In this document: positions 1-64,000 of the stretch, in pieces | Numbering within the stretch: the stretch's first letter is position 1 | Layout: every line of letters begins with the position of its first letter | Assembly (NCBI RefSeq): GCF_016865485.1 | Contig: NZ_AP024452.1 | Coordinates: 310,001 to 374,000 of the forward strand | From: Luteitalea sp. TBR-22 | GTDB taxonomy: Bacteria > Acidobacteriota > Vicinamibacteria > Vicinamibacterales > Vicinamibacteraceae | Reading direction: 5' to 3' | Length of the DNA stretch: 64,000 nucleotides | Translations under genes and position numbers: made by a program | Notes under the pieces: model-generated | Told to the model about the DNA's origin: nothing | Seen by the model: only the letters and a program-made list of their open reading frames with translations | Database searches by the model: none

Positions 1-2
1 GC

Positions 3-44
3 CGGTGCCGGTGCCCGGTGCCCGGTGCCCGGTGCCCGGTGCCC
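3..44. repeat. Heptamer tandem repeat (GGTGCCC unit)
   Basis: About six head-to-tail copies of GGTGCCC lie just past the stop of the uronate isomerase gene. The same unit recurs, less regularly, at about 10127-10193. It is one of several unrelated 7-bp tandem repeats found between genes in this window. Confidence 0.8.
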
Positions 45-54
45 GATCCGCGCT

Positions 55-1452
55 TTACAACCGATACACCTTCTTCACCAGCGTCTGGCTCAGATCGACG
101 ATGACCTCGTGAGCCTCGGCTTCCTCGATGATGTGTCGGGTGACCAGTTGGGCCAGGAAGGTCGCATCGACGCGCCGTGCCACGTCGTGCCGCGCCGGAA
201 TCGACGGGAAGGCGCGCGTGTCGTCGTTGAACCCCGCCGTGTTGTAGAAGCCCGCCGTCTCGGTCGCCATGTGCCGGAAGCGCAGCATCCCCTCGATGCT
301 GTCGTGGAACCACCAGGGCGGCCCGAGCACGACTGCCGGGTAGTGTCCGGCCAGCGGCGCGAGCTCGCGGCTGTAGGCCGTCTCGTCGAGCGTGAACAGC
401 ACGAGCGTGAAGCCCGGGACGTTGCCGTACGCGTTGAGCAGCGCGTGGAGGTTGCGCGTGTACTCGGTGGCCAGCGGGATGTCGCAGCCGCGGTCGGGGC
501 CGAAGCGATCGAAGACCTGCTGGTTGTGGTTGCGGAAGCTTCCCGGATGCAGCTGCATCACGAGCCCGTCCTCGGTGCTCATGCGCGCCATCTCCATCAG
601 CATGTGGGCGCTGAACCGCACCTCGTCGGCCTGCGACACCGGGCCGGCCAGGGCGCGCGCGTAGATCGCCTCGGCGTCGGCATCCTCCATTCGCGCCGTG
701 TACGGCACGACGACCGCGTGATCGGTCGCCGTCGCACCCATCGACTTGAAGAAGGCCCGCCGCGCCTCGAGGCCCCTGATGAACGAGGCGTAGCTGCCCA
801 TCGACTCACCGGTCAGGGCGCCGATGCGATCGATCTCGGCGCGCCAGCCCGGGTGCGAGAGCGTGACGGCGATGTCGGGACGGAACGTCGGCCTGACGTT
901 GCCCCAGCCCTCGTCGCGCATCGCCTTGTGCCATTCCAGCGTGTCGCCGGCCGCGTCGGTCGTGCACAACACCGCGATGTTGAAGCGTTCATACAGGGCG
1001 CGCGGCCGGAACTCCGGCGTCCTGAGGCAGGCCTCGATGCGGTCGTAGATCGCCATCGCGTTGGCGCCGGTGAGCGTCTCGGTGATGCCGAACACGCCCT
1101 CGAACTCGTGCTTCAGCCAGCCACCGGTCGGCGTGCCGCGATAGAGGTGGAAGTGATCGGCGAAGAGCTGCCAGATGCGGCGCGGGTCGGTCTCCACCGG
1201 CGTGCCGTCCAGCGTCGGGATGCCGAGCTGCTCGAGCCGGATGCCCTGCGAGTACAGCATCCGCGTGACGTAGTGGTCGGGGATGACCAGCAGCGCGGCC
1301 GGGTCGGGGAACGGCGCGTTGGTGGCGAGCAGCTTCGGGTCGACGTGGCCGTGCGGGCACACGAGCGGGAGCGTCTCGACACGCGTGTAGAGGTCGAGCG
1401 CGATCTTCCGCGTGGCGGGATCCGGATCGAAGTACCGATGCGGGTGCAGCAT
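55..1452 (-). CDS. uxaC: Uronate isomerase (glucuronate/galacturonate isomerase)
   Basis: The 465-residue protein matches the usual UxaC length and carries the family's N-terminal PHGHVDP stretch (about residues 33-40) with metal-binding histidines of the amidohydrolase-type TIM barrel. UxaC interconverts glucuronate and fructuronate, or galacturonate and tagaturonate, the first cytoplasmic step of hexuronate breakdown. No other uronate genes adjoin it, so it may act with enzymes encoded elsewhere. The ATG at 1452 lies 8 nt after a TAAGCT hexamer and has no Shine-Dalgarno sequence, which suggests a leaderless message. Family assignment is firm; substrate preference is not visible in the sequence. 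Confidence 0.95.
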   Translation of the reverse strand: MLHPHRYFDPDPATRKIALDLYTRVETLPLVCPHGHVDPKLLATNAPFPDPAALLVIPDHYVTRMLYSQGIRLEQLGIPTLDGTPVETDPRRIWQLFADHFHLYRGTPTGGWLKHEFEGVFGITETLTGANAMAIYDRIEACLRTPEFRPRALYERFNIAVLCTTDAAGDTLEWHKAMRDEGWGNVRPTFRPDIAVTLSHPGWRAEIDRIGALTGESMGSYASFIRGLEARRAFFKSMGATATDHAVVVPYTARMEDADAEAIYARALAGPVSQADEVRFSAHMLMEMARMSTEDGLVMQLHPGSFRNHNQQVFDRFGPDRGCDIPLATEYTRNLHALLNAYGNVPGFTLVLFTLDETAYSRELAPLAGHYPAVVLGPPWWFHDSIEGMLRFRHMATETAGFYNTAGFNDDTRAFPSIPARHDVARRVDATFLAQLVTRHIIEEAEAHEVIVDLSQTLVKKVYRL

Positions 1453-1460
1453 GGCTGCAC

Positions 1461-1466
1461 AGCTTA
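1461..1466 (-). promoter_or_regulatory. Putative -10 box for leaderless uxaC
   Basis: On the minus strand TAAGCT ends 8 nt before the uxaC ATG. The spacing matches nine other TAnnnT-like boxes in the window. The box lies in the first units of the adjoining TTAACGC-type heptamer repeat. No clear -35 element is seen. Confidence 0.45.
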
Positions 1467-1516
1467 ACGCTTAACGCTTAACGCCTAACGGTTGACGCTT
1501 GATGACTGACGTCAGA
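1462..1516. repeat. Degenerate heptamer tandem repeat (CTTAACG to GTTGACG)
   Basis: A period-7 array begins with near-perfect CTTAACG units and decays through CCTAACG, GTTGACG and similar variants towards 1516. It separates uxaC from the 3' end of the YjbR-like gene and overlaps the proposed uxaC promoter. Confidence 0.75.
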
Positions 1517-1556
1517 CGCCCCACGCCCGTCGCGGAGGCCGACCACCCTCGCCTCG

Positions 1557-1898
1557 CTAGCGCTTGGGGCGCCGCGGACGCGCGGGCGACCGGGTGCGCG
1601 CCAGCCGCCACGCCGCCTCGAGCGCCGCGCGGGCGAGCTCGGGCGGCGCGCCGGCCAGCGTGATGCGCGTCCACCCCTGGCGCCCCCAGGCGCCGGCCGC
1701 GGGTGCGAACCACGTCGGGGCTTCCTCGACCAGGCCCGCTTGCGTGTCGGGGTCGAGGCCGACGGAGGCCACCGTGTCGTTGGCGAGCAGTCCCGCGAAC
1801 ACGCGGCCTCCCACCCGGAAGTCGGGGTGGCCCATGTGGGCACCTTCCTCGACTCCCTCGAGGGCGAGCAGCACGGCGCGGACGTCGTCGGCGGTCAC
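1557..1898 (-). CDS. MmcQ/YjbR-like protein
   Basis: This 113-residue protein has the features of the MmcQ/YjbR (CyaY-like fold) family: an N-terminal helix (TADDVRAVLLALEGVEE), a central GHPDFRVGGRVFAGL strand pair and the C-terminal WTRITLAGAPPEL segment before a helix. Members are small and often called DNA-binding, but their biochemical role is not settled. The start is GTG at 1898, only 24 nt after the stop of the upstream VOC gene, so the two are probably co-transcribed. The tail is rich in Arg, Pro and Lys. Family membership is likely; function is unknown. Confidence 0.8.
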   Translation of the reverse strand: MTADDVRAVLLALEGVEEGAHMGHPDFRVGGRVFAGLLANDTVASVGLDPDTQAGLVEEAPTWFAPAAGAWGRQGWTRITLAGAPPELARAALEAAWRLARTRSPARPRRPKR

Positions 1899-1922
1899 AG
1901 GCGACAGGCTGCGGCCTGCAGG

Positions 1923-2345
1923 CTACCTGGCAGGCAGTTCGGCATTGAACATCCAGCTGATGCCGAAACGGTCGACGAGCTGGCCGAAGCGCGCACCCCA
2001 GAAGGTGTCCTGGAGCGGCGTCTCCACCCGGCCGCCCTCGGCGAGCTTCGCGAACTGGGCCTCGACGATGGAGGTGTCCGTGTAGTGGACCGCCACGTTC
2101 ATGTTGGTGCCCGGCGCGACCTGCAGGCCGGGGTAGGCGTCGCTCAGCATCAGCTGCGAGCCGCCGATGTTCAGCGTCGCGTGCATGATCTGCTCGCCCT
2201 GTTCAGCAGTGAACTGCCCTCCGGGGACGTCCTTGTATTGCTGCCGGAACTCGACGGTGGCACCGAGGGCGTCGACGTACAGGGCGATGGCCTGGGCTGC
2301 GTTGCCACTGAAGTGGAGGTACGGGGTCACGGACCTGAGGGACAT
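1923..2345 (-). CDS. VOC-family protein (PhnB/glyoxalase-like)
   Basis: The 140-residue product has the vicinal-oxygen-chelate pattern of the PhnB type: SVTPYLHFSGNAAQAIALYVDAL at the N-terminus, a central MHATLNIGGSQLMLSD strand set, and a C-terminal DTFWGARFGQLVDRFGISW motif typical of this subfamily. Such proteins are small cytoplasmic dimers of mostly unknown substrate. The ATG at 2345 is chosen over an upstream ATG at 2387 because a strong purine-rich ribosome-binding site (GGAAGGAAG) sits just before it and the family starts there. It is the first gene of a likely two-gene unit with the YjbR-like gene. Confidence 0.88.
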   Translation of the reverse strand: MSLRSVTPYLHFSGNAAQAIALYVDALGATVEFRQQYKDVPGGQFTAEQGEQIMHATLNIGGSQLMLSDAYPGLQVAPGTNMNVAVHYTDTSIVEAQFAKLAEGGRVETPLQDTFWGARFGQLVDRFGISWMFNAELPAR

Positions 2346-2456
2346 GCGGGCTTCCTTCCGGCGCGCGGCGGGCGCGCTCATGCTCATAGAGACGAGTACG
2401 ACGCGCGGAAGTCATCGGCGCCCACGGCCGGGCCACCGCGCCACCCGCCATCGGCG

Positions 2457-3761
2457 CTAGTGCGACCCGAACCAGATGGTGAATCGGGTGGGGCCGCCGT
2501 CGGGGCCGTCAAGGGTGAACGCCAGCCCGTGACGCGTGAGGATCTCCTGCACCAGGGTGAGCCCGATGCCCTGGCCCGACTCCTTGGTGCTGAAGAACGG
2601 CGTGAAGAGGTGGGCGCGGACCTCCGGCGCGAGCCCCGGGCCGCTGTCCTCGACCTGCAGGAACGGCTGGGCGCCCGAGATCCCCGTGCGCACGACCACC
2701 CGGCCGTCGTGGTCCACCGCCTCGATCGCGTTCTTGAGGATGTTCACGAGGGCCTGTTCCATCAGGGTGCGATCCAGGTCGACCGGCGGCACCGGCTCCA
2801 GTTCCATGACGAGCGCGATTCGTCGCCGGTCGGCCTCAGCCGCCATCAATCGCCGGAGATGGTTGAGCAGGTCGTGGAGGTTACAGGGCGCCAGCGTCGG
2901 CTCAGGCAGGCGGACGACGTCGGCGAAGGCCTTCATGAAGGCGCCGAGCTGCGACGTGCGGTTCATCACGACGTGCAGGGCGCCCTCCAGATCGCTGCGT
3001 GCCTCGCCGGGCAACTGCTCGGCGAGCACCAGGCAGGATCCGAGCAGCGAGTTCGACGCGGCGACCGAGTTGTTGACCTCGTGCGACAGCATCCGGATCA
3101 GCTTCTCGTAGGCGGCCTTCTCGGCCTGTCGCAGCTCCTCGGTGAGCTCCTCGATCAGCAGGAACGTCCGGCTGAAGCCGCGGTCCATGAACGTGCCGCG
3201 GCTCGCCTTGGCGCGCCGGCCGCCGGGCAGGGTCACCAGCGCCGACGGCGCGGTGGCGACCGCATCGATCACGTCGTGGAGCACCGACCCCTCGGCGTGC
3301 GCGGGGAGGCCCGGCCGCACGTCCGGGCCGAGCAGGCGGGCGGCCGCCGGGTTCACGAAGTCGACGCGGGCGTCGTGGTCGAGGATCACCGCGCCCGACG
3401 GCGACACCTCGAGCAGGCTCTGGAGGAAGTGGTGCTGCTCGCGCACCCGCACGCGCTCGGCGCGCAGGGCGTCGGCCATCCGGTTGTAGATCGCGATGAG
3501 CCGATCGATCTCGATCTGGCCGGTCGGCAGGAAGCGGGTGGTGTAGTCGCTCTCCTCCAGCAGCTGGGCGCTCTCGCGGACCAGGGCGTGGGCGCGCAGG
3601 AGCCGGTCGATCAGCCAGGCGCCGACAGCGACCGACACGGCGAGACCGGCCTCGAGCCCGAGCAGTCCCCACACCGATCCGCGCGCAATGTGCCACGCCA
3701 GCGCGGCGGCGACGCCGTGCAGCACCAGGAGGTAGGCGTAGAAGAGTCGACGAAGTGTCAC
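2457..3761 (-). CDS. Membrane-bound sensor histidine kinase (NtrB/AtoS-like)
   Basis: A 434-residue kinase. Two hydrophobic segments lie at about 8-22 and 32-50, then a HAMP-like linker, a PAS domain near 110-150, an H-box RMLSHEVNNS with the phospho-accepting His at 227, and an HATPase_c domain with DSGPGL and GQGIGL motifs. The start is GTG at 3761. The architecture matches the kinases that usually follow sigma54 regulators of MacB-type efflux operons. Here such a regulator lies at 8525-9937 on the same strand, with unrelated genes in between. I infer that this kinase is its partner, displaced by insertions. The signal it senses is unknown. Confidence 0.88.
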   Translation of the reverse strand: MTLRRLFYAYLLVLHGVAAALAWHIARGSVWGLLGLEAGLAVSVAVGAWLIDRLLRAHALVRESAQLLEESDYTTRFLPTGQIEIDRLIAIYNRMADALRAERVRVREQHHFLQSLLEVSPSGAVILDHDARVDFVNPAAARLLGPDVRPGLPAHAEGSVLHDVIDAVATAPSALVTLPGGRRAKASRGTFMDRGFSRTFLLIEELTEELRQAEKAAYEKLIRMLSHEVNNSVAASNSLLGSCLVLAEQLPGEARSDLEGALHVVMNRTSQLGAFMKAFADVVRLPEPTLAPCNLHDLLNHLRRLMAAEADRRRIALVMELEPVPPVDLDRTLMEQALVNILKNAIEAVDHDGRVVVRTGISGAQPFLQVEDSGPGLAPEVRAHLFTPFFSTKESGQGIGLTLVQEILTRHGLAFTLDGPDGGPTRFTIWFGSH

Positions 3762-3968
3762 GTGGGAGATCCGTGGTGTCGGGCCATGTTCTTACTCCTC
3801 GCGCCAGGCCAGCAGCCTGCGCGCTCTCTGGCCAATGACAGTCGCGTCACATCGCTGCGGTCGCGGGCGGCCTCTGAGCGTCCTGCCGTCCCTGGGGACT
3901 CTTGTTCGCCCTGTTGCCGGCGGGGCTGACTCGATTCGGCGCAGCAGGCGCTAACTCATCCTCGTGCT

Positions 3969-4439
3969 TCAGCCGCGGTAGTCCTTGTTCTCGAGCTGGA
4001 AGCGGATGCCGTCGGGGTCTGTGAAGTAGACCTCGGGCTTGTCCTTGCGAATCGTCGCCTTGATGCCCTGGGCCTCGAGTTTCGTCGCCATGGCGTTCAC
4101 GTCGTAGTTGTCGACGCCGAGACACACGTGATCGACGCGGCCCGGGTTCGGCAACTTGTAGAGCCCGAGAAAGCTCGTACCGAGCGCGAGGTTGATGCCG
4201 GTGCCCTGGGTCGACGCGACCGGCATACCGAAGGTCTTCTGGAAGAACTGCTTCGAGGCTTCGGGATCGGCCACCGCCAGCGACACGTGATTGAGCGACA
4301 GGGCGGGAATCGGCGGCGCCTGCGCGGCAGCCTCGCTGGCCGAGGTGGCGCCGACGAGTGCGGCCAGTCCCTGCACGAGCTGACGGCGGGTGAGGCGGCC
4401 GGATTCAAATGCGGACACGAGCGAGTCGATGGCAGTCAC
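3969..4439 (-). CDS. Exported VOC-family protein with Tat-like signal
   Basis: A 156-residue protein with a long N-terminus holding a twin-arginine-like motif (LTRRQLVQGLAALVGA, about residues 16-31) and an AAAQ cleavage region near 40. A single VOC/glyoxalase domain follows (LNHVSLAVADPEASKQFF through VYFTDPDGIRFQLE). VOC domains bind a metal through His and Glu; His51 and the final Glu of FQLE fit that pattern. The GTG start at 4439 has a GGAG Shine-Dalgarno sequence. Export of a VOC protein fits a folded, metal-loaded Tat substrate. The substrate is unknown. Confidence 0.8.
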   Translation of the reverse strand: MTAIDSLVSAFESGRLTRRQLVQGLAALVGATSASEAAAQAPPIPALSLNHVSLAVADPEASKQFFQKTFGMPVASTQGTGINLALGTSFLGLYKLPNPGRVDHVCLGVDNYDVNAMATKLEAQGIKATIRKDKPEVYFTDPDGIRFQLENKDYRG

Positions 4440-4538
4440 GGAGCCTCCGTACGGATGGCGCGCGCGGCGGCCTCCGCGTCATCGCGCTCGAGGGCATCCC
4501 AGCGCGCGTCTTGCTGATCGAGCGTGAGGTCGGTTGAA

Positions 4539-5351
4539 TTACTTCCGACTCTCGACTCTCAATCTCTGAATCTGTTTCGTCGCGTCCTCGATCTGCGCCT
4601 CCACAATCAGCTTGCCGATGGAGGCCGTTGCCTTGCGCGGGTCGCCCGTGTGCCCCTGTCCGTCGTTCGGCTTGCCCGCGAAGAACTTGTCCATGCGGAG
4701 CTTCGACGGATCGAGATAAAGAAGACTGGTCGTGTCCTGGCTGCCCGCGTGACCGCCCACCTCCTCCATCGTCAAGCCGTTCGCCATGGCGATCGCATCG
4801 CCACGCCCCGGATAGTAGTCGGTGATGTGGTGGACGCGGACGTTCGTCGACGCCCACTCCTTGTTCAGCTTTTCTGACACCGCTTTCTGTCCCGCCTGAT
4901 TTCCGCCGCTGTCGCCAATGAACGCGATATCGACAAAACCCGCAGCCCGCAGGCTTCTGGCCGCATATTCCAGAATGCCCTCGTACACCGCTTCGGGGAT
5001 TGTGATCGTCCCGGGAAAACGCATGTGGCCGGCCGCCGGCTTCGGTCCGGGTATCTCACCTTCGGGAACATATGCCAGCACCGGCGCCACGATCGCGTTG
5101 CCGAGCTGCTTCGCGATATCGCCGGCCTTGTACTTCACGAGGAAGTTGTGCTTCCCGAGCACCATGTGCGGGCCGTTCTGCTCGGTGCCGCCAGTCGGGA
5201 TGATCGCTGTCGTCTTGCCGGCCTTGATGGCATCGCGGCATTCAACCCACGTCAGATCCTCCAGGAACACGCTGTTCGAACTGGGCTGCGCATAGGCCGG
5301 CGACGCCATGGAGACGAAGGAGAGCACGATCGGCGCATACACAAATCGCAT
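4539..5351 (-). CDS. Exported creatininase-family protein with altered metal site
   Basis: A 270-residue protein with a Sec signal peptide (cleavage near AYAQ, residue 22) and the creatininase fold. The family metal motif EQHGPHLP reads EQNGPHMV here. The NGHGGN loop reads GDSGGN, and the AGE-ETS segment reads AGSQDTS. In creatininase these positions include the metal-binding His36, His120 and Glu122, so binuclear metal binding is probably changed or lost. The ATG at 5351 has a GAGGTGGT ribosome-binding site. Just upstream on the same strand is a truncated cyclophilin gene. It could be a periplasmic amidase-like enzyme of a divergent subfamily; the activity cannot be told from sequence. Confidence 0.8.
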   Translation of the reverse strand: MRFVYAPIVLSFVSMASPAYAQPSSNSVFLEDLTWVECRDAIKAGKTTAIIPTGGTEQNGPHMVLGKHNFLVKYKAGDIAKQLGNAIVAPVLAYVPEGEIPGPKPAAGHMRFPGTITIPEAVYEGILEYAARSLRAAGFVDIAFIGDSGGNQAGQKAVSEKLNKEWASTNVRVHHITDYYPGRGDAIAMANGLTMEEVGGHAGSQDTTSLLYLDPSKLRMDKFFAGKPNDGQGHTGDPRKATASIGKLIVEAQIEDATKQIQRLRVESRK

Positions 5352-5432
5352 ACCACCTCACTTGGCGGAAACCCGGGCCCTGGAGGAAACATCGACAGGA
5401 GGGCCCTCCTGACCGCTCATTCTGCTGTTGGA

Positions 5433-5640
5433 TCAGCGGCGCTCGACGGTGACTCGTCTCACTTCCACCCGCGTGTGCGGCGTCTCGCCTTTCACCCGAA
5501 CCTGCTCGATCGCTTCAACCACCTGCATCCCGCCCACCACACGGCCTGACGCAGTGTACTTGCCATCGAGCACGGTACTGGGAGCAAGCACGATGAAGAA
5601 CGACGCGCCGGCACTCGCCGGAGTCTCGCCGTCAGGCCGT
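5433..5640 (-). pseudogene. Remnant of a cyclophilin-type peptidyl-prolyl isomerase
   Basis: The reading frame ending at 5433 encodes the C-terminal third of a cyclophilin: ASFFIVLAP, then LDGKYTASGRVVGGMQVVEAI, then a closing strand. These match the conserved SQFFI-APTPHLDGKYTVFGRV core of the family. The N-terminal catalytic region with its arginine is missing; upstream residues in the same frame look unrelated, and the divergent kinase promoter begins about 100 bp away. I read it as a decayed gene, possibly once in an operon with the creatininase homologue. Confidence 0.7.
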
Positions 5641-5739
5641 GGCGGTAGGGCCGGCTGTTCCAGCCCCGCGTCACCGACAGCGTTCTCACTCCTCGCGTCC
5701 GGACAGACCGCGCACGCTCCCACCCCTGACCGTCGCGTC

Positions 5740-5745
5740 TATACT
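5740..5745 (+). promoter_or_regulatory. -10 box for leaderless kinase gene
   Basis: TATACT ends 8 nt before the GTG start at 5754, which puts the expected transcription start at or next to the start codon. No Shine-Dalgarno sequence is seen. No convincing -35 element is found at 16-18 bp. Confidence 0.55.
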
Positions 5746-5753
5746 CGCCGCAC

Positions 5754-8426
5754 GTGGCCCTGACTTCCGGCAGCCGACTTGGTGTCTACCAGATCCTCGC
5801 GCCGATCGGCGCGGGCGGGATGGGACAGGTGTTCCGGGCCCGCGACACCACGCTGGATCGCGACGTGGCGCTGAAGGTGCTGCCGGACGCGTTCGCCGCG
5901 GATGGTGAGCGGGTCGCGCGGTTCACGCGCGAAGCCAAGACGCTCGCGGCGCTGAATCACCCGCACATCGGGGCGATCTACGGCCTCGAGGCGCGTGACG
6001 GCCTGACGGCGCTCGTGATGGAGTTGGTCGAGGGCGAGGACCTGTCGCAGCGGATCGCGCGCGGGCCGATCCCGATCGACGAGGCGCTGCCGCTCGCGAC
6101 GCAGATCGCCGAGGCACTCGAGGCCGCGCACGAGCAGGGCATCATTCACCGTGACCTGAAGCCCGCGAACATCAAGGTGCGCGGCGACGGCACCGTGAAG
6201 GTGCTCGACTTCGGCCTCGCCAAAGCGCTCGGGCCGGAAGGGCGGAGCGCGACGGCGGGCGGCGTGAGCGCGTCGATGTCGCCGACGATGACCTCGCCCG
6301 CGATGACGGCGATGGGCATGATCCTCGGCACGGCGGCGTACATGAGCCCCGAGCAGGCGCGCGGCAGGGCCGTCGATCGGCGTGCCGACATCTGGGCGTT
6401 CGGGGCGGTGCTGTACGAGATGCTCACGGCGCAGCGGGCGTTCCCGGGCGAAGACGTCACCGAGACGCTCGCGGCCGTCGTGCGGGCGGAGCCGGACTGG
6501 ACGCGGCTGCCGCCGGGCGTATCGCCCACGCTCGTCACGCACCTCCAACGGTGTCTGGAGAAGGACCCGCGGCAACGGCTGCAGGCCATCGGGGACATGC
6601 GCCTCGCGCTCGCGGGTGCGTTCGAGACGGATGCGGCCCCCGCGACCGCGCCGTCGCCGGCCGCGGCGCGCGGGCGCCTCCCCTGGATGGTGGCCGCCGT
6701 GGCGACCGTCGTGGCCGCGGCGCTGGCCGTCCCAGCGCTGCGCCATCTGCGCGAGACGCCTCCCCCCGCTCCGCCGGAGATGCGCCTGGACATCGCGACG
6801 CCCACCACGGAGGCGCCGCTGGACTTCGCCCTGTCGCCCGACGGCCGCGCCCTGGTCTTCGTCGCCTCGGGCGACGGGCCGCCGCGGCTGTGGCTGCGTC
6901 GGTTCGATCAGGCCGAGGCGCGGCCGCTGGCCGGCACCGAGGGCGCGCGCGGGCCGTTCTGGTCGCCCGACAGCCGCGTGGTCGGCTTCTTCGCCAACCG
7001 GACGCTCCAGCGCCTCGATCTCGCCGGGGGCGCGCCACAGGGGCTGGCGGCCGCGACGGGGGTCACCATCGCGGGCAGTTGGAACGCGGAGGGCACGATC
7101 CTGTTCGCGCCGCGGGCGCTCGGCACCCTGGCGCGCGTCGCGGCCGCCGGCGGCACGCCGGTAGCGGTGACGCAACTCGATGCGCCCCACCAGGTCGCCC
7201 ATCGCGCGCCGCAGTTCCTCCCCGATGGCCGGCAGTTTCTGTTCTACGTCAGCGGCACGCCCGCGGCGGCGGGGATCTACCTGGGGACGCTCGACGGCAC
7301 CCCGCCCACGCGGTTGACGCCGGCCGACTCGGGGGGCGCGTTCTTGCCGCCGGATCAGGTGGTCTTCGTCCAGCAGGGGACGCTGGTGGCACGCCGCCTG
7401 GACCTGGTGCGTCGGGTGCTGACGGGGGATCCCGTCAGGCTGGCCGATCGCATCAGCGTGAGCCTGCTTGGCCATCGGGGCTTCGACGTGGCGGGCGCAG
7501 GCCTGGTGGCCTATCGCGCCGGCGGGAGCGGGGCACGCCAGCTCACCTGGGTCGACCGGACGGGCAAGGTCGTCGGTGTCGTCGGCGCACCCGACGGGCA
7601 GGATCTCGGCTATCCCGAGCTGTCGCCCGACGGCCGGCGCGTGGCGATGCAACGCACGGTGCAGGGTAACCGCGATGTCTGGCTGGGGGACCTGCTCCGC
7701 GGCGGGCTGGCCCGCCTGACGTTCGACGCGGCGTCGGAGCACGTTCCCATCTGGGCGCCGGACGGGACGCGGATCGCCTTCGCCTCGAACCGCAGCGGCG
7801 TGCTCGACCTGTACCTGAAGCCCTCGAACGGGGCAGGCGCCGAAGCGCGGGTGCTGGCCTCGCCCCATCCCAAGCTCCCGCAGGCCTGGTCGCGGGACGG
7901 CCGGTGGCTGCTCTACCACGAGCTGCACCCCACGACCGGCCGCGACGTGTGGGCGCTCGACATGTCGGCCCCGGCCGCCCCGCCGCGCGTCGTCGCCAAC
8001 ACGCCCGCGGAAGAAATTCTTGCGCAGTTCTCGCCCGACGGGCGCTGGGTGGCGTATCAGACCGACGAGTCGGGGCGCTCCGAGGTGGTGGTGCAGCCCT
8101 TTCCCGACGGGAGCGGCCGGTGGCAGGTCTCCACGGCCGGCGGCGTGGCGCCGCGCTGGCGCGCCGACGGCCAGGAACTCTACTTCCTGGCGCCTGACGC
8201 GACGCTGATGGCCGCGCCCGTCACGGCCGCGGGCGCCACGTTCGCCGCTGGCCCGCCGGTGGCATTGTTTCCGACGCGGATCGTGGAGGGCGGGACGATT
8301 GCGACGAGCCGGCCGCAGTACGCGGTCGCGGCCGACGGTCGGTTCCTGGTCAACCAGCCGGTGACCGACGCCGCGGCCCCACCCATCACGCTGATCCTCA
8401 ACTGGCGGCCGCCGGCCACGCCCTAG
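5754..8426 (+). CDS. Ser/Thr protein kinase with C-terminal PD40/WD40-like beta-propeller
   Basis: The 890-residue protein has a Hanks-type kinase domain (about 9-285): GAGGMG glycine loop, VALKVLP lysine, IIHRDLKPANI catalytic loop and VLDFGLA. A single membrane span follows at about 309-328. The extracytoplasmic part carries repeated SPDGR and WSPD-type motifs typical of TolB/PD40 beta-propeller blades. This layout is common in Acidobacteriota. The propeller probably senses a cell-envelope ligand, and the kinase signals inside. It lies alone on the plus strand between the two parts of a split efflux/two-component locus. The start is GTG, leaderless by promoter position. Its substrate is unknown. 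Confidence 0.93.
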   Translation: MALTSGSRLGVYQILAPIGAGGMGQVFRARDTTLDRDVALKVLPDAFAADGERVARFTREAKTLAALNHPHIGAIYGLEARDGLTALVMELVEGEDLSQRIARGPIPIDEALPLATQIAEALEAAHEQGIIHRDLKPANIKVRGDGTVKVLDFGLAKALGPEGRSATAGGVSASMSPTMTSPAMTAMGMILGTAAYMSPEQARGRAVDRRADIWAFGAVLYEMLTAQRAFPGEDVTETLAAVVRAEPDWTRLPPGVSPTLVTHLQRCLEKDPRQRLQAIGDMRLALAGAFETDAAPATAPSPAAARGRLPWMVAAVATVVAAALAVPALRHLRETPPPAPPEMRLDIATPTTEAPLDFALSPDGRALVFVASGDGPPRLWLRRFDQAEARPLAGTEGARGPFWSPDSRVVGFFANRTLQRLDLAGGAPQGLAAATGVTIAGSWNAEGTILFAPRALGTLARVAAAGGTPVAVTQLDAPHQVAHRAPQFLPDGRQFLFYVSGTPAAAGIYLGTLDGTPPTRLTPADSGGAFLPPDQVVFVQQGTLVARRLDLVRRVLTGDPVRLADRISVSLLGHRGFDVAGAGLVAYRAGGSGARQLTWVDRTGKVVGVVGAPDGQDLGYPELSPDGRRVAMQRTVQGNRDVWLGDLLRGGLARLTFDAASEHVPIWAPDGTRIAFASNRSGVLDLYLKPSNGAGAEARVLASPHPKLPQAWSRDGRWLLYHELHPTTGRDVWALDMSAPAAPPRVVANTPAEEILAQFSPDGRWVAYQTDESGRSEVVVQPFPDGSGRWQVSTAGGVAPRWRADGQELYFLAPDATLMAAPVTAAGATFAAGPPVALFPTRIVEGGTIATSRPQYAVAADGRFLVNQPVTDAAAPPITLILNWRPPATP

Positions 8427-8473
8427 ACCCGGGCTCACCTGTGTGGCTTCAGGCTCATGGCTCCCGGTCGCCC

Positions 8474-8508
8474 GCCCACGACGTGCTGGACTCACGTGAG
8501 TCGTGGGC
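8474..8508. terminator. Candidate bidirectional terminator hairpin
   Basis: GCCCACGAC (8474-8482) pairs with GTCGTGGGC (8500-8508), and a smaller palindrome lies in the loop. It sits between the convergent kinase gene and the sigma54 regulator gene. No T-tract follows on either strand, so intrinsic termination is uncertain. Confidence 0.4.
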
Positions 8509-8524
8509 TAGCCCTGAGAGCGGG

Positions 8525-9937
<1,413 letters not shown>

Positions 9938-9981
9938 GGGCGAGTGCTGCGATGCCGAGAATGCTGAATGATGTCTGACGC

Positions 9982-10007
9982 CGAACGCGAACGCGAACGC
10001 GAACGCC
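9982..10007. repeat. Hexamer tandem repeat (GAACGC unit)
   Basis: Four consecutive GAACGC units, with degenerate extensions on both sides, lie in the 257-bp gap between the regulator gene and the last permease gene. The rest of that gap holds a REP hairpin (10068-10091) and loose GGTGCCC repeats to 10193. Confidence 0.75.
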
Positions 10008-10067
10008 CGACGGTTGGCGGTTGACGCGTCGGCCAGGGCCGACGCCTACGACTACATCTGGCCGGTC

Positions 10068-10091
10068 GTAGCCGTCGCCCTTGGGCGACGG
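10068..10091 (+). repeat. REP element: GTAG head with 9-bp hairpin
   Basis: GTAG is followed directly by CCGTCGCCC, a TT loop and GGGCGACGG. A second identical copy lies at 29506-29529. A GTAG tetranucleotide at the foot of a hairpin is the signature of REP elements mobilised by REP-associated tyrosine transposases (TnpA-REP). No such transposase gene is in the window. Confidence 0.8.
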
Positions 10092-10194
10092 TCAGGATGC
10101 CAGGCCTCCTTGCCGGGCCCCATTGCCGGTGCCCGGAGCAGGAGCCCGGCCCGGTGCCCCCCGGTGCCCCTCGGCCCGGTGCCCCGTGCCCGTT

Positions 10195-11508
10195 CTACTC
10201 GTAGCGTAATGCTTCCGCCGGCGGGATTCGCGTCGCCAGCAGGCTCGGATACCAGCCGCAGAACGAGGTCAGCACGAAGAGCAGCAGGGCCGCCAGCACC
10301 AGGCTCGCGACGTAGAGGCCGGGCGGCACCGGTCCCAGCCAGCCGAACATCGGCAACTGCGCCAGGATGATCGCGCCAAGGCCGATCGCGATGCCGGTCA
10401 TCAGCGCCAGCTCCATGAAGATCTGGAGCTTGATGCGCGCCCGGTCGGCGCCCTTGGCCCGCCGCAGCCCGAGTTCGCGGATGCGCTGCGTGACGTTCTG
10501 CCAGAGCACGCCGCTCAACCCGAGCGCCACCATCAGCAGCAGGAACCCGGCCACCATGCCCATGATCATGAGGGGCGTGAGGTAGTTGTTACGCAGGTAC
10601 TCGCTGCGCACGTCTTCCACCGGCTTCATCGTGAAGCCCCAGTCCGGCGCGATGGCCTGCAGGTTCTTCACGAGGCGTTCCTCGAACTGCGCGTCGACGC
10701 CGGGCCGCAGGCGCAGCATGATGGCGCCCGGCAGCTGCGCTTCCACGCGTGGCTCGGTGGGCTTGCCATCGGCCCCGGCAGGCTGACCGGTGGCGCCAGA
10801 GGCCGTCGCGGCCGGGGGCTGCGCGGCCGAGACGATGTCGTTGCGCTCCAGCATGTAGTTGCCCGGCGTGGAGTACTCGCCGAACTGGCGATAGTCCTGG
10901 ATCACGCCCACGACACGCTGCGGCCGCGACGGCGCCTCGCCCGGACGCGGCGCCCGGGTGTCGCCGCGCGGCATCATCCGGCCGGCGGCCTGCTCCGTGC
11001 CGAAGAGCGCGCGGGCCATCGCCGCGTTGATCACCACCGCATCCCAGTTCTGCCCGGTATCCTCGCGCGCGAACCAGCGCCCGTGCACGACCGGGATCGA
11101 CAGGGTGGCCGCCAGCTCGTCGCCGCCACGATTGCCGTTGAAGTCGACCCGGCGCCCATCGGGCAGCGTCACCTCGCTGTTCCACTCCCAGTTGCGGAAC
11201 GAGGGCATCTGCACATGGCTGGCGCTCTCCACCTCGGGCGCCTGCCGCACCGCTTCCATCAGGCGCACGAAGCGCGCCAGCCGCTCGCGATCGACCTCGG
11301 GCGTCGAGTCGATCCCGCGGGGGACGCGCACGACGATGTCCCAGATCCGCTCGTACGAGAACCCCAGTGGCGCCTGGTAGTTGCGCCAGTAGTGCACGGC
11401 CACGGTCGTCACCGCCGCCAGCACGAGGAACGACAGGAGGATCTCGGTGACGATCAGGAAGTTCGCGCGCTTGCGGTTCCAGATCAGCTTCAGCAGGTGC
11501 AGCGCCAT
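10195..11508 (-). CDS. MacB-type ABC transporter permease (FtsX domain), second copy
   Basis: This 437-residue membrane protein has the MacB/FtsX layout: one N-terminal span (about 17-40), a large periplasmic MacB_PCD domain rich in beta structure (about 45-300), and three C-terminal spans. The last spans carry the conserved LGLRRAKGADRARI cytoplasmic coupling segment and a PAEALRYE tail. It follows the other permease gene by only 3 bp, so the two probably form a heterodimer. The periplasmic linker is rich in Gly, Ala and Pro (about 205-235). Such systems move substrates from the periplasm rather than pump across the inner membrane. The substrate is unknown. Confidence 0.9.
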   Translation of the reverse strand: MALHLLKLIWNRKRANFLIVTEILLSFLVLAAVTTVAVHYWRNYQAPLGFSYERIWDIVVRVPRGIDSTPEVDRERLARFVRLMEAVRQAPEVESASHVQMPSFRNWEWNSEVTLPDGRRVDFNGNRGGDELAATLSIPVVHGRWFAREDTGQNWDAVVINAAMARALFGTEQAAGRMMPRGDTRAPRPGEAPSRPQRVVGVIQDYRQFGEYSTPGNYMLERNDIVSAAQPPAATASGATGQPAGADGKPTEPRVEAQLPGAIMLRLRPGVDAQFEERLVKNLQAIAPDWGFTMKPVEDVRSEYLRNNYLTPLMIMGMVAGFLLLMVALGLSGVLWQNVTQRIRELGLRRAKGADRARIKLQIFMELALMTGIAIGLGAIILAQLPMFGWLGPVPPGLYVASLVLAALLLFVLTSFCGWYPSLLATRIPPAEALRYE

Positions 11509-11511
11509 GGC

Positions 11512-12753
11512 TTACCTCGTTCCCTTGAGCGCGACGACGGGGTGGACGCGCGACATGCGCCACGCGGGATAGACACCCGACAACAGGCCGAACACCACCG
11601 ACAGGCCGACGCCCCACAGGAAGATGCGGGGGTTGAGCGACATGTCCGCGTACGGAATCAGGCCACTCTGGTTGATCGACCGCAGCACGAAGCCGGCCAA
11701 CACGAACCCGAGCAGTCCGCCGATCACCGTCAGCGCCAGGTTCTCGACGACGAACTGCACCACGAGCGCCCGGCTCGAGGCGCCGAAGGCCTTGCGGACG
11801 CCGATCTCGGAGGCGCGCTCCATGATGCGGCTCACGTTCAGGTTCACCAGGTTGATGGCCGGCAGCGCCATGAACACCAGCGCGGCGCCGGTCAGCAGCA
11901 TCGTGAGGAAGCCGCCGTAGGTGCGCGTGAAGTCGGTCTGACCCGGGTAGAGATTGCGTCCCATGCCCTCGAACCGGGTCTCGAGCGTCGCCGACAGCGT
12001 CTTCCAGTTCGAGTTCGCGGGAGGCTTCCAGGTGCCGAGGCGAGACGCGAACTCGGCGCGGACCTCCTCGGGCCTGGCGCCCGGCGTCAGCAGGAACGCC
12101 GGCGAGAAGTTGCCCAGGTATTCCTCCTCCCAGCCCTTGGACTTCTGCGTGGTCAATGGCGCGTACAGGTCGGCCGACGGCGTGCGCAGCGACGGCACGT
12201 CCTTGACGACGCCGATCACCTGGAAGCGCTGGCCGTCGGCATCGATGTACCGCCCGACGGCGGGCCCCTCACCGAAGAAGCGCCTGCGGCTGGTCTCGTT
12301 GATCACGACCACCAGGCGGGCCGACGACACGTCGGACGCCCCGTACGGGCTGCCCTCGAGAAACGTGAACTGGTACAGCTGCCAGAACTCCGCGTCGGTG
12401 TGCTTGAGCGTCGACTCGATCTTGCGGCCCTGGACGAAGGACGTCGCGACCGAGCCCTCCGTCTGCACCGTCATCAACTGCACGCCGGGCAGGTTGCGGG
12501 CGTAGTCGTGAATCAGCCGGTATCCCGGAGGACTCTGCCACGTGTTGCCGTCGCCCTGCATGCGCGCCCGGCCCATGACGAGCGTGCGCGACATGTGCAC
12601 TTCGGGCGGCACCGGCGAGAGCGCGTGGTCGAACAGCGCCACGGCCACCGTGAGCACCACGAGCGTGAAACTGGTGCCGAAGAGGCTGATCGCCGTGAAC
12701 ACCTTGCGGCGCTGCAGGACCTTCCAGGCGAGGGTGAGGTAGTTCTTCAACAT
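11512..12753 (-). CDS. MacB-type ABC transporter permease (FtsX domain), first copy
   Basis: A 413-residue permease with an N-terminal span near 18-40, a MacB_PCD periplasmic domain and three C-terminal spans. The typical ASEIGVRKAFGASSRALV coupling region lies between spans, and the protein ends with VALKGTR. The ATG at 12753 is chosen because family members begin MLKNYLTLAWKVL; the upstream frame runs through a tandem repeat. It is read after the ATPase gene with a 110-bp gap filled by heptamer repeats. Together with the second permease, the ATPase and the adaptor it forms a MacAB-like assembly. Confidence 0.9.
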   Translation of the reverse strand: MLKNYLTLAWKVLQRRKVFTAISLFGTSFTLVVLTVAVALFDHALSPVPPEVHMSRTLVMGRARMQGDGNTWQSPPGYRLIHDYARNLPGVQLMTVQTEGSVATSFVQGRKIESTLKHTDAEFWQLYQFTFLEGSPYGASDVSSARLVVVINETSRRRFFGEGPAVGRYIDADGQRFQVIGVVKDVPSLRTPSADLYAPLTTQKSKGWEEEYLGNFSPAFLLTPGARPEEVRAEFASRLGTWKPPANSNWKTLSATLETRFEGMGRNLYPGQTDFTRTYGGFLTMLLTGAALVFMALPAINLVNLNVSRIMERASEIGVRKAFGASSRALVVQFVVENLALTVIGGLLGFVLAGFVLRSINQSGLIPYADMSLNPRIFLWGVGLSVVFGLLSGVYPAWRMSRVHPVVALKGTR

Positions 12754-12783
12754 GGTCGTCTCTCGGCCTTCGTTGTTTCTTGT

Positions 12784-12850
12784 CGGCAGTCGGCAGTCGG
12801 CAGTCGGCAGTCGGTGCAGCAAGCTCTCTGAGCCCTGAGCCCTGAGCCAG
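12784..12850. repeat. Two adjacent heptamer arrays (CGGCAGT and GAGCCCT units)
   Basis: Between the ATPase and permease genes lie four CGGCAGT units (12784-12814) followed by a GAGCCCT array (about 12828-12850). The CGGCAGT type recurs inside the Flp4 prepilin leader (54404-54437). The GAGCCCT type recurs at about 16148, 29584 and 33146. Both sit inside an otherwise continuous operon. Confidence 0.8.
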
Positions 12851-12863
12851 AGGCGTCAGCCGT

Positions 12864-13526
12864 CTATTGCACCTGCCGTCCGTCGAACAGCCGCACGGTG
12901 CGGTGCGTCTGCTCGGCCTTCTGCGGGTCGTGCGTCACCATGACGATGGTCGTTCCGTCACGATTCAGCTTCTCGAGGATGCCCATCACCTCGTCGCCCA
13001 TCGCGGAGTCGAGGTTGCCCGTGGGCTCGTCGGCGAGCAGCACGATCGGCTTGCCGACGATGGCGCGGGCAATCGCGACGCGCTGCTGCTGGCCGCCCGA
13101 GAGCTGTGACGGGAAGTGGTTCACCCGAGAGCTGAGGCCGACGCGGTCGAGCGCCTCGAGCGCGAGCTGGCGGCGCTGCTTCGCGCTGCCCGGCCGGTAC
13201 AGCAGCGGCAGCTCCACGTTGTCGACGATCTTCAGGTCGGGAATGAGGTGGAACGTCTGGAAGATGAAGCCGATGTCGCGGTTGCGCATCCGCGCGAGGT
13301 CCTTGTCGCGGTACGACTCGACGTGCTTGTCGTTGATCGTGATCCGGCCGTCGCTGGGCTCGTCGAGCAGGCCCATCAGGTTCAGCAGCGTGCTCTTGCC
13401 GCAGCCCGACGGTCCCATGATCGACACGAACTCTCCCTGGTCGATGCGGAGGTTGATGTCGGCCAGCGCGACCGTCTCGATGCGGTCGGTCCGGTACACC
13501 TTCTGGATCTGTTCGAGGTGAATCAT
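12864..13526 (-). CDS. MacB-type ABC transporter ATP-binding protein
   Basis: The 220-residue ATPase has Walker [10 protein letters not shown] (about 37-45), Q-loop, the LSGGQQQR signature, Walker [13 protein letters not shown] and the switch His of VTHD. It belongs to the LolD/MacB/FtsE group that powers FtsX-type permeases. The ATG at 13526 is chosen because the family starts with the [11 protein letters not shown] strand there; the frame remains open upstream through repetitive non-coding DNA. It is the second gene of the efflux operon, 92 bp after the adaptor gene. Confidence 0.94.
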
Positions 13527-13618
13527 GGTCGTGTCTCCCGGCCTTCGGCATGCGGCCGTCGGCCTTCGTTGAACTCGTGTCGGCAGTCGGTGCCCGGCAG
13601 TCCGGTACCCGGCACCCG

Positions 13619-14863
13619 CTACTTGATCCGAATCTCCGGCGCGTACTCGTACTCGCGCATGTCGGAGGCGATGATCTCGTCGCCCTCGGCGAGTCCGTCG
13701 ACGACCTCGAACCAGTCGAAGTTCGAGACACCGAGCCGGATGGGCGTGCGATAGGCGCGGCCGTTGCGCATCACGAACACCTGCTGCGCACCGCCACCCT
13801 GCGCGTACGGTCCACGGGCGACCCGCAGCACGCGGGCCTTGCGGTCGGTCACCACCTGCACGTCGACGCGCAGGTTGGAGCGGAGCCACGCGGCGTCCGG
13901 ATCGGCCAGGGCGACCTGGAACCGGAGGGCGCCGTTCTGCATCTGCGGCTCGACCACGCTCACGCGGCCGTCGGTGACCAGGTCGTCGAGGCGGACCCGC
14001 ACCGGCTGCCCGACGCGGATGCGCGAGGCGTTGACGTCGGAGGTGGTCGCCTCGACGCGGAACACGCTGAGGTCGGCCACGCGGGCCACCACGTCACCCT
14101 TGCGCACGAGCGCGCCCTCCTCGTCCTGCACGAAGGTCAGCACGCCGTCGCGGTCGCTCTTGGTGGTGGTGAGGTCGAGCAGCCGCCGCTGCTGCGCGTC
14201 CTCGGCGCGCAGCGACTGCATCTCGAGGGAGAGGCCATCGAGCTGGGCGCGATTGGTCGCCTCGGCGTTGACGCGGCTCTGCTTGAGCCGGGCGAGGTCG
14301 ACGGCCGCCTGCGCGGCCTTGAGCTCCGACTCGCGCAGGACCTCCTGCGACACGAGGCCTTCCTTGGACAGCGCCTGGTTGCTCGCCAGCGCCGCCTTCA
14401 GGGCCTGCAACTCGAGGTCCTTGGACTTGATCTGCCCGTCGAGCTCGATCAGCTGCGACTCGAGGGTGAGACGCATGCGCGCCTGCTCGTTGCCCTTGAG
14501 CGCAATGCTCTGTCGGAGCTTCTCGGCCTCGAGCTCCGAATCGCTGGTGTCGAGCCGGACGATGGCATCGCCCGCCTTGAGCGTGTCGCCGACGCGTCGC
14601 AGCACCGCGAGCACCCGTGCGTCGATCGGGCTCGAGATGACGTGCTCGACGGCCGGGACGACGGTGCCCGAGGCGGTGAGCGAGGCCTCGAGCGGGCCGC
14701 TCTCCACGCGTGCCGTGCGGACACGGTCGCGGCGCAGGGACGGACGAAGGAGGTCGGCGCCCCACACCAGCGCCGACGCCAGCACCACCAGGATGGCGGT
14801 GACCGGCAGCCAGCGCCTGAGCTGGGCGCGCCTGCGGACGGAGGTTTCGATGGGGCGATCCAC
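13619..14863 (-). CDS. HlyD/MacA-type periplasmic adaptor protein
   Basis: A 414-residue protein with a cytoplasmic Arg-rich start, one membrane anchor (about 18-38), a lipoyl-like/barrel-sandwich half (about 70-105), a long alpha-helical hairpin (about 110-240, rich in Leu, Glu, Lys and Gln) and beta-barrel domains to the end. This is the membrane-fusion protein of a tripartite efflux system, linking the MacB permeases to an outer-membrane channel that is not encoded nearby. The start codon is GTG, within a few bases of the start site expected from the sigma54 promoter at 14877-14890, so the message may be nearly leaderless. It is the first gene of the operon. Confidence 0.9.
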   Translation of the reverse strand: MDRPIETSVRRRAQLRRWLPVTAILVVLASALVWGADLLRPSLRRDRVRTARVESGPLEASLTASGTVVPAVEHVISSPIDARVLAVLRRVGDTLKAGDAIVRLDTSDSELEAEKLRQSIALKGNEQARMRLTLESQLIELDGQIKSKDLELQALKAALASNQALSKEGLVSQEVLRESELKAAQAAVDLARLKQSRVNAEATNRAQLDGLSLEMQSLRAEDAQQRRLLDLTTTKSDRDGVLTFVQDEEGALVRKGDVVARVADLSVFRVEATTSDVNASRIRVGQPVRVRLDDLVTDGRVSVVEPQMQNGALRFQVALADPDAAWLRSNLRVDVQVVTDRKARVLRVARGPYAQGGGAQQVFVMRNGRAYRTPIRLGVSNFDWFEVVDGLAEGDEIIASDMREYEYAPEIRIK

Positions 14864-14876
14864 GGCCCCGGAAAGA

Positions 14877-14890
14877 GCAACCGGCGTGCC
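14877..14890 (-). promoter_or_regulatory. Sigma54 (-24/-12) promoter of the efflux operon
   Basis: On the minus strand the sequence reads GGCACG-CCGG-TTGC, an exact match to the core sigma54 consensus with GG and GC ten bases apart. The predicted start site is only a few bases before the adaptor gene. A perfect palindrome for an activator lies about 80 bp upstream, and the operon itself ends with a sigma54 activator gene. Confidence 0.85.
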
Positions 14891-14943
14891 GCGATCTCGG
14901 CCGATTTTCCGCGATCCGGTGGGCGCGACCGTTCAGGCCCGGA

Positions 14944-14972
14944 CGAAGCGGTGTCCGGAAACGGACACTTCG
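14944..14972. promoter_or_regulatory. Palindromic upstream activator site (TGTCCG-N4-CGGACA)
   Basis: GTGTCCG (14951-14957) and CGGACAC (14962-14968) form a perfect inverted repeat around GAAA. The flanks CGAA and TTCG extend the symmetry. The centre is about 81 bp from the sigma54 -12 element, a usual distance for NtrC-family enhancers. It is probably the binding site of the regulator at 8525-9937. Confidence 0.75.
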
Positions 14973-15006
14973 TTGACCGCCGCCCGCCGCCGCCCGCCTG
15001 CCGCTT

Positions 15007-16131
15007 CTAGTCCGCCACCACGTGAATCCCGCGGGCGGCGAGCGCGTCGAGCAGGGCCGGAGCATGGCCGTCCAGGCCGAGCCGTTCCGGGGGATGCACG
15101 CCCGGCGTCGAGACGAGGCCGGAGGCGATCCATCGGCAGGTGATGGCGGCCGGCATGCCGGTCGTGCGCGCCATGCTGCTCAAGGGGCTGCTTGTGCCGG
15201 GCCGATCGACCATCGTCCACCGTAACCCCACCGGGCCATCCGGCCCCTCGCCCTCGACCTCCACGCGGAGCACGGTCATGTCGCGCTCGCCGGGCGCGTA
15301 CTGCCACTGCGGAAACAGCACCGCCTCGGTGAGCGCGCGTGGGGACACCAGGTGGCCGCCCACGGGGCGCGGTTCCGGATCGAAGAAGCCGCCGTCCGCG
15401 AGGACGCGCATCGCCGCCAGGTGCCCGGGATAGCGCAGCGTGCGCTCGATCATCGCGTCGGCCGGCACCGTGTCGACGAGACTGCGCAAGCCGTCGGTGT
15501 TGAAGGCCTCGAGCAGCCCGACGCCCGGCACCTCCACCGTGACCGCCTCGCTGAGCGCCGGAAGCGTCACCGGGTGCCCGTCGCGCACGAGGCGGGCAGG
15601 GCGGGTGTACTCCTCGATCACGTCCCCCGGCGCGAAGGGGGCCTTGTAGAAGAACGGCGGCTCTGGATCGACCGGCAGGCCGCCGACATCGATGACGCCG
15701 CGTCGCACCCGCGTCATCGTCCGAGCCGCGTGCCCGATGAGGGCATGGCTCAGGCCGGGCGCGACGCCGCAGTCGTAGACCACCACCGCGCCGGCGGTCC
15801 GGGCCGCCTCGTGGTCCTCGCGTGGATCCTCGGCCAGGAAGCTCACATCCACGTGCCGGCGTCCATCGCGCGCCATCGCCGCGATCACCGGCCGCGCCAG
15901 CGTGCTGGGCAGCGTGCCCACCGTCACGTCGGCCGCGTCGGCGAGCCGGCGCACGACGCCGATGTCCGACAGGTCCGCCTGTTGCGCCGCCACCCGGAGC
16001 CGGGCGGCGATCACCTGCAACCGCGCCGCGTCGACGTCGACCACCGTCACGTCCGCCGTGGGCGGCACGTGCGTGAGATCCCACGCCACCGCCTCGCCGA
16101 CGACGCCCGCCCCGAACACCACGACCCGCAT
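15007..16131 (-). CDS. Saccharopine dehydrogenase-family oxidoreductase
   Basis: This 374-residue protein begins with a Rossmann NAD(P) motif (VVVFGAGVVGEAVAWDL, residues 3-19), an acidic second strand (VTVVDVD) and the YDCGVAPGLSH segment typical of saccharopine dehydrogenase/LysDH-like proteins. It probably catalyses an NAD(P)-dependent oxidoreduction of an amino acid derivative, such as lysine or a carboxynorspermidine-like imine; the exact substrate is not visible. It is transcribed alone, divergently from the porin-like gene. A TAGACT box lies 7 nt before its ATG without a Shine-Dalgarno sequence. The family call is good; no pathway partners adjoin it. Confidence 0.85.
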   Translation of the reverse strand: MRVVVFGAGVVGEAVAWDLTHVPPTADVTVVDVDAARLQVIAARLRVAAQQADLSDIGVVRRLADAADVTVGTLPSTLARPVIAAMARDGRRHVDVSFLAEDPREDHEAARTAGAVVVYDCGVAPGLSHALIGHAARTMTRVRRGVIDVGGLPVDPEPPFFYKAPFAPGDVIEEYTRPARLVRDGHPVTLPALSEAVTVEVPGVGLLEAFNTDGLRSLVDTVPADAMIERTLRYPGHLAAMRVLADGGFFDPEPRPVGGHLVSPRALTEAVLFPQWQYAPGERDMTVLRVEVEGEGPDGPVGLRWTMVDRPGTSSPLSSMARTTGMPAAITCRWIASGLVSTPGVHPPERLGLDGHAPALLDALAARGIHVVAD

Positions 16132-16138
16132 GGGCGGC

Positions 16139-16144
16139 AGTCTA
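16139..16144 (-). promoter_or_regulatory. -10 box for leaderless saccharopine-dehydrogenase-like gene
   Basis: On the minus strand TAGACT ends 7 nt before the ATG at 16131. The divergent gene at 16236 has its own box at 16224-16229. A GAGCCCT-type heptamer array (about 16148-16172) lies between the two. Confidence 0.55.
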
Positions 16145-16223
16145 GATCAGGCTCAGGGCTCGGGGCTCAGGGCGAAGGGAGAACGACCAGGGGCGTCCGG
16201 CCGCCCCCGGCCGCCGCCTGACG

Positions 16224-16229
16224 TATCCT
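16224..16229 (+). promoter_or_regulatory. -10 box for the porin/copper-protein/two-component operon
   Basis: TATCCT ends 6 nt before the ATG at 16236, so the message is probably leaderless. No Shine-Dalgarno sequence or clear -35 element is visible. It is the only promoter candidate before the four-gene run ending at 21221. Confidence 0.5.
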
Positions 16230-16235
16230 CTGCCG

Positions 16236-17453
16236 ATGCGGCGCGCCCTGCTCTCCGTGTTCGTGGCGTGCGCGTGCGCCGGAGCGCCGTGTGCCGCGCA
16301 GGAGGCCGGCGACGCACCGGCGGGCAACTGGTTCACGACGCACGTGCGCGTCTCGGGCGAGGCCAGCGCGTCCTACTCGACCAAGGCGCCGGAGGACGAG
16401 GGCTGGTTCAACTACTCCGACTACGAGACCAGCACGGTGCGGGCCGTGCGGCTGTCGCTGGTCGGCGAGGTGATGCTCTCGCCGCGTGTCGCGGTGCTCA
16501 CCGAGATTCGCACGCTGCAGTTCGACGCCCCGGAGGCCTACGCCCTGTACGTGCGCCTTCGCCCGTGGCTCTCGCAGGATCTCGACGTCCACCTCGGCCG
16601 CATCCCACCGACGTTCGGCGCCTTTCCGCGGCGCCTGTACGTGACCGACAACCCGCTGATCGGGCTGCCACTCGGGTACCAGTACCTGACGTCGACGCGC
16701 GCCGATGCCGTGCCCGCGACGACCGACGAACTGGCACGCATGCGGGGGCGCGGCTGGCTGGTCACCTACTCGGTCGGCAACACGACGCCGCAAGCCGGCC
16801 TGCCGATCGCCAACGCGCTGCGCTGGGACACCGGCGCGCAGGTGCGCTGGCAGAAGGGGCCGGTCACCACGTACGCGGCGGTCACGCAGGGCACTCTCGG
16901 CGACCCGCGCCTGACCGACGACAACGGCGGCGCGCAGGGCGCGGCCCGGGTCGTGTACGCCCCTCATCCCGTCGTCACGATCGGCGGTTCGGTGGCGCGT
17001 GGTCCCTACCTCGCGCGGTCGCTCGCGCCCGACCTGCCCGGCACGCCGCTGCGCAGCTACCACCAGCGCGCCTACGGCATCGACGCAGAGATCTCGCGCG
17101 ACCGCTGGATCGTGCGGGGCGAGGTGATCTGGAACCGCTGGGATCAGCCGGCCTTCGACCAGGACACCAGCCGCGATCTCGACGCGCAGGCCTCCTACGT
17201 GGAAGGTCGATATCGCCTCATTCCGGGCCTGTACGTGGCTGCGCGTGCCGAGCACCTGGGCTTCTCCCGGGTGACGACGTCCACCGGTACCGACGTCACG
17301 TGGGACGCGCCGGTGCGCCGGCTCGAGGTGGGCGCCGGCTGGACCGTCTGGCGGCATGTCCTCCTCAAGGGGGTGTGGCAGCGCAACCGCCGCGACGGCG
17401 GCCGCGTGCGGGCCAGCGACCTCGGCGCCGTGCAGGTGGTCACGTGGTTCTGA
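16236..17453 (+). CDS. Outer-membrane beta-barrel (porin-like) protein
   Basis: A 405-residue exported protein with a signal peptide (cleavage near AAQE, residue 22). It then has many short alternating strands rich in Arg, Tyr, Val and Gly, and ends in VVTWF. A terminal aromatic residue and amphipathic strands are typical of outer-membrane barrels. I do not recognise the exact family; it resembles selective porins loosely. It is the first gene of an operon with a copper protein, a sensor kinase and a regulator; the next gene overlaps it by 10 bp. It may let a redox-linked solute or metal into the periplasm, but that is inference from context. Confidence 0.72.
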   Translation: MRRALLSVFVACACAGAPCAAQEAGDAPAGNWFTTHVRVSGEASASYSTKAPEDEGWFNYSDYETSTVRAVRLSLVGEVMLSPRVAVLTEIRTLQFDAPEAYALYVRLRPWLSQDLDVHLGRIPPTFGAFPRRLYVTDNPLIGLPLGYQYLTSTRADAVPATTDELARMRGRGWLVTYSVGNTTPQAGLPIANALRWDTGAQVRWQKGPVTTYAAVTQGTLGDPRLTDDNGGAQGAARVVYAPHPVVTIGGSVARGPYLARSLAPDLPGTPLRSYHQRAYGIDAEISRDRWIVRGEVIWNRWDQPAFDQDTSRDLDAQASYVEGRYRLIPGLYVAARAEHLGFSRVTTSTGTDVTWDAPVRRLEVGAGWTVWRHVLLKGVWQRNRRDGGRVRASDLGAVQVVTWF

Positions 17454-18109
17454 GGCGCCGGCTGGCGTGCGCGAGCCTGGTGGCCGGCCTCGTGCTCGGC
17501 GCCTGGGCCCCGGCAGCGACGCAATCGGGCGCCACCATCCGCGGCCGCTTCACGCTGCCGCCGCCCAGGCCGGACGACCGCCGTCCGGCCCTGATCGACC
17601 CGCGCAACGCGGCGCGCACCCGCCAGCCGCGCGTCGGCGTCGTGTACCTCGAGGTCGCGCCGAGCGCGGCCTTCGAGGACGGCGTGTCGGCCCGGCAGGT
17701 GATGGACCAGCGCAACGAGACCTTCGTCCCGCACGTGCTGGCCGTGCGCACCGGCACGACGGTGGACTTCCCCAACAGCGATCGCGTGTACCACAACGTC
17801 TTCTCGCTGTCGGCGACGCGCCGCTTCGACCTCGGGCGCTACGCGGTCGGCCGGTCCAAGTCGGTGCGATTCGATCGCCCGGGGGTGGTGCGCGTGTTCT
17901 GCGACATCCACTCGCACATGAACGCCTTCATCCTGGTGTTCGCGCATCGATACTTCGACGTGACCCAGCCCGACGGCACCTTCCAGTTGCCGCCCGTGCC
18001 GCCGGGGACCTATACGGTCTCCGCCTGGTACGAGGGCGACGTCCTCGCCACGCGGCAGGTGGTGGTCCGCGCGGGCGAGACCGCGATCGTCGACCTGCAG
18101 GCCCCGTGA
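17444..18109 (+). CDS. Exported plastocyanin-like copper protein with Carboxypeptidase-regulatory-like tail
   Basis: The 221-residue protein has a signal peptide (to about residue 27) and a cupredoxin region with a full set of type-1 copper ligands: His117 (VYHNVFS), Cys153, His156 and Met159 in a CxxHxxM motif (CDIHSHM). A C-terminal segment (DGTFQLPPVPPGTYTVSAWYEG) looks like a carboxypeptidase regulatory-like beta sandwich. Start GTG 17444 overlaps the barrel gene by 10 bp, and the TGA overlaps the next ATG, so expression is tightly coupled. It is probably a periplasmic electron carrier or copper sensor-binding protein. Confidence 0.82.
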   Translation: MVLRRRLACASLVAGLVLGAWAPAATQSGATIRGRFTLPPPRPDDRRPALIDPRNAARTRQPRVGVVYLEVAPSAAFEDGVSARQVMDQRNETFVPHVLAVRTGTTVDFPNSDRVYHNVFSLSATRRFDLGRYAVGRSKSVRFDRPGVVRVFCDIHSHMNAFILVFAHRYFDVTQPDGTFQLPPVPPGTYTVSAWYEGDVLATRQVVVRAGETAIVDLQAP

Positions 18110-19862
18110 TGCGCGCGCTCGGGTCGCTGACCAATCGTCTGTTCCTGGTGTGCGTCGCCCTGTCGATCGCCTCGATCGGCGCGGCGATGCTGTTCGTCAG
18201 TGCCAGGCTGACGCGCGAGCACGACCGTGCCATGGCGACGCGTCAGGCCGAGACCGTGTCGCTCGTCGAGCGCCAGCGTCGCCTCCTGGTCGACACGTCG
18301 ACGCGCCTGTCGCGTCTGGTGGCCGACCTGCCCAAGCTCAAGGCCGCGCTCACCACCCGCGACGCCGCCACCGTCGCCCCCATCGTGTCCAGCTATCGCG
18401 AGGAGATCGGCGCAGACGTGCTGATCGTCAGCGACGACGCGGGCCGCGCCGTCTTCACGGCCGGCGACGTGCGCGGGCCGGTCGCCACGCAGAGCCTCGC
18501 GCTGCCGGCGGGCCACCCCCACGGGCAGCCCCGTTTCGTGACACTGGCGCACCCGCGCGGCATCCTGCAGCTGGTGACCGTGCCCATCACGATCGGCTTC
18601 GATCCGGTGGAGCAGCTCGGCCTGCTGTCGGTGGGCATGCTGCTCGACGAGGCCCAGGCGCGGGCGCTGCGCGCCTCCACCGGCAGCGAGCTCGCGTTCG
18701 CGGTCGGCGGCCGGGTGCTGGCGGCCTCGGTGGGCGCCGCGGCCCTGCCGTCACTGACGCAGGAGCTGGGCCAGGCGACGGAGGGGGCCCTGCCGATTGC
18801 CGGCGTCAACTACGCGTGGCACGCCGTGCCGCTGCAGCGGTTGCCCGGCGAGGCCCCGGAGGGGCGAGCCGACGCCAGGCTGGTGGTGCTCCACTCGACG
18901 ACCGAAGCCGAGGCGACCCTCCGGAGCGTCCGCGTGGCGCTGGCGGCCATCGCACTGCTGACGGCGCTGGTGGCCAGCGTCGCGAGCTTCGCCGTCGCGC
19001 GCACCATCACCCGCCCGCTTTCAGATCTCACCGCCTCGATGCGCGAGATGGCTCGCACCGGCACCCTCGCGCCTCTCAGGGCCGGCGACCGCGGCCGGGC
19101 CTGGGACGACGAGGACGTCCGCCTGCTGGCTGGCACCTTCCACACGCTGACGGCGGCCCTCGGCAGGTTCCAGGCGCAGGCCGCGGAGCGGGATCGCCTC
19201 ACGGCGCTCGGGCGCCTGTCCACGGTCATCGCGCACGAGATCCGCAACCCGCTGATGATCGTCCGCGGCGCGCTGCGCGGCCTGCGCCGCCAGGAGGATC
19301 CGCTGGTGGCAGACGCGGCCGCCGACATCGAGGAGCAGGTGCAGCGGCTCGATCGTGTCGTCAACGACGTCCTCGACTTCGCGCGCCCCGTGCAGCTCGA
19401 GGTGTCGCCGGCCTCGCTCCACGCCATCTGCCGCGAGGCCGTCGCCGCCTGCCTGGCCGCCGAGCCCGACCCGCCGGTCACGCTGCGGCTCGACGATGCC
19501 GCCGACCAGGTGCGCACCGACGCGCACCGTCTGCGGGCGGTGCTGGTCAACCTGGTGGCCAACGCCCGCGAGGCGGTGCGTGCGGCTGATCGCCCCCCGG
19601 GCGATGGGCTCGTCACGGTCGGCACGCGGCGTGCATCGGGTGCGGTGATGATCGAGGTGGTGGACAAGGGCACGGGCATCGACCCTGGGGTCGCCGGGCA
19701 CGTCTTCGAGCCGTACTTCACCACGCGCCGCAAGGGCACCGGCCTCGGGTTGGCCATCGCCCGCAACATCGTCGAGGGCCTCGGCGGGACGATCACCCTC
19801 GACAGCCGCCAGGGCGAGGGCACGACGGTCCGCCTGACGCTCCCGCAGGAGACGACGGAGAG

Positions 19863-19866
<4 letters not shown>
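18109..19866 (+). CDS. Membrane sensor histidine kinase with periplasmic Cache-like domain
   Basis: A 585-residue kinase. Transmembrane helix 1 lies at about 10-33, a periplasmic region of roughly 230 residues resembles a double-Cache sensor, helix 2 lies at about 270-293, then HAMP, HisKA with VIAHEIRNPL (phospho-acceptor His376) and HATPase_c with a KGTGLGLAIARNI G2 box. The ATG at 18109 overlaps the stop of the copper-protein gene, and its 3' end overlaps the regulator gene by 4 bp. The pair is therefore co-translated. The sensed signal may be copper or redox state, judging only from the neighbours. Confidence 0.92.
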
Positions 19867-21217
<1,351 letters not shown>

Positions 21218-21221
<4 letters not shown>

Positions 21222-21244
21222 CGTTTGACGTTTGACGTCTGACG
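21218..21244. repeat. Heptamer tandem repeat (TTGACGT unit)
   Basis: About four TTGACGT-like units start at the stop codon of the regulator gene and run into the intergenic region. The array resembles the decayed GTTGACG part of the repeat at 1462-1516. Confidence 0.7.
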
Positions 21245-21281
21245 AACGGCGAACTCGCACGTCGGTCGTCTCCGGCCGCAG

Positions 21282-21300
21282 CCGTCGGCCTGCCCGACGG
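21282..21300 (+). terminator. Candidate terminator hairpin after the two-component genes
   Basis: CCGTCGG and CCGACGG form a 7-bp stem with a 5-nt loop about 60 bp past the regulator stop. TTCGG follows but there is no long T-run, so the call is weak. Confidence 0.35.
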
Positions 21301-21350
21301 TTCGGGGTACCTCAGGGGCCGGAGGGCCGGACGGCCCGGTCCTCGTTCCG

Positions 21351-21367
21351 CTTACGTGATACGTAAG
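21351..21367. promoter_or_regulatory. Activator site CTTAC-N7-GTAAG upstream of the CuA operon
   Basis: CTTACGT-GAT-ACGTAAG is a perfect inverted repeat centred about 92 bp before the -12 element of the sigma54 promoter. The same CTTAC-N7-GTAAG form recurs at 23486-23502, with an imperfect copy at 23466-23482. It is the likely enhancer for the regulator encoded at 19863-21221. Confidence 0.8.
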
Positions 21368-21438
21368 TGCTTTCGCGGGTCGTCTCCAGCACCGGGCCGC
21401 GACCGCGCGGATTGCGCCTGAACCCTCGATCCGGACTC

Positions 21439-21452
21439 GGCACGCGCCTTGC
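21439..21452 (+). promoter_or_regulatory. Sigma54 promoter of the CuA/cytochrome operon
   Basis: GGCACG-CGCC-TTGC matches the sigma54 core exactly, with GG and GC ten bases apart. The start site is expected near 21464. This argues that translation begins at GTG 21481, which has a GGAGGGAA ribosome-binding site, rather than at the upstream ATG 21466. Confidence 0.87.
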
Positions 21453-21480
21453 CCTTCCTGTCGGCATGGAGGGAAGCCCC

Positions 21481-21852
21481 GTGTTCCAGTCAGATTGGCG
21501 CCGCAGTGCGCTGGCCATGCCGTTCCTGGCGCTCGGCCTGGTCGTGTCGCTCGTCGCGCAGCAGGCGCCCCGCGTGATCGAGGTGAAGGCCAAGAAGTAC
21601 GACTTCGAACCGTCCACCATCGAGGTGGCGCAGGGCGAGCGCGTCGTGCTGCGCGTCACCTCTGTCGATCGCCTGCACGGCATCGGCATCAAGCGCTTCA
21701 AGGTGAACGCCGAGGTCCCGAAGGGCGAGACCGTCGACGTCGAGTTCGTGGCCGCCGAGGCCGGCACCTTCCCGGTGCTGTGCACCGAGGAGTGCGGCAA
21801 GGGGCACGACGACATGACCGGCACGCTCGTGGTGAAGGCGGTGGCCAAGTGA
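21481..21852 (+). CDS. Exported cupredoxin with CuA-type copper site
   Basis: This 123-residue protein is little more than a membrane anchor or signal (about 9-28) plus a cytochrome-oxidase-subunit-II-like cupredoxin domain. The CuA ligands are complete: His66 (RLHGIGI), then Cys101, Glu103, Cys105, His109 and Met112 in CTEECGKGHDDM. A lone CuA domain suggests a periplasmic electron carrier or copper relay, not a full oxidase, since no subunit I is nearby. The start is set by the sigma54 promoter position and the GGAGGGAA site. It overlaps the next gene by 4 bp. Confidence 0.85.
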   Translation: MFQSDWRRSALAMPFLALGLVVSLVAQQAPRVIEVKAKKYDFEPSTIEVAQGERVVLRVTSVDRLHGIGIKRFKVNAEVPKGETVDVEFVAAEAGTFPVLCTEECGKGHDDMTGTLVVKAVAK

Positions 21853-22310
21853 AGGCGTCCTCCCTCCGCCGCGCCGCCCTCGCCGTCTCGCTCGGCCTGC
21901 TCGCCTTCGCGAGCGGCTGCGACGAGAAGCTCTCCGACATCGCCGGCCCGTCGCCGGGCCTGACCCCGACCTACTCGAGCATCTCGCAGAACATCTTCAC
22001 CAGCACCGACGCGTCCGGGCGCACGGCCTGCACGCAGTGCCACACCAACCAGGGACGCACGCCGGCGGCCAACCTGAACCTGACGACCGAGGCCGGCTAC
22101 GCCCAGCTGGTCAACGTCGCCAGCGTGCAGAAGCCGGGCGCCGTGCGCGTCATCCCCGGCGACGCCGACAACAGCTACCTGGTGCAGAAGCTCGAAGGCA
22201 CGCCCGGCATCATCGGCCAGCGCATGCCCCGGAACGCCGGGCCGTTCCTCACCGAGGGACAGATGCTGATCATCCGCCGCTGGATCAACCAGGGCGCGCA
22301 GAACAACTGA
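21849..22310 (+). CDS. c-type cytochrome lipoprotein
   Basis: A 153-residue protein starting at GTG 21849, overlapping the CuA gene stop. The N-terminus is a lipoprotein-type signal with Cys24 after FASG. One haem-binding CTQCH motif (Cys61, Cys64, His65) follows, and a later Met in GQRMPRNAGPF may be the sixth ligand. The segment ending MLIIRRWINQGAQNN is typical of small cytochromes tethered to envelope membranes. Its position between a CuA protein and a beta-barrel suggests electron transfer across the periplasm. The partner is not identified. Confidence 0.83.
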   Translation: MKASSLRRAALAVSLGLLAFASGCDEKLSDIAGPSPGLTPTYSSISQNIFTSTDASGRTACTQCHTNQGRTPAANLNLTTEAGYAQLVNVASVQKPGAVRVIPGDADNSYLVQKLEGTPGIIGQRMPRNAGPFLTEGQMLIIRRWINQGAQNN

Positions 22311-22317
22311 GGCGCAC

Positions 22318-23262
22318 ATGAAGACGACATTCCTTGCCACTGCGCTCACGTTGATCGCGATCGGCGCGCTGCCTGCGGCGGCGCAGGAGACGCGCACCGA
22401 GCCCGCCTCGACACCCAAGCCCGCCGTCGAGGGCGCCGCCGCCCCCGCGACGCCGACCACGCCCGCGACCGCCGAGGACCCGAAGCCCGCGGCCGATGCA
22501 ACCGCCGTGGTCCAGGACGACGAGGACGATCCGGATCTCGACGTCAACCCGGCGCAGCCCGACTTCACCATCGTCGGCCTGCCGACCTCGCTGCGCATGC
22601 CGCGCGGCAAGTTCGCCTTCCGCGTGACGCACCGCTTCGGGCGCCCGCTCGACGACGGGAACTTCGGCGACCTGGCGGCCGACCTGTTCGGCCTCGACGC
22701 CGGCGGCCTGATCGGCCTCGAGGTGCGCTACGGCCTGTTGAAGGGCACGCAGGTCGGCGTCCTGCGCACCAGCGACCGCACGATCCAGTTCTTCGCCCAG
22801 CAGCAGATCGCGCCGCAGGAGAAGTTCGGCGTCGGGCTGGCGCTGAACCTGACGGCCGACGGCACCAACAACTTCCAGGACAGCTACTCGCCCGGCATCG
22901 GGCTGATCGTGTCGCGCGAGATCGGCAAGCGTGCAGCGGTCTACGTCGAGCCGACGTGGGTGAACAACACCAACACGTTGCCGAGCGAACTGGTGGACGA
23001 CAACAGCTCGTTCCTGCTCGGCATCGGCGGTCGCATCCGCATGACGCGTCGCTCCTACCTGGTGGCGGAGGTGGCGCCACGCGTCAGCGGCTACGACGAG
23101 GGCCGCACGCACGGCGCCATCGGTCTCGAGATGCGCGCCGGCAACCACGCGTTCCAGTTGAACTTCTCCAACGGCCTGCAGACGACGATGGGCCAGATTG
23201 CCAGGGGCGGCACGCCCGACGACTGGTTCATCGGATTCAACATCTCGCGCAAGTTCTGGTAG
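22318..23262 (+). CDS. DUF5777-like outer-membrane beta-barrel protein
   Basis: A 314-residue exported protein: signal peptide (to about 23), a Pro/Ala/Thr-rich linker (about 24-70), then a barrel that begins with the family-like LPTSLRMPRGKFAFRVTHRFG segment and ends in NISRKFW, with a terminal aromatic residue. DUF5777 proteins are putative outer-membrane barrels of unknown role, often near haem and redox genes. The gene starts 8 bp after the cytochrome gene and completes the sigma54-driven operon. Confidence 0.8.
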   Translation: MKTTFLATALTLIAIGALPAAAQETRTEPASTPKPAVEGAAAPATPTTPATAEDPKPAADATAVVQDDEDDPDLDVNPAQPDFTIVGLPTSLRMPRGKFAFRVTHRFGRPLDDGNFGDLAADLFGLDAGGLIGLEVRYGLLKGTQVGVLRTSDRTIQFFAQQQIAPQEKFGVGLALNLTADGTNNFQDSYSPGIGLIVSREIGKRAAVYVEPTWVNNTNTLPSELVDDNSSFLLGIGGRIRMTRRSYLVAEVAPRVSGYDEGRTHGAIGLEMRAGNHAFQLNFSNGLQTTMGQIARGGTPDDWFIGFNISRKFW

Positions 23263-23465
23263 CGCGACCGAGGTTGGAATCGTTGCGGCCGGCCGGCCGG
23301 TCGGGTGGGCGCCCGGCCGTCGCCGGTCCGCTCGCGGCGGTTCCTTCCGCAGCCTGGAGGGTCACGGGTGTCCCCGCACCTGCCGACCCTCCTTGCTGCG
23401 GTTCACTTGCCTGCGGGGCATCGCTCGACGGCTCACGGGGGGCGCGGGCCCTGCCTCGTCAATCG

Positions 23466-23502
23466 CTTACATCCCACGAAAGCGGCTTACGTGTCGGGTA
23501 AG
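23466..23502. promoter_or_regulatory. Tandem activator sites CTTAC-N7-G(A/T)AAG
   Basis: The first site is CTTAC-ATCCCAC-GAAAG (23466-23482) and the second CTTAC-GTGTCGG-GTAAG (23486-23502). Their centres are exactly 20 bp apart, two helical turns. They match the single site at 21351-21367 and lie 73 and 93 bp before the -12 element at 23567. Confidence 0.75.
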
Positions 23503-23553
23503 GGCGGGCGCCGCACGGATCACGGAACACGGGTGATCTCGCCCGCACGGATC

Positions 23554-23567
23554 GGCACGGTGCTTGC
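23554..23567 (+). promoter_or_regulatory. Sigma54 promoter without an intact downstream gene
   Basis: GGCACG-GTGC-TTGC is an exact core match. With its tandem upstream sites it has everything needed for activation, yet it points at a short hydrophobic frame and then antisense through the DUF3137 gene. It may drive a small RNA, a short peptide or a gene that has been lost. Confidence 0.8.
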
Positions 23568-23687
23568 TGTTGATGTGGGTGGTTCAAGGGATCGGCGGGC
23601 TGGCGATCTTGGCGGTGGGTTGGGCAGCCGGCAGCCAGGCCAGTCCGTCGATTTCCTTGCGCCTTCGGCCTTGCGACGCGCTCGCGC

Positions 23688-24707
23688 TCATGGCGCGGTC
23701 ATGCGGGCCGTCACCGCCAGGGCGATGGTATCGACCGCGTCCATGAACTCCCCCATCTCCACGTAGCGGTCCTCGTCGAGGCGGCCTGCCAGGTCACCGA
23801 ACCACGCCGCCCAGCGCTCCAGCACGAGGAACACCTCACCGTGGGCCACCGCGAGGCGGACGCTGCGCCCCTGCTCGCGCAAGGCGTTCAGGACCCCGAT
23901 CACGTCGGGAGTCAGCACGAGCGCGGCGACGGCGGCCGAATCGGTCGTCGCCACGTAGTCGTCGTGCAGCCATGCCGGGGGCGCGCTGCCCGGCACGCGC
24001 GACAGCATCGCCGGGGTCACGTCCTTGTGGCCGGGTAGCGGCTCGAGCCCGAGCTGATCGGTATCGCGTCGGCCGACGCGCACGTGCCCCGGCACCTGCA
24101 CCGGCATGGTCGCAATCGCCACGACACCCCGGACCACGGAGATGCGCGTCGTGTCGCCGTCCCGCTGGGTGGTGACCTCGGCGGCGTCGACGCGCGCCAT
24201 CTGCACGCGGATGCCTCCGGTGGACCACTTCACGAGGTGACGACAGCCGTACTCGTTGGCGCCGGGGACGAGCGCGGACCGGCGGATCCAGCCGCGATCG
24301 ACGGCCGCGCCCTTCTTGTACGAGGCCCGGGGACGGAGGGTCGCGAACACGCGCGGCAGCACGTCGCGCTCGAAGGTGTCGGCCGACGCCTTGAAACGGG
24401 CGGCGCGGCCGCCATCCAGCCAGTGCGCGGCGCGTCGCACGCCGAGCACGAGCAGCACCGCCAGGCCGACGACCTGCCAGCTCGCCGGGTCGCCCCACCA
24501 GGTGTCCGGCCACGGGTGACGCACCAGCAGCGCGATCGCCGTGCCCCAGCCCACCAGGCCGAGGACCAGGCCCGGCATCATGCCGGCCATCAGCGATGCC
24601 TGTTCGCTCGAGAGCGCCTCGATCGCCGGGCGCAGGGCGCGCGCGTACTCGGCGCGCAGGTGGGCGCGCCGCGCCTCGCGTGCTGCCTGATCCGGCGTGC
24701 TGGTCAC
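23688..24707 (-). CDS. DUF3137-like membrane protein
   Basis: This 339-residue protein has two close membrane spans (about 39-60 and 75-94) after an Arg/Ala-rich helix, then a soluble domain with the RASYKKGAAVDRGWIRRSALVPG segment and a GLEPLPGHKDVTP motif seen in DUF3137-type proteins. Their function is unknown. The start is uncertain: GTG at 24707 fits the family N-terminus (TSTPDQAAREARR), while another GTG lies at 24722. It precedes no obvious partner; grpE lies upstream on the same strand, 63 bp away. Confidence 0.75.
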   Translation of the reverse strand: MTSTPDQAAREARRAHLRAEYARALRPAIEALSSEQASLMAGMMPGLVLGLVGWGTAIALLVRHPWPDTWWGDPASWQVVGLAVLLVLGVRRAAHWLDGGRAARFKASADTFERDVLPRVFATLRPRASYKKGAAVDRGWIRRSALVPGANEYGCRHLVKWSTGGIRVQMARVDAAEVTTQRDGDTTRISVVRGVVAIATMPVQVPGHVRVGRRDTDQLGLEPLPGHKDVTPAMLSRVPGSAPPAWLHDDYVATTDSAAVAALVLTPDVIGVLNALREQGRSVRLAVAHGEVFLVLERWAAWFGDLAGRLDEDRYVEMGEFMDAVDTIALAVTARMTAP

Positions 24708-24770
24708 GCCCGCAGCGTACACGAGACGGAAAGGCCGGCCCGGCTCCGACGCGTGTCTGGCCGGGACGTC

Positions 24771-25361
24771 CTAGTGGTCGGAGGCGACCGCGACCGCGGC
24801 GGGACGCAACACGTCCTCGCCGATCAGGTAGCCGGGTGCGGCCACGCCGGCCACGATGCCCTCCCCGAACTGCGGGGTGACCGGCACGGTGGTGATCGCC
24901 TCGTGTCGCTCGGGATCGAACGGCTCGCCGATCGGCTCGATGCGGCTGATGCCGTAGCCGGCCAGCTTGTGGAGGAACTGCTGCCGCACCAGCTCGACGC
25001 CGGCGACCAGCGCATCGGCGCTGCCGCCGGCGCGGGCCGCGCCGAGCGCGCGATCGAGGTTGTCGACGACCTCGAGAAGGTCGGCGAAGACGGCGCGACG
25101 CGACAGCTCGGCGTCGCGCGCCGCGTCCTTGCGGACGCGCAGGCGCATCGCCTCGAACTCGCGCTGCGCCTCGTGCACGGCGTTGACGTACTCCTGCAGC
25201 TGCTCGTTCTTCTCGGCGAGCTGCTGCTCGAGTTCCTGGACGTACGTCGGCCTCTCGAAGACGGTCGGACCGTCTTCGGCCTGCGCCGGCGCGTCCTCGG
25301 CGACGGTCCGCGCCCACCAGCGACGATCGACGACCTTCACGGGCTCTTGTTGGTCACTCAT
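24771..25361 (-). CDS. grpE: Nucleotide exchange factor GrpE
   Basis: A 196-residue protein with an acidic N-terminus, a long coiled coil (about 38-85, EQQLAEKNEQLQEYVNAV and onwards), the four-helix dimer region (FADLLEVVDNLDRAL) and the C-terminal beta domain (IEPIGEPFDPERHEAITTV). GrpE releases ADP from DnaK during protein folding. No dnaK or dnaJ gene is in the window, so grpE here is unlinked from its usual operon but next to the Clp protease genes. The ATG at 25361 begins the family's acidic leader. Confidence 0.93.
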   Translation of the reverse strand: MSDQQEPVKVVDRRWWARTVAEDAPAQAEDGPTVFERPTYVQELEQQLAEKNEQLQEYVNAVHEAQREFEAMRLRVRKDAARDAELSRRAVFADLLEVVDNLDRALGAARAGGSADALVAGVELVRQQFLHKLAGYGISRIEPIGEPFDPERHEAITTVPVTPQFGEGIVAGVAAPGYLIGEDVLRPAAVAVASDH

Positions 25362-25468
25362 GGCAAATCGCAGAGTTGCACGATCTCAGAATTTCACCAG
25401 CGTCGTTGACGGCCCCGTGGCGGTGGTCATGAAATTGTGGAATTCCTGACTTGTGAAATTTCCAGACG

Positions 25469-27889
<2,421 letters not shown>

Positions 27890-27894
27890 GGGTC

Positions 27895-28209
27895 TTACTC
27901 CTCTTCCAGGGCCGCCCGCAACGGGAACCCGTTCTGTCGGGCGAGTTCGTGCACCGCCTCCACCTTCGTCTCGGCCACCTCGAAGGTGTACACGCCGCAC
28001 AGCCCCTTCCCCTGCGTATGCACCTGCATCATGATGCGGAACGCCTCGGCAGGGGTCTTGTGGAACACGGTCTCGAGGACTTCGACGACGAAGTCCATCG
28101 TGGTGTAGTCGTCGTTGATCAGCAGGACCTTGAAGCGCGCGGGCTCCTTGGTCTGCTTCTCGGTCCGCTCGAGGACGAGGTCGCCCGATTTCTGTCGTGT
28201 GTCGGTCAT
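27895..28209 (-). CDS. clpS: ATP-dependent Clp protease adaptor ClpS
   Basis: A 104-residue protein with a variable acidic N-terminus followed by the ClpS core FKVLLINDDYTTMDFVVEVL and the helix-strand HTQGKGLCGVYTFEVAETK. ClpS binds N-end-rule substrates and hands them to ClpA, encoded 5 bp downstream. The ATG at 28209 is chosen because upstream codons in this frame lie in non-coding DNA. It is the first gene of the clpS-clpA operon. A TATACT box lies about 67 bp upstream of the start. Confidence 0.95.
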   Translation of the reverse strand: MTDTRQKSGDLVLERTEKQTKEPARFKVLLINDDYTTMDFVVEVLETVFHKTPAEAFRIMMQVHTQGKGLCGVYTFEVAETKVEAVHELARQNGFPLRAALEEE

Positions 28210-28275
28210 CGACGTGCTGACCGGCCCACGGGGGCTCCCAGGGGTCCGGATCGCGGCTCGCTGATCTCCGCCACC

Positions 28276-28281
28276 AGTATA
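28276..28281 (-). promoter_or_regulatory. Possible -10 box for clpS-clpA
   Basis: On the minus strand TATACT lies about 67 bp before the clpS ATG, giving an untranslated leader of roughly 60 nt. A strong hairpin lies directly upstream, over the expected -35 region. No other -10-like box is seen nearer the gene. Confidence 0.4.
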
Positions 28282-28336
28282 CGGACGCTGGGCCCCGGGC
28301 CTGCCCGCCATTCGGGCAGGCCGGGCCCAGCGTCCG
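28282..28336. repeat. Large perfect-arm hairpin between divergent clpS and MBL genes
   Basis: Two arms of about 24 bp (starting CGGACGCTGGGCCC and ending GGGCCCAGCGTCCG) pair around a CCATT loop, with only two unpaired bases. It lies upstream of both divergent genes, so a terminator role is unlikely. It could be a mobile palindromic repeat or a regulatory structure. Confidence 0.7.
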
Positions 28337-28460
28337 AATGCCGTGATGCCGGGGATGCCGTGATGCCGGGGATGCCGGGGATGTCGGACCTCGTCGGCCT
28401 CGACACGCATTGTCAGCATTCGGTCGCCCGGATGCCGGCAATGTCGAGTGCCGGAGACGT
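28337..28460. repeat. GATGCCG-type short repeats
   Basis: GATGCCGGGG and GATGCCGT units repeat about five times from 28337 to 28385, with scattered ATGTCG and ATGCCGG copies to 28460. Related AATGCCG units occur at 36655-36690. Together with the hairpin this fills most of the 316-bp divergent region; the rest shows only the two promoter boxes. Confidence 0.65.
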
Positions 28461-28513
28461 GCGCCAGGCCGACCACCCTCGACATTCTCGGCATTCCGGC
28501 ATCAGGGCATTGC

Positions 28514-28519
28514 CATAAT
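28514..28519 (+). promoter_or_regulatory. -10 box for leaderless MBL gene
   Basis: CATAAT ends 6 nt before the ATG at 28526 and no Shine-Dalgarno sequence is present. The spacing equals that of the other leaderless candidates. Confidence 0.5.
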
Positions 28520-28525
28520 TCAGCC

Positions 28526-29443
28526 ATGCAGGTCCTCGCTCACCAACTCCGCTACGCCGACGGCCGGTTCCGGGGCACGTCCGGGGTGATCGCCACGGCC
28601 GTCCTGGAGGGCCCCTCCGGCTTCGCCCTCATCGACCCCGGCCCCTCCACCGACCTGGCGGCGCTCGAGGCCGACCTCGCCTCGGGGGGACTCCGCCTCG
28701 ACGACGTGGAGGCGGTCCTGCTGACGCACATCCACCTCGACCATGCCGGCGCAGCCGGGTCGATCGTGAAGCGGGCGCCCCGCTGCCGGGTGTACGTCCA
28801 CGAGCGCGGCGCCACGCACATGGCCGCTCCGGACAAGCTCATCGCCAGCGCGACCCAGATCTACGGGGATCAGATGGACGTGCTGTGGGGCGAGTTCGCC
28901 GCCGTCCCGGCCGCCAACCTCCAGGTGCTGCGCGGTGACGAGGCGCTGACGATCTGCGGGCATGCGATCGAGGTGGCCTACACGCCCGGCCACGCCCAGC
29001 ACCACGTGAGCTACCTGCATCGCGCTTCCGGGATTGCGTTCGTGGGCGACACCGGCGGGTGCCGGACGAGCCACATGCAGTCGGTGATGCCGCCGACACC
29101 GCCGCCCGACATCGACGTGCCGACCTGGCACCGCAGCGTCGGGCGCATCCTCGACTGGCAGCCGTCGGCGCTCTTCCTCACGCATTTCGGACCGGTGACC
29201 GCCGTCGTCGCACACATGGCCGAGCTGCTCGATCGCCTGGAGGTGATGCGCGGCCTCGCCCGTGGGCTGGTCGATGATGCGGCGCTGAGCGAGCAGGAGC
29301 GTGAGGCGCGGTTCGTCGAGGAACTGCGACGCGTGTTCCGGCAGCAGCTGAACGACACCGAACTGCGGCGCCTGGAGCTCGGTGTTCCCTTCCCCATGTG
29401 CTGGGGCGGACTGGCCCGCGCCATCCGGAAGGGTTTGGCGTAG
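28526..29443 (+). CDS. MBL-fold metallo-hydrolase
   Basis: A 305-residue cytoplasmic protein with the metallo-beta-lactamase motif THIHLDHAG (His68, His70, Asp72, His73), a later His in YTPGHAQHH, an Asp in FVGDTGG and a His in FLTHFGP. These make a complete two-metal site. The C-terminal helical part (ELLDRLEVMRGLARG onwards) resembles glyoxalase-II-like hydrolases. It lacks a signal peptide. It is expressed alone, divergently from clpS. The substrate is unknown. Confidence 0.9.
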   Translation: MQVLAHQLRYADGRFRGTSGVIATAVLEGPSGFALIDPGPSTDLAALEADLASGGLRLDDVEAVLLTHIHLDHAGAAGSIVKRAPRCRVYVHERGATHMAAPDKLIASATQIYGDQMDVLWGEFAAVPAANLQVLRGDEALTICGHAIEVAYTPGHAQHHVSYLHRASGIAFVGDTGGCRTSHMQSVMPPTPPPDIDVPTWHRSVGRILDWQPSALFLTHFGPVTAVVAHMAELLDRLEVMRGLARGLVDDAALSEQEREARFVEELRRVFRQQLNDTELRRLELGVPFPMCWGGLARAIRKGLA

Positions 29444-29505
29444 GGCCGCCACAACTGGCCGTCGTGATTGGGTCATCGACCTTCGTCGAACGCCGCTACG
29501 GTGTC

Positions 29506-29581
29506 GTAGCCGTCGCCCTTGGGCGACGGTCCGTCGTCGTGTGCCAGGCCTCGCTGACTGCCGGCCGCGGCCGGCAGCTAC
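29506..29581. repeat. Inverted pair of GTAG-headed REP hairpins (BIME-like)
   Basis: The plus-strand element is GTAG with CCGTCGCCC-TT-GGGCGACGG (29506-29529), identical to 10068-10091. The minus-strand element reads GTAG with CTGCCGGCC-GC-GGCCGGCAG (29581 to 29558). The tails face each other across about 28 bp, the arrangement of bacterial interspersed mosaic elements. Confidence 0.8.
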
Positions 29582-29583
29582 AC

Positions 29584-29611
29584 CTGAGCCCTGAGCCCTG
29601 AGCCCTGAGCC
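29584..29611. repeat. Heptamer tandem repeat (GAGCCCT unit)
   Basis: Four near-perfect GAGCCCT units lie between the REP pair and the PQQ-enzyme promoter. The same unit is present near 12828, 16148 (opposite strand) and 33146. Confidence 0.8.
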
Positions 29612-29616
29612 TGCAC

Positions 29617-29622
29617 TATGCT
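29617..29622 (+). promoter_or_regulatory. -10 box for leaderless PQQ-enzyme gene
   Basis: TATGCT ends 6 nt before the ATG at 29629. The amidohydrolase gene at 31782 has the same hexamer at the same distance, and the next bases (GCGC) are also alike. Confidence 0.55.
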
Positions 29623-29628
29623 GCGCGC

Positions 29629-31686
29629 ATGCCACACATGAGGCCGCTCGCCCTGGCCGGTCTGCTGTCGGCGAGCCTCGCGCCGACGTCGGCCTCCTAC
29701 CTGACGCAGGCCCGACCACCGGCCGGGGCGGCAGTGTTCGCGGAACGCTGTGCGCCCTGCCACGGCGCCGACGGGCGCGGCGGCGAGCGCGGCCCCGACA
29801 TCGTCAGCACGCCGGACGCCGCGCGTCGCACGCCCGATGTGATCGCGCGCCTCGTGCGCGAGGGCGTCCCGGGCGGGGGCATGCCTGCCGTGCCACTCGA
29901 ACCCGACGATGTCCGCGCCGTGGCCAGCCATGTGCGGACGCTGGCCGAGGCGGCACGCGTCGCGCCGACCTGGCCACGCGTGCGCCTGGCCCTGCGGAGC
30001 GGCCGAGCGGTCGAGGGGCTCGCGCTGGCCGTCGGCGCGGCCGACCTCACGCTGCTGACCGCGTCGGGCGACCTCGTGCCGGTCGAGCGCGCCGACATCT
30101 CGCGGGAGGTCGCGCTCGGTCGGGCGCCGATGCCGACCCTCGCGCCTCGGGCCGACGCTCCGCAGCCCGCGTCGGGGGACTGGCCCACCTACAACGGCGA
30201 CGTCGGCGGCAACCGGCACTCCCGCCTGGCGCAGGTCACGCCCGCCAACGTCGCCGGGCTGAGGCCGGCCTGGACCTACGCGATTCCGGGCGCTCGCAAC
30301 CTGCGCACCACGCCCCTGGTGATCGGCGGGGTCATGTACGTCACCGCCCCCAACGAGGTCCACGCCGTCGACGCCGCGACCGGCCGGCAGATCTGGCGGG
30401 TGCGCCAACCGCGCACGCCGGGCGTGATTGGCGATGCCGGCGCCGGGGTGAACCGCGGCGTCGCCGTCGCGGGCGATCGCCTCTTCTTCGTGACCGACGA
30501 CGCGCGGATCGTGGCGCTGCACCGCGGCAACGGACAGGTGCTGTGGGAAACACGGATGGCCGACTTCAAGGCCCACTACGGCGCCACGTCGGCCCCGCTG
30601 GTGGTCGGCGGCCTGGCGATCTCGGGCGTGTCGGGCGGCGACGAGGGCGTGCGCGGGTTCGTCGCCGCGTTCGACATCGCCACCGGGCGTGAGGTCTGGC
30701 GCACGTGGACGGTGCCGACGCGGGGTGAGCCGGGGTCGGAGACCTGGCAGGGCACGGCACTCGAGCACGGCTGCGCCGCGACCTGGCTGACCGGGTCGTA
30801 CGACGCCGCCCTGGACCAGGTGCTGTGGACGACCGGCAACCCGTGCCCGGACTACAACGGCGACGAGCGCAAGGGCGACAACCTCTGGTCGGACTCGGTG
30901 CTGGCACTCGACCCGCGGACCGGCCAGCGGCGATGGCACTTCCAGTTCACGCCGCACGACCTCAACGACTGGGATGCGGTGCAGACGGTGATCGCCGCCG
31001 ACCTGCCGTGGGAGGGCGCCACCCGCGCGGTGCTGCTGCAGGCCAATCGCAACGGCTTCTTCTACGTGCTCGATCGCCGCACCGGGCAGTTGCTGCGGGC
31101 CACCCCGTTCGTCCGCAACCTCAACTGGGCGACGGGCATCGGCGCCGACGGCCGCCCGCGGCGCCTGCTCGACATGGCCCCGAGCGTGCGCGGCACGACC
31201 GTCTGCCCGTCGGTGGAGGGCGCGACCAACTGGATGTCGCCGTCGTTCGACCCGGCCCGCGGCCTGTACTTCGTGCAGGCGCTCGAGCGCTGCAGCGTGT
31301 TCACGAAGTCGTCGCGCGGGTTCGAGCCCGGGCAATCGTTCTACGGCGGCACGACGCGTCGCGTGCCTGGCGAGACCGGCGGCAAGGTGCTGCGGGCCAT
31401 CGAGGTGGCGACGGGCCGCATCGCGTGGGAGCTGCCGCAGGTCGGCGACGGCGACACCTGGGCCGGCGTGCTGTCCACCGCGTCGGGCCTCGTGTTCACG
31501 GGCGAGGACGACGGCGCGTTCACGGCCGTCGCCGCGGCCGACGGGCGCCGCCTGTGGCGCTTCGAGGCCAACGCCGACTGGCGCGGGTCGCCGATGACCT
31601 ACCTGGCCCGCGAGCGCCAGCACATCGCGATCGCCGGCGGCGGCGTCATCTACGCGTTCTCGCTGGGAAGCGCGGCACAGAGGTAG
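29629..31686 (+). CDS. Exported PQQ-dependent dehydrogenase-like protein with N-terminal cytochrome c
   Basis: A 685-residue protein: signal peptide (to about 23), a cytochrome c domain with CAPCH (Cys41, Cys44, His45) and likely ligand Met85, then an eight-bladed quinoprotein propeller with repeated W-motifs (DWPTYNGD, TGRQIWRV, GQVLWETR, TGREVWRT). A disulfide-like pair of cysteines near 385-405 is also present. Such enzymes oxidise alcohols or sugars in the periplasm and pass electrons to haem c. Usual quinohaemoproteins carry the cytochrome at the C-terminus; here it is at the N-terminus. The TAG stop is part of a REP element. Confidence 0.88.
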   Translation: MPHMRPLALAGLLSASLAPTSASYLTQARPPAGAAVFAERCAPCHGADGRGGERGPDIVSTPDAARRTPDVIARLVREGVPGGGMPAVPLEPDDVRAVASHVRTLAEAARVAPTWPRVRLALRSGRAVEGLALAVGAADLTLLTASGDLVPVERADISREVALGRAPMPTLAPRADAPQPASGDWPTYNGDVGGNRHSRLAQVTPANVAGLRPAWTYAIPGARNLRTTPLVIGGVMYVTAPNEVHAVDAATGRQIWRVRQPRTPGVIGDAGAGVNRGVAVAGDRLFFVTDDARIVALHRGNGQVLWETRMADFKAHYGATSAPLVVGGLAISGVSGGDEGVRGFVAAFDIATGREVWRTWTVPTRGEPGSETWQGTALEHGCAATWLTGSYDAALDQVLWTTGNPCPDYNGDERKGDNLWSDSVLALDPRTGQRRWHFQFTPHDLNDWDAVQTVIAADLPWEGATRAVLLQANRNGFFYVLDRRTGQLLRATPFVRNLNWATGIGADGRPRRLLDMAPSVRGTTVCPSVEGATNWMSPSFDPARGLYFVQALERCSVFTKSSRGFEPGQSFYGGTTRRVPGETGGKVLRAIEVATGRIAWELPQVGDGDTWAGVLSTASGLVFTGEDDGAFTAVAAADGRRLWRFEANADWRGSPMTYLARERQHIAIAGGGVIYAFSLGSAAQR

Positions 31687-31754
31687 GGCGGGGTGTCCCA
31701 CCCCGCCGTGAGCGGGGCCATCGGCTGACGGCGCGGTCGGAGACCGCGCCCTAC
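31683..31754. repeat. Inverted REP pair overlapping the PQQ-enzyme stop codon
   Basis: The plus element is GTAG with GGCGGGGTG-TCC-CACCCCGCC (31683-31707). The minus element is GTAG with GGCGCGGTC-TCC-GACCGCGCC (31754 to 31730). The TAG of the first element is the stop codon of the PQQ enzyme. The second hairpin is repeated at 36788-36812. Confidence 0.85.
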
Positions 31755-31769
31755 CGCGACCGGACGATC

Positions 31770-31775
31770 TATGCT
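31770..31775 (+). promoter_or_regulatory. -10 box for leaderless amidohydrolase gene
   Basis: TATGCT ends 6 nt before the ATG at 31782. A perfect 18-bp palindrome (CTCTGCGCA mirrored, 31774-31791) covers the expected start site and start codon and could be an operator. Confidence 0.55.
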
Positions 31776-31781
31776 CTGCGC

Positions 31782-33074
31782 ATGCGCAGAGCCGTGATGT
31801 TTGCCCTCCTGGGGCTGTTCGTATCGCCCCTCGCTGCCCAGGGGCCGGCCGACTACGACTTCCTGATCAAGGGCGGCCGCGTGATCGACCCGCGCAACGG
31901 CCTCGACGCCGTGCGCGACGTGGCGATCAAGGACGGGAAGGTCGCGGCGGTCTCGGCCGACATCCCGGCGGCGCGGGCGATGAAGGCCGTCAACGCCAGG
32001 GGCCTGCTGGTCACGCCCGGCCTGATCGACCTGCACGTGCACGTCTACCCGGGCGAGAAGCTGCGTGACTACGCGGGCGGTGACTGGAGCATCTTCCCCG
32101 ACGGCTTCACGCTGCGCAGCTGCGTGACCACCGTCAACGACGCGGGCACCTCGGGCTGGCGCAACTTTCCCGACTTCAAGCGCCGCATCATCGACGAGTC
32201 GAAGACGCGCGTCGTCGCCTTCCTCAACATCGTCGGCAACGGCATGGGATCGGGGCCGATCGAGCAGGATGCCGCCGACATGGACGGCGAGGCCACCGCG
32301 GCGATGGCGCTGCAGCACAAGGGCGTGATCGTCGGCATCAAGAGCGCGCACTACAACGGCGCCGACTGGAAGCCGTACGAGCAGGCCGTGATCGCCGGCA
32401 CGAAGGCCAACGTGCCGGTGATGATCGACTTCGGCGGCAACGTCCGTGCCGGACGCACGCTGATGGACCTGTTCATGAAGTACCTGCGGCCGGGCGACAT
32501 CTTCACGCACATGTACGGCGGCGCGCGGGGCGAGCAGGACGCCACCACGAAGGGACCCAGCGCGGCGATGGTGGCGGGGCGGAAGAAGGGCATCATCTTC
32601 GACGTCGGCCACGGCGGCGCGAGCTTCCGCTACTCGGCGGCCGTGCCGATGATGAAGGCGGGCTTCCTGCCCGACTCGATCTCCACCGACCTGCACACCA
32701 GCAGCATGAACTCGGCGATGAAGGACATGCTCAACGTCATGGGCAAGTTCATGGCGATGGGCGAGCCGCTCGTCGAGGTGATCCGGCAGTCGACGTGGAA
32801 CCCGGCCCGGCAGATCAGGCTCGAGTCGCTCGGACACCTGTCGGTGGGCGCGCCAGCCGACGTCGCGGTGCTGCGCCTCGAGCAGGGGCGCTTCGGCTTC
32901 GTGGATCCGGTGGGTGGACGCATCGATGCCTCGCAGCGCCTGCAGTGCGAGCTGACCGTCCGCGACGGCAAGGTGGTCTACGACCTCAACGGCCTCATCG
33001 CCGATCCCTGGGAAAAGCTGCCGGGAGACGCCCGTGGCGGCGACCCCAAGTGGGATCGGACGCGCGGCCATTAG
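31782..33074 (+). CDS. Exported amidohydrolase/deacetylase-family metallohydrolase
   Basis: A 430-residue protein with a signal peptide (to about 20) and the amidohydrolase TIM-barrel signature LIDLHVHVYPGE (about 84-95). Later it has metal-site residues in VGIKSAHYN (Lys), the FTHMYGG His, the IIFDVGHGG His and the SISTDLHTSS Asp. These match the dihydroorotase/D-aminoacylase-like deacetylase group. Residual beta-sandwich strands flank the barrel. It may hydrolyse N-acyl or cyclic amides in the periplasm. It is monocistronic; the neighbours suggest no pathway. Confidence 0.88.
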   Translation: MRRAVMFALLGLFVSPLAAQGPADYDFLIKGGRVIDPRNGLDAVRDVAIKDGKVAAVSADIPAARAMKAVNARGLLVTPGLIDLHVHVYPGEKLRDYAGGDWSIFPDGFTLRSCVTTVNDAGTSGWRNFPDFKRRIIDESKTRVVAFLNIVGNGMGSGPIEQDAADMDGEATAAMALQHKGVIVGIKSAHYNGADWKPYEQAVIAGTKANVPVMIDFGGNVRAGRTLMDLFMKYLRPGDIFTHMYGGARGEQDATTKGPSAAMVAGRKKGIIFDVGHGGASFRYSAAVPMMKAGFLPDSISTDLHTSSMNSAMKDMLNVMGKFMAMGEPLVEVIRQSTWNPARQIRLESLGHLSVGAPADVAVLRLEQGRFGFVDPVGGRIDASQRLQCELTVRDGKVVYDLNGLIADPWEKLPGDARGGDPKWDRTRGH

Positions 33075-33145
33075 TCATTCGCCGCACGGCCGCAGCTACA
33101 GGCTCGAGGCTCAGAGAGCCTTCCGACTCGGAAGTCTCCTGCCTT

Positions 33146-33167
33146 CTGAGCCCTGAGCCCTGAGCCT
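33146..33167. repeat. Heptamer tandem repeat (GAGCCCT unit)
   Basis: Three GAGCCCT units lie in the 215-bp gap between the amidohydrolase and P5C dehydrogenase genes. The gap also holds CCGACGGCC-type short repeats and a palindromic repeat at 33222-33255. Confidence 0.75.
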
Positions 33168-33221
33168 GGGACTGCCGACCGCCGACGGCCCACTGCCGGT
33201 TTCCGAAGGCCGACGGCCGAA

Positions 33222-33255
33222 ACTCGCCGCGCGCCGCAGGCGCACATCGGCGAGT
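33222..33255. repeat. Dispersed palindromic repeat (ACTCGCCG...CGGCGAGT), copy 1
   Basis: Outer arms ACTCGCCG and CGGCGAGT enclose a second small stem GCGCC-GCA-GGCGC. Copies lie at 36725-36759 (inverted) and 46723-46756, the last inside a coding sequence. The three are nearly identical over 34 bp. Confidence 0.8.
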
Positions 33256-33277
33256 CTGCAATGACGAAGGCCGGCAG

Positions 33278-33283
33278 TAGACT
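33278..33283 (+). promoter_or_regulatory. -10 box for leaderless P5C dehydrogenase gene
   Basis: TAGACT ends 6 nt before the ATG at 33290, and no Shine-Dalgarno sequence is present. A GTG lies two codons upstream at 33284 but leaves almost no room for a start site. Confidence 0.5.
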
Positions 33284-33289
33284 GTGTGG

Positions 33290-34936
33290 ATGTCCGACGC
33301 CACCGTCGCCAGTCTCTCGGCGCGCCGCCGCGTGCCGCCCACCGTCAACGAGCCGATCCGCAGCTACGCCCCCGGTACGCCGGAGCGGGCCTCGCTCAAG
33401 GCGCGGCTGGCCAGCATGGCCACCGAGCACGTCGACATCCCGGTCATCGTCAACGGCAAGGAGTACCGCACGGGCGATACCGCCACGGTCGTCATGCCGC
33501 ACGCGCACCAGCACGTGCTCGGCACCTGGCACAAGGCGACGCCCGAGCTCGTCCAGGAGGCCGTGGCTGCCACGGCCAGCGCCCGCGAGGAGTGGAGCCG
33601 CTGGCCCTGGGAGGACCGCGTCGCCGTGTTCCTCCGTGCCGCGGAACTGCTCTCGACGACGTGGCGCGACACGCTCAACGCCGCGACGATGCTCGGGCAG
33701 AGCAAGACGGCATTCCAGTCCGAGATCGATGCGGCCTGCGAGCTGATCGACTTCTTCCGCTTCGGCGCGCTCTTCGCGCAGGAGCTGTACGGCGAGCAGC
33801 CGGTCAGCGAGAAGGGCGTCTGGAACCAGACCGACTACCGGCCGCTCGAGGGCTTCATCTATGCGGTGAGCCCGTTCAACTTCACGGCGATCGGCGGCAA
33901 CCTGTCGGGCGCCCCGGCGATGGCCGGCAACACCGTCATCTGGAAGCCGGCGCAGACGGCGATGCTGAGCGGCTACTACGTGATGAAGCTGCTCGAGGCC
34001 GCCGGCCTGCCGCCCGGGGTCATCAACTTCGTGCCCGGCGACCCGATTCCGATCTCGGATGCGCTGCTCTCGCATCGCGACCTCGGCGGCGTGCACTTCA
34101 CGGGCAGCACGACGGTCTTCAACAGCATGTGGAAGACCATCGGCGGCAACATGGGCCGCTACCGGTCGTACCCGCGCATCGTCGGCGAGACGGGCGGCAA
34201 GGACTTCATCATGGCGCACCCGTCGGCCGACGTGGACGCGCTGGCCGTGGCGATCGTGCGCGGCGCCTTCGAGTACCAGGGCCAGAAGTGCTCGGCGTGC
34301 AGCCGCGTCTACATCCCGCAGTCGCTGTGGGCCGGCGTGCGTGACCGCATGGTCGCGATGATGGCCGACATCCGGGTGGGCGACGTGCGCGATTTCCGCA
34401 ACTTCATGGGCGCGGTGATCGACGAGCGCTCGTTCACCAAGATCGGCGGCTACCTCGACGAGGCCCGCGCGGCCGGCACGATCGTCGCCGGCGGCGAGGC
34501 GTCGAGGGACACCGGCTACTTCGTGTCGCCGACGCTGGTGAAGGTCGACGACCCCGGCCACCGCATCCTCTGCGAGGAGATCTTCGGACCGGTGGTCGCC
34601 GCCTACGTGTACCCGGACGACCAGTACGTGGAGACGATGAAGATCGTCGACGGCACCTCGCCGTACGCGCTGACGGGCGCCATCTTCGCCAACGATCGCC
34701 AGGCGATCCGGCTCGCCCACACGCACCTGCGCAATGCCGCCGGCAACTTCTACATCAACGACAAGTGCACAGGCGCGGTGGTCGGCCAGCAGCCGTTCGG
34801 CGGTGCGCGCGGGTCGGGCACCAACGACAAGGCCGGCAGCAAGTTGAACCTGCTGCGCTGGGTGAGCCCGCGGTCGATCAAGGAGACCTTCGTGCCGCCG
34901 ACCGCCTACCAGTACCCGTTCATGGGCGAGGAGTGA
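33290..34936 (+). CDS. pruA: L-glutamate gamma-semialdehyde (1-pyrroline-5-carboxylate) dehydrogenase
   Basis: A 548-residue aldehyde dehydrogenase of the P5CDH type. It has a Rossmann NAD region (AVSPFNFTAIGGNLSGAPA), the VGETGGKDF segment with catalytic Glu, GQKCSACSR with the nucleophilic Cys, and EEIFGPVV plus QQPFGGARGSGTNDK near the end. It oxidises glutamate semialdehyde to glutamate in proline breakdown, using NAD in the cytoplasm. Its length fits the monofunctional eukaryote/actinobacterial-type group. No proline dehydrogenase gene adjoins it. The substrate is supported by the TGGKDFIMAHPSAD context typical of this branch. Confidence 0.93.
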   Translation: MSDATVASLSARRRVPPTVNEPIRSYAPGTPERASLKARLASMATEHVDIPVIVNGKEYRTGDTATVVMPHAHQHVLGTWHKATPELVQEAVAATASAREEWSRWPWEDRVAVFLRAAELLSTTWRDTLNAATMLGQSKTAFQSEIDAACELIDFFRFGALFAQELYGEQPVSEKGVWNQTDYRPLEGFIYAVSPFNFTAIGGNLSGAPAMAGNTVIWKPAQTAMLSGYYVMKLLEAAGLPPGVINFVPGDPIPISDALLSHRDLGGVHFTGSTTVFNSMWKTIGGNMGRYRSYPRIVGETGGKDFIMAHPSADVDALAVAIVRGAFEYQGQKCSACSRVYIPQSLWAGVRDRMVAMMADIRVGDVRDFRNFMGAVIDERSFTKIGGYLDEARAAGTIVAGGEASRDTGYFVSPTLVKVDDPGHRILCEEIFGPVVAAYVYPDDQYVETMKIVDGTSPYALTGAIFANDRQAIRLAHTHLRNAAGNFYINDKCTGAVVGQQPFGGARGSGTNDKAGSKLNLLRWVSPRSIKETFVPPTAYQYPFMGEE

Positions 34937-34974
34937 CGCCCGCGCTGGTAATTGGAGACGGCAGTCAGGGAATT

Positions 34975-35080
34975 CGACATTCGAGATTCTCGTGGGGCCC
35001 GGCTTCGCCGTGGCCCCTCGGGATGCGTCGGGCGGCCGCCGATCAATTTCGGATCTCAAATTTCCAATTGCCGCGCGCGG
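34975..35080. repeat. Dispersed compound repeat, copy 1
   Basis: ATTCTCGTGGGGC, a CGGC-TTC-GCCG hairpin, GCCCCTCGGG, then CGGCCGCCGATCA and GATCTCA with AT-richer flanks. Copy 2 at 63482-63605 has the same order of parts with a longer middle. It fills the gap between the P5C dehydrogenase and sulfatase genes. Confidence 0.7.
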
Positions 35081-35087
35081 GTTGCGG

Positions 35088-35093
35088 TACCCT
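35088..35093 (+). promoter_or_regulatory. -10 box for leaderless sulfatase gene
   Basis: TACCCT ends 7 nt before the ATG at 35101, and no Shine-Dalgarno sequence is present. The M61 peptidase gene has the same hexamer at the same spacing. Confidence 0.5.
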
Positions 35094-35100
35094 CTCGGCC

Positions 35101-36630
35101 ATGTCCACAGTCCGATTGGGGCGGGCCCTCGCCCTTCTCCTCCTCGTGTTCGTCGCGGCGGCGGCCCAGGCGCGCGCGCAGGCCACGGCCCCGCGTCCCA
35201 ACATCGTCCTGATCTACCTCGACGATCTCGGCTACGGCGACGTGTCGGCCAACGGCAGCACCACGATCCGGACGCCGAACATGGACCGGATCGCGAAGGA
35301 GGGGCTGCGCTTCACGAGCGGCTACGCCACCTCGGGCACCTGCACGCCGTCGCGGTTCTCGCTGCTCACGGGCAAGTACGCGTGGCGGCAGGCGGGCACG
35401 GGCGTGCTGCCCGGCAACGCCGCCCTGGTCATCGACCCGGCGCGGACGACGCTGGCCTCCATGCTGCGCAAGGCCGGCTACCACACCGGCGTGGTCGGCA
35501 AGTGGCACCTCGGCCTCGGCGGCCCCGGCGGCCCCGACTGGAACACGAACATCGCGCCCGGGCCGAACCAGGTCGGCTTCGCGTACAGCTTCATCATGGC
35601 CGCGACCGGCGATCGCGTCCCGACCGTGTACGTCGAGGACGGCAAGGTCGTCGGACTCGATCCGGCCGACCCGATCAGGGTGGACTACGAGAAGAAGGTC
35701 GGCGACTGGCCGACCGGCAAGGAGAACCCGGCGCTGCTCACCACGCAGCGACCGAGCCACGGGCACGATCAGACGATCGTCAACGGCGTCAGCCGCATCG
35801 GCTACATGACGGGCGGCAAGGCGGCCCTCTGGCGCGACCAGGACATGGGCGACACGTTCCTGCGCAAGGCCATCTCGTACGTCGAGGCGCACCAGCGCGA
35901 GCCGTTCTTCCTCTTCTACGCCACCCACGAGCCGCACGTCCCGCGCGTGCCGCACGAGCGCTTCGTCGGGTCGTCGGGCATGGGGCCGCGCGGCGACGCC
36001 ATCATGCAGGCCGACTGGGGCGTCGGCCAGTTGCTGGACACCCTTGATCGCCTGAAGCTGGCCGACAACACCATCGTGATCCTCACCAGCGACAACGGTC
36101 CGGTCGTCGACGATGGGTACGTGGATCAGGCGGTGGAGAAGCTGGGGGCACACAAGCCGGCCGGACCCCTCCGGGGTGGCAAGTACAGCCGGTTCGAGGC
36201 CGGCACCCGCGTGCCGTTCTTCCTGCGCTGGCCGGCGCGCGTCAAGCCGGGCGTGAGCGACGCGCTCGTGTCGCAGGTGGACTTCCTCGGGTCGTTCGCG
36301 GCGCTGGTACGGCAGTCGATCCCGCAGGGGGATGGCCCCGACACGGGCAACCAGCTGGCGGCCCTGCTCGGCGAGGATCGCCGCGGCCGCGACCACGTGG
36401 TGGAGCACTCGGGCGCGCTGGCGATCCGCGAGGGCCGCTGGAAGTACATCGAGCCCAGCAAGGGGCCGCGCATGAGCGCCCAGACCAACACCGAGCTGGC
36501 CAACGATCCGGCCCCGCAGCTCTACGACCTCTCGACCGACCTCGGCGAGACGAAGAACCTGGCCGCCGAGCAGCCGGAGCGCGTGCAGGCGCTGGCCGCG
36601 AAGCTGGCGAGGGTCAAGGCGGGGCAGTAG
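35101..36630 (+). CDS. Exported sulfatase (arylsulfatase-type)
   Basis: A 509-residue protein with a signal peptide (cleavage near ARAQ, residue 27). The type-I sulfatase motif CTPSR lies at 81-85; Cys81 would be changed to formylglycine by the SUMF1-like enzyme. Metal residues are Asp41-Asp42 (LIYLDDLGYGD) and Asp331-Asn332 (TSDNG), with GKWHLG near 137. It hydrolyses sulfate esters, perhaps of polysaccharides, in the periplasm or at the surface. No sugar-use genes adjoin it and no maturase gene is in the window. Confidence 0.93.
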   Translation: MSTVRLGRALALLLLVFVAAAAQARAQATAPRPNIVLIYLDDLGYGDVSANGSTTIRTPNMDRIAKEGLRFTSGYATSGTCTPSRFSLLTGKYAWRQAGTGVLPGNAALVIDPARTTLASMLRKAGYHTGVVGKWHLGLGGPGGPDWNTNIAPGPNQVGFAYSFIMAATGDRVPTVYVEDGKVVGLDPADPIRVDYEKKVGDWPTGKENPALLTTQRPSHGHDQTIVNGVSRIGYMTGGKAALWRDQDMGDTFLRKAISYVEAHQREPFFLFYATHEPHVPRVPHERFVGSSGMGPRGDAIMQADWGVGQLLDTLDRLKLADNTIVILTSDNGPVVDDGYVDQAVEKLGAHKPAGPLRGGKYSRFEAGTRVPFFLRWPARVKPGVSDALVSQVDFLGSFAALVRQSIPQGDGPDTGNQLAALLGEDRRGRDHVVEHSGALAIREGRWKYIEPSKGPRMSAQTNTELANDPAPQLYDLSTDLGETKNLAAEQPERVQALAAKLARVKAGQ

Positions 36631-36654
36631 GCAGGCCGCCTCAGGCGCGGCCGT

Positions 36655-36720
36655 CAATGCCGCAATGCCGCGAATGCCGACAATGTCCGCTTGGTCGGCA
36701 CCTCCGACATTGACGGCATT
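36655..36720. repeat. AATGCCG short repeats between convergent genes
   Basis: AATGCCG, CAATGCC and CGAATGCC units are followed by CGACATTGACGGCATTG, which partly pairs with the first units. It could act as a terminator between the sulfatase and M61 genes. It resembles the GATGCCG array near clpS. Confidence 0.5.
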
Positions 36721-36724
36721 GCAG

Positions 36725-36759
36725 GCTCGCCGATGTGCGCCTTCGGCGCGCGGCGAGTT
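36725..36759. repeat. Dispersed palindromic repeat, copy 2 (inverted)
   Basis: This is the reverse complement of the element at 33222-33255, with a single loop change (GAA for GCA). Confidence 0.8.
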
Positions 36760-36787
36760 CCCGGCATCGCAGCATTGACTCCGCGAC

Positions 36788-36812
36788 GGCGCGGTCGGAG
36801 ACCGCGCCCTAC
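36788..36812 (-). repeat. REP element overlapping the M61 peptidase stop codon
   Basis: On the minus strand GTAG is followed by GGCGCGGTC-TCC-GACCGCGCC. The TAG is the stop codon of the M61 gene. The hairpin is identical to the second element of the pair at 31683-31754. Confidence 0.85.
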
Positions 36813-38656
36813 CTCTTCGACGACAACCACCCCGACCGTAGCGCTTCCTGCTGCGGCGTGCGCGCGTCCATCGGGACGATCTCGAGCCGGTCGTTCTTCT
36901 CCACGACGACCTTCGCCGTCTTCTTCTCGCCGCGCGACTCGAACACCAGTTCGACCTCGGTGCCCGGCGTGAGCGTCGACAGCACCCGCTCCCAGTCGCC
37001 GGCCTGCGCGATGGCGGTGCCGTTGAGCGACACGACCGTGTCGTCCTTGCCGAGGCCGGCCTTGTAGACCTGGCTGGTCGACAGCGTGTTGCTGGCGACG
37101 ATCATCCGGCCCTGCCGGGCCTGCAGGCGGACGGGGCCGAGGGTCGGCGGCGTCTCCCGCGTGCGCAACTCGTAGCCGGCGGCGGCCAGCAGTCGCTTGT
37201 ATGGCAGCGGCTCGGTGCCCCTGACGTGGCGCCGGAAGAAGTCCTCGGCGAAGGCGGCGTCGCCACTGACGACGGCCAGCGCGGCCTGTGCGTCGGCGAT
37301 GGTGTACGGCCGGGCCACGTAGCCCGGCGCCTTGCCGCCGGGCGCGCCGTGGACCTTCCACATCTGCCGCATGAAGTGGTCCAGGGTCACCGCGCCGTTG
37401 CTCCGCTCGCGCAGCGCGAGGTCGAGACCCAGGCCGATCGCCGCGCCGTACGTGTAGTACGAGACGAACGTGTTCTCCCAGTTGGTCGCGTCGATGGCCG
37501 CCGCGGCGTCAACGTACGGCGCAAGGCGGCTCATGTCGGCGGCCGACCGGAACTGCGTGCCCGGCGCGTGCAGCACGCCGTTGACGAACATCCCGAACTG
37601 CGACACGCCGGCGTCCTGCGCGACCAGGCCGGCGCGGATCATCGCCAGCATGCCGTAGTAGCTCGTGAATCCCTCGGCCAGCCACAGCTCGCCCGACATG
37701 TTGGCTCGGCTGAAGTCGAAGGGCTCGAGCGAGGCCGGGCGGATGCGCTCGACGTTCCACGAGTGGAAGAACTCGTGGGAGGCCGTGCCGGCGAGGCGGG
37801 ACGCGCCGTCACCGAGCGAGCCCGACGACGAGCACACCGTGCTGTTGCGGTGCTCCATGCCGTCGCCGTCGGCCCACGGCAGGTAGTCCATCAGGAAGGT
37901 GTACGTGCCGCCGTCGTAGGGCGCGAGCTCGCCGAAGATCGCCGCCTGCTCGCGAACGATCTTCTCAACGTCCTGCGCATAGGCGTCGAGCTGGGCATCG
38001 GTGCCGAGGTGGTGCACCGCGAGCCTGATCGTCGCCGGCTTGCCCGACGGGCGGGCGACGGTGAACTCGCGTACGGCGTGCGCACTGAACTCCACCGGCG
38101 AGTCCATGAAGTACTGCAGGTTCGGGGCCGTGAACACCAGCGGATCGTCGGTCGGGAACAGCTGCGTCGAGACGCGCCAGGTGCGCCCGGGCGGCTGCGT
38201 GAACCGTACCCGGATCGGCGTGTCGGGCAGCGCCGGCGCCCAGGCGAACGTCGCGGGCGCGTTCAGGTGGGCGTGCGTGCCGTCCACCGCGGCGTAGGTG
38301 CCGTCGACGTGATCGGCGAACAGCCGGTAGCGGATCTGCACCGACGAGCCCCGGGGCGTGACCCGCCACTGGGCCGGCGCGAGCTGCTCCACCGCGAGGG
38401 CCGCGTCGCCCTCACCGCGCGCCTCGAACTGGTAGACGTTCTTGCCGAACTCGTGCGTCGCGTACCGTCCCGGCGACGAGCGCGCCATGCGGATCTCGAG
38501 CGGCGTGCCCGCCCTGGCCGGGAAGCGGACGTCGACCTGCAGCCACCGCTGATCGGGCGAGGGGACCGACACCGTGTACTCGATGGCCTGCTGGGCGCCT
38601 GCGGGGCGGGTCAGCAGCAGCGTGAGCAGGAGCAGGGCAGCGCGACGCAGCGACAT
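36809..38656 (-). CDS. Exported M61-family metallopeptidase with PDZ domain
   Basis: A 615-residue protein with a signal peptide (to about 21), an N-terminal beta domain, and a catalytic region with GMEHRNS (266-272), the zinc motif HEFFH (294-298) and downstream Glu328 in WLAEGF. A PDZ domain lies near the C-terminus (about 520-600). M61 glycyl aminopeptidases trim N-terminal residues in the periplasm. The stop codon is provided by a REP hairpin. A TACCCT box lies 7 nt before the ATG. Confidence 0.93.
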   Translation of the reverse strand: MSLRRAALLLLTLLLTRPAGAQQAIEYTVSVPSPDQRWLQVDVRFPARAGTPLEIRMARSSPGRYATHEFGKNVYQFEARGEGDAALAVEQLAPAQWRVTPRGSSVQIRYRLFADHVDGTYAAVDGTHAHLNAPATFAWAPALPDTPIRVRFTQPPGRTWRVSTQLFPTDDPLVFTAPNLQYFMDSPVEFSAHAVREFTVARPSGKPATIRLAVHHLGTDAQLDAYAQDVEKIVREQAAIFGELAPYDGGTYTFLMDYLPWADGDGMEHRNSTVCSSSGSLGDGASRLAGTASHEFFHSWNVERIRPASLEPFDFSRANMSGELWLAEGFTSYYGMLAMIRAGLVAQDAGVSQFGMFVNGVLHAPGTQFRSAADMSRLAPYVDAAAAIDATNWENTFVSYYTYGAAIGLGLDLALRERSNGAVTLDHFMRQMWKVHGAPGGKAPGYVARPYTIADAQAALAVVSGDAAFAEDFFRRHVRGTEPLPYKRLLAAAGYELRTRETPPTLGPVRLQARQGRMIVASNTLSTSQVYKAGLGKDDTVVSLNGTAIAQAGDWERVLSTLTPGTEVELVFESRGEKKTAKVVVEKNDRLEIVPMDARTPQQEALRSGWLSSKR

Positions 38657-38663
38657 GGGGCAT

Positions 38664-38669
38664 AGGGTA
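38664..38669 (-). promoter_or_regulatory. -10 box for leaderless M61 gene
   Basis: On the minus strand TACCCT ends 7 nt before the ATG at 38656. No Shine-Dalgarno sequence is present. Confidence 0.5.
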
Positions 38670-38683
38670 CCGCTGCGTGTCGG

Positions 38684-38780
38684 CCTTCGTCATTGGGCCT
38701 TGGTCATTGGGCCTTCGGCCTTGGGAGGCCCAGGCCCACGGCCCCACGGCCCACGGCCCACGGCCCAAGGCCCAAGCCCC
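38684..38780. repeat. Heptamer repeats (GGCCTTC / CGGCCCA units)
   Basis: Several GGGCCTT-type units (38684-38724) pass into CGGCCCA units (about 38735-38778). The two parts are roughly complementary, so the stretch can fold back. It lies between the M61 promoter and the permease gene stop. Confidence 0.7.
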
Positions 38781-38784
38781 AGTG

Positions 38785-40113
38785 CTACTTCGCCCGAATC
38801 CACTTCCACATGTCGCGGTAGTTGGCCGTCTTGCCCTGCATGAGCAGGCCCACCCGGAGGATGCGGCCGGCCGCCCACACCATCGCCACCGTGGCGGCGA
38901 TCGACCCGGTGAGGGCGATCGCCACCTGCCAGGCCGGCGGCCCGGGCGGGATCGCGATGCGCAGCAGCATCAGGTACGGCGCGGCGAAGGGAAACAACGA
39001 GAAGCCCACCGACATCGCGCTGTCGGGGTTCTGCGCGACCTGTAGCCAGAGGAAGATCGGGAACATCGCCAGGATCAGCGCCGGCATCATCATCCCCTGC
39101 GCGTCCTTGACCTCGCTGCACGCCGCGCCGATCGCGATGAACATCGCCCCGTACAGGAACACGGCGATCACCAGGAACAGCGCGAACCAGGGCAGCAGGC
39201 CCCACTGGATGACCCCGAAGTAGTCGGCCTGCGCCGCCATCAGCAGGCCGCCGCCGACGTACAGCACTGCCAGCACCATGGTCACGGCGACGCTGCCCAG
39301 CAGCTTGCCGAGCATCAGGTGGAACGCGCCCACCGACCCGAGCAGCACCTCGCTGATGCGGCTCGTCTTCTCCTCGATGACGCTGTTGAGCAACTGCGGC
39401 GCCGACGACATCACCAGGCCGAACAGCATGAACATCGCGATGGCCGGCATGGCGAACGCGCGCACGGCGTCGACCTTCTCGGCGACCGACACCTCGCCGG
39501 TCGCGGTCCGGACGACGAGCCCCTTGCGATCGAGCGGGATCGGCTCCAGCAGGCGTCGCGCCACGGCGGGATCGGCCCCGAGGCTGGACAGCCGACGGTC
39601 GGCCACCGCCCGGCTCGCCTCGCGGCGCAGCCAGTCCGGCAACGCCTGATAGGTGGGGTACTCCGTGTGGTACTGCAGGTGAGGCGCCTCGTCGGCCGCC
39701 GTGAGCACGTCGGCCGGGATCTCCACGAACGCGAAGAGCTCGCCCCGCCGGACGCGTTCCGACAGCGCCAGTCGGAGCGCATCGGCATCCTGCCCGCCGG
39801 GCGGCACGAGTTCCGGCAGGAAGCTGGGGCCGGTGCGGCGCCCGGTCGGAGAGATCTCGCGCGCGTTGTGCTCGCGCGCCGCCTCGACGAGCGCCGGGCC
39901 GAGCACCCCGGTCCTGTCGACGACCCCGAAGCGGCGTTCCGACGTGTCGCGTCGGGCCGTGAGCGCCTGGATGCCGAAGGCGAGCGCCATCAGCAGCGGC
40001 ACGGCGAGCAGCCCCACGAGGAAGGCGCGGCTGCGCACCGCCTGCTCGAACTCGGCGGCCGCGATCGTCAGGACACGCGACAGCGGCACGCCCTCAGGCG
40101 CCTTCGACGACAT
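38785..40113 (-). CDS. ABC-2-type transporter permease (NatB-like)
   Basis: A 442-residue membrane protein: one N-terminal span (about 30-50), a large extracytoplasmic domain (about 60-220), then five or six C-terminal spans. The IEEKTSRISEVLLGSVGAFHLMLGKLLGS segment is conserved in NatB/YhaP-like permeases. It overlaps the upstream ATPase gene by 20 bp. With it, it would form a NatAB-type exporter for sodium, peptides or other solutes; the substrate is open. Confidence 0.88.
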   Translation of the reverse strand: MSSKAPEGVPLSRVLTIAAAEFEQAVRSRAFLVGLLAVPLLMALAFGIQALTARRDTSERRFGVVDRTGVLGPALVEAAREHNAREISPTGRRTGPSFLPELVPPGGQDADALRLALSERVRRGELFAFVEIPADVLTAADEAPHLQYHTEYPTYQALPDWLRREASRAVADRRLSSLGADPAVARRLLEPIPLDRKGLVVRTATGEVSVAEKVDAVRAFAMPAIAMFMLFGLVMSSAPQLLNSVIEEKTSRISEVLLGSVGAFHLMLGKLLGSVAVTMVLAVLYVGGGLLMAAQADYFGVIQWGLLPWFALFLVIAVFLYGAMFIAIGAACSEVKDAQGMMMPALILAMFPIFLWLQVAQNPDSAMSVGFSLFPFAAPYLMLLRIAIPPGPPAWQVAIALTGSIAATVAMVWAAGRILRVGLLMQGKTANYRDMWKWIRAK

Positions 40114-41020
40114 GCCTGTCCTCCTCCGGCGATGGCCGGGCGATTTCCACGAAGATGTCGTGCAGCGACGGGCGGGTGATCTCGAAGCGTTGCACCGTCG
40201 TCCGCGCCGAGAGGCGCGCGAGGAAGACCTGAGGGTCGCACGAGAGGCGGACCTGCTGCGCGTTGCCGTGGTCGGTCACCTCCTCCACGCCCTCGATGCC
40301 GCGCAGCACCTCGGTGCCGCCCGCCACGCGCACGTGCACCGCGTCGTGGCCGTAGGTGGCCTGAATCTCGTCGAGCGTGCCGTCGAGCACCTTGCGGCCA
40401 CGGAAGATCATGAAGATGCGGTCGCACATCAGCTCCGCCATGCCCATGTCGTGGGTGCTGAACACGATGGTCGTGCCGCGTCGCTTGAGCTCGAGGACCG
40501 CGTCGCGGAGTACGTCGCGGTTCACCGGGTCGAGGCCGGAGAAGGGCTCGTCGAGGATCACCAGCGAGGGCCGTGAGACGACCGTCGCGATGAACTGCAC
40601 CTTCTGCGACATCCCCTTCGACAGGGCCTGCACCTTCTTGTCCGCGACGCCTGGCAGCCCGAGCCTGTCGAGCCACCAGTCGGCTTCCCGCTCGACGTCG
40701 GCTCGCCGGCCGCCCTTCAACTCGCCGTAGTAGGCGAGCAGGCGGCGGACCGGCATCTGCTTGTACAGACCGCGTTCCTCCGGCAGGTAGCCGACGCGGT
40801 CCCGGGCGACCTCGGTGCTGCGATCGCCGAACACCTCCACCGTCCCGCTGTCGGGCAGCAGGATGTTCATGATCATCCGCAGCGTCGTCGTCTTGCCCGA
40901 CCCGTTCGGGCCGATGAACCCGTAGATCGTGCCCTCAGGGACCTGCAGCGACAGGGCATCGACCGCCGTGGTGTGGCCGAAGCGCTTGGTGACGGCGTCG
41001 AGAAGGATGGCTGGTCTCAA
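40094..41020 (-). CDS. ABC transporter ATP-binding protein (NatA-like)
   Basis: A 308-residue ATPase with Walker A GPNGSGKTT (about 38-46), a GYLPEERGLYKQM Q-loop region typical of NatA/YhaQ, the signature LSKGMSQK, Walker B LVILDEPFSGLDP and a switch His in STHD. A C-terminal domain of about 85 residues follows. The proposed start is TTG at 41020; no better in-frame start lies near the RPAILLDAV strand. It is co-transcribed with the overlapping permease gene. Confidence 0.9.
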   Translation of the reverse strand: MRPAILLDAVTKRFGHTTAVDALSLQVPEGTIYGFIGPNGSGKTTTLRMIMNILLPDSGTVEVFGDRSTEVARDRVGYLPEERGLYKQMPVRRLLAYYGELKGGRRADVEREADWWLDRLGLPGVADKKVQALSKGMSQKVQFIATVVSRPSLVILDEPFSGLDPVNRDVLRDAVLELKRRGTTIVFSTHDMGMAELMCDRIFMIFRGRKVLDGTLDEIQATYGHDAVHVRVAGGTEVLRGIEGVEEVTDHGNAQQVRLSCDPQVFLARLSARTTVQRFEITRPSLHDIFVEIARPSPEEDRHVVEGA

Positions 41021-41072
41021 GGCTCGAGTCTTCTACGAAGGGAATGCTGACTGCCGGCCGCCGACTGCCGTT

Positions 41073-43895
41073 TCACCTGACGCTGATGGTCCCGATGACC
41101 AACCGGTCGCGAGCCGGCACGAGGGACAGCACCAGTGAGCGCCGGCGCTGTTCCCCGCCCGGCAACTGGGTGAGCAGGCTGGCCCGGACCCCGAACTCGT
41201 CGCTCGCCCGGACGATGGTCACGTTCTCGAACACGCACACCAGTTCGCCCGTCGTGCGGAACGCTTCCTCGAGCTCGTTGCGCCATGCCGGGCCCATGTT
41301 CGGATACAGCCGGTTGAGGCCGCCCATGTCACGGCCCTTGTAGGCGCCGCAGAACTGCGAGATCGTCGCGCGGGCCTCGTCGTTGGACCAGAGAGAGAGG
41401 TCCGGCCCGGTCGGCGGCTGTTGTGTCTGGGTGGTCTGCGTCGTCGACGGGCCCGTCGACGGCGGTTCGTCGACCTTCGGCGGGGCCACCACCACGGGCG
41501 GGACGGCCTTGCCGCTGTCGTTGAACGCCTGCAGGTACTGCGCACGGGCGTCCATGTAGCTGGTCACGGCCTTCTTCAGTCGGCCGGCGGAGCGATGTCG
41601 GTCGGCCTCCTCCTGCAGGCTGTTGCCACGCTGGTATCGCTGGCTGCTCGTCAGGCGCAGGTCCTCGGCGCCCCGGCGAGCCGCCAGCGTCTGCCGCCGC
41701 GCATTCTCCACCACGCGGTTGCGTTCCTCCTGCAGCAGGGCCGCCGGCACGCCCTGAATCTGGTCGATCGCCGCCAGCGCCCGGTCGTACCGGCCCGCCG
41801 ACGCCAACTGGCGCGAGGTGGCCCAGGGATCGCGCGCGACCGGCGCTGCGGGCACCGGGTCACCCGCCGGTGCGGGTGCGGCCGGTGCCGGTGGCGCAGG
41901 CCGGGGTGCTGCCGGGGTGCTTGCGGGCGTCACCTCGGGCGGCGTCGTGCCACCGCTCTCCGGCGCCGGTGCGGCGTCCGCGGGGGGTGGCGTCGACGTC
42001 GACGCGGTAGCGGTCGACGGTGCCGCGCGGCGGGCGACGACGAACCAGTAGCCGCCGCCGGCGAGCAGGAGCAGGAGCAGGAGGCCGACCGCCGCCGGCA
42101 GGACGGCCGAACGTGCAGGCGCGGGCGGCTCGCCTGGCGGGATCGCCGGGCGCGTGGCCGTCTGCGTCACCGTCGTCGGGTGCCGCAGCAGCGCCTCTGC
42201 CGCGGGCGCCGGTGCGGCATTGGCCTGCCGGGGTGCGGCCGGGGCGGCCGGTGTGGGCCTCGGGGCGACCGGCGGCGTCGGCGGGCGAACGGGTGCGGGC
42301 GTCGGCCTCGTCACGGCCGGGGGCGCAATGGCAGGGGCAGTCGCCGCCGCTGCCGCGTGCGGCACTGGCGCCGACCCCGTGTCCCGTTCCTCGATCAGCG
42401 CCTGCAGGCGCTGCTGCAGGCGTGGCACGTCGCGGTGCGCGGGGTCGAGCCTGGCCAGCGCCTCGATCGCCTTGCGGGCGCCCGCCACGTCGTCCTGCTC
42501 GATGGCGCGGCTGGCCTGCGCGACCAGGCGGGCAATCCGTTGCGCCCGGGCGCGCTCGACGATCTTCTGCTGCACCGCGAGCGCGTCGGCCGCATCGGGC
42601 GCCAGCGTCAGCGCCTCGGCGATCAGCGCCTCGGCTTCCTCGAAGTGATCCTGCTGCAGCGCCTGTCGGGCACGCGAGGTGAGTGCGGCCACCTGGCGGT
42701 CGTCCATGCGCTGCTGCAGCGCGCCGCGGAGGCGCTCGAGCGCCGGGTGGCGGGGAGCGATGTCGGCCAGCGCGCCGATGGCGGCTTCCGCCTCCTCGAT
42801 CGAGCCGCTCTGCAGGGTGTCGTCGGCCCTGGTGAGGGCCTCGTGGATGCGCAACTCGAGTCGGCGCCCCTGCAGCTTCTGGCGCAGCATCTGGACGTCG
42901 GGACTGGGCGACGTCCCCGACTCCAGCTTCTGCAGCAGGCCCGAGGCAGTCGTCAGCTGGCCCTGCGCAATCGCTTCCTCGGCCTCCCGCATCAGCTCGC
43001 GGCGCGACGTCGTGACGTCCCTGGCCGGCGTGACCACGGTCGGCTCGGCGGGCAGGACGATCAGCGTGTGCTCCGGATCGAGGCGCCGGGCGATGCCGAG
43101 AAACTCGCGCTCGAGGACCTTGGCGCTGTCGGCGCGTGCCGAGGGGTCCTTCTGGAGGCACCGCGCGATGGTCTTGACGAGCGCGTGCGGCACGTCGGGC
43201 ACGAACGTCTCGATGGGGCGCGGCTGCTCGCCGACGATCTGGCGCGAGACGTGGTAGAGATTGTCGCCGCCGAAGGCCTGCCGGCCCGTGAGCAGCTCGT
43301 AGGCGACCGCGCCCACCGAGAAGATGTCGCTGCGCGGGTCGACCGGCTGGCCGGTGATCTGCTCGGGCGACATGTACTGCGGCGTACCGACGATCATCCC
43401 GGCCATCGTCATGCCCGAGGCCTCGTTGCCGTGGGCGATGCCGAAGTCGAGGAGGCGCAGGGTGCCGGAGCTCTGGGCGATCAGCAGGTTGGACGGCTTG
43501 ACGTCGCGATGGACGATGCCGCTCTCGTGGGCGTGGCCGAGGCCGGCGCAGAGTTCGGAGAGCCAGTGGACCTTGCGGGCCAGCGGGATGGCCTCGCCGC
43601 TCCTGATGATCTGCGACAGGGTGCGGCCGGCGATGAACTCCATCGCCAGGTACGGGTTGCCCTCGTGCTCACCGACCGCGTAGATGCTGACGATGTGGGG
43701 ATGGTGGACCTTGGCGGCGAGTCGCGCCTCGCGCAGGAAGCGGCGACGGGTCTCCTCGTCGGGGACCTTCAGGACCTTGATGGCGACCGGCCTGTCGAGC
43801 ATCGGGTCGTACCCGAGGTACACGACTCCCATGCCGCCGTGGCCGAGGCGGTCCCGGACGTGATAGGGCCCGATCTGTCCTGGAAGCTCGTCCAC
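41073..43895 (-). CDS. Receptor-type Ser/Thr protein kinase
   Basis: A 940-residue protein with an N-terminal kinase domain (about 10-275: GHGGMG, VAIKVLK, IVHRDVKPSNL, LLDFGIAHG), a helical, TPR-like repeat region (about 300-510), a Pro/Ala-rich stretch, one membrane span near 600-620, and a C-terminal domain of about 100 residues that resembles the end of the neighbouring kinase. The GTG start at 43895 fits the kinase fold and lies 16 nt after a TACAGT box; an ATG at 43943 would lie upstream of that box. It is divergent from the second kinase and next to the Tad locus, so it probably regulates that machine. Confidence 0.9.
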   Translation of the reverse strand: MDELPGQIGPYHVRDRLGHGGMGVVYLGYDPMLDRPVAIKVLKVPDEETRRRFLREARLAAKVHHPHIVSIYAVGEHEGNPYLAMEFIAGRTLSQIIRSGEAIPLARKVHWLSELCAGLGHAHESGIVHRDVKPSNLLIAQSSGTLRLLDFGIAHGNEASGMTMAGMIVGTPQYMSPEQITGQPVDPRSDIFSVGAVAYELLTGRQAFGGDNLYHVSRQIVGEQPRPIETFVPDVPHALVKTIARCLQKDPSARADSAKVLEREFLGIARRLDPEHTLIVLPAEPTVVTPARDVTTSRRELMREAEEAIAQGQLTTASGLLQKLESGTSPSPDVQMLRQKLQGRRLELRIHEALTRADDTLQSGSIEEAEAAIGALADIAPRHPALERLRGALQQRMDDRQVAALTSRARQALQQDHFEEAEALIAEALTLAPDAADALAVQQKIVERARAQRIARLVAQASRAIEQDDVAGARKAIEALARLDPAHRDVPRLQQRLQALIEERDTGSAPVPHAAAAATAPAIAPPAVTRPTPAPVRPPTPPVAPRPTPAAPAAPRQANAAPAPAAEALLRHPTTVTQTATRPAIPPGEPPAPARSAVLPAAVGLLLLLLLAGGGYWFVVARRAAPSTATASTSTPPPADAAPAPESGGTTPPEVTPASTPAAPRPAPPAPAAPAPAGDPVPAAPVARDPWATSRQLASAGRYDRALAAIDQIQGVPAALLQEERNRVVENARRQTLAARRGAEDLRLTSSQRYQRGNSLQEEADRHRSAGRLKKAVTSYMDARAQYLQAFNDSGKAVPPVVVAPPKVDEPPSTGPSTTQTTQTQQPPTGPDLSLWSNDEARATISQFCGAYKGRDMGGLNRLYPNMGPAWRNELEEAFRTTGELVCVFENVTIVRASDEFGVRASLLTQLPGGEQRRRSLVLSLVPARDRLVIGTISVR

Positions 43896-43911
43896 TCGGG
43901 TGTCCGACCGT

Positions 43912-43917
43912 ACTGTA
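43912..43917 (-). promoter_or_regulatory. Possible -10 box for the minus-strand kinase gene
   Basis: On the minus strand TACAGT lies 16 nt before GTG 43895, which would give a leader of about 10 nt. No clear -35 element is seen. Confidence 0.35.
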
Positions 43918-44018
43918 AACGATTGCGATCCCGCGCATCGCACGAACCCGGAGGCGTCCGGGGTCGTGTCCGGGATGTTCAGCCCCCTCCGCCGCAGCGT
44001 TAGGAACTAGGAGCCTTC

Positions 44019-46358
<2,340 letters not shown>

Positions 46359-46386
46359 TCCCGGGCCGGATCGGGGACGCCGGCAC

Positions 46387-46414
46387 TGGACAAGCGGCGG
46401 CAAGCGCATATGAT
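46387..46414 (+). promoter_or_regulatory. Sigma70-type promoter of the Tad/Flp operon
   Basis: TGGACA (46387-46392) and TATGAT (46409-46414) are separated by 16 bp. A GAGG ribosome-binding site and GTG start of the first pilin follow. No strong promoter is seen later in the run of nearly overlapping genes, so this one probably drives much of the locus. Confidence 0.65.
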
Positions 46415-46441
46415 GCGCAGCAATCAGTCCGAGGTGACCAG

Positions 46442-46627
46442 GTGACGCGCAGGCCAGCAGCCAGACCCACGACATGCAGGGCGGAGTCCGGGCAGGTGGC
46501 GGTCGAGTGGTTGATGGTGGCCGGCATCCTGACGGCCGTGGCCATCATCCTGACCGGCATGTTCCAGCCCGTGCTGGTCGGCGTGGTGCGGATGCTGGCG
46601 CGCAGCGTGCGGACGGTGGGGCTGTGA
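46442..46627 (+). CDS. Flp-type prepilin 1
   Basis: A 61-residue protein. Its leader of 17 residues ends in Gly, and the mature part starts QVAVEWLMVAGILTAVAIIL: Glu at +5 and an aromatic at +6, followed by one hydrophobic helix. This is the type-IVb Flp prepilin pattern cut by a TadV/CpaA-type peptidase. The GTG start is supported by GAGG six to seven bases upstream. The next gene starts inside its stop codon. It would be a structural subunit or minor pilin of the Tad fibre. Confidence 0.8.
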   Translation: MTRRPAARPTTCRAESGQVAVEWLMVAGILTAVAIILTGMFQPVLVGVVRMLARSVRTVGL

Positions 46628-47004
46628 CCCTTCGACTCGGCCGACTGCGTCGGCCTCGCTCAGGGCAAGCCCTTGTCCCCGGTCGGCTGCGTGAGCAGGG
46701 CCGGGTGGCGCCGGCTCTCGGAACTCGCCGCGCGCCGCAGGCGCACCTCGGCGAGTCATCAACCGGCCGCTCCGCTCGTGGCCAACGGGGCCAGACGGCG
46801 ACCGAGTACCTGATGATCGCGGGCCTGTTGACGGCCATGCTGATCGTCCTGTCGGGCATCGTGATCCCGACGATGAAGCTGGTGGGGGTGAAGGTCGTGG
46901 AGCACATGGTGGTGCACCTGACCAGCCCGCCGCGCGACGAGAACGCGCCGCCGCCCCCCTGCCCGGAGTTCGTTGAGCCCGAAGCGGGCGTTGAGTGTCA
47001 GTAA
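46624..47004 (+). CDS. Flp-type prepilin 2 with long repeat-derived leader
   Basis: A 126-residue product if translation begins at GTG 46624, which overlaps the stop of Flp1. The mature part starts after Gly56: QTATEYLMIAGLLTAMLIVL, a clear Flp motif with Glu at +5. It continues with a soluble, Pro-rich tail of about 50 residues. The leader is unusually long and contains a copy of a dispersed palindromic repeat (codons 34-44). A GTG near 46705 could give a shorter leader. The pilin identity is solid, the start is not. Confidence 0.72.
   Translation: MTLRLGRLRRPRSGQALVPGRLREQGRVAPALGTRRAPQAHLGESSTGRSARGQRGQTATEYLMIAGLLTAMLIVLSGIVIPTMKLVGVKVVEHMVVHLTSPPRDENAPPPPCPEFVEPEAGVECQ
46723..46756. repeat. 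Dispersed palindromic repeat, copy 3, inside a coding sequence
   Basis: Nearly identical to the elements at 33222-33255 and 36725-36759, but translated as part of the leader peptide of Flp2. The length keeps the reading frame open into the pilin motif. Confidence 0.8.
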
Positions 47005-47029
47005 CGGCCCACACGGCCAAGGAGAGCGC

Positions 47030-47281
47030 ATGGAATCCACGAGCAACAGCGGACTGATCCGGACGATTCGACGCAACGTCAGCGCGCGGCGACTCCGCCG
47101 GGAGGAAGGCCAGACCCCGACCGAGTACCTGATGATCGTCGGCATCATGGCGGCGGTCATCCTGATCGCGTTCATCTTCTTCTTCTGGGACACGGTCAAG
47201 CCGGCGGCCTCGAGCTGGTCGACCAAGGCGGCCGACGCGGTGGGCGCCTCCAAGAACGAGAAGTCCACGGTCGACAAGTAG
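47030..47281 (+). CDS. Flp-type prepilin 3
   Basis: An 83-residue protein with a 27-residue basic leader ending in EEG, then QTPTEYLMIVGIMAAVILIAF, a Flp prepilin signature with Glu at +5 and Tyr at +6. A short Lys/Ala/Ser-rich tail follows the helix. The ATG has a good GGAGA ribosome-binding site, so this may be the major pilin. It lies 25 bp after Flp2. Confidence 0.85.
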   Translation: MESTSNSGLIRTIRRNVSARRLRREEGQTPTEYLMIVGIMAAVILIAFIFFFWDTVKPAASSWSTKAADAVGASKNEKSTVDK

Positions 47282-47300
47282 GCAGGGTCCCTACCCTTCC

Positions 47301-47735
47301 GTGCGCACCATGCTCCCTGCCGCCCGTCGCGTTCGCGCGCGACGGGGCCAGGCCACGCTCGAGGCGATGATGATGATGGGCTTCCTGCTCCTCCTCGTCT
47401 TCGGCCTCATGCACCTCGTGATGTTTGCCGTCACGCGGTACATGGTGCAGTACGCCGCCTTCGCGGCCGTGCGCGCCGACGTGGTGGGCAACAGCCCGCA
47501 GATCGCCGCCGAGGAGGTCATGGCGAACCTGAACTGGTACGCCGACGAAGGCGGCGAGATGCCGGTGACGGTGGAGTGGGGGCTCAAGGGCTTCACCTCG
47601 GGCTTCTACGTCAAGACCCGCGTGCCGTTCGGGTTCCCGATCTACGAGTACCTCGAGCCCGAAGGGATCGAGATCGTCGCCTTCGCGCCCACCAACACCC
47701 AGAGCGACCGACCGAGCGGGGGGGACAATGACTAG
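47301..47735 (+). CDS. TadE-like pseudopilin
   Basis: A 144-residue protein with a basic 16-residue leader ending in RRG, then QATLEAMMMMGFLLLLVFGL: Glu at +5 and one long hydrophobic helix, as in TadE/TadF minor pseudopilins. The periplasmic part of about 90 residues is beta-rich. GTG 47301 and ATG 47310 are both possible starts. It overlaps the next gene by 8 bp. Confidence 0.8.
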   Translation: MRTMLPAARRVRARRGQATLEAMMMMGFLLLLVFGLMHLVMFAVTRYMVQYAAFAAVRADVVGNSPQIAAEEVMANLNWYADEGGEMPVTVEWGLKGFTSGFYVKTRVPFGFPIYEYLEPEGIEIVAFAPTNTQSDRPSGGDND

Positions 47736-48654
47736 CGAACGCGGCCAGTCGACGCCTTTCTTCCTCTGCTTCCTGGTGCTGATGACCGTGATGGTCGGCA
47801 CCATGGTCAACGTCGGGCAGGCAATCAACCGGCGCATCGCGCTGCAGATCGTCGCCGACGCGGGCGCCTGGACGGGCGCCACCAACATGGCGATCGGCCT
47901 CAACGGCTTGGCCGAGGTCAACCAGTGGCGCCGCGACATCGAGCCGATCGCGAGTGTCGGCGTGCCGCTGGCCGGCCTCATCGGCCTGGACGGCATGGTC
48001 CAGAAGATCTGGGAAGTCGGCACGATCATCATCAACTTCGTCGACACCGGCATCCAGGTCGGCTACGCCAAGATCCCCTACGACGAGGCAGCGCGCGTCA
48101 CCTGGTACAACGCGCACGATCTCTTCCCCGGCGAGCAACTGGAGTGGTACGAGGGCTACCGGCCCTGGGGCGATCCCGACGCCGTCAACGAGGAAGTGCC
48201 GTTCTCGAAGTCGCGCCCCACGGCGTGCCAGGACCAGCCGTTCTGGACCAGCACGTTCTTCGTCCTGCCCTGCCTGGTCGACCTGGCGCCGATCGAGAAC
48301 ACGGTCTACTACGTGGTGCCGTGCTTCCCCTTCGGCTACTGCCCGTCCTCCTACACGTACGTGAAGTGGTTCGAGAAGGAGGGCGAGGAGATCTCGTTCG
48401 TGTGGGTGGTCAAGGCGCCCGAGACCAAGGCGATCTTCAACCCCTTCGACGTGTTCGGCGACGACGCCATCCCCGAGATGGTCGCCGCCGCCCATGCCAA
48501 ACCCGTCGGCGGCACCATCGAGGAGGGCGAGGACGAGTACCGCGTCCGCATGGAGCCGCTCAGTGCCGCGGCGATGTACTTCTCGCCGAGCGCGGCGTTG
48601 CACGGCGGCAACTACGACCCCATCTTCGAGAAGTGGCGCCGTGTCCTCTACTGA
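47728..48654 (+). CDS. TadG-like pilus assembly protein
   Basis: A 308-residue protein. After the short leader MTSERG comes QSTPFFLCFLVLMTVMVGTMVN, one membrane helix without the usual Glu at +5, followed by NRRIALQIVADAGAWTGA. That RxxLQxAADAAA-like stretch is typical of TadG/Flp-associated proteins. The rest is a periplasmic domain with several aromatic and Cys residues. It overlaps both neighbours, so its expression is tied to TadE and the next pseudopilin. Confidence 0.72.
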   Translation: MTSERGQSTPFFLCFLVLMTVMVGTMVNVGQAINRRIALQIVADAGAWTGATNMAIGLNGLAEVNQWRRDIEPIASVGVPLAGLIGLDGMVQKIWEVGTIIINFVDTGIQVGYAKIPYDEAARVTWYNAHDLFPGEQLEWYEGYRPWGDPDAVNEEVPFSKSRPTACQDQPFWTSTFFVLPCLVDLAPIENTVYYVVPCFPFGYCPSSYTYVKWFEKEGEEISFVWVVKAPETKAIFNPFDVFGDDAIPEMVAAAHAKPVGGTIEEGEDEYRVRMEPLSAAAMYFSPSAALHGGNYDPIFEKWRRVLY

Positions 48655-49309
48655 CGTCCGTCGTGCCGCCCTCGTGACCGGTTCGCCGCGCGGTCGTCGC
48701 GGGCAGGCGACCATCGAGACGATGCTCATCGCCATGATGGGCGTCGTGTTCCTCGCGGTGGCCTTCCAGTTCTACCTGACCAACCGCAGCATCTCGCGCA
48801 CGCTGCAGGAGGTGCACGGCAAGATGCTGAGCGGGTTCTGGGAGTACAACAACAAGGACACCGAGTACAACCCGGAGACCGTGAAGGTGATCTGGTCGAC
48901 CAGCCAGGGCATCGACTCGGTGAGGGTGCCGCGGGTCGGGTTGCTGCAGGACGACCTGCCCGAGGACCTGCGCATCTACAGCCACTGGGTCGAGCAGCAC
49001 GGCGATCCGGACGACGACTGCGAGCCCTCGAGCCCGCCGTGCAAGCGCACCAAGGCCGGCGGCGGCCTCGATGCGGGATCGCCCTGGGACCTGGCCGGCC
49101 AGGGCATCGAGCAACTCGCCACCAGCGGCTACTACGACTGGCTCCTGTTCAACGGCACCAACGCCCTTGGCGACATGACCCAGCTCAAGGAGACCCTGCA
49201 GGACGTGCAGGGCGCGGCCCAGGTGCTCAACAACGTCGGGGACTGCATCGACGATCCCGTCGGCTGCGCCTGGGACTGCATCTGGGGCGACTGCCCCTGG
49301 GACATCTGA
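48641..49309 (+). CDS. TadE/TadF-like pseudopilin
   Basis: A 222-residue protein with a 21-residue basic leader ending in RRG, then QATIETMLIAMMGVVFLAVAF with Glu at +5. The periplasmic part is larger than in TadE and ends with a Cys/Trp-rich segment (DCIDDPVGCAWDCIWGDCPWDI) that could form disulfides. GTG 48641 overlaps the previous gene by 14 bp. It may be a tip or initiator subunit. Confidence 0.75.
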   Translation: MSSTDVRRAALVTGSPRGRRGQATIETMLIAMMGVVFLAVAFQFYLTNRSISRTLQEVHGKMLSGFWEYNNKDTEYNPETVKVIWSTSQGIDSVRVPRVGLLQDDLPEDLRIYSHWVEQHGDPDDDCEPSSPPCKRTKAGGGLDAGSPWDLAGQGIEQLATSGYYDWLLFNGTNALGDMTQLKETLQDVQGAAQVLNNVGDCIDDPVGCAWDCIWGDCPWDI

Positions 49310-49363
49310 AGCACGCCGGGCGTTCGGTCGGCGGCCCGCCACCTGTTTCCTGAGACGACACCT

Positions 49364-50206
49364 ATGTCCGGTCGCGCAAAGCTCCTCCTCTCCCTCGTCC
49401 TCGGCCTGCTCGCCGTGTTCCTCGTGTACGTCTACGTGCGCGGCATCGAACGGCAGCTGTACGAGGAAGTCGACATGCAGAACGTGGTGATCACCCGCGA
49501 GGCCATCGCCGCCGGGACCGCCATCGACCAGGGCCAGATCCAGCGGATCGCCGTGCCGCGCAAGTACCGCCAGCCCCAGACCTTCCCGACCGTGGAGGAG
49601 GTCGCCGGCCGCGTCGCCGTGGTGCCCATCGCCGCCGGCACGCAGGTGAGCGGCAGCATGCTGGCCGACGCCGGCGCCGAGGCGCTCTCGTTCGAGGTGC
49701 CGCGAGGCCGGCGCGCGGTGGCGATCACCGTCACCGACGACACCGGCGTCGGCGGCCTGATCCGTCCCGGCAACTTCGTCGACATCATCGGCACGTTCGA
49801 GTTCGGGCGGCCGGTCGGCTACCAGAACGGGCGCGTCCAGTACGCCGACGAGCGCACCGAGGTGCGCACGATGATGCAGAACGTGTTCGTCGTGGCGGTC
49901 AACAAGGAACTGCGCCGTGAGCGGGTCGAGCGCGAGACGCAGGGGTCGTCCGGCAACGCGCCGCCGCAGACGCGCGAGCGGTCGCTGCGCACCGTGACGC
50001 TGCTGGTCGAGCCCAACCGCGTGCAGGAACTCATCCTCGCCCAGAACGTCGGCGACCTCACGCTGTCGCTGCGGTCCTCGCTCGACGACACGGCCGTCAA
50101 CCTGCCGTTCCTCGACCCGATGCAGTTGCTCGGCGTGACCGTGCCGGTCAAGCCCAAGGCGCGCCCGTTGCAGTCGTTCCGCGACGTCGGCCGTGGCCTG
50201 TTCTGA
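49364..50206 (+). CDS. cpaB: Flp pilus assembly protein CpaB/RcpC
   Basis: A 280-residue protein with one N-terminal membrane span (about 6-26), an SAF domain (about 40-110, VVITREAIAAGTAID onwards) and an RcpC-type beta domain (ISFEVPRGRRAVAITVTDDTGVGGLIRPGNFVDIIG pattern, about 110-180). CpaB is a periplasmic, possibly glycan-binding partner of the CpaC secretin. It lies 54 bp after the pseudopilin genes and 15 bp before cpaC, as in classical tad loci. Confidence 0.93.
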   Translation: MSGRAKLLLSLVLGLLAVFLVYVYVRGIERQLYEEVDMQNVVITREAIAAGTAIDQGQIQRIAVPRKYRQPQTFPTVEEVAGRVAVVPIAAGTQVSGSMLADAGAEALSFEVPRGRRAVAITVTDDTGVGGLIRPGNFVDIIGTFEFGRPVGYQNGRVQYADERTEVRTMMQNVFVVAVNKELRRERVERETQGSSGNAPPQTRERSLRTVTLLVEPNRVQELILAQNVGDLTLSLRSSLDDTAVNLPFLDPMQLLGVTVPVKPKARPLQSFRDVGRGLF

Positions 50207-50221
50207 TCCAGAGGAGGCGTG

Positions 50222-51454
50222 ATGCTCTTCCCTCTCCGTCACCTCCGCGCCGCCGGCGTCGTGCTCGTCGCCCTCCTCGTGGGCGCGACCGCGGCGCTCG
50301 CGCAGCCCGTGCGCGAGGAACTGACGATCTACGTCAACGAGGTCACCACGTGGTCGCCCGGCTATGCGATGGGCGACATCGTGCTCGGCTCGCCGCTGAC
50401 CGCCGGCTACGAGCCGGTCGGCGGCCGCAAGCAGTTGATGCTGCGCGGCAAGAAGCCGGGCCGCACGACGCTCAACATCTGGGACCAGAAGAAGGTCCTG
50501 CGCCACGAGATCACGCTGATCGTGACCACCCGCGAGGCGCAGGCCGTCGAGGCCGACCTCCGCAACCTGCTGGCGCCGTATCCAGGCGTGTCGATCTCGA
50601 AGCTGGGTGGCGAGATGCTGCTGGTGGGCACGGTGAACAGCCAGGAGGAACTCACCGCGGTCAACAACCTGGCGCGGGTCGCGAAGGTGCAGTCGACCGT
50701 CACCGTGAAGGCGGCGGCACGCCCCGTCGTGCCGGCGGTCACGCCCATGGCGCCGACCACCGCGCCGGGGGCCGGCACCACCACGACGCCAGGCGCGCCG
50801 ACCACGACGCCCGGCGCCACCAGCGCGCCGGTGGCGACGGCGCCGGTTGCCGAGGCCGCGCCCAACGCCGTGGCCTACGAGCTCGAGCTGTTCGAGGCCA
50901 GCGTGCAGTTCAAGACCGGTGAGTACGGACGCGGCGTCGAGCCCTCGGGGCGCAGCCTGTACAAGGGCACGGTGACCGCGCCGATCGGCGGCGAGAACGA
51001 GATCTTCATCGGCGGCCCGGCGGTGGACCCGAAGAACAAGAACGACAAGTCGCTCAAGGACACGGGCATCAGGCTGACCGTGCGCCCGCGGCAGGGATCG
51101 CGCGGGTTGACCACCGCCGTGGAGGTCGAGACCAACGTGCCGCTCGAGTACAACCTGTACGACCCGGAGGTCTGGCGTCGCTCGCGGTACTCGTTCTCGA
51201 CGTCGGAGGGCGTGCCGTTCGCGGTGTCGGGCAACGACCTGCTGGCCGCCCCGGCGATCGCCGGCGGCATGAGCGCGATGGGCAAGGCGACGCGCGGCGC
51301 CTCGGCGGCCGGCAGCGTGCCGGGCGCGAGCAACGTCGGCCTGCAGTACGTGCCGGTGTTCGGCAGCCTGTTCGGATCGACCAACTACAAGAGCAAGAAG
51401 ACGCAGATCCTCGTCGTGTTCCGGCCCACCCTCACCACGGCGGCCCCCAGGTAA
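50222..51454 (+). CDS. cpaC: Secretin CpaC/RcpA
   Basis: A 410-residue protein with a signal peptide (to about 27), an N-terminal pilus-assembly domain (about 28-110), a BON-like region, a low-complexity Pro/Thr/Ala stretch (about 175-210) and a shortened secretin domain ending KKTQILVVFRPTL, the hallmark of the family. It forms the outer-membrane channel for the pilus. ATG 50222 is chosen because GAGGAGG lies at 50211-50217. The secretin part is on the short side, and a pilotin gene is not evident. Confidence 0.9.
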   Translation: MLFPLRHLRAAGVVLVALLVGATAALAQPVREELTIYVNEVTTWSPGYAMGDIVLGSPLTAGYEPVGGRKQLMLRGKKPGRTTLNIWDQKKVLRHEITLIVTTREAQAVEADLRNLLAPYPGVSISKLGGEMLLVGTVNSQEELTAVNNLARVAKVQSTVTVKAAARPVVPAVTPMAPTTAPGAGTTTTPGAPTTTPGATSAPVATAPVAEAAPNAVAYELELFEASVQFKTGEYGRGVEPSGRSLYKGTVTAPIGGENEIFIGGPAVDPKNKNDKSLKDTGIRLTVRPRQGSRGLTTAVEVETNVPLEYNLYDPEVWRRSRYSFSTSEGVPFAVSGNDLLAAPAIAGGMSAMGKATRGASAAGSVPGASNVGLQYVPVFGSLFGSTNYKSKKTQILVVFRPTLTTAAPR

Positions 51455-51458
51455 GGCC

Positions 51459-53525
51459 ATGCGACGCCTCAAGGTGATCGGCGTCACGTCCGGGTCGGGC
51501 GGCGCGGGCAAGACGTTCGTGGCGACCAACCTCGCCGTCGGCATCCTGCACCAGGTGCGGGGCGGCGTGCTGTTCCTCGACGCGTCGGCGCCGTGCCCGG
51601 GCGACGGCTGCCTGAAGATGGGGCTGCCGCGCAACAAGAGCGTCAGCGACCTGCTGCCGCTGCTCGACCGGCTGACGCCGGAGTTCCTGGCCTCGTACCT
51701 GATGTCGGCGCCATCGGGCGTGCCGTGCCTCTCGCTGGTCAACGACGTCGTGCAGGGCAACGCGCTGAACCGCAAGGTGCTCGAGCAGGTCTTCCGCGTG
51801 CTCGACCAGGCGTTCGACTACCTGGTCATGGACCTGTCGCTGCTGACCGGCGACGTCGGCGCCTTCCTGATCGACAGGACCGACCAGGTGTGCCTGGTCG
51901 TCGACCCGACCCCCGCCGGGCTGCAGCGCGCCGGGCACCTGCTCGGCCTGCTGCGGACGGCGCAGGTGCCGATCGCCGCGACCGGCCTCTGCGTCAACCG
52001 CACCACCGAGTCCCACACGGGGCTGAGCGCCGCGCAACTCGGTCCCCAGGTGCTCGCGTACCTGGCCGACCAGCCCGAGACCGTGCGTTGGGCGGAGACC
52101 AAGGGCCACACGCTGCTCGAACTGCGGCCCGACGACGAGCTGTCGGCCGGCTTTGCCGACCTGTCGCGCGCCTTCATCCAGCGCGCCTTCCGCCACCGCG
52201 CCGAGCAGGCCCGCGAGTCGTCGGGCGAGGCGACGCCCGCCGAGGCGCGGCGCGACCTGAAGCTCCGCATCCTGCGCCGCCTGATCGAGGAGATCGACCT
52301 CCGCAAGGGCGACCTCGGCTACCTGCACGACCCGGTCAAGCGCCAGGAGATGCACGTGCGCGTCGAGGGCAAGCTGGTGGCGCTCGTGCAGGAGGAAGCC
52401 ACCGAGGTCTCGCGGCAGGATCGCCGGCAGCTGGTGAAGGAGCTGATGGACGAGGCGCTCGGCCTCGGCCCGCTCGAGGATCTGCTCGAGGACCCGACGG
52501 TCACCGAGATCATGGTCAACCGCATCGACCAGGTGTACGTCGAGCGCAAGGGCCATCTGACGCTCAGCAACGTCAGCTTCCTCAGCAACGACCAGCTGCG
52601 CGGCATCATCGAGCGCATCGTCGCGCCGCTCGGCCGCCGCATCGACGAGAAGGTGCCGATGGTGGACGCCCGCCTGCGCGACGGCAGCCGCGTCAACGCG
52701 ATCATCCCGCCGCTGGCCCTCAAGGGGCCGGCGATCACGATCCGCAAGTTCTCCAAGAAGCTGCTCGGCATCCCCGATCTGATCGGGTTCGGCTCGATGA
52801 CCGAGCAGATCGCCACCTTCCTGGGCGCCGCGGTCCACGCGCGCCAGAACATCGTCATCTCCGGCGGCACGGGATCGGGCAAGACCACGCTCCTCAACGT
52901 GCTCTCGTCCTTCATCCCCGACGACGAGCGCATCGTCACCATCGAGGACGCCGCGGAGTTGCAGCTGCCGCAGGAGCACGTGGTGTCGCTCGAGTCCCGC
53001 CCGCCCAACATCGAGGGCGAGGGCGCGATCACGATCCGTGACCTGGTGCGCAACTCGCTGCGCATGCGCCCCGACCGCATCGTCGTCGGCGAGTGCCGTG
53101 GCGGGGAGGCACTCGACATGCTGCAGGCGATGAACACCGGCCACGACGGCTCGCTCACGACGCTGCACGCCAACACGCCGGTGGACGCGCTGAGCCGCCT
53201 CGAGACGCTCGCGCTGATGGCCGGCCTCGACCTGCCCGCCCGCGCCATCCGCGACCAGATCGCGTCGGCCGTGCAGCTGGTGGTGCAGCAGTCGCGCCTG
53301 CAGGACGGCAGCCGCCGCATCACCTACGTCACCGAGATCTGCGGCCAGGAAGGCACCGACTTCGTGACCCGCGACGTGTTCCGCTTCGAGCAGACCGGGC
53401 TGACGCCCGACGGCAAGGTGATCGGGCAGTTCCGGCCGACCGGGCACGTCCCGGAGTTCGTCAAGAGCCTGCCCAACTTCGGCATCCAGGTCCCGGAGGA
53501 GATCTTCCTCCACCAGACGCTATGA
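51459..53525 (+). CDS. CpaE-CpaF fusion: ParA-like localiser joined to Tad pilus ATPase
   Basis: A 688-residue protein. Residues 1 to about 255 form a MinD/ParA-like domain with SGSGGAGKT (11-19), a deviant Walker A without the signature Lys, as in TadZ/CpaE. After a linker, residues from about 290 form a full CpaF/TadA ATPase: N-terminal domain, Walker A GGTGSGKT (469-476), Asp box IVTIEDAAELQL, Walker B RPDRIVVGECRGGEA and His box LTTLHANTP. In most tad loci these are two genes. Fusion would fix localiser and motor in equal numbers. It overlaps tadB by 4 bp. Confidence 0.92.
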   Translation: MRRLKVIGVTSGSGGAGKTFVATNLAVGILHQVRGGVLFLDASAPCPGDGCLKMGLPRNKSVSDLLPLLDRLTPEFLASYLMSAPSGVPCLSLVNDVVQGNALNRKVLEQVFRVLDQAFDYLVMDLSLLTGDVGAFLIDRTDQVCLVVDPTPAGLQRAGHLLGLLRTAQVPIAATGLCVNRTTESHTGLSAAQLGPQVLAYLADQPETVRWAETKGHTLLELRPDDELSAGFADLSRAFIQRAFRHRAEQARESSGEATPAEARRDLKLRILRRLIEEIDLRKGDLGYLHDPVKRQEMHVRVEGKLVALVQEEATEVSRQDRRQLVKELMDEALGLGPLEDLLEDPTVTEIMVNRIDQVYVERKGHLTLSNVSFLSNDQLRGIIERIVAPLGRRIDEKVPMVDARLRDGSRVNAIIPPLALKGPAITIRKFSKKLLGIPDLIGFGSMTEQIATFLGAAVHARQNIVISGGTGSGKTTLLNVLSSFIPDDERIVTIEDAAELQLPQEHVVSLESRPPNIEGEGAITIRDLVRNSLRMRPDRIVVGECRGGEALDMLQAMNTGHDGSLTTLHANTPVDALSRLETLALMAGLDLPARAIRDQIASAVQLVVQQSRLQDGSRRITYVTEICGQEGTDFVTRDVFRFEQTGLTPDGKVIGQFRPTGHVPEFVKSLPNFGIQVPEEIFLHQTL

Positions 53526-54400
53526 CCCCGACGCTGCTCCTGATGAAGATGGGTGGACTCGGCGTGCTGTTTGCGGCCGCCGCGCTCTTCGTGAGCGGCG
53601 GCGGCGAGGCCGTGGGCGCCTGGTGGCGCGTGCGGACGCGCACGTACGGCTCCTGGATCGTCGACGAGTTCGACGCGATGTTCGAGGCCATCACGGTCGA
53701 GCGCGCGCAGGCCTTCATCACCGGCATGACGGTCGGCGGCGCGCTCATCGGCTTCCTGCTGGGCAACTCGCTCGGCAGCCGCGTGTTCTTCGCGATCTTC
53801 CTCGCCGCGCTCGGCTACTTCGTGCCGCAGTTCTTCGTGATCTGGCGCCGGCGGCAGCGCCTCGACCGCATCGACGACCAGCTGGTCGACGCGCTGCGCC
53901 TGATGTCGAACGGCCTCAAGGCGGGCCTCAGCCTGCAGCAGGCGCTCGAACTCGCCGTCCGCGAGACCAAGCCGCCCATCGCCGACGAGCTCGCGCGCGT
54001 CGTCAAGGAGATCCACCTCGGCCGCCTGATGGACGATGCGCTGCGTCGCTTCGCCGAGCGCGTGCCGCTCGAGGACAACCGCATCGTCGTCGACTCGATC
54101 CTGACGCTGCGCGAGACGGGCGGCAACCTGAGCGAGACGTTCGACGTGGTGGCCAACACCATCGTCGAGCGGAAGAAGGTGTCGGGCAAGATCAAGTCGA
54201 TGACCGCCCAGGGCATGACGCAGGGCTTCATCATGTGCCTCATGCCGCCGGGCATGCTGCTGCTGTTCTCGTTCATCGACCCCACCTACACGGCGCCGCT
54301 CTTCAACACGCTGCTCGGGTGGGTGGTGCTGGCCATCATCGCGGCGCTCGACCTGATGGGGCTCTGGCTGATGTTCAAGCTGGTGCAGATCGACGTATGA
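53522..54400 (+). CDS. tadB: Tad inner-membrane platform protein TadB
   Basis: A 292-residue protein with a GspF-like T2SSF domain (about 110-240): LRLMSNGLKAGLSLQQALELAVRE and the RETGGNLSETFDVVANTIVERKKV motif. Pairs of membrane spans lie before and after it. TadB forms, with TadC, the base on which the ATPase acts. The ATG overlaps the fusion ATPase stop by 4 bp, and its own stop overlaps the Flp4 start. Confidence 0.92.
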   Translation: MTPTLLLMKMGGLGVLFAAAALFVSGGGEAVGAWWRVRTRTYGSWIVDEFDAMFEAITVERAQAFITGMTVGGALIGFLLGNSLGSRVFFAIFLAALGYFVPQFFVIWRRRQRLDRIDDQLVDALRLMSNGLKAGLSLQQALELAVRETKPPIADELARVVKEIHLGRLMDDALRRFAERVPLEDNRIVVDSILTLRETGGNLSETFDVVANTIVERKKVSGKIKSMTAQGMTQGFIMCLMPPGMLLLFSFIDPTYTAPLFNTLLGWVVLAIIAALDLMGLWLMFKLVQIDV

Positions 54401-54648
54401 GCACGGGAGTCGGGAGTCGGCAGTCGGGAGTCGGGAGCCTCCCCGGCGTGGATCGCGGATCGCGGATCGCGGGTCGTCGCGCGTCGCGTCGAGGGCAGAC
54501 GACGACCGAGTACCTGATGATTGCGGGGATCATGACCGCCATCGGGATCCTGATCCTGCTGTGGATGTTCCAGCCGTGGCGCGAGACGGTCGAGGACGTG
54601 GCCGATTGCGTCCGGACCGACGACTGCGAGCCGGTGGGGGCGCAGTGA
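54397..54648 (+). CDS. Flp-type prepilin 4 with repeat-derived leader
   Basis: An 83-residue protein placed between tadB and tadC. After a 33-residue leader ending in RRG comes QTTTEYLMIAGIMTAIGILILL, a Flp signature with Glu at +5 and Tyr at +6. The tail has two cysteines (DCVRTDDC) that may form a disulfide. The leader is encoded by two heptamer arrays (GGGAGTC, 54404-54437; GGATCGC, 54449-54474) of the kind seen between genes elsewhere. The ATG overlaps the tadB stop. Confidence 0.82.
   Translation: MSTGVGSRQSGVGSLPGVDRGSRIAGRRASRRGQTTTEYLMIAGIMTAIGILILLWMFQPWRETVEDVADCVRTDDCEPVGAQ
54404..54474. repeat. Two heptamer arrays inside the Flp4 leader
   Basis: GGGAGTC/GGCAGTC units (54404-54437) and GGATCGC units (54449-54474) are translated as the leader peptide. 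The first array is the same family as the intergenic one at 12784-12814. Confidence 0.75.
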
Positions 54649-54715
54649 AGGTGACCATGCCGCACGACGACACGAGGGCGACGGGCCGCGGGCCCGCGAG
54701 GGAAGGCAGGGGCTG

Positions 54716-55591
54716 ATGCTCACCGTGATGCTGCTGGCCGGGATGGCGTGCGCGTTCCTGGCGGTGCTGCTGCTGGTGACCAGCATCGGCGCGCCGCGCG
54801 CCCGGGAAGGCAGCGCGGCGCCCTCCGAGGTGCCCGAGGGCGCGCCGGCCTTCGTCAAGGTGTTCTTTCCGGTCATCGCCGCCTTCTCGCGCCCGGCCCG
54901 CGGCGTGAAGTGGCCGACGTACCGGTCGCGCGCCGCCGTCTCGATCGCGCGGTCGGGGTGGGGCGACGGCTTCACGGTCAACCACCTGCTCGCGCTGAAG
55001 ATCCTGTGCGCACTGGTGCTGCCGCTGCTCGGGGCGCTGCTGTTCGCGCCGCTGCGCAACCCGGCCGTGTTCCTCATGGCGGCCGTCGGCGCGTTCGTGC
55101 TGCCCGACGTGATGCTGAGCAGCAGCCGCAAGCAGCGCGAGGCGCAGATCGTGCGGGCGCTGCCCGGCGCCGTCGACGTGCTGTCGCTGTCGGTGGAAGC
55201 CGGCCTCGAGTTCCTGATCGCGCTCGAGCGCCTGGTCAAGCGCGGGCTGAGCGGGCCACTGCGCGACGAGCTGACGGCGGTGCTCAACGACATCAGGCTG
55301 GGCACCACGCGATCGGAGGCGTTGCGGGCGATGGCCGCCCGCCTCGAGATCCCGCAGTTGTCCTCGTTCGTCTCGACGCTGGTGCAGGCCGACCTGCTCG
55401 GCGCCTCCATCGGCGACGTGCTCAAGTCGCAGGCATCGTTCCTGCGGACCGAGCGGTTCCAGCGGGCCGAGAAGGCCGGCGGGCAGGCGACGCAGAAGAT
55501 CATCTTCCCGATGCTGCTCTTCATCTTCCCGGCGGTGCTGCTGGTGGTCGTCGCGCCCATCGCCCTGAAGTTCATCTACTCGGATTTCTGA
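54716..55591 (+). CDS. tadC: Tad inner-membrane platform protein TadC
   Basis: A 291-residue protein with an N-terminal span, two central spans (about 95-130) and a T2SSF domain (about 150-270) including VDVLSLSVEAGLEFLIALERLV and LVQADLLGASIGDVLKSQA, ending in a hydrophobic pair. It partners TadB. The ATG at 54716 overlaps the stop of a possible 19-codon frame (54658-54717) that may couple its translation to the Flp4 gene; that small frame has no other support. Confidence 0.92.
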   Translation: MLTVMLLAGMACAFLAVLLLVTSIGAPRAREGSAAPSEVPEGAPAFVKVFFPVIAAFSRPARGVKWPTYRSRAAVSIARSGWGDGFTVNHLLALKILCALVLPLLGALLFAPLRNPAVFLMAAVGAFVLPDVMLSSSRKQREAQIVRALPGAVDVLSLSVEAGLEFLIALERLVKRGLSGPLRDELTAVLNDIRLGTTRSEALRAMAARLEIPQLSSFVSTLVQADLLGASIGDVLKSQASFLRTERFQRAEKAGGQATQKIIFPMLLFIFPAVLLVVVAPIALKFIYSDF

Positions 55592-55601
55592 GGTCCGGCC
55601 C

Positions 55602-57563
55602 GTGCGAACCCGTCGCCTCATCGTCGTGACGCCGGAGGGCGAGCGCGAGCTGCTGTTCATCGGACGCCTCACCGTGGGGCGTGCGCCCGAGTGCGACATC
55701 AGCGTCGCCGACACGAAGATCTCGCGTCGGCATGCGGAGTTCGACGCCACCGGCGTGCAGCCGCGCGTCACCGATCTCGGCAGTCGCAACGGCATCCTGG
55801 TGAACGGCCGGAAGGTCGGCGCGGCCGACCTCGTCCCAGGCGACGTGATCACCGTCGGCGACGCGCGCATCCGCTTCGAGGAGCAGGTGGCCGAGGCACC
55901 GGCGCCGACCGTCGTCCCGGTGACCGACGACCGCACGGCGGTGCTGCCGCCCATCGGCCCGGTCGCCCCAGCGCTCGCCTCGTCGGTGCCTGCGGCACCG
56001 CCCCCGGCGCTTGCCGACCCCATGCCCATGTCGGCGCCGCCGGTTCCCTCCTCGGACCCGGCGCCAGCGGCACTGCCGCCCGATTGGGCTGCCGCCGTCG
56101 CGGGTGCCGATCCGGACAAGACCAACGTCCTGTCGCGCGGGGGGCCGTCGGCCGCACCGCCCGTCTTCCCGAGTGCGCCGCCAGCCCCAGCGGTGGCGGC
56201 GACGCCAGTCCCCGCGCCGGTCCCGACTCCGTCGATGGCCCCTGACGAGCGGACCACCGTGCTGCCGCCGCCACGGCAGGCGGCGTCGGCCGGGCTCGGC
56301 ACGGCGCGTCTCGAGCCGGCAGCCGTTCCGGCGCCGGTGGTGCCGCCATCTCCTCCGGCGCTTCCGTCGGCGGTCCCCGTCGCTGGTGCCCCGCCGGTCT
56401 CGAGTCCGGCCCGTGCCAGCGCAGCGGTGCCCGTGGCCGTCCCGCCTCCGACGGCCCCGCCCCCGCCTGTCGCGGCGCCGGCCGCGAGCGCCGGCACGAC
56501 CAGCCCGGAGTCGCAGATCAGCGGAGGGCCGAAGTTCTCGTGGGGCGGCTTGCTCGGCCTGTTGACGGTGCTGCTGGGCGGCCTGGCGGTGCTGCTCGGC
56601 GCCCTGCCGCTGATGTTCGCCTCGTCGACGGCGATCGACGCCCTGTCGCAGCGGCAGGCACGTACCCTGGCCGGGTGGCTGGCCGCCGGCGTGCACCCCG
56701 GCGCGGGCGACATCGTGGACGCCAGCGTGATGGACAGCGTGCTGGCGCAGTCGGGCGTGCAGGAAGCGATGGTGCTCGACAAGGCCACCGGCCGCGCCGT
56801 CGCGCCGGCTTCGGTGGTGGGCAGGGCCTACGGCGCGTTGCCCGGCGTGGGCGAGGCCTGGCGGGCGATCGACGCGCCGCAGGTGGGCCGCGTGGAGCAG
56901 TTCGCCGACGCCTACGCGCCAGCGGGGCGCGGCGCGTACGTCGCCTGGGTGCGCTACGAGCGACCGGCGCTGCAGGACACCGGCCTGGCGGTGATGGTCG
57001 CGCTGATGGCGTCGCTGATCTGCGCGATCGTGGCGTCGCTGCTGGTCAAGCGCCACACGCGCGCCGTGCTCCAGCACTTCACGCGCCAGGTGGAACTGGC
57101 GGTGTCGGGAGCCAACCCGAAGGTCATGCAGGGCACGCTCATGCCGGGGCTCGAGCGGTTGCCGGGCGTGGTCGCCTACCTGCTGGAGCAGCGACGGCAC
57201 GCCCAGGCCGGCATGGTTGCCGGCGCCGGCGGACCGGCGGAGACAGCCGACCCGGCCTCGGCCGGCGTGCCGGTGGTGGTGGACCCGGGGCCGCCCTGGA
57301 TCGAGGTGACCCCCTCGCTCACCGTGGTGGCCTGCAGTGCACACGGACCCGAGGGCGGCGCGGCCGGATGGGCGACGGCCTCCGGCCGCCACCTGCTCGA
57401 CGTGCTCGACGGCGGCCCGTTGCGCAATGCGGTCGTGCAGGGACTCGGCGCCCTGGGCATGCAGGCTGGTGCCGAGGCCAGCGTTGCCGTGCCCGACGGC
57501 CTGCCCGTCCTCCTGCGCCGGGAGTCGTCGGGACATGTGCGCGTGACTCTGGGCGCGCGTTGA
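55602..57563 (+). CDS. FHA-domain membrane protein with sensor-like region
   Basis: A 653-residue protein starting at GTG 55602. The FHA domain (about 18-95) has GRAPECDISV, ISRRHAEF and LGSRNGILVNG, the phosphothreonine-binding residues. A 210-residue Pro/Ala/Val-rich linker follows, then a membrane span (about 315-340), an extracytoplasmic domain (about 345-455), a second span (about 460-482) and a cytoplasmic HAMP/PAS-like end. The layout is that of a receptor that reads threonine phosphorylation inside. It lies 10 bp after tadC and probably docks to a phosphorylated kinase or Tad protein. Confidence 0.85.
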   Translation: MRTRRLIVVTPEGERELLFIGRLTVGRAPECDISVADTKISRRHAEFDATGVQPRVTDLGSRNGILVNGRKVGAADLVPGDVITVGDARIRFEEQVAEAPAPTVVPVTDDRTAVLPPIGPVAPALASSVPAAPPPALADPMPMSAPPVPSSDPAPAALPPDWAAAVAGADPDKTNVLSRGGPSAAPPVFPSAPPAPAVAATPVPAPVPTPSMAPDERTTVLPPPRQAASAGLGTARLEPAAVPAPVVPPSPPALPSAVPVAGAPPVSSPARASAAVPVAVPPPTAPPPPVAAPAASAGTTSPESQISGGPKFSWGGLLGLLTVLLGGLAVLLGALPLMFASSTAIDALSQRQARTLAGWLAAGVHPGAGDIVDASVMDSVLAQSGVQEAMVLDKATGRAVAPASVVGRAYGALPGVGEAWRAIDAPQVGRVEQFADAYAPAGRGAYVAWVRYERPALQDTGLAVMVALMASLICAIVASLLVKRHTRAVLQHFTRQVELAVSGANPKVMQGTLMPGLERLPGVVAYLLEQRRHAQAGMVAGAGGPAETADPASAGVPVVVDPGPPWIEVTPSLTVVACSAHGPEGGAAGWATASGRHLLDVLDGGPLRNAVVQGLGALGMQAGAEASVAVPDGLPVLLRRESSGHVRVTLGAR

Positions 57564-57579
57564 GGTAGACAGAGGCCCG

Positions 57580-58488
57580 ATGTCGGCATCCGATCGTTCG
57601 CCCGCTCGTCTCGTCCTGCAGCGCCCCGATGGCGAGGAACTCGTCTACGCGCTCGAGCAGGGTCGCTCGATCACGCTCGGCCGCGAGGCCGGCAACACGA
57701 TCGTCCTCGCGTCGCAGTTCGTCTCCAAGCGCCATGCGCTGGTGTCGTGGACGCCGCGCGGCGTGCGCATCGAGGATCAGGACAGCGCCAATGGCCTGAC
57801 CGTGAACGGCCTCACCGTGCACGCGGCGCAGCTCTCTTCGGGCGACGTGATCCAGATCGGCGATCAGCGGCTCGTCTTCGAGGTGGAAGGCCAGTCGATG
57901 GTCGCGACGCCGCCGGGGGCCACCACGCCCGCCAATCCGGGCAACAAGGGCCTGAAGCTGATGCTGGCCGCGCTGGGCACCCTGCTGGTCATGGTCGGCA
58001 TCCTCGGCGCGGTCTACATGCTCGTCATCAAGCCGCGGGCCGAGCAGAACGAGACCACCGAGGCGCAGCGTGCCGATCCGTCGCTGCCCGACGACACGGC
58101 GATCGAACCGTTCGACTCGCCGCAGGCCCGGGCGATCGAGCAGCAGGCGCTGGCGGCCAAGGACAGCCCGGTCGGCTGGCTCTTCGACGAGGGACAACTC
58201 GCGTACAAGAACGGCCGTCTCCTCGACGCCTATCGCCTGTTGCACGGCGCCCTCAAGCGTGACGCGACGCACGAGCCGTCGCGCCGACTGCTGTTGCGCG
58301 TCATGGGCGAGCGCGACCTGCGCCTGCGCAGCCTGCAGGCGGCCGCCACGCGTGCCGAAGAGGAACTGAAGTTCGAGGAGGCGGCCCAGCAGTGGGAAGC
58401 CATCCAGGCGCTGACCCTCGAGACCGAGGCGCTGAACGCCCGGGCGAAGGCCGAGGCGACCCGGCTCCGCCAGCGCGCGACGCAGTAG
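57580..58488 (+). CDS. FHA-domain membrane protein with TPR-like tail
   Basis: A 302-residue protein. The FHA domain (about 10-105) has TLGREAGNTIVL, VSKRHALVSW and DSANGLTVNG. One membrane span lies at about 127-149, and the periplasmic part is helical with TPR-like repeats (AYKNGRLLDAYRLLHGALKRDATHEPSRRLLLRVM; EEAAQQWEAIQALTLE). It could take the role of TadD, the TPR lipoprotein of tad loci, while reading phosphorylation in the cytoplasm. It starts 16 bp after the previous FHA gene. Confidence 0.85.
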   Translation: MSASDRSPARLVLQRPDGEELVYALEQGRSITLGREAGNTIVLASQFVSKRHALVSWTPRGVRIEDQDSANGLTVNGLTVHAAQLSSGDVIQIGDQRLVFEVEGQSMVATPPGATTPANPGNKGLKLMLAALGTLLVMVGILGAVYMLVIKPRAEQNETTEAQRADPSLPDDTAIEPFDSPQARAIEQQALAAKDSPVGWLFDEGQLAYKNGRLLDAYRLLHGALKRDATHEPSRRLLLRVMGERDLRLRSLQAAATRAEEELKFEEAAQQWEAIQALTLETEALNARAKAEATRLRQRATQ

Positions 58489-58555
58489 CGGTCCACAGAT
58501 GCGGGCCGCGCACGCGGGCGCCTTGCGGGGCCTGCGGCCGGCCGGAGCGATCCGA

Positions 58556-59929
58556 ATGCCCAAGGTGATCATCTGGCGCGACGGCGCCATCGAGACGGAG
58601 TTCGACCCCGGCCACCGCGACTGGCGCATCGGGCGATCGGAGACCAACGACATCACGCTGCTCGACCCGCGCAAGTCCGTCTCCCGCTTCCACGCGGAGC
58701 TGCGCGAGGAGAACGGTCGCTGGGTCTTCATCGACCTGAACAGCCAGAACGGCAGCTGGAAGGATGGCCAGCGCGTCAACCGGTTGCCGCTCGAGCACGG
58801 CCACGAGGTGCTGTTCGGCGACTACAAGCTCGCCTTCGAGGACGTGCGCATCCCCGTGCCGCCACCCGTGCCGACGGCGGCCGAGGTCACCGCCGACGTG
58901 CAGGTGCCGACCGCCGACGTCCCGATTCCACCGGACCAGACGCTGATGATGCCCGGCAAGGCGGCGGCGTCGTCGCCGGCGGTGGTCGCCGCGCCGCCCC
59001 CGCCCGTGGTGCGTCAGGCCACCAAGGCCAAGCCGCCGCGCAAGGGCGTCAACCCCGTCATCCTCGTGTTGTTCCTGGTCTCGATGCTGGGCGCGGCCGG
59101 GGCCGTCGCGTGGAAGTTGTTCGGCACGCGCACGGTCGAGCCGACGATCGTGCAGCAGGAGGAGCCGCCGGCGCCCGAACCGGCCCCCGAGCCGGCGCCG
59201 GCCCCCGCGCCCGCTCCCGTGGCGCCCGCGCCTGCGGAACCGGTCGCGACGCCGGGGGCTCCCGTCGCCACCCCTGCATCGCCGGCACCGACGCCCGCCG
59301 CGCCGGTCACCACTCCCGCGTCGCCCGCCGTCGTCGCGCCGCCGGCGCCTGCCGTCGTCGCGCCGCCGCCGGGAGGCACCACGCCGGCGACGACGAGGCC
59401 GGGCGGGACACCGCCGGGAACGCCGGCTCCACCGGGCGCGCGTCCCAGGCGCCAGACCCCGACGACGCCCAAGGACAATCCGGCCGTCGTGAACCGCTAC
59501 GAGGAGGGACGTCGTGCCCTCGGCGCAGGGCGCTTCGCCGAGGCAGAACGCGCGTTCGAGTCGGTGCTGGCGCAGCAGCCGGGATTCCGTGACACGGCGA
59601 CGCTGCTCGAGCAGGCCCGCCAGGGACAGGCCGCGGCGCGCGAGAAGGTCCTGGCCGAGGCGCAGGCCGCCGAGCAGGGCGGCGACTGGTCGCGTGCGAT
59701 TTCGCTGTACGAGCGGGCAGGTGCTGCCGACCAGGCGGCCGCGGCCCGCACGAAGATGACGGCGGCCGGCGACGATGCCTACCGGAAGGCGCGACAGTTC
59801 GACGCGCGCAACCGCCCGACCGAGGCGATGACCTGGTACCAGCGCGCGATCGAGTGGCTGCCCGACAGCGACCCGCGCAAGGCCACGGCGCAGGAGCGGC
59901 TGGCGGCCATCAAGGGAGGCGGCGAGTGA
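58556..59929 (+). CDS. FHA-domain membrane protein with Pro-rich linker and TPR-like tail
   Basis: A 457-residue protein. The FHA domain (about 12-95) has RIGRSETNDITLLD, VSRFHAEL and NSQNGSWKDG. A membrane span lies at about 167-185, then a long Pro/Ala-rich stretch (about 190-300) and a TPR-like domain (YEEGRRALGAGRFAEAERAFESVLAQQPG; AISLYERAGAADQAAAA; AMTWYQRAIEWLPDSDPRKA). The ATG at 58556 has a GGAG site and fits the FHA strand start. It overlaps the next gene by 4 bp. The function is probably to scaffold the Tad apparatus under kinase control. Confidence 0.86.
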   Translation: MPKVIIWRDGAIETEFDPGHRDWRIGRSETNDITLLDPRKSVSRFHAELREENGRWVFIDLNSQNGSWKDGQRVNRLPLEHGHEVLFGDYKLAFEDVRIPVPPPVPTAAEVTADVQVPTADVPIPPDQTLMMPGKAAASSPAVVAAPPPPVVRQATKAKPPRKGVNPVILVLFLVSMLGAAGAVAWKLFGTRTVEPTIVQQEEPPAPEPAPEPAPAPAPAPVAPAPAEPVATPGAPVATPASPAPTPAAPVTTPASPAVVAPPAPAVVAPPPGGTTPATTRPGGTPPGTPAPPGARPRRQTPTTPKDNPAVVNRYEEGRRALGAGRFAEAERAFESVLAQQPGFRDTATLLEQARQGQAAAREKVLAEAQAAEQGGDWSRAISLYERAGAADQAAAARTKMTAAGDDAYRKARQFDARNRPTEAMTWYQRAIEWLPDSDPRKATAQERLAAIKGGGE

Positions 59930-61749
59930 CCGACGCCGAGCTCGACGCCCGGCTCGGGGAACTGCTCGTGTCCTCGAAGGCCCTCGACGCCGCGCGCGTC
60001 GACACGGCCCGCGTGTACCAGCAGGCCCGCGGCGGCACGCTGGCCGGCGCCGTGCTCTCGCTGTCGCTGGCGACCGACAAGGTCGTGCGGATGCTGCTCG
60101 AGGAGATCACCGGCATCAAGACGGTGGACCCGTCACTGATGACGGTCTATCCGGATTTCCTCGATCGGGTGAACACGCTGGTGCCCGCCCAGGTGTGGCT
60201 GGCGATGCTGGCCTTTCCGGCGCAGATGGAGGTCAATCGCCTCCACGTCTGCATGCTGAACCCGACCGACGCGCGGTATCGCCGCGCCCTCGAGTCGCTC
60301 TCGGGCTGCCAGGTGGTGCCGCTGCTGGCCACCGAGCCGGCCGTGACGGCCGCGCTCACGAAGCACTACGCGGCGTCCATGCAGGGCCAGCCGTTGCGCC
60401 ACGTCGGCGAGGCATCCCTGCAGGTGGCCGAGGCTGCGTACCACGCGGCCATCGGCGCGCCCTTCGCGGCCTGTGTCGACGCCGCGGCCGCCTTCGCCAA
60501 CCGCACGCGCGACAGCCTCGGGTCGGGCGCCCAGGGCCTGGAGTTGCTGGCGCGCGAGCCGGTCATCATCAGGCTCGTGCACCAGATGATCGCGCGCTCG
60601 GTCGAGGCCGGCGCCAGCGACATCCACGTGGAGCCCTCGGAGGGACGCCTGCGCGTGCGGGCGCGGGTCGACGGCGCGCTGCGGGTGCTGCACGACCTGC
60701 CGCCCTCGGTGATCCTGGGGGTCGGCGCCCGCCTGAAGGCGATGGCCGACGTGCCGCTCACCGCCGCCGCCACGCCGATCGACGCCCGCATCGGCTACGA
60801 CCTGGTGTGGGGGCGTCCGGTCGACCTGCGCTTCTCGCTCGTGCCGTCCATCTCCGGCGAGAAGGTCGTGATGCGCGTGCTCGACCGCGCGCGGCAGCGG
60901 CGCGACCTGCGCGATCTCGGCGTCGACGAGGAGACGCGCGCCCTGCTCGAGGAGGCGTCGGACCTGCCCAACGGGCTGCTGCTCGTCACCGGACCGACCG
61001 GCAGCGGCAAGAGCTCGACGCTGTACGCGCTGCTCGATCGGCTCAACACCGAGGACGAGTGCATCCTCACCGCCGAGGACCCGGTCGAGTCGCGCATCCT
61101 CGGCGTGACGCAGGTGCAGTGCGACGCGGAAGAGCTGACCTACGCGATGGCGCTCAAGAGCTTCCTGCGCCAGGATCCCGACGTCATCATGGTGGGCGAG
61201 GTCCGCGACGCCGAGACGGCCGACATCGCCCTCAAGGCCGCGCTCACCGGCCACCTGGTGCTGTCGAGCCTGCACACCAACGATGCGGCCGGCGCGGTGC
61301 TGCGCCTCCTCAACATGGGCCTCGAGTCGTTCATCGTCGCCTCCTCGCTCCGCCTCGTCGTCGCCCAGCGCCTCGTGCGCCGCCTCTGCAAGGAGTGCCG
61401 CACGACCACCGAGATCGACGTGCGCACCCACCCGCTGACCGCCCCGTACGAGCGCCTTCACCATCACGGCCGCGCCACGATCCACGAGCCACGCGGCTGC
61501 CCCGCCTGCGGCGGCGCCGGGTACCGCGGCCGCACGGGGATCTTCGAGGTGCTGCGCATGTCGGCAGCCATCGAGGACATGGTGATGCGGCGCGCGTCGG
61601 TTTCCGAGATTCGCCTGCAGGCCTACCGCGACGGCATGCGCACGCTGCGCGAGGCCGCCCTCGCCAAGGTGCTGCTGGGCGAGACGTCACTGGCCGAGGT
61701 GCTCGAGCACACGGTCGCCGTCGACATGCCTGACGCCGTGCCTGCCTGA
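59926..61749 (+). CDS. GspE/PilB-type secretion ATPase
   Basis: A 607-residue ATPase with an N-terminal GspE_N-like domain (about 1-150), the SDIHVEPSEGRLRVRARVDG box, Walker A GPTGSGKS (356-363), Asp box LTAEDPVE, Walker B RQDPDVIMVGEVRDAETA, His box SLHTNDA and a four-Cys zinc motif (Cys488/Cys491 and Cys525/Cys528). It belongs to the type-II secretion/type-IVa pilus branch, not to the TadA branch. GTG 59926 overlaps the FHA gene stop. A second motor in a tad locus may power assembly in the other direction or load a different fibre. Confidence 0.92.
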   Translation: MTDAELDARLGELLVSSKALDAARVDTARVYQQARGGTLAGAVLSLSLATDKVVRMLLEEITGIKTVDPSLMTVYPDFLDRVNTLVPAQVWLAMLAFPAQMEVNRLHVCMLNPTDARYRRALESLSGCQVVPLLATEPAVTAALTKHYAASMQGQPLRHVGEASLQVAEAAYHAAIGAPFAACVDAAAAFANRTRDSLGSGAQGLELLAREPVIIRLVHQMIARSVEAGASDIHVEPSEGRLRVRARVDGALRVLHDLPPSVILGVGARLKAMADVPLTAAATPIDARIGYDLVWGRPVDLRFSLVPSISGEKVVMRVLDRARQRRDLRDLGVDEETRALLEEASDLPNGLLLVTGPTGSGKSSTLYALLDRLNTEDECILTAEDPVESRILGVTQVQCDAEELTYAMALKSFLRQDPDVIMVGEVRDAETADIALKAALTGHLVLSSLHTNDAAGAVLRLLNMGLESFIVASSLRLVVAQRLVRRLCKECRTTTEIDVRTHPLTAPYERLHHHGRATIHEPRGCPACGGAGYRGRTGIFEVLRMSAAIEDMVMRRASVSEIRLQAYRDGMRTLREAALAKVLLGETSLAEVLEHTVAVDMPDAVPA

Positions 61750-62513
61750 TGCAAGTGCCATTCATCATCACCATTGGCGGAAGCGCCACCGACACGGGCC
61801 CCGTGCGCGAGGTCAACGAGGATCGCGTCCTGTGCGACGACCGCCTCGGCCTGTACGCCGTGTTCGACGGCGTCGGCGGCCACAACGCCGGCGAAGTGGC
61901 GTCGCAGCTCGCCCTCGAGACCCTCGCCGGCTACATCGCCCGATCGGCCGCCAACGCCGAGGACGACACGTGGCCGATGGGCTGGGATCCGCGCTTCTCC
62001 ACCACGTCCAACCGCCTGCGCACCGCGGTGGTGCTGGCCAACCAGCGCGTGCACCTCGCCTCGCAATCGGACCCGAGCCTGCAGGGCATGGCGACGACCG
62101 TCGCCGCCGTGCTGGTGGCAGGCAACGTCGTGTCGTTTGCCAACGTCGGCGACAGCCGCATCTACCGCCTCGGTCCCGGCCCGTCGCGTCTGCTGACCGA
62201 GGACGATGCGGCGACGGTGGACCAGCTGGACTCGGCGGGCGAGCGCATCGGGTCGCGCCGCGCGCTCACGCGCGCCCTCGGCGCGGAGTCCGAGGTCACG
62301 CCCTCGATGGCGGAGATGCCGGTGCCGGCCTGGCTGCGGCTGTTGATCTGCAGTGACGGGCTGCACGGCGTGGTGGGGATCGAGGAACTCGAGCCGGCGG
62401 CCATCGACGGCTCGCCGCAGGACGTGGCCAGCCGCCTGGTCGCCCAGGCCATCGACGCCGGCACCCGTGACAACGTCAGCGTCCTGATCGTGGACGTGGG
62501 AGAGCGACAGTGA
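61749..62513 (+). CDS. PP2C-family Ser/Thr phosphatase
   Basis: A 254-residue cytoplasmic protein with PP2C motifs: VREVNEDRV (Asp near 24), VFDGVGGHNAGEVAS, GMATTVAAVLVAG, VGDSRIYRL, ICSDGLHGVV and GTRDNVSVLIVD. These supply the metal-binding aspartates. It removes phosphate from Ser/Thr residues, opposing Hanks-type kinases. ATG 61749 overlaps the GspE-like gene stop, so it is translationally coupled to the machine genes. It is the natural partner of the two kinases at 41-46 kb. Confidence 0.92.
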   Translation: MQVPFIITIGGSATDTGPVREVNEDRVLCDDRLGLYAVFDGVGGHNAGEVASQLALETLAGYIARSAANAEDDTWPMGWDPRFSTTSNRLRTAVVLANQRVHLASQSDPSLQGMATTVAAVLVAGNVVSFANVGDSRIYRLGPGPSRLLTEDDAATVDQLDSAGERIGSRRALTRALGAESEVTPSMAEMPVPAWLRLLICSDGLHGVVGIEELEPAAIDGSPQDVASRLVAQAIDAGTRDNVSVLIVDVGERQ

Positions 62514-63121
62514 ACGACAGCACCGGCCATCGGCCTTCGGCCAGCGGCCTTCGAGTTCCCCTTCGGGCCCCTGTGGCCTTCGCACTTCGGCTGCTGTTGG
62601 TCATCCCGGCATTCGCCATCGCGGCAGTGTCTGGCGCGGCCTCCGCCCAGCCCCTGCCGGCCAAGGACACGCAGCCCTACAAGAGCCTCGTGTACAACGT
62701 GGCGTTCAGCTACCCGAAGGACGACTGGGTGGCGGTGCCCGCCACCGGCGGCAACATCGCCCTGCTGATGCAGAAGAAGGGCGAGGCCAGCCTGGCCCTC
62801 GACTACACGGTCCTGCGCGTCGCGCTCGCCGCCGACGAGATCGACGACACCTTCAAGGAGATCGAGCTCGAGCAGCTCACGCAGCGCGCCCCCCACGCGC
62901 GCGTCGTCAGCAGCGCGCTCAGCGAACTCGGCGGCAACAAGGTGGTGGTGATCCGCTACGGGGCGAGCGGACTCACCGGTGACCTCGACGTCACGCAGTA
63001 CAGCGTCGTGAGCGGCGCGTCCCTCTACCGCCTGACCTGCGCCGCCACGCGTGCGACGGCGGCCAGGCACGCGCGCGCCTGCGACACGGTCGCCCGCACC
63101 CTGACCGTCGGCAAGAAGTGA
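62510..63121 (+). CDS. Exported protein of unknown function
   Basis: A 203-residue protein with an N-terminal signal (hydrophobic core about 24-42, cleavage near ASAQ 47) followed by a domain of about 150 residues (YNVAFSYPKDDWVAVPATGG; LRVALAADEIDDTF; a strand-rich end with two Cys). The pattern recalls PsbP/MOG1-like folds, but the match is weak. Its first 20 codons hold GGCCTTCGG-type repeats. GTG 62510 overlaps the phosphatase stop by 4 bp, so it belongs to the Tad operon. Confidence 0.7.
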   Translation: MNDSTGHRPSASGLRVPLRAPVAFALRLLLVIPAFAIAAVSGAASAQPLPAKDTQPYKSLVYNVAFSYPKDDWVAVPATGGNIALLMQKKGEASLALDYTVLRVALAADEIDDTFKEIELEQLTQRAPHARVVSSALSELGGNKVVVIRYGASGLTGDLDVTQYSVVSGASLYRLTCAATRATAARHARACDTVARTLTVGKK

Positions 63122-63474
63122 CCCCGGCTCGCCGCACGCGGGTGCGCGGACCGGGCGGCGCCCTCGTCGGCGAGGTGGTCGAGGCGCGCACGGCGTGGGG
63201 GCGCATGGTGGGCCTGCTGGCGCACACCTCGCTGCCCGTCGGCGAGGGCCTGCTGCTCGCGCCGGCCTGGTCGATCCACACGTGGTTCATGCGCATCCCG
63301 ATCGACGTGGTGTTCCTCGATGGCGAGGACCGCGTGCTGCGCGTGTTCCCGGCCCTGCCCGCGTGGCGCCTCGTCTCGGGCACGCGCCAGGCACGCACGG
63401 TCCTCGAGTTCGGGGCCGGCACCCTCGCGCGCACCCCACTGACGGTGGGCGACCAGGTGACCTTCGAACGCTGA
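63118..63474 (+). CDS. DUF192-family protein
   Basis: A 118-residue protein with the DUF192 core: ARTAWGRMVGLLAHTSLPVGEGLLL, WSIHTWFMRIPIDVVFLD and a final VGDQVTF strand. The family's function is unknown; its members often occur near pilus or secretion genes. There is no signal peptide here. GTG 63118 overlaps the previous gene by 4 bp. It is the last gene of the long co-directional run. Confidence 0.88.
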   Translation: MTPARRTRVRGPGGALVGEVVEARTAWGRMVGLLAHTSLPVGEGLLLAPAWSIHTWFMRIPIDVVFLDGEDRVLRVFPALPAWRLVSGTRQARTVLEFGAGTLARTPLTVGDQVTFER

Positions 63475-63481
63475 GGCTGGC

Positions 63482-63605
63482 AATCTGAAATTCGAAGTCT
63501 GAAATTCTCGCGGGGCGCGGCGGCGCCGCAGCCCCTCGGGTTGCCGCGAGCGGCAAGGCCGAGAGGCCGGCCGCCGATCAGTTTCAGATCTCACGTTTCA
63601 GACTG
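63482..63605. repeat. Dispersed compound repeat, copy 2
   Basis: Same order of parts as 34975-35080: ATTCTCGCGGGGC, a CGGC-GGC-GCCG hairpin, GCCCCTCGGG, then after a longer middle CGGCCGCCGATCA and GATCTCA. It fills the gap between convergent DUF192 and S9 peptidase genes, and its stem could also end transcription. Confidence 0.7.
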
Positions 63606-63609
63606 CCGT

Positions 63610-64000
63610 TCACTCGGGGCCCGGCCGCAGGTGCGCCAGGAAGTACCGTGCGATCAGCGCGTGCAGGTGCAGCGACGTGCCCGGCCCCTCGGCAATCGCG
63701 TGCGTGCGATTGGGGTAGGCCATCATGTCGAAGGGCTTGCCCAGCTCGATCAGCCGGTTGATCAGCCGCTCGGCGCCCTGGAAGTGCACGTTGTCGTCGC
63801 CCGTGCCGTGGACGATCAGCAGCTTCCCGCGCAGGCCTTCGGCGTAGTGGATCGGCGAGCCCGCCTTGTAGCCGGCGGCGTTGGCGTCCGGCAGGCCCAT
63901 GTAGCGCTCCTGGTAGATCGTGTCGTAGAGCCGCTGGTCAGGCACCGGCGCCACCGACACGCCCACCTGATACAGGTCGGGATGGCGGAACATGCCGTTC
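63610..64000 (-). CDS. S9-family peptidase (prolyl oligopeptidase/DPP-IV-like), C-terminal part
   Basis: Only the C-terminal 130 or so residues are in the window; the gene continues past 64000. Visible are HPDLYQVGVSVAPVPDQRLYDTIYQERYMG, LLIVHGTGDDNVHFQ with the catalytic Asp, and MAYPNRTHAIAEG with the catalytic His of the alpha/beta hydrolase triad. The Ser lies outside. Such exported peptidases cleave after proline in peptides. Domain and family are clear despite truncation by the window edge. Confidence 0.88.
   Translation of the reverse strand, partial: NGMFRHPDLYQVGVSVAPVPDQRLYDTIYQERYMGLPDANAAGYKAGSPIHYAEGLRGKLLIVHGTGDDNVHFQGAERLINRLIELGKPFDMMAYPNRTHAIAEGPGTSLHLHALIARYFLAHLRPGPE

Follow-up and report, generated by a model that had tools for sequence, protein, structure and literature searches.

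The 64,000-nucleotide stretch of Luteitalea sp. TBR-22 DNA analysed here (the window, 310001-374000 of a 6,468,984-bp, one-contig genome) appears to hold the core of an undescribed Vicinamibacteria two-component sigma54 regulon. Helically stepped palindromic enhancers would serve genes for stand-alone CuA, mono-haem and beta-barrel proteins, and a new structured small RNA would have been recruited in one genus as a post-transcriptional copper/redox arm; taking this description as a whole, we lean slightly towards it. We have good confidence in the underlying model, a predicted chain from kinase through regulator and palindromes to sigma54 promoters, including the RNA and the electron-transfer outcome, that was built from sequence data. 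In this model, a membrane kinase (18109-19866) would detect an envelope cue and phosphorylate an NtrC-type regulator (19863-21221), dimers of which would occupy TTAC-N7-GTAA palindromes, often as tandem pairs 19-20 bp apart. The regulator would assemble on these palindromes, which precede sigma54 promoters by close to whole numbers of helical turns, and open the promoter. Three promoters of the window genome carry the code and would drive an operon for a CuA protein, a mono-haem lipoprotein and a DUF5777 barrel, a YceI-like gene at 1,165 kb, and a hairpin RNA. Since the protein products are copper or haem carriers and envelope proteins, the likely outcome would be a remodelling of periplasmic or outer-membrane electron transfer. 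The genes, the sites, their conservation, phasing and co-occurrence are read from the DNA; binding, activation, the signal, expression of the RNA and the electron-transfer role we infer.

The kinase cluster comprises the following genes.

16236-17453, + strand: 405-aa protein, first gene of the cluster, without a Pfam or NCBIfam family
17462-18109, + strand: protein with a plastocyanin-like (type-1 copper) and a carboxypeptidase-regulatory-like domain; start approximate
18109-19866, + strand: sensor histidine kinase with a dCache_3 sensory domain (HisKA, HATPase_c, dCache_3)
19863-21221, + strand: NtrC-family response regulator with receiver (PF00072), sigma54-interaction AAA+ (PF00158) and Fis-type HTH (PF02954) domains

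All three domains of the regulator score above cut-off, its PDB relatives are NtrC-family proteins, and a GAFTGA motif was read by eye. The genome also carries a sigma54 gene (Sigma54_DBD, E 1.7e-64), and -24/-12 promoters are present at the targets too. The 17462-18109 protein matches PF13620 with 34.3 bits and Copper-bind with 19.1 bits, under the 21.2 cut-off of that family, and aligns with the cupredoxin part of copper nitrite reductase at E 1.3e-5. In the fetched loci, a protein like the 405-aa one adjoins most regulator orthologs. A short direct repeat, gacgtttgacgtttgacgtctgacg, lies immediately 3' of the regulator stop codon (21220-21245 of the window).

Two sigma54-type promoters of the form GGCACG-N4-TTGC, GGCACGCGCCTTGC from 21439 and GGCACGGTGCTTGC from 23554, are present exactly as the initial annotation described them. 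It had also reported three CTTAC-N7-GTAAG inverted repeats; those at 21351, CTTACGTGATACGTAAG, and 23486, CTTACGTGTCGGGTAAG, are indeed exact palindromes, and the one at 23466, CTTACATCCCACGAAAG, is off by one base in its right arm. These sites are as follows.

21351-21367, + strand: operator CTTACGTGATACGTAAG, exact; its TTAC starts 87 bp ahead of the promoter GG
21439-21452, + strand: sigma54 promoter GGCACGCGCCTTGC, with a predicted start near 21464
23466-23482, + strand: distal member of the second promoter's operator pair, with one mismatch; the tandem partner is kept in two congeners, G001 and G004
23486-23502, + strand: proximal member of that pair, exact; its TTAC begins 67 bp ahead of the promoter GG
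23554-23567, + strand: second sigma54 promoter GGCACGGTGCTTGC, with a predicted start near 23579; conserved in G001 and G004

When up to two mismatches are allowed, the palindrome occurs 4 times in the window (3.17 expected) and the promoter motif 24 times (29.08 expected). Both counts are at chance level, and for this reason neither motif was retained singly as evidence. The signal beyond chance rests instead on the rarity of the palindrome and on the combination of operator with promoter. Exact CTTAC-N7-GTAAG occurs three times in the whole genome, twice inside 2.2 kb of the locus and once at 1,165,063. When the genome was scanned for TTAC-N7-GTAA with GGC-N7-TTGC 50-80 bp further on, the same three places came up, and the 1,165-kb site has a tandem operator 20 bp on and a sigma54-like promoter. 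It could be argued that the matches arise by chance in a GC-rich genome, as the lack of enrichment of either motif in the window would allow. However, when we searched 162 genomes of the order, the strict composite (operator plus promoter) was found in 46 and its reversed-pattern control in 0. Together with the adjacency and the phasing described below, this makes chance hardly conceivable as an explanation.

With a threshold of E 1e-140, regulator orthologs (58-92% identity outside the window genome) were found in 78 of the 162 genomes. The composite is present in 41 of the 78 regulator-positive and 5 of the 84 regulator-negative genomes (Fisher p 1.4e-11, uncorrected for kinship), and the strict form is absent from the other 37 regulator-positive genomes. 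Of the 63 distinct composite promoters, 36 share the strand of the regulator and follow it by no more than 1.1 kb; the distance is 104-254 bp for 35 of these and 837 for the remaining one. The genome search proposed in the initial annotation returned the motif conserved upstream of orthologous CuA operons, with these 36 promoters just behind the regulator. With up to one half-site mismatch allowed, a composite lies within 1 kb behind the regulator in 24 of 32 regulator-selected loci, and such a near-match is absent from the other 8. This count derives from 28 of 37 loci, which becomes 24 of 33 when the motif-chosen L079, L080, L082 and L083 are set aside and 24 of 32 when L065, the sequence of which stops 57 bases past the regulator, is removed; L077 was excluded as a partial regulator copy. 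Those 37 loci (1.27 Mb, single strand) hold five composites elsewhere; four coincide with regulon sites, and the fifth, in L072, has no explanation. Of four genomes from the class but not the order, three have ortholog and motif together and the fourth has neither. Two of the three carry the motif directly after the regulator, and the third carries it about 3.6 kb off, on the other strand.

Because the composite co-occurs with the regulator and its promoters lie directly behind the regulator gene, the identification of 19863-21221 as the putative reader of the palindromes is well supported, and this proposal of the initial annotation gains from the recurrence of the pattern in a second lineage of the class. 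The alternative, that another NtrC-family activator of the cell binds the palindromes and the neighbouring regulator is merely linked to them, has some points in its favour. The cell has many such activators, with 28 regulator-like matches scored in the window genome, and a single family includes four genomes (G047, G069, G081 and G086; 400-940 contigs each) in which composites precede DUF5777 or CHRD genes and the ortholog search found no regulator. Against it, the 36 promoters directly behind the regulator were found blind to its position, and the composite tracks the regulator over the 162 genomes and in the second class lineage, so that we regard a different binder as quite improbable. The composite in another regulator-negative genome, G090, looks like chance. 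Outside the class, the composite was found in 12 of 350 genomes and the reversed control in 7, which we treated as background. Composite matches were also seen in G438, G368, G292, G515 and G260, which belong to a distant family of the same phylum (f36); four of the five have AT-rich TTAC...CGTAAAG operators, and a related regulator rather than chance is perhaps responsible. The operator code is real, and its predictive value extends across a bacterial order and to another lineage of the same class. An uncharacterised kinase-regulator pair that is present in 78 of the 162 genomes thereby gains a readable target list.

We next compiled 66 promoters with 86 distinct operator sequences, a collection that takes in loci chosen by motif. 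The half-site extends to TTACG in 59 of the 86 operators and to CGTAA in 46, and tandem operators are spaced by 19 bp (15 times) or 20 bp (5 times). Measured from the T of TTAC to the G of GGCA, the distances cluster at 65-70, 76-79, 86-90 and 98 bp and are sparse up to 117; at the promoters of the window genome they are 87, 67 and 89/69 bp. A period of 10.25 bp fits best, with a vector strength of 0.69 that none of 5000 smoothed-null draws attained, in a set that comes partly from a search restricted to 65-95 bp and that contains related orthologs. Sixty of the 66 best operators lie within 2.5 bp of the phase, and the six off-phase distances are 70, 72, 74, 101, 103 and 114. Likewise, 48 of the 50 proximal operators at 65-95 bp occupy 18 of the 31 possible positions, in windows that were picked post hoc. 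Operator-promoter distances step by helical turns, and this 10-bp stepping across dozens of loci amounts to a natural experiment on enhancer-promoter geometry.

Behind the first promoter lies the operon for which the initial annotation had named a CuA protein and a cytochrome, and that part of its description stood; the second promoter has no evident + strand gene behind it. The genes of the operon are as follows.

21481-21852, + strand: secreted stand-alone CuA protein (PF13473)
21849-22310, + strand: lipoprotein-like, with a lipobox and a single CXXCH haem motif (CTQCH), both seen by eye
22318-23262, + strand: DUF5777 membrane beta-barrel protein (PF19089, E 2.8e-31)

The CuA protein may start at GTG 21481, which is preceded by GGAGGGA, or at ATG 21466. 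It aligns with the ba3 oxidase CuA domain at E 6e-18, and its H, C, C, H and M, which we take to be the copper ligands, fall at matching positions. The alignment thus contains the full CuA ligand set in a cupredoxin fold, a likeness to subunit II of cytochrome c oxidase (Thermus ba3; 1ehk, 2cua). Unlike subunit II, the Luteitalea protein is a stand-alone secreted protein, and its operon contains no oxidase subunit. The c-type cytochrome matches of the 21849-22310 protein are weak (TIGR03806, E 2.4e-5; PSCyt1, E 0.0032, under cut-off). CuA, mono-haem lipoprotein or DUF5777-like genes follow 45 of the 66 compiled promoters. The remaining 21 include three RNA promoters and 15 whose first gene was scanned against Pfam or matched by BLAST; these 15 comprise genes for plastocyanin- or cupredoxin-like (several below cut-off), YceI, CHRD and GSDH proteins, one for a histidine kinase, and three without any family (in L144, L146 and L149). 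The last three of the 21, S42, S61 and S65, lie outside the scan. Some target families score under their Pfam cut-off, among them that of the gene behind the 1,165-kb site, the product of which matches YceI weakly (E 0.0018) and, by eye, begins like a signal peptide. A small regulon of predicted copper/redox envelope proteins is supported by these targets. Copper or redox state may be the signal, and the products might form one dedicated electron-transfer chain. The targets now link the barrel family DUF5777, on which a literature search found no paper, with proteins carrying CuA and c-type haem.

Of the studied systems found, the nearest is CorSR of Myxococcus xanthus, a two-component pair that acts with sigma54 in copper tolerance (PMC3707914). 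CorSR likewise pairs a kinase with a sigma54-dependent response regulator containing receiver, Sigma54_activat and HTH_8 domains, and its curA operon includes a PF13473 cupredoxin-like protein and a c-type cytochrome-like protein, with products that are mostly envelope proteins; it differs in that the operon also includes a copper ATPase and a multicopper oxidase (PMC3707914). The Luteitalea system has a CuA-ligand protein, a DUF5777 barrel, a YceI-like target and defined operators, and no pump was seen. The system might serve mainly copper detoxification in the manner of CorSR rather than electron transfer, a reading for which the shared family speaks, as the CorSR operon has a Cupredoxin_1 (PF13473) protein (PMC3707914) and the local CuA protein matches PF13473. 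However, neither the copper ATPase nor the multicopper oxidase of a CorSR-type operon was found among the operon proteins or the first genes of 16 further scanned targets, and CuA and c-type haem are electron-carrier centres. We consider detoxification a possible but rather unlikely main role and favour electron transfer.

No + strand gene is evident behind the 23554 promoter, and the gene at 23688-24722 runs on the - strand. A reading of this promoter as that of a protein operon is not supported; a conserved hairpin lies behind it, and a structured RNA is the more likely product.

23579-23662, + strand: candidate small RNA with an imperfect hairpin at 23585-23659 and a core of 28 bases identical in three genomes

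Small RNAs that depend on sigma54 include CrcZ, Qrr and GlmY. The congeners G001 and G004, which have the regulator, carry tandem operators and promoter at the same place, before a convergent grpE (GrpE in the window, E 9e-36). Regulator, composite and RNA are all missing from the remaining two congeners, G002 and G003. In three genomes a predicted sigma54 promoter with activator sites stands with no coding gene behind it. The core is the sole 20-column stretch of full identity in the intergenic alignment, where other stretches range from 0 to 0.75. The sequences of the window genome, G001 and G004 adopt the same long hairpin fold, with z-scores of -2.48 (window), -4.07 (G004) and -6.42 (G001), the latter two including a terminator-like hairpin. 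In the three-sequence alignment 97.5% of cells are paired, as against at most 50.6% when it is slid. Covariation among the three sequences is weak: 3 pairs are changed on both sides, which 130 of 500 shuffles matched, and 78 of 500 did so by another measure. The terminator-like hairpin follows the conserved one in G001 and G004, a clear T run being missing by eye, and is absent from the window genome, where the - strand gene begins at that point. Replacement of the terminator by a dispersed repeat was excluded, as the sequence past the hairpin is single-copy in the window genome. The - strand gene, which encodes a 344-aa protein without a Pfam family, lies between the RNA and grpE and was not found in the corresponding loci of the two congeners.

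The second promoter could instead yield a micro-protein, since by eye a short frame (MAVGWAAGS...) spans the core. Another possible product is a long transcript running antisense into the convergent gene, which starts at once in the window genome where no terminator-like hairpin intervenes. By eye, however, the frame meets no stop ahead of the terminator-like hairpin of either G001 or G004, and the core is identical at every base while all three sequences fold alike. We judge either product unlikely, and the 23554 promoter probably drives a candidate sigma54-dependent small RNA. Such an RNA would give Acidobacteriota a new regulator that lends itself to clean testing.

Rfam covariance models gave 0 matches up to E=1 against L005, L085 and L086. 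A covariance search of 161 genomes gave 22 matches at E <=0.5, of which three are strong (7.1e-20 or better) and come from the window genome, G001 and G004, and 41 fetched loci gave 35 weak matches to the RNA model (best E 0.19). The next match after the strong three, in G006 (E 6.2e-4), was rejected, as it lies in a coding region with no sigma54 promoter by eye. When a 23-base core was searched with up to 3 mismatches, 4 of 100 genomes matched, namely three congeners and G008; the G008 match, with 3 mismatches and no promoter by eye, was also rejected. An exact 20-mer contig scan, which may omit records of or near the window genome, returned four records, the G004 contig and three without promoter context by eye. 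No report of the regulon or the RNA was found among the literature matches listed, and a term search of PMC12316311 found neither "Acidobacteri" nor "copper".

By comparison, the regulon would be of a sigma54 two-component type already represented by CorSR and CbrAB-CrcZ. Pseudomonas CbrB, a sigma54 response regulator, drives the sRNAs CrcZ and CrcY (PMC6296734); its half-sites TGTTAC and GTAACA resemble TTAC and GTAA, and its sites share one helix face. The CbrB sites differ in being described as three non-palindromic subsites with centres 20-25 bp apart (PMC6296734), whereas the Luteitalea system has compact 15-17 bp palindromes, an RNA unrelated by Rfam and redox-protein targets. A TTAC-N8-GTAA sequence, one off the operator spacing, was seen upstream of the weak RNA-model match in G006 (L170, about 1465-1490).
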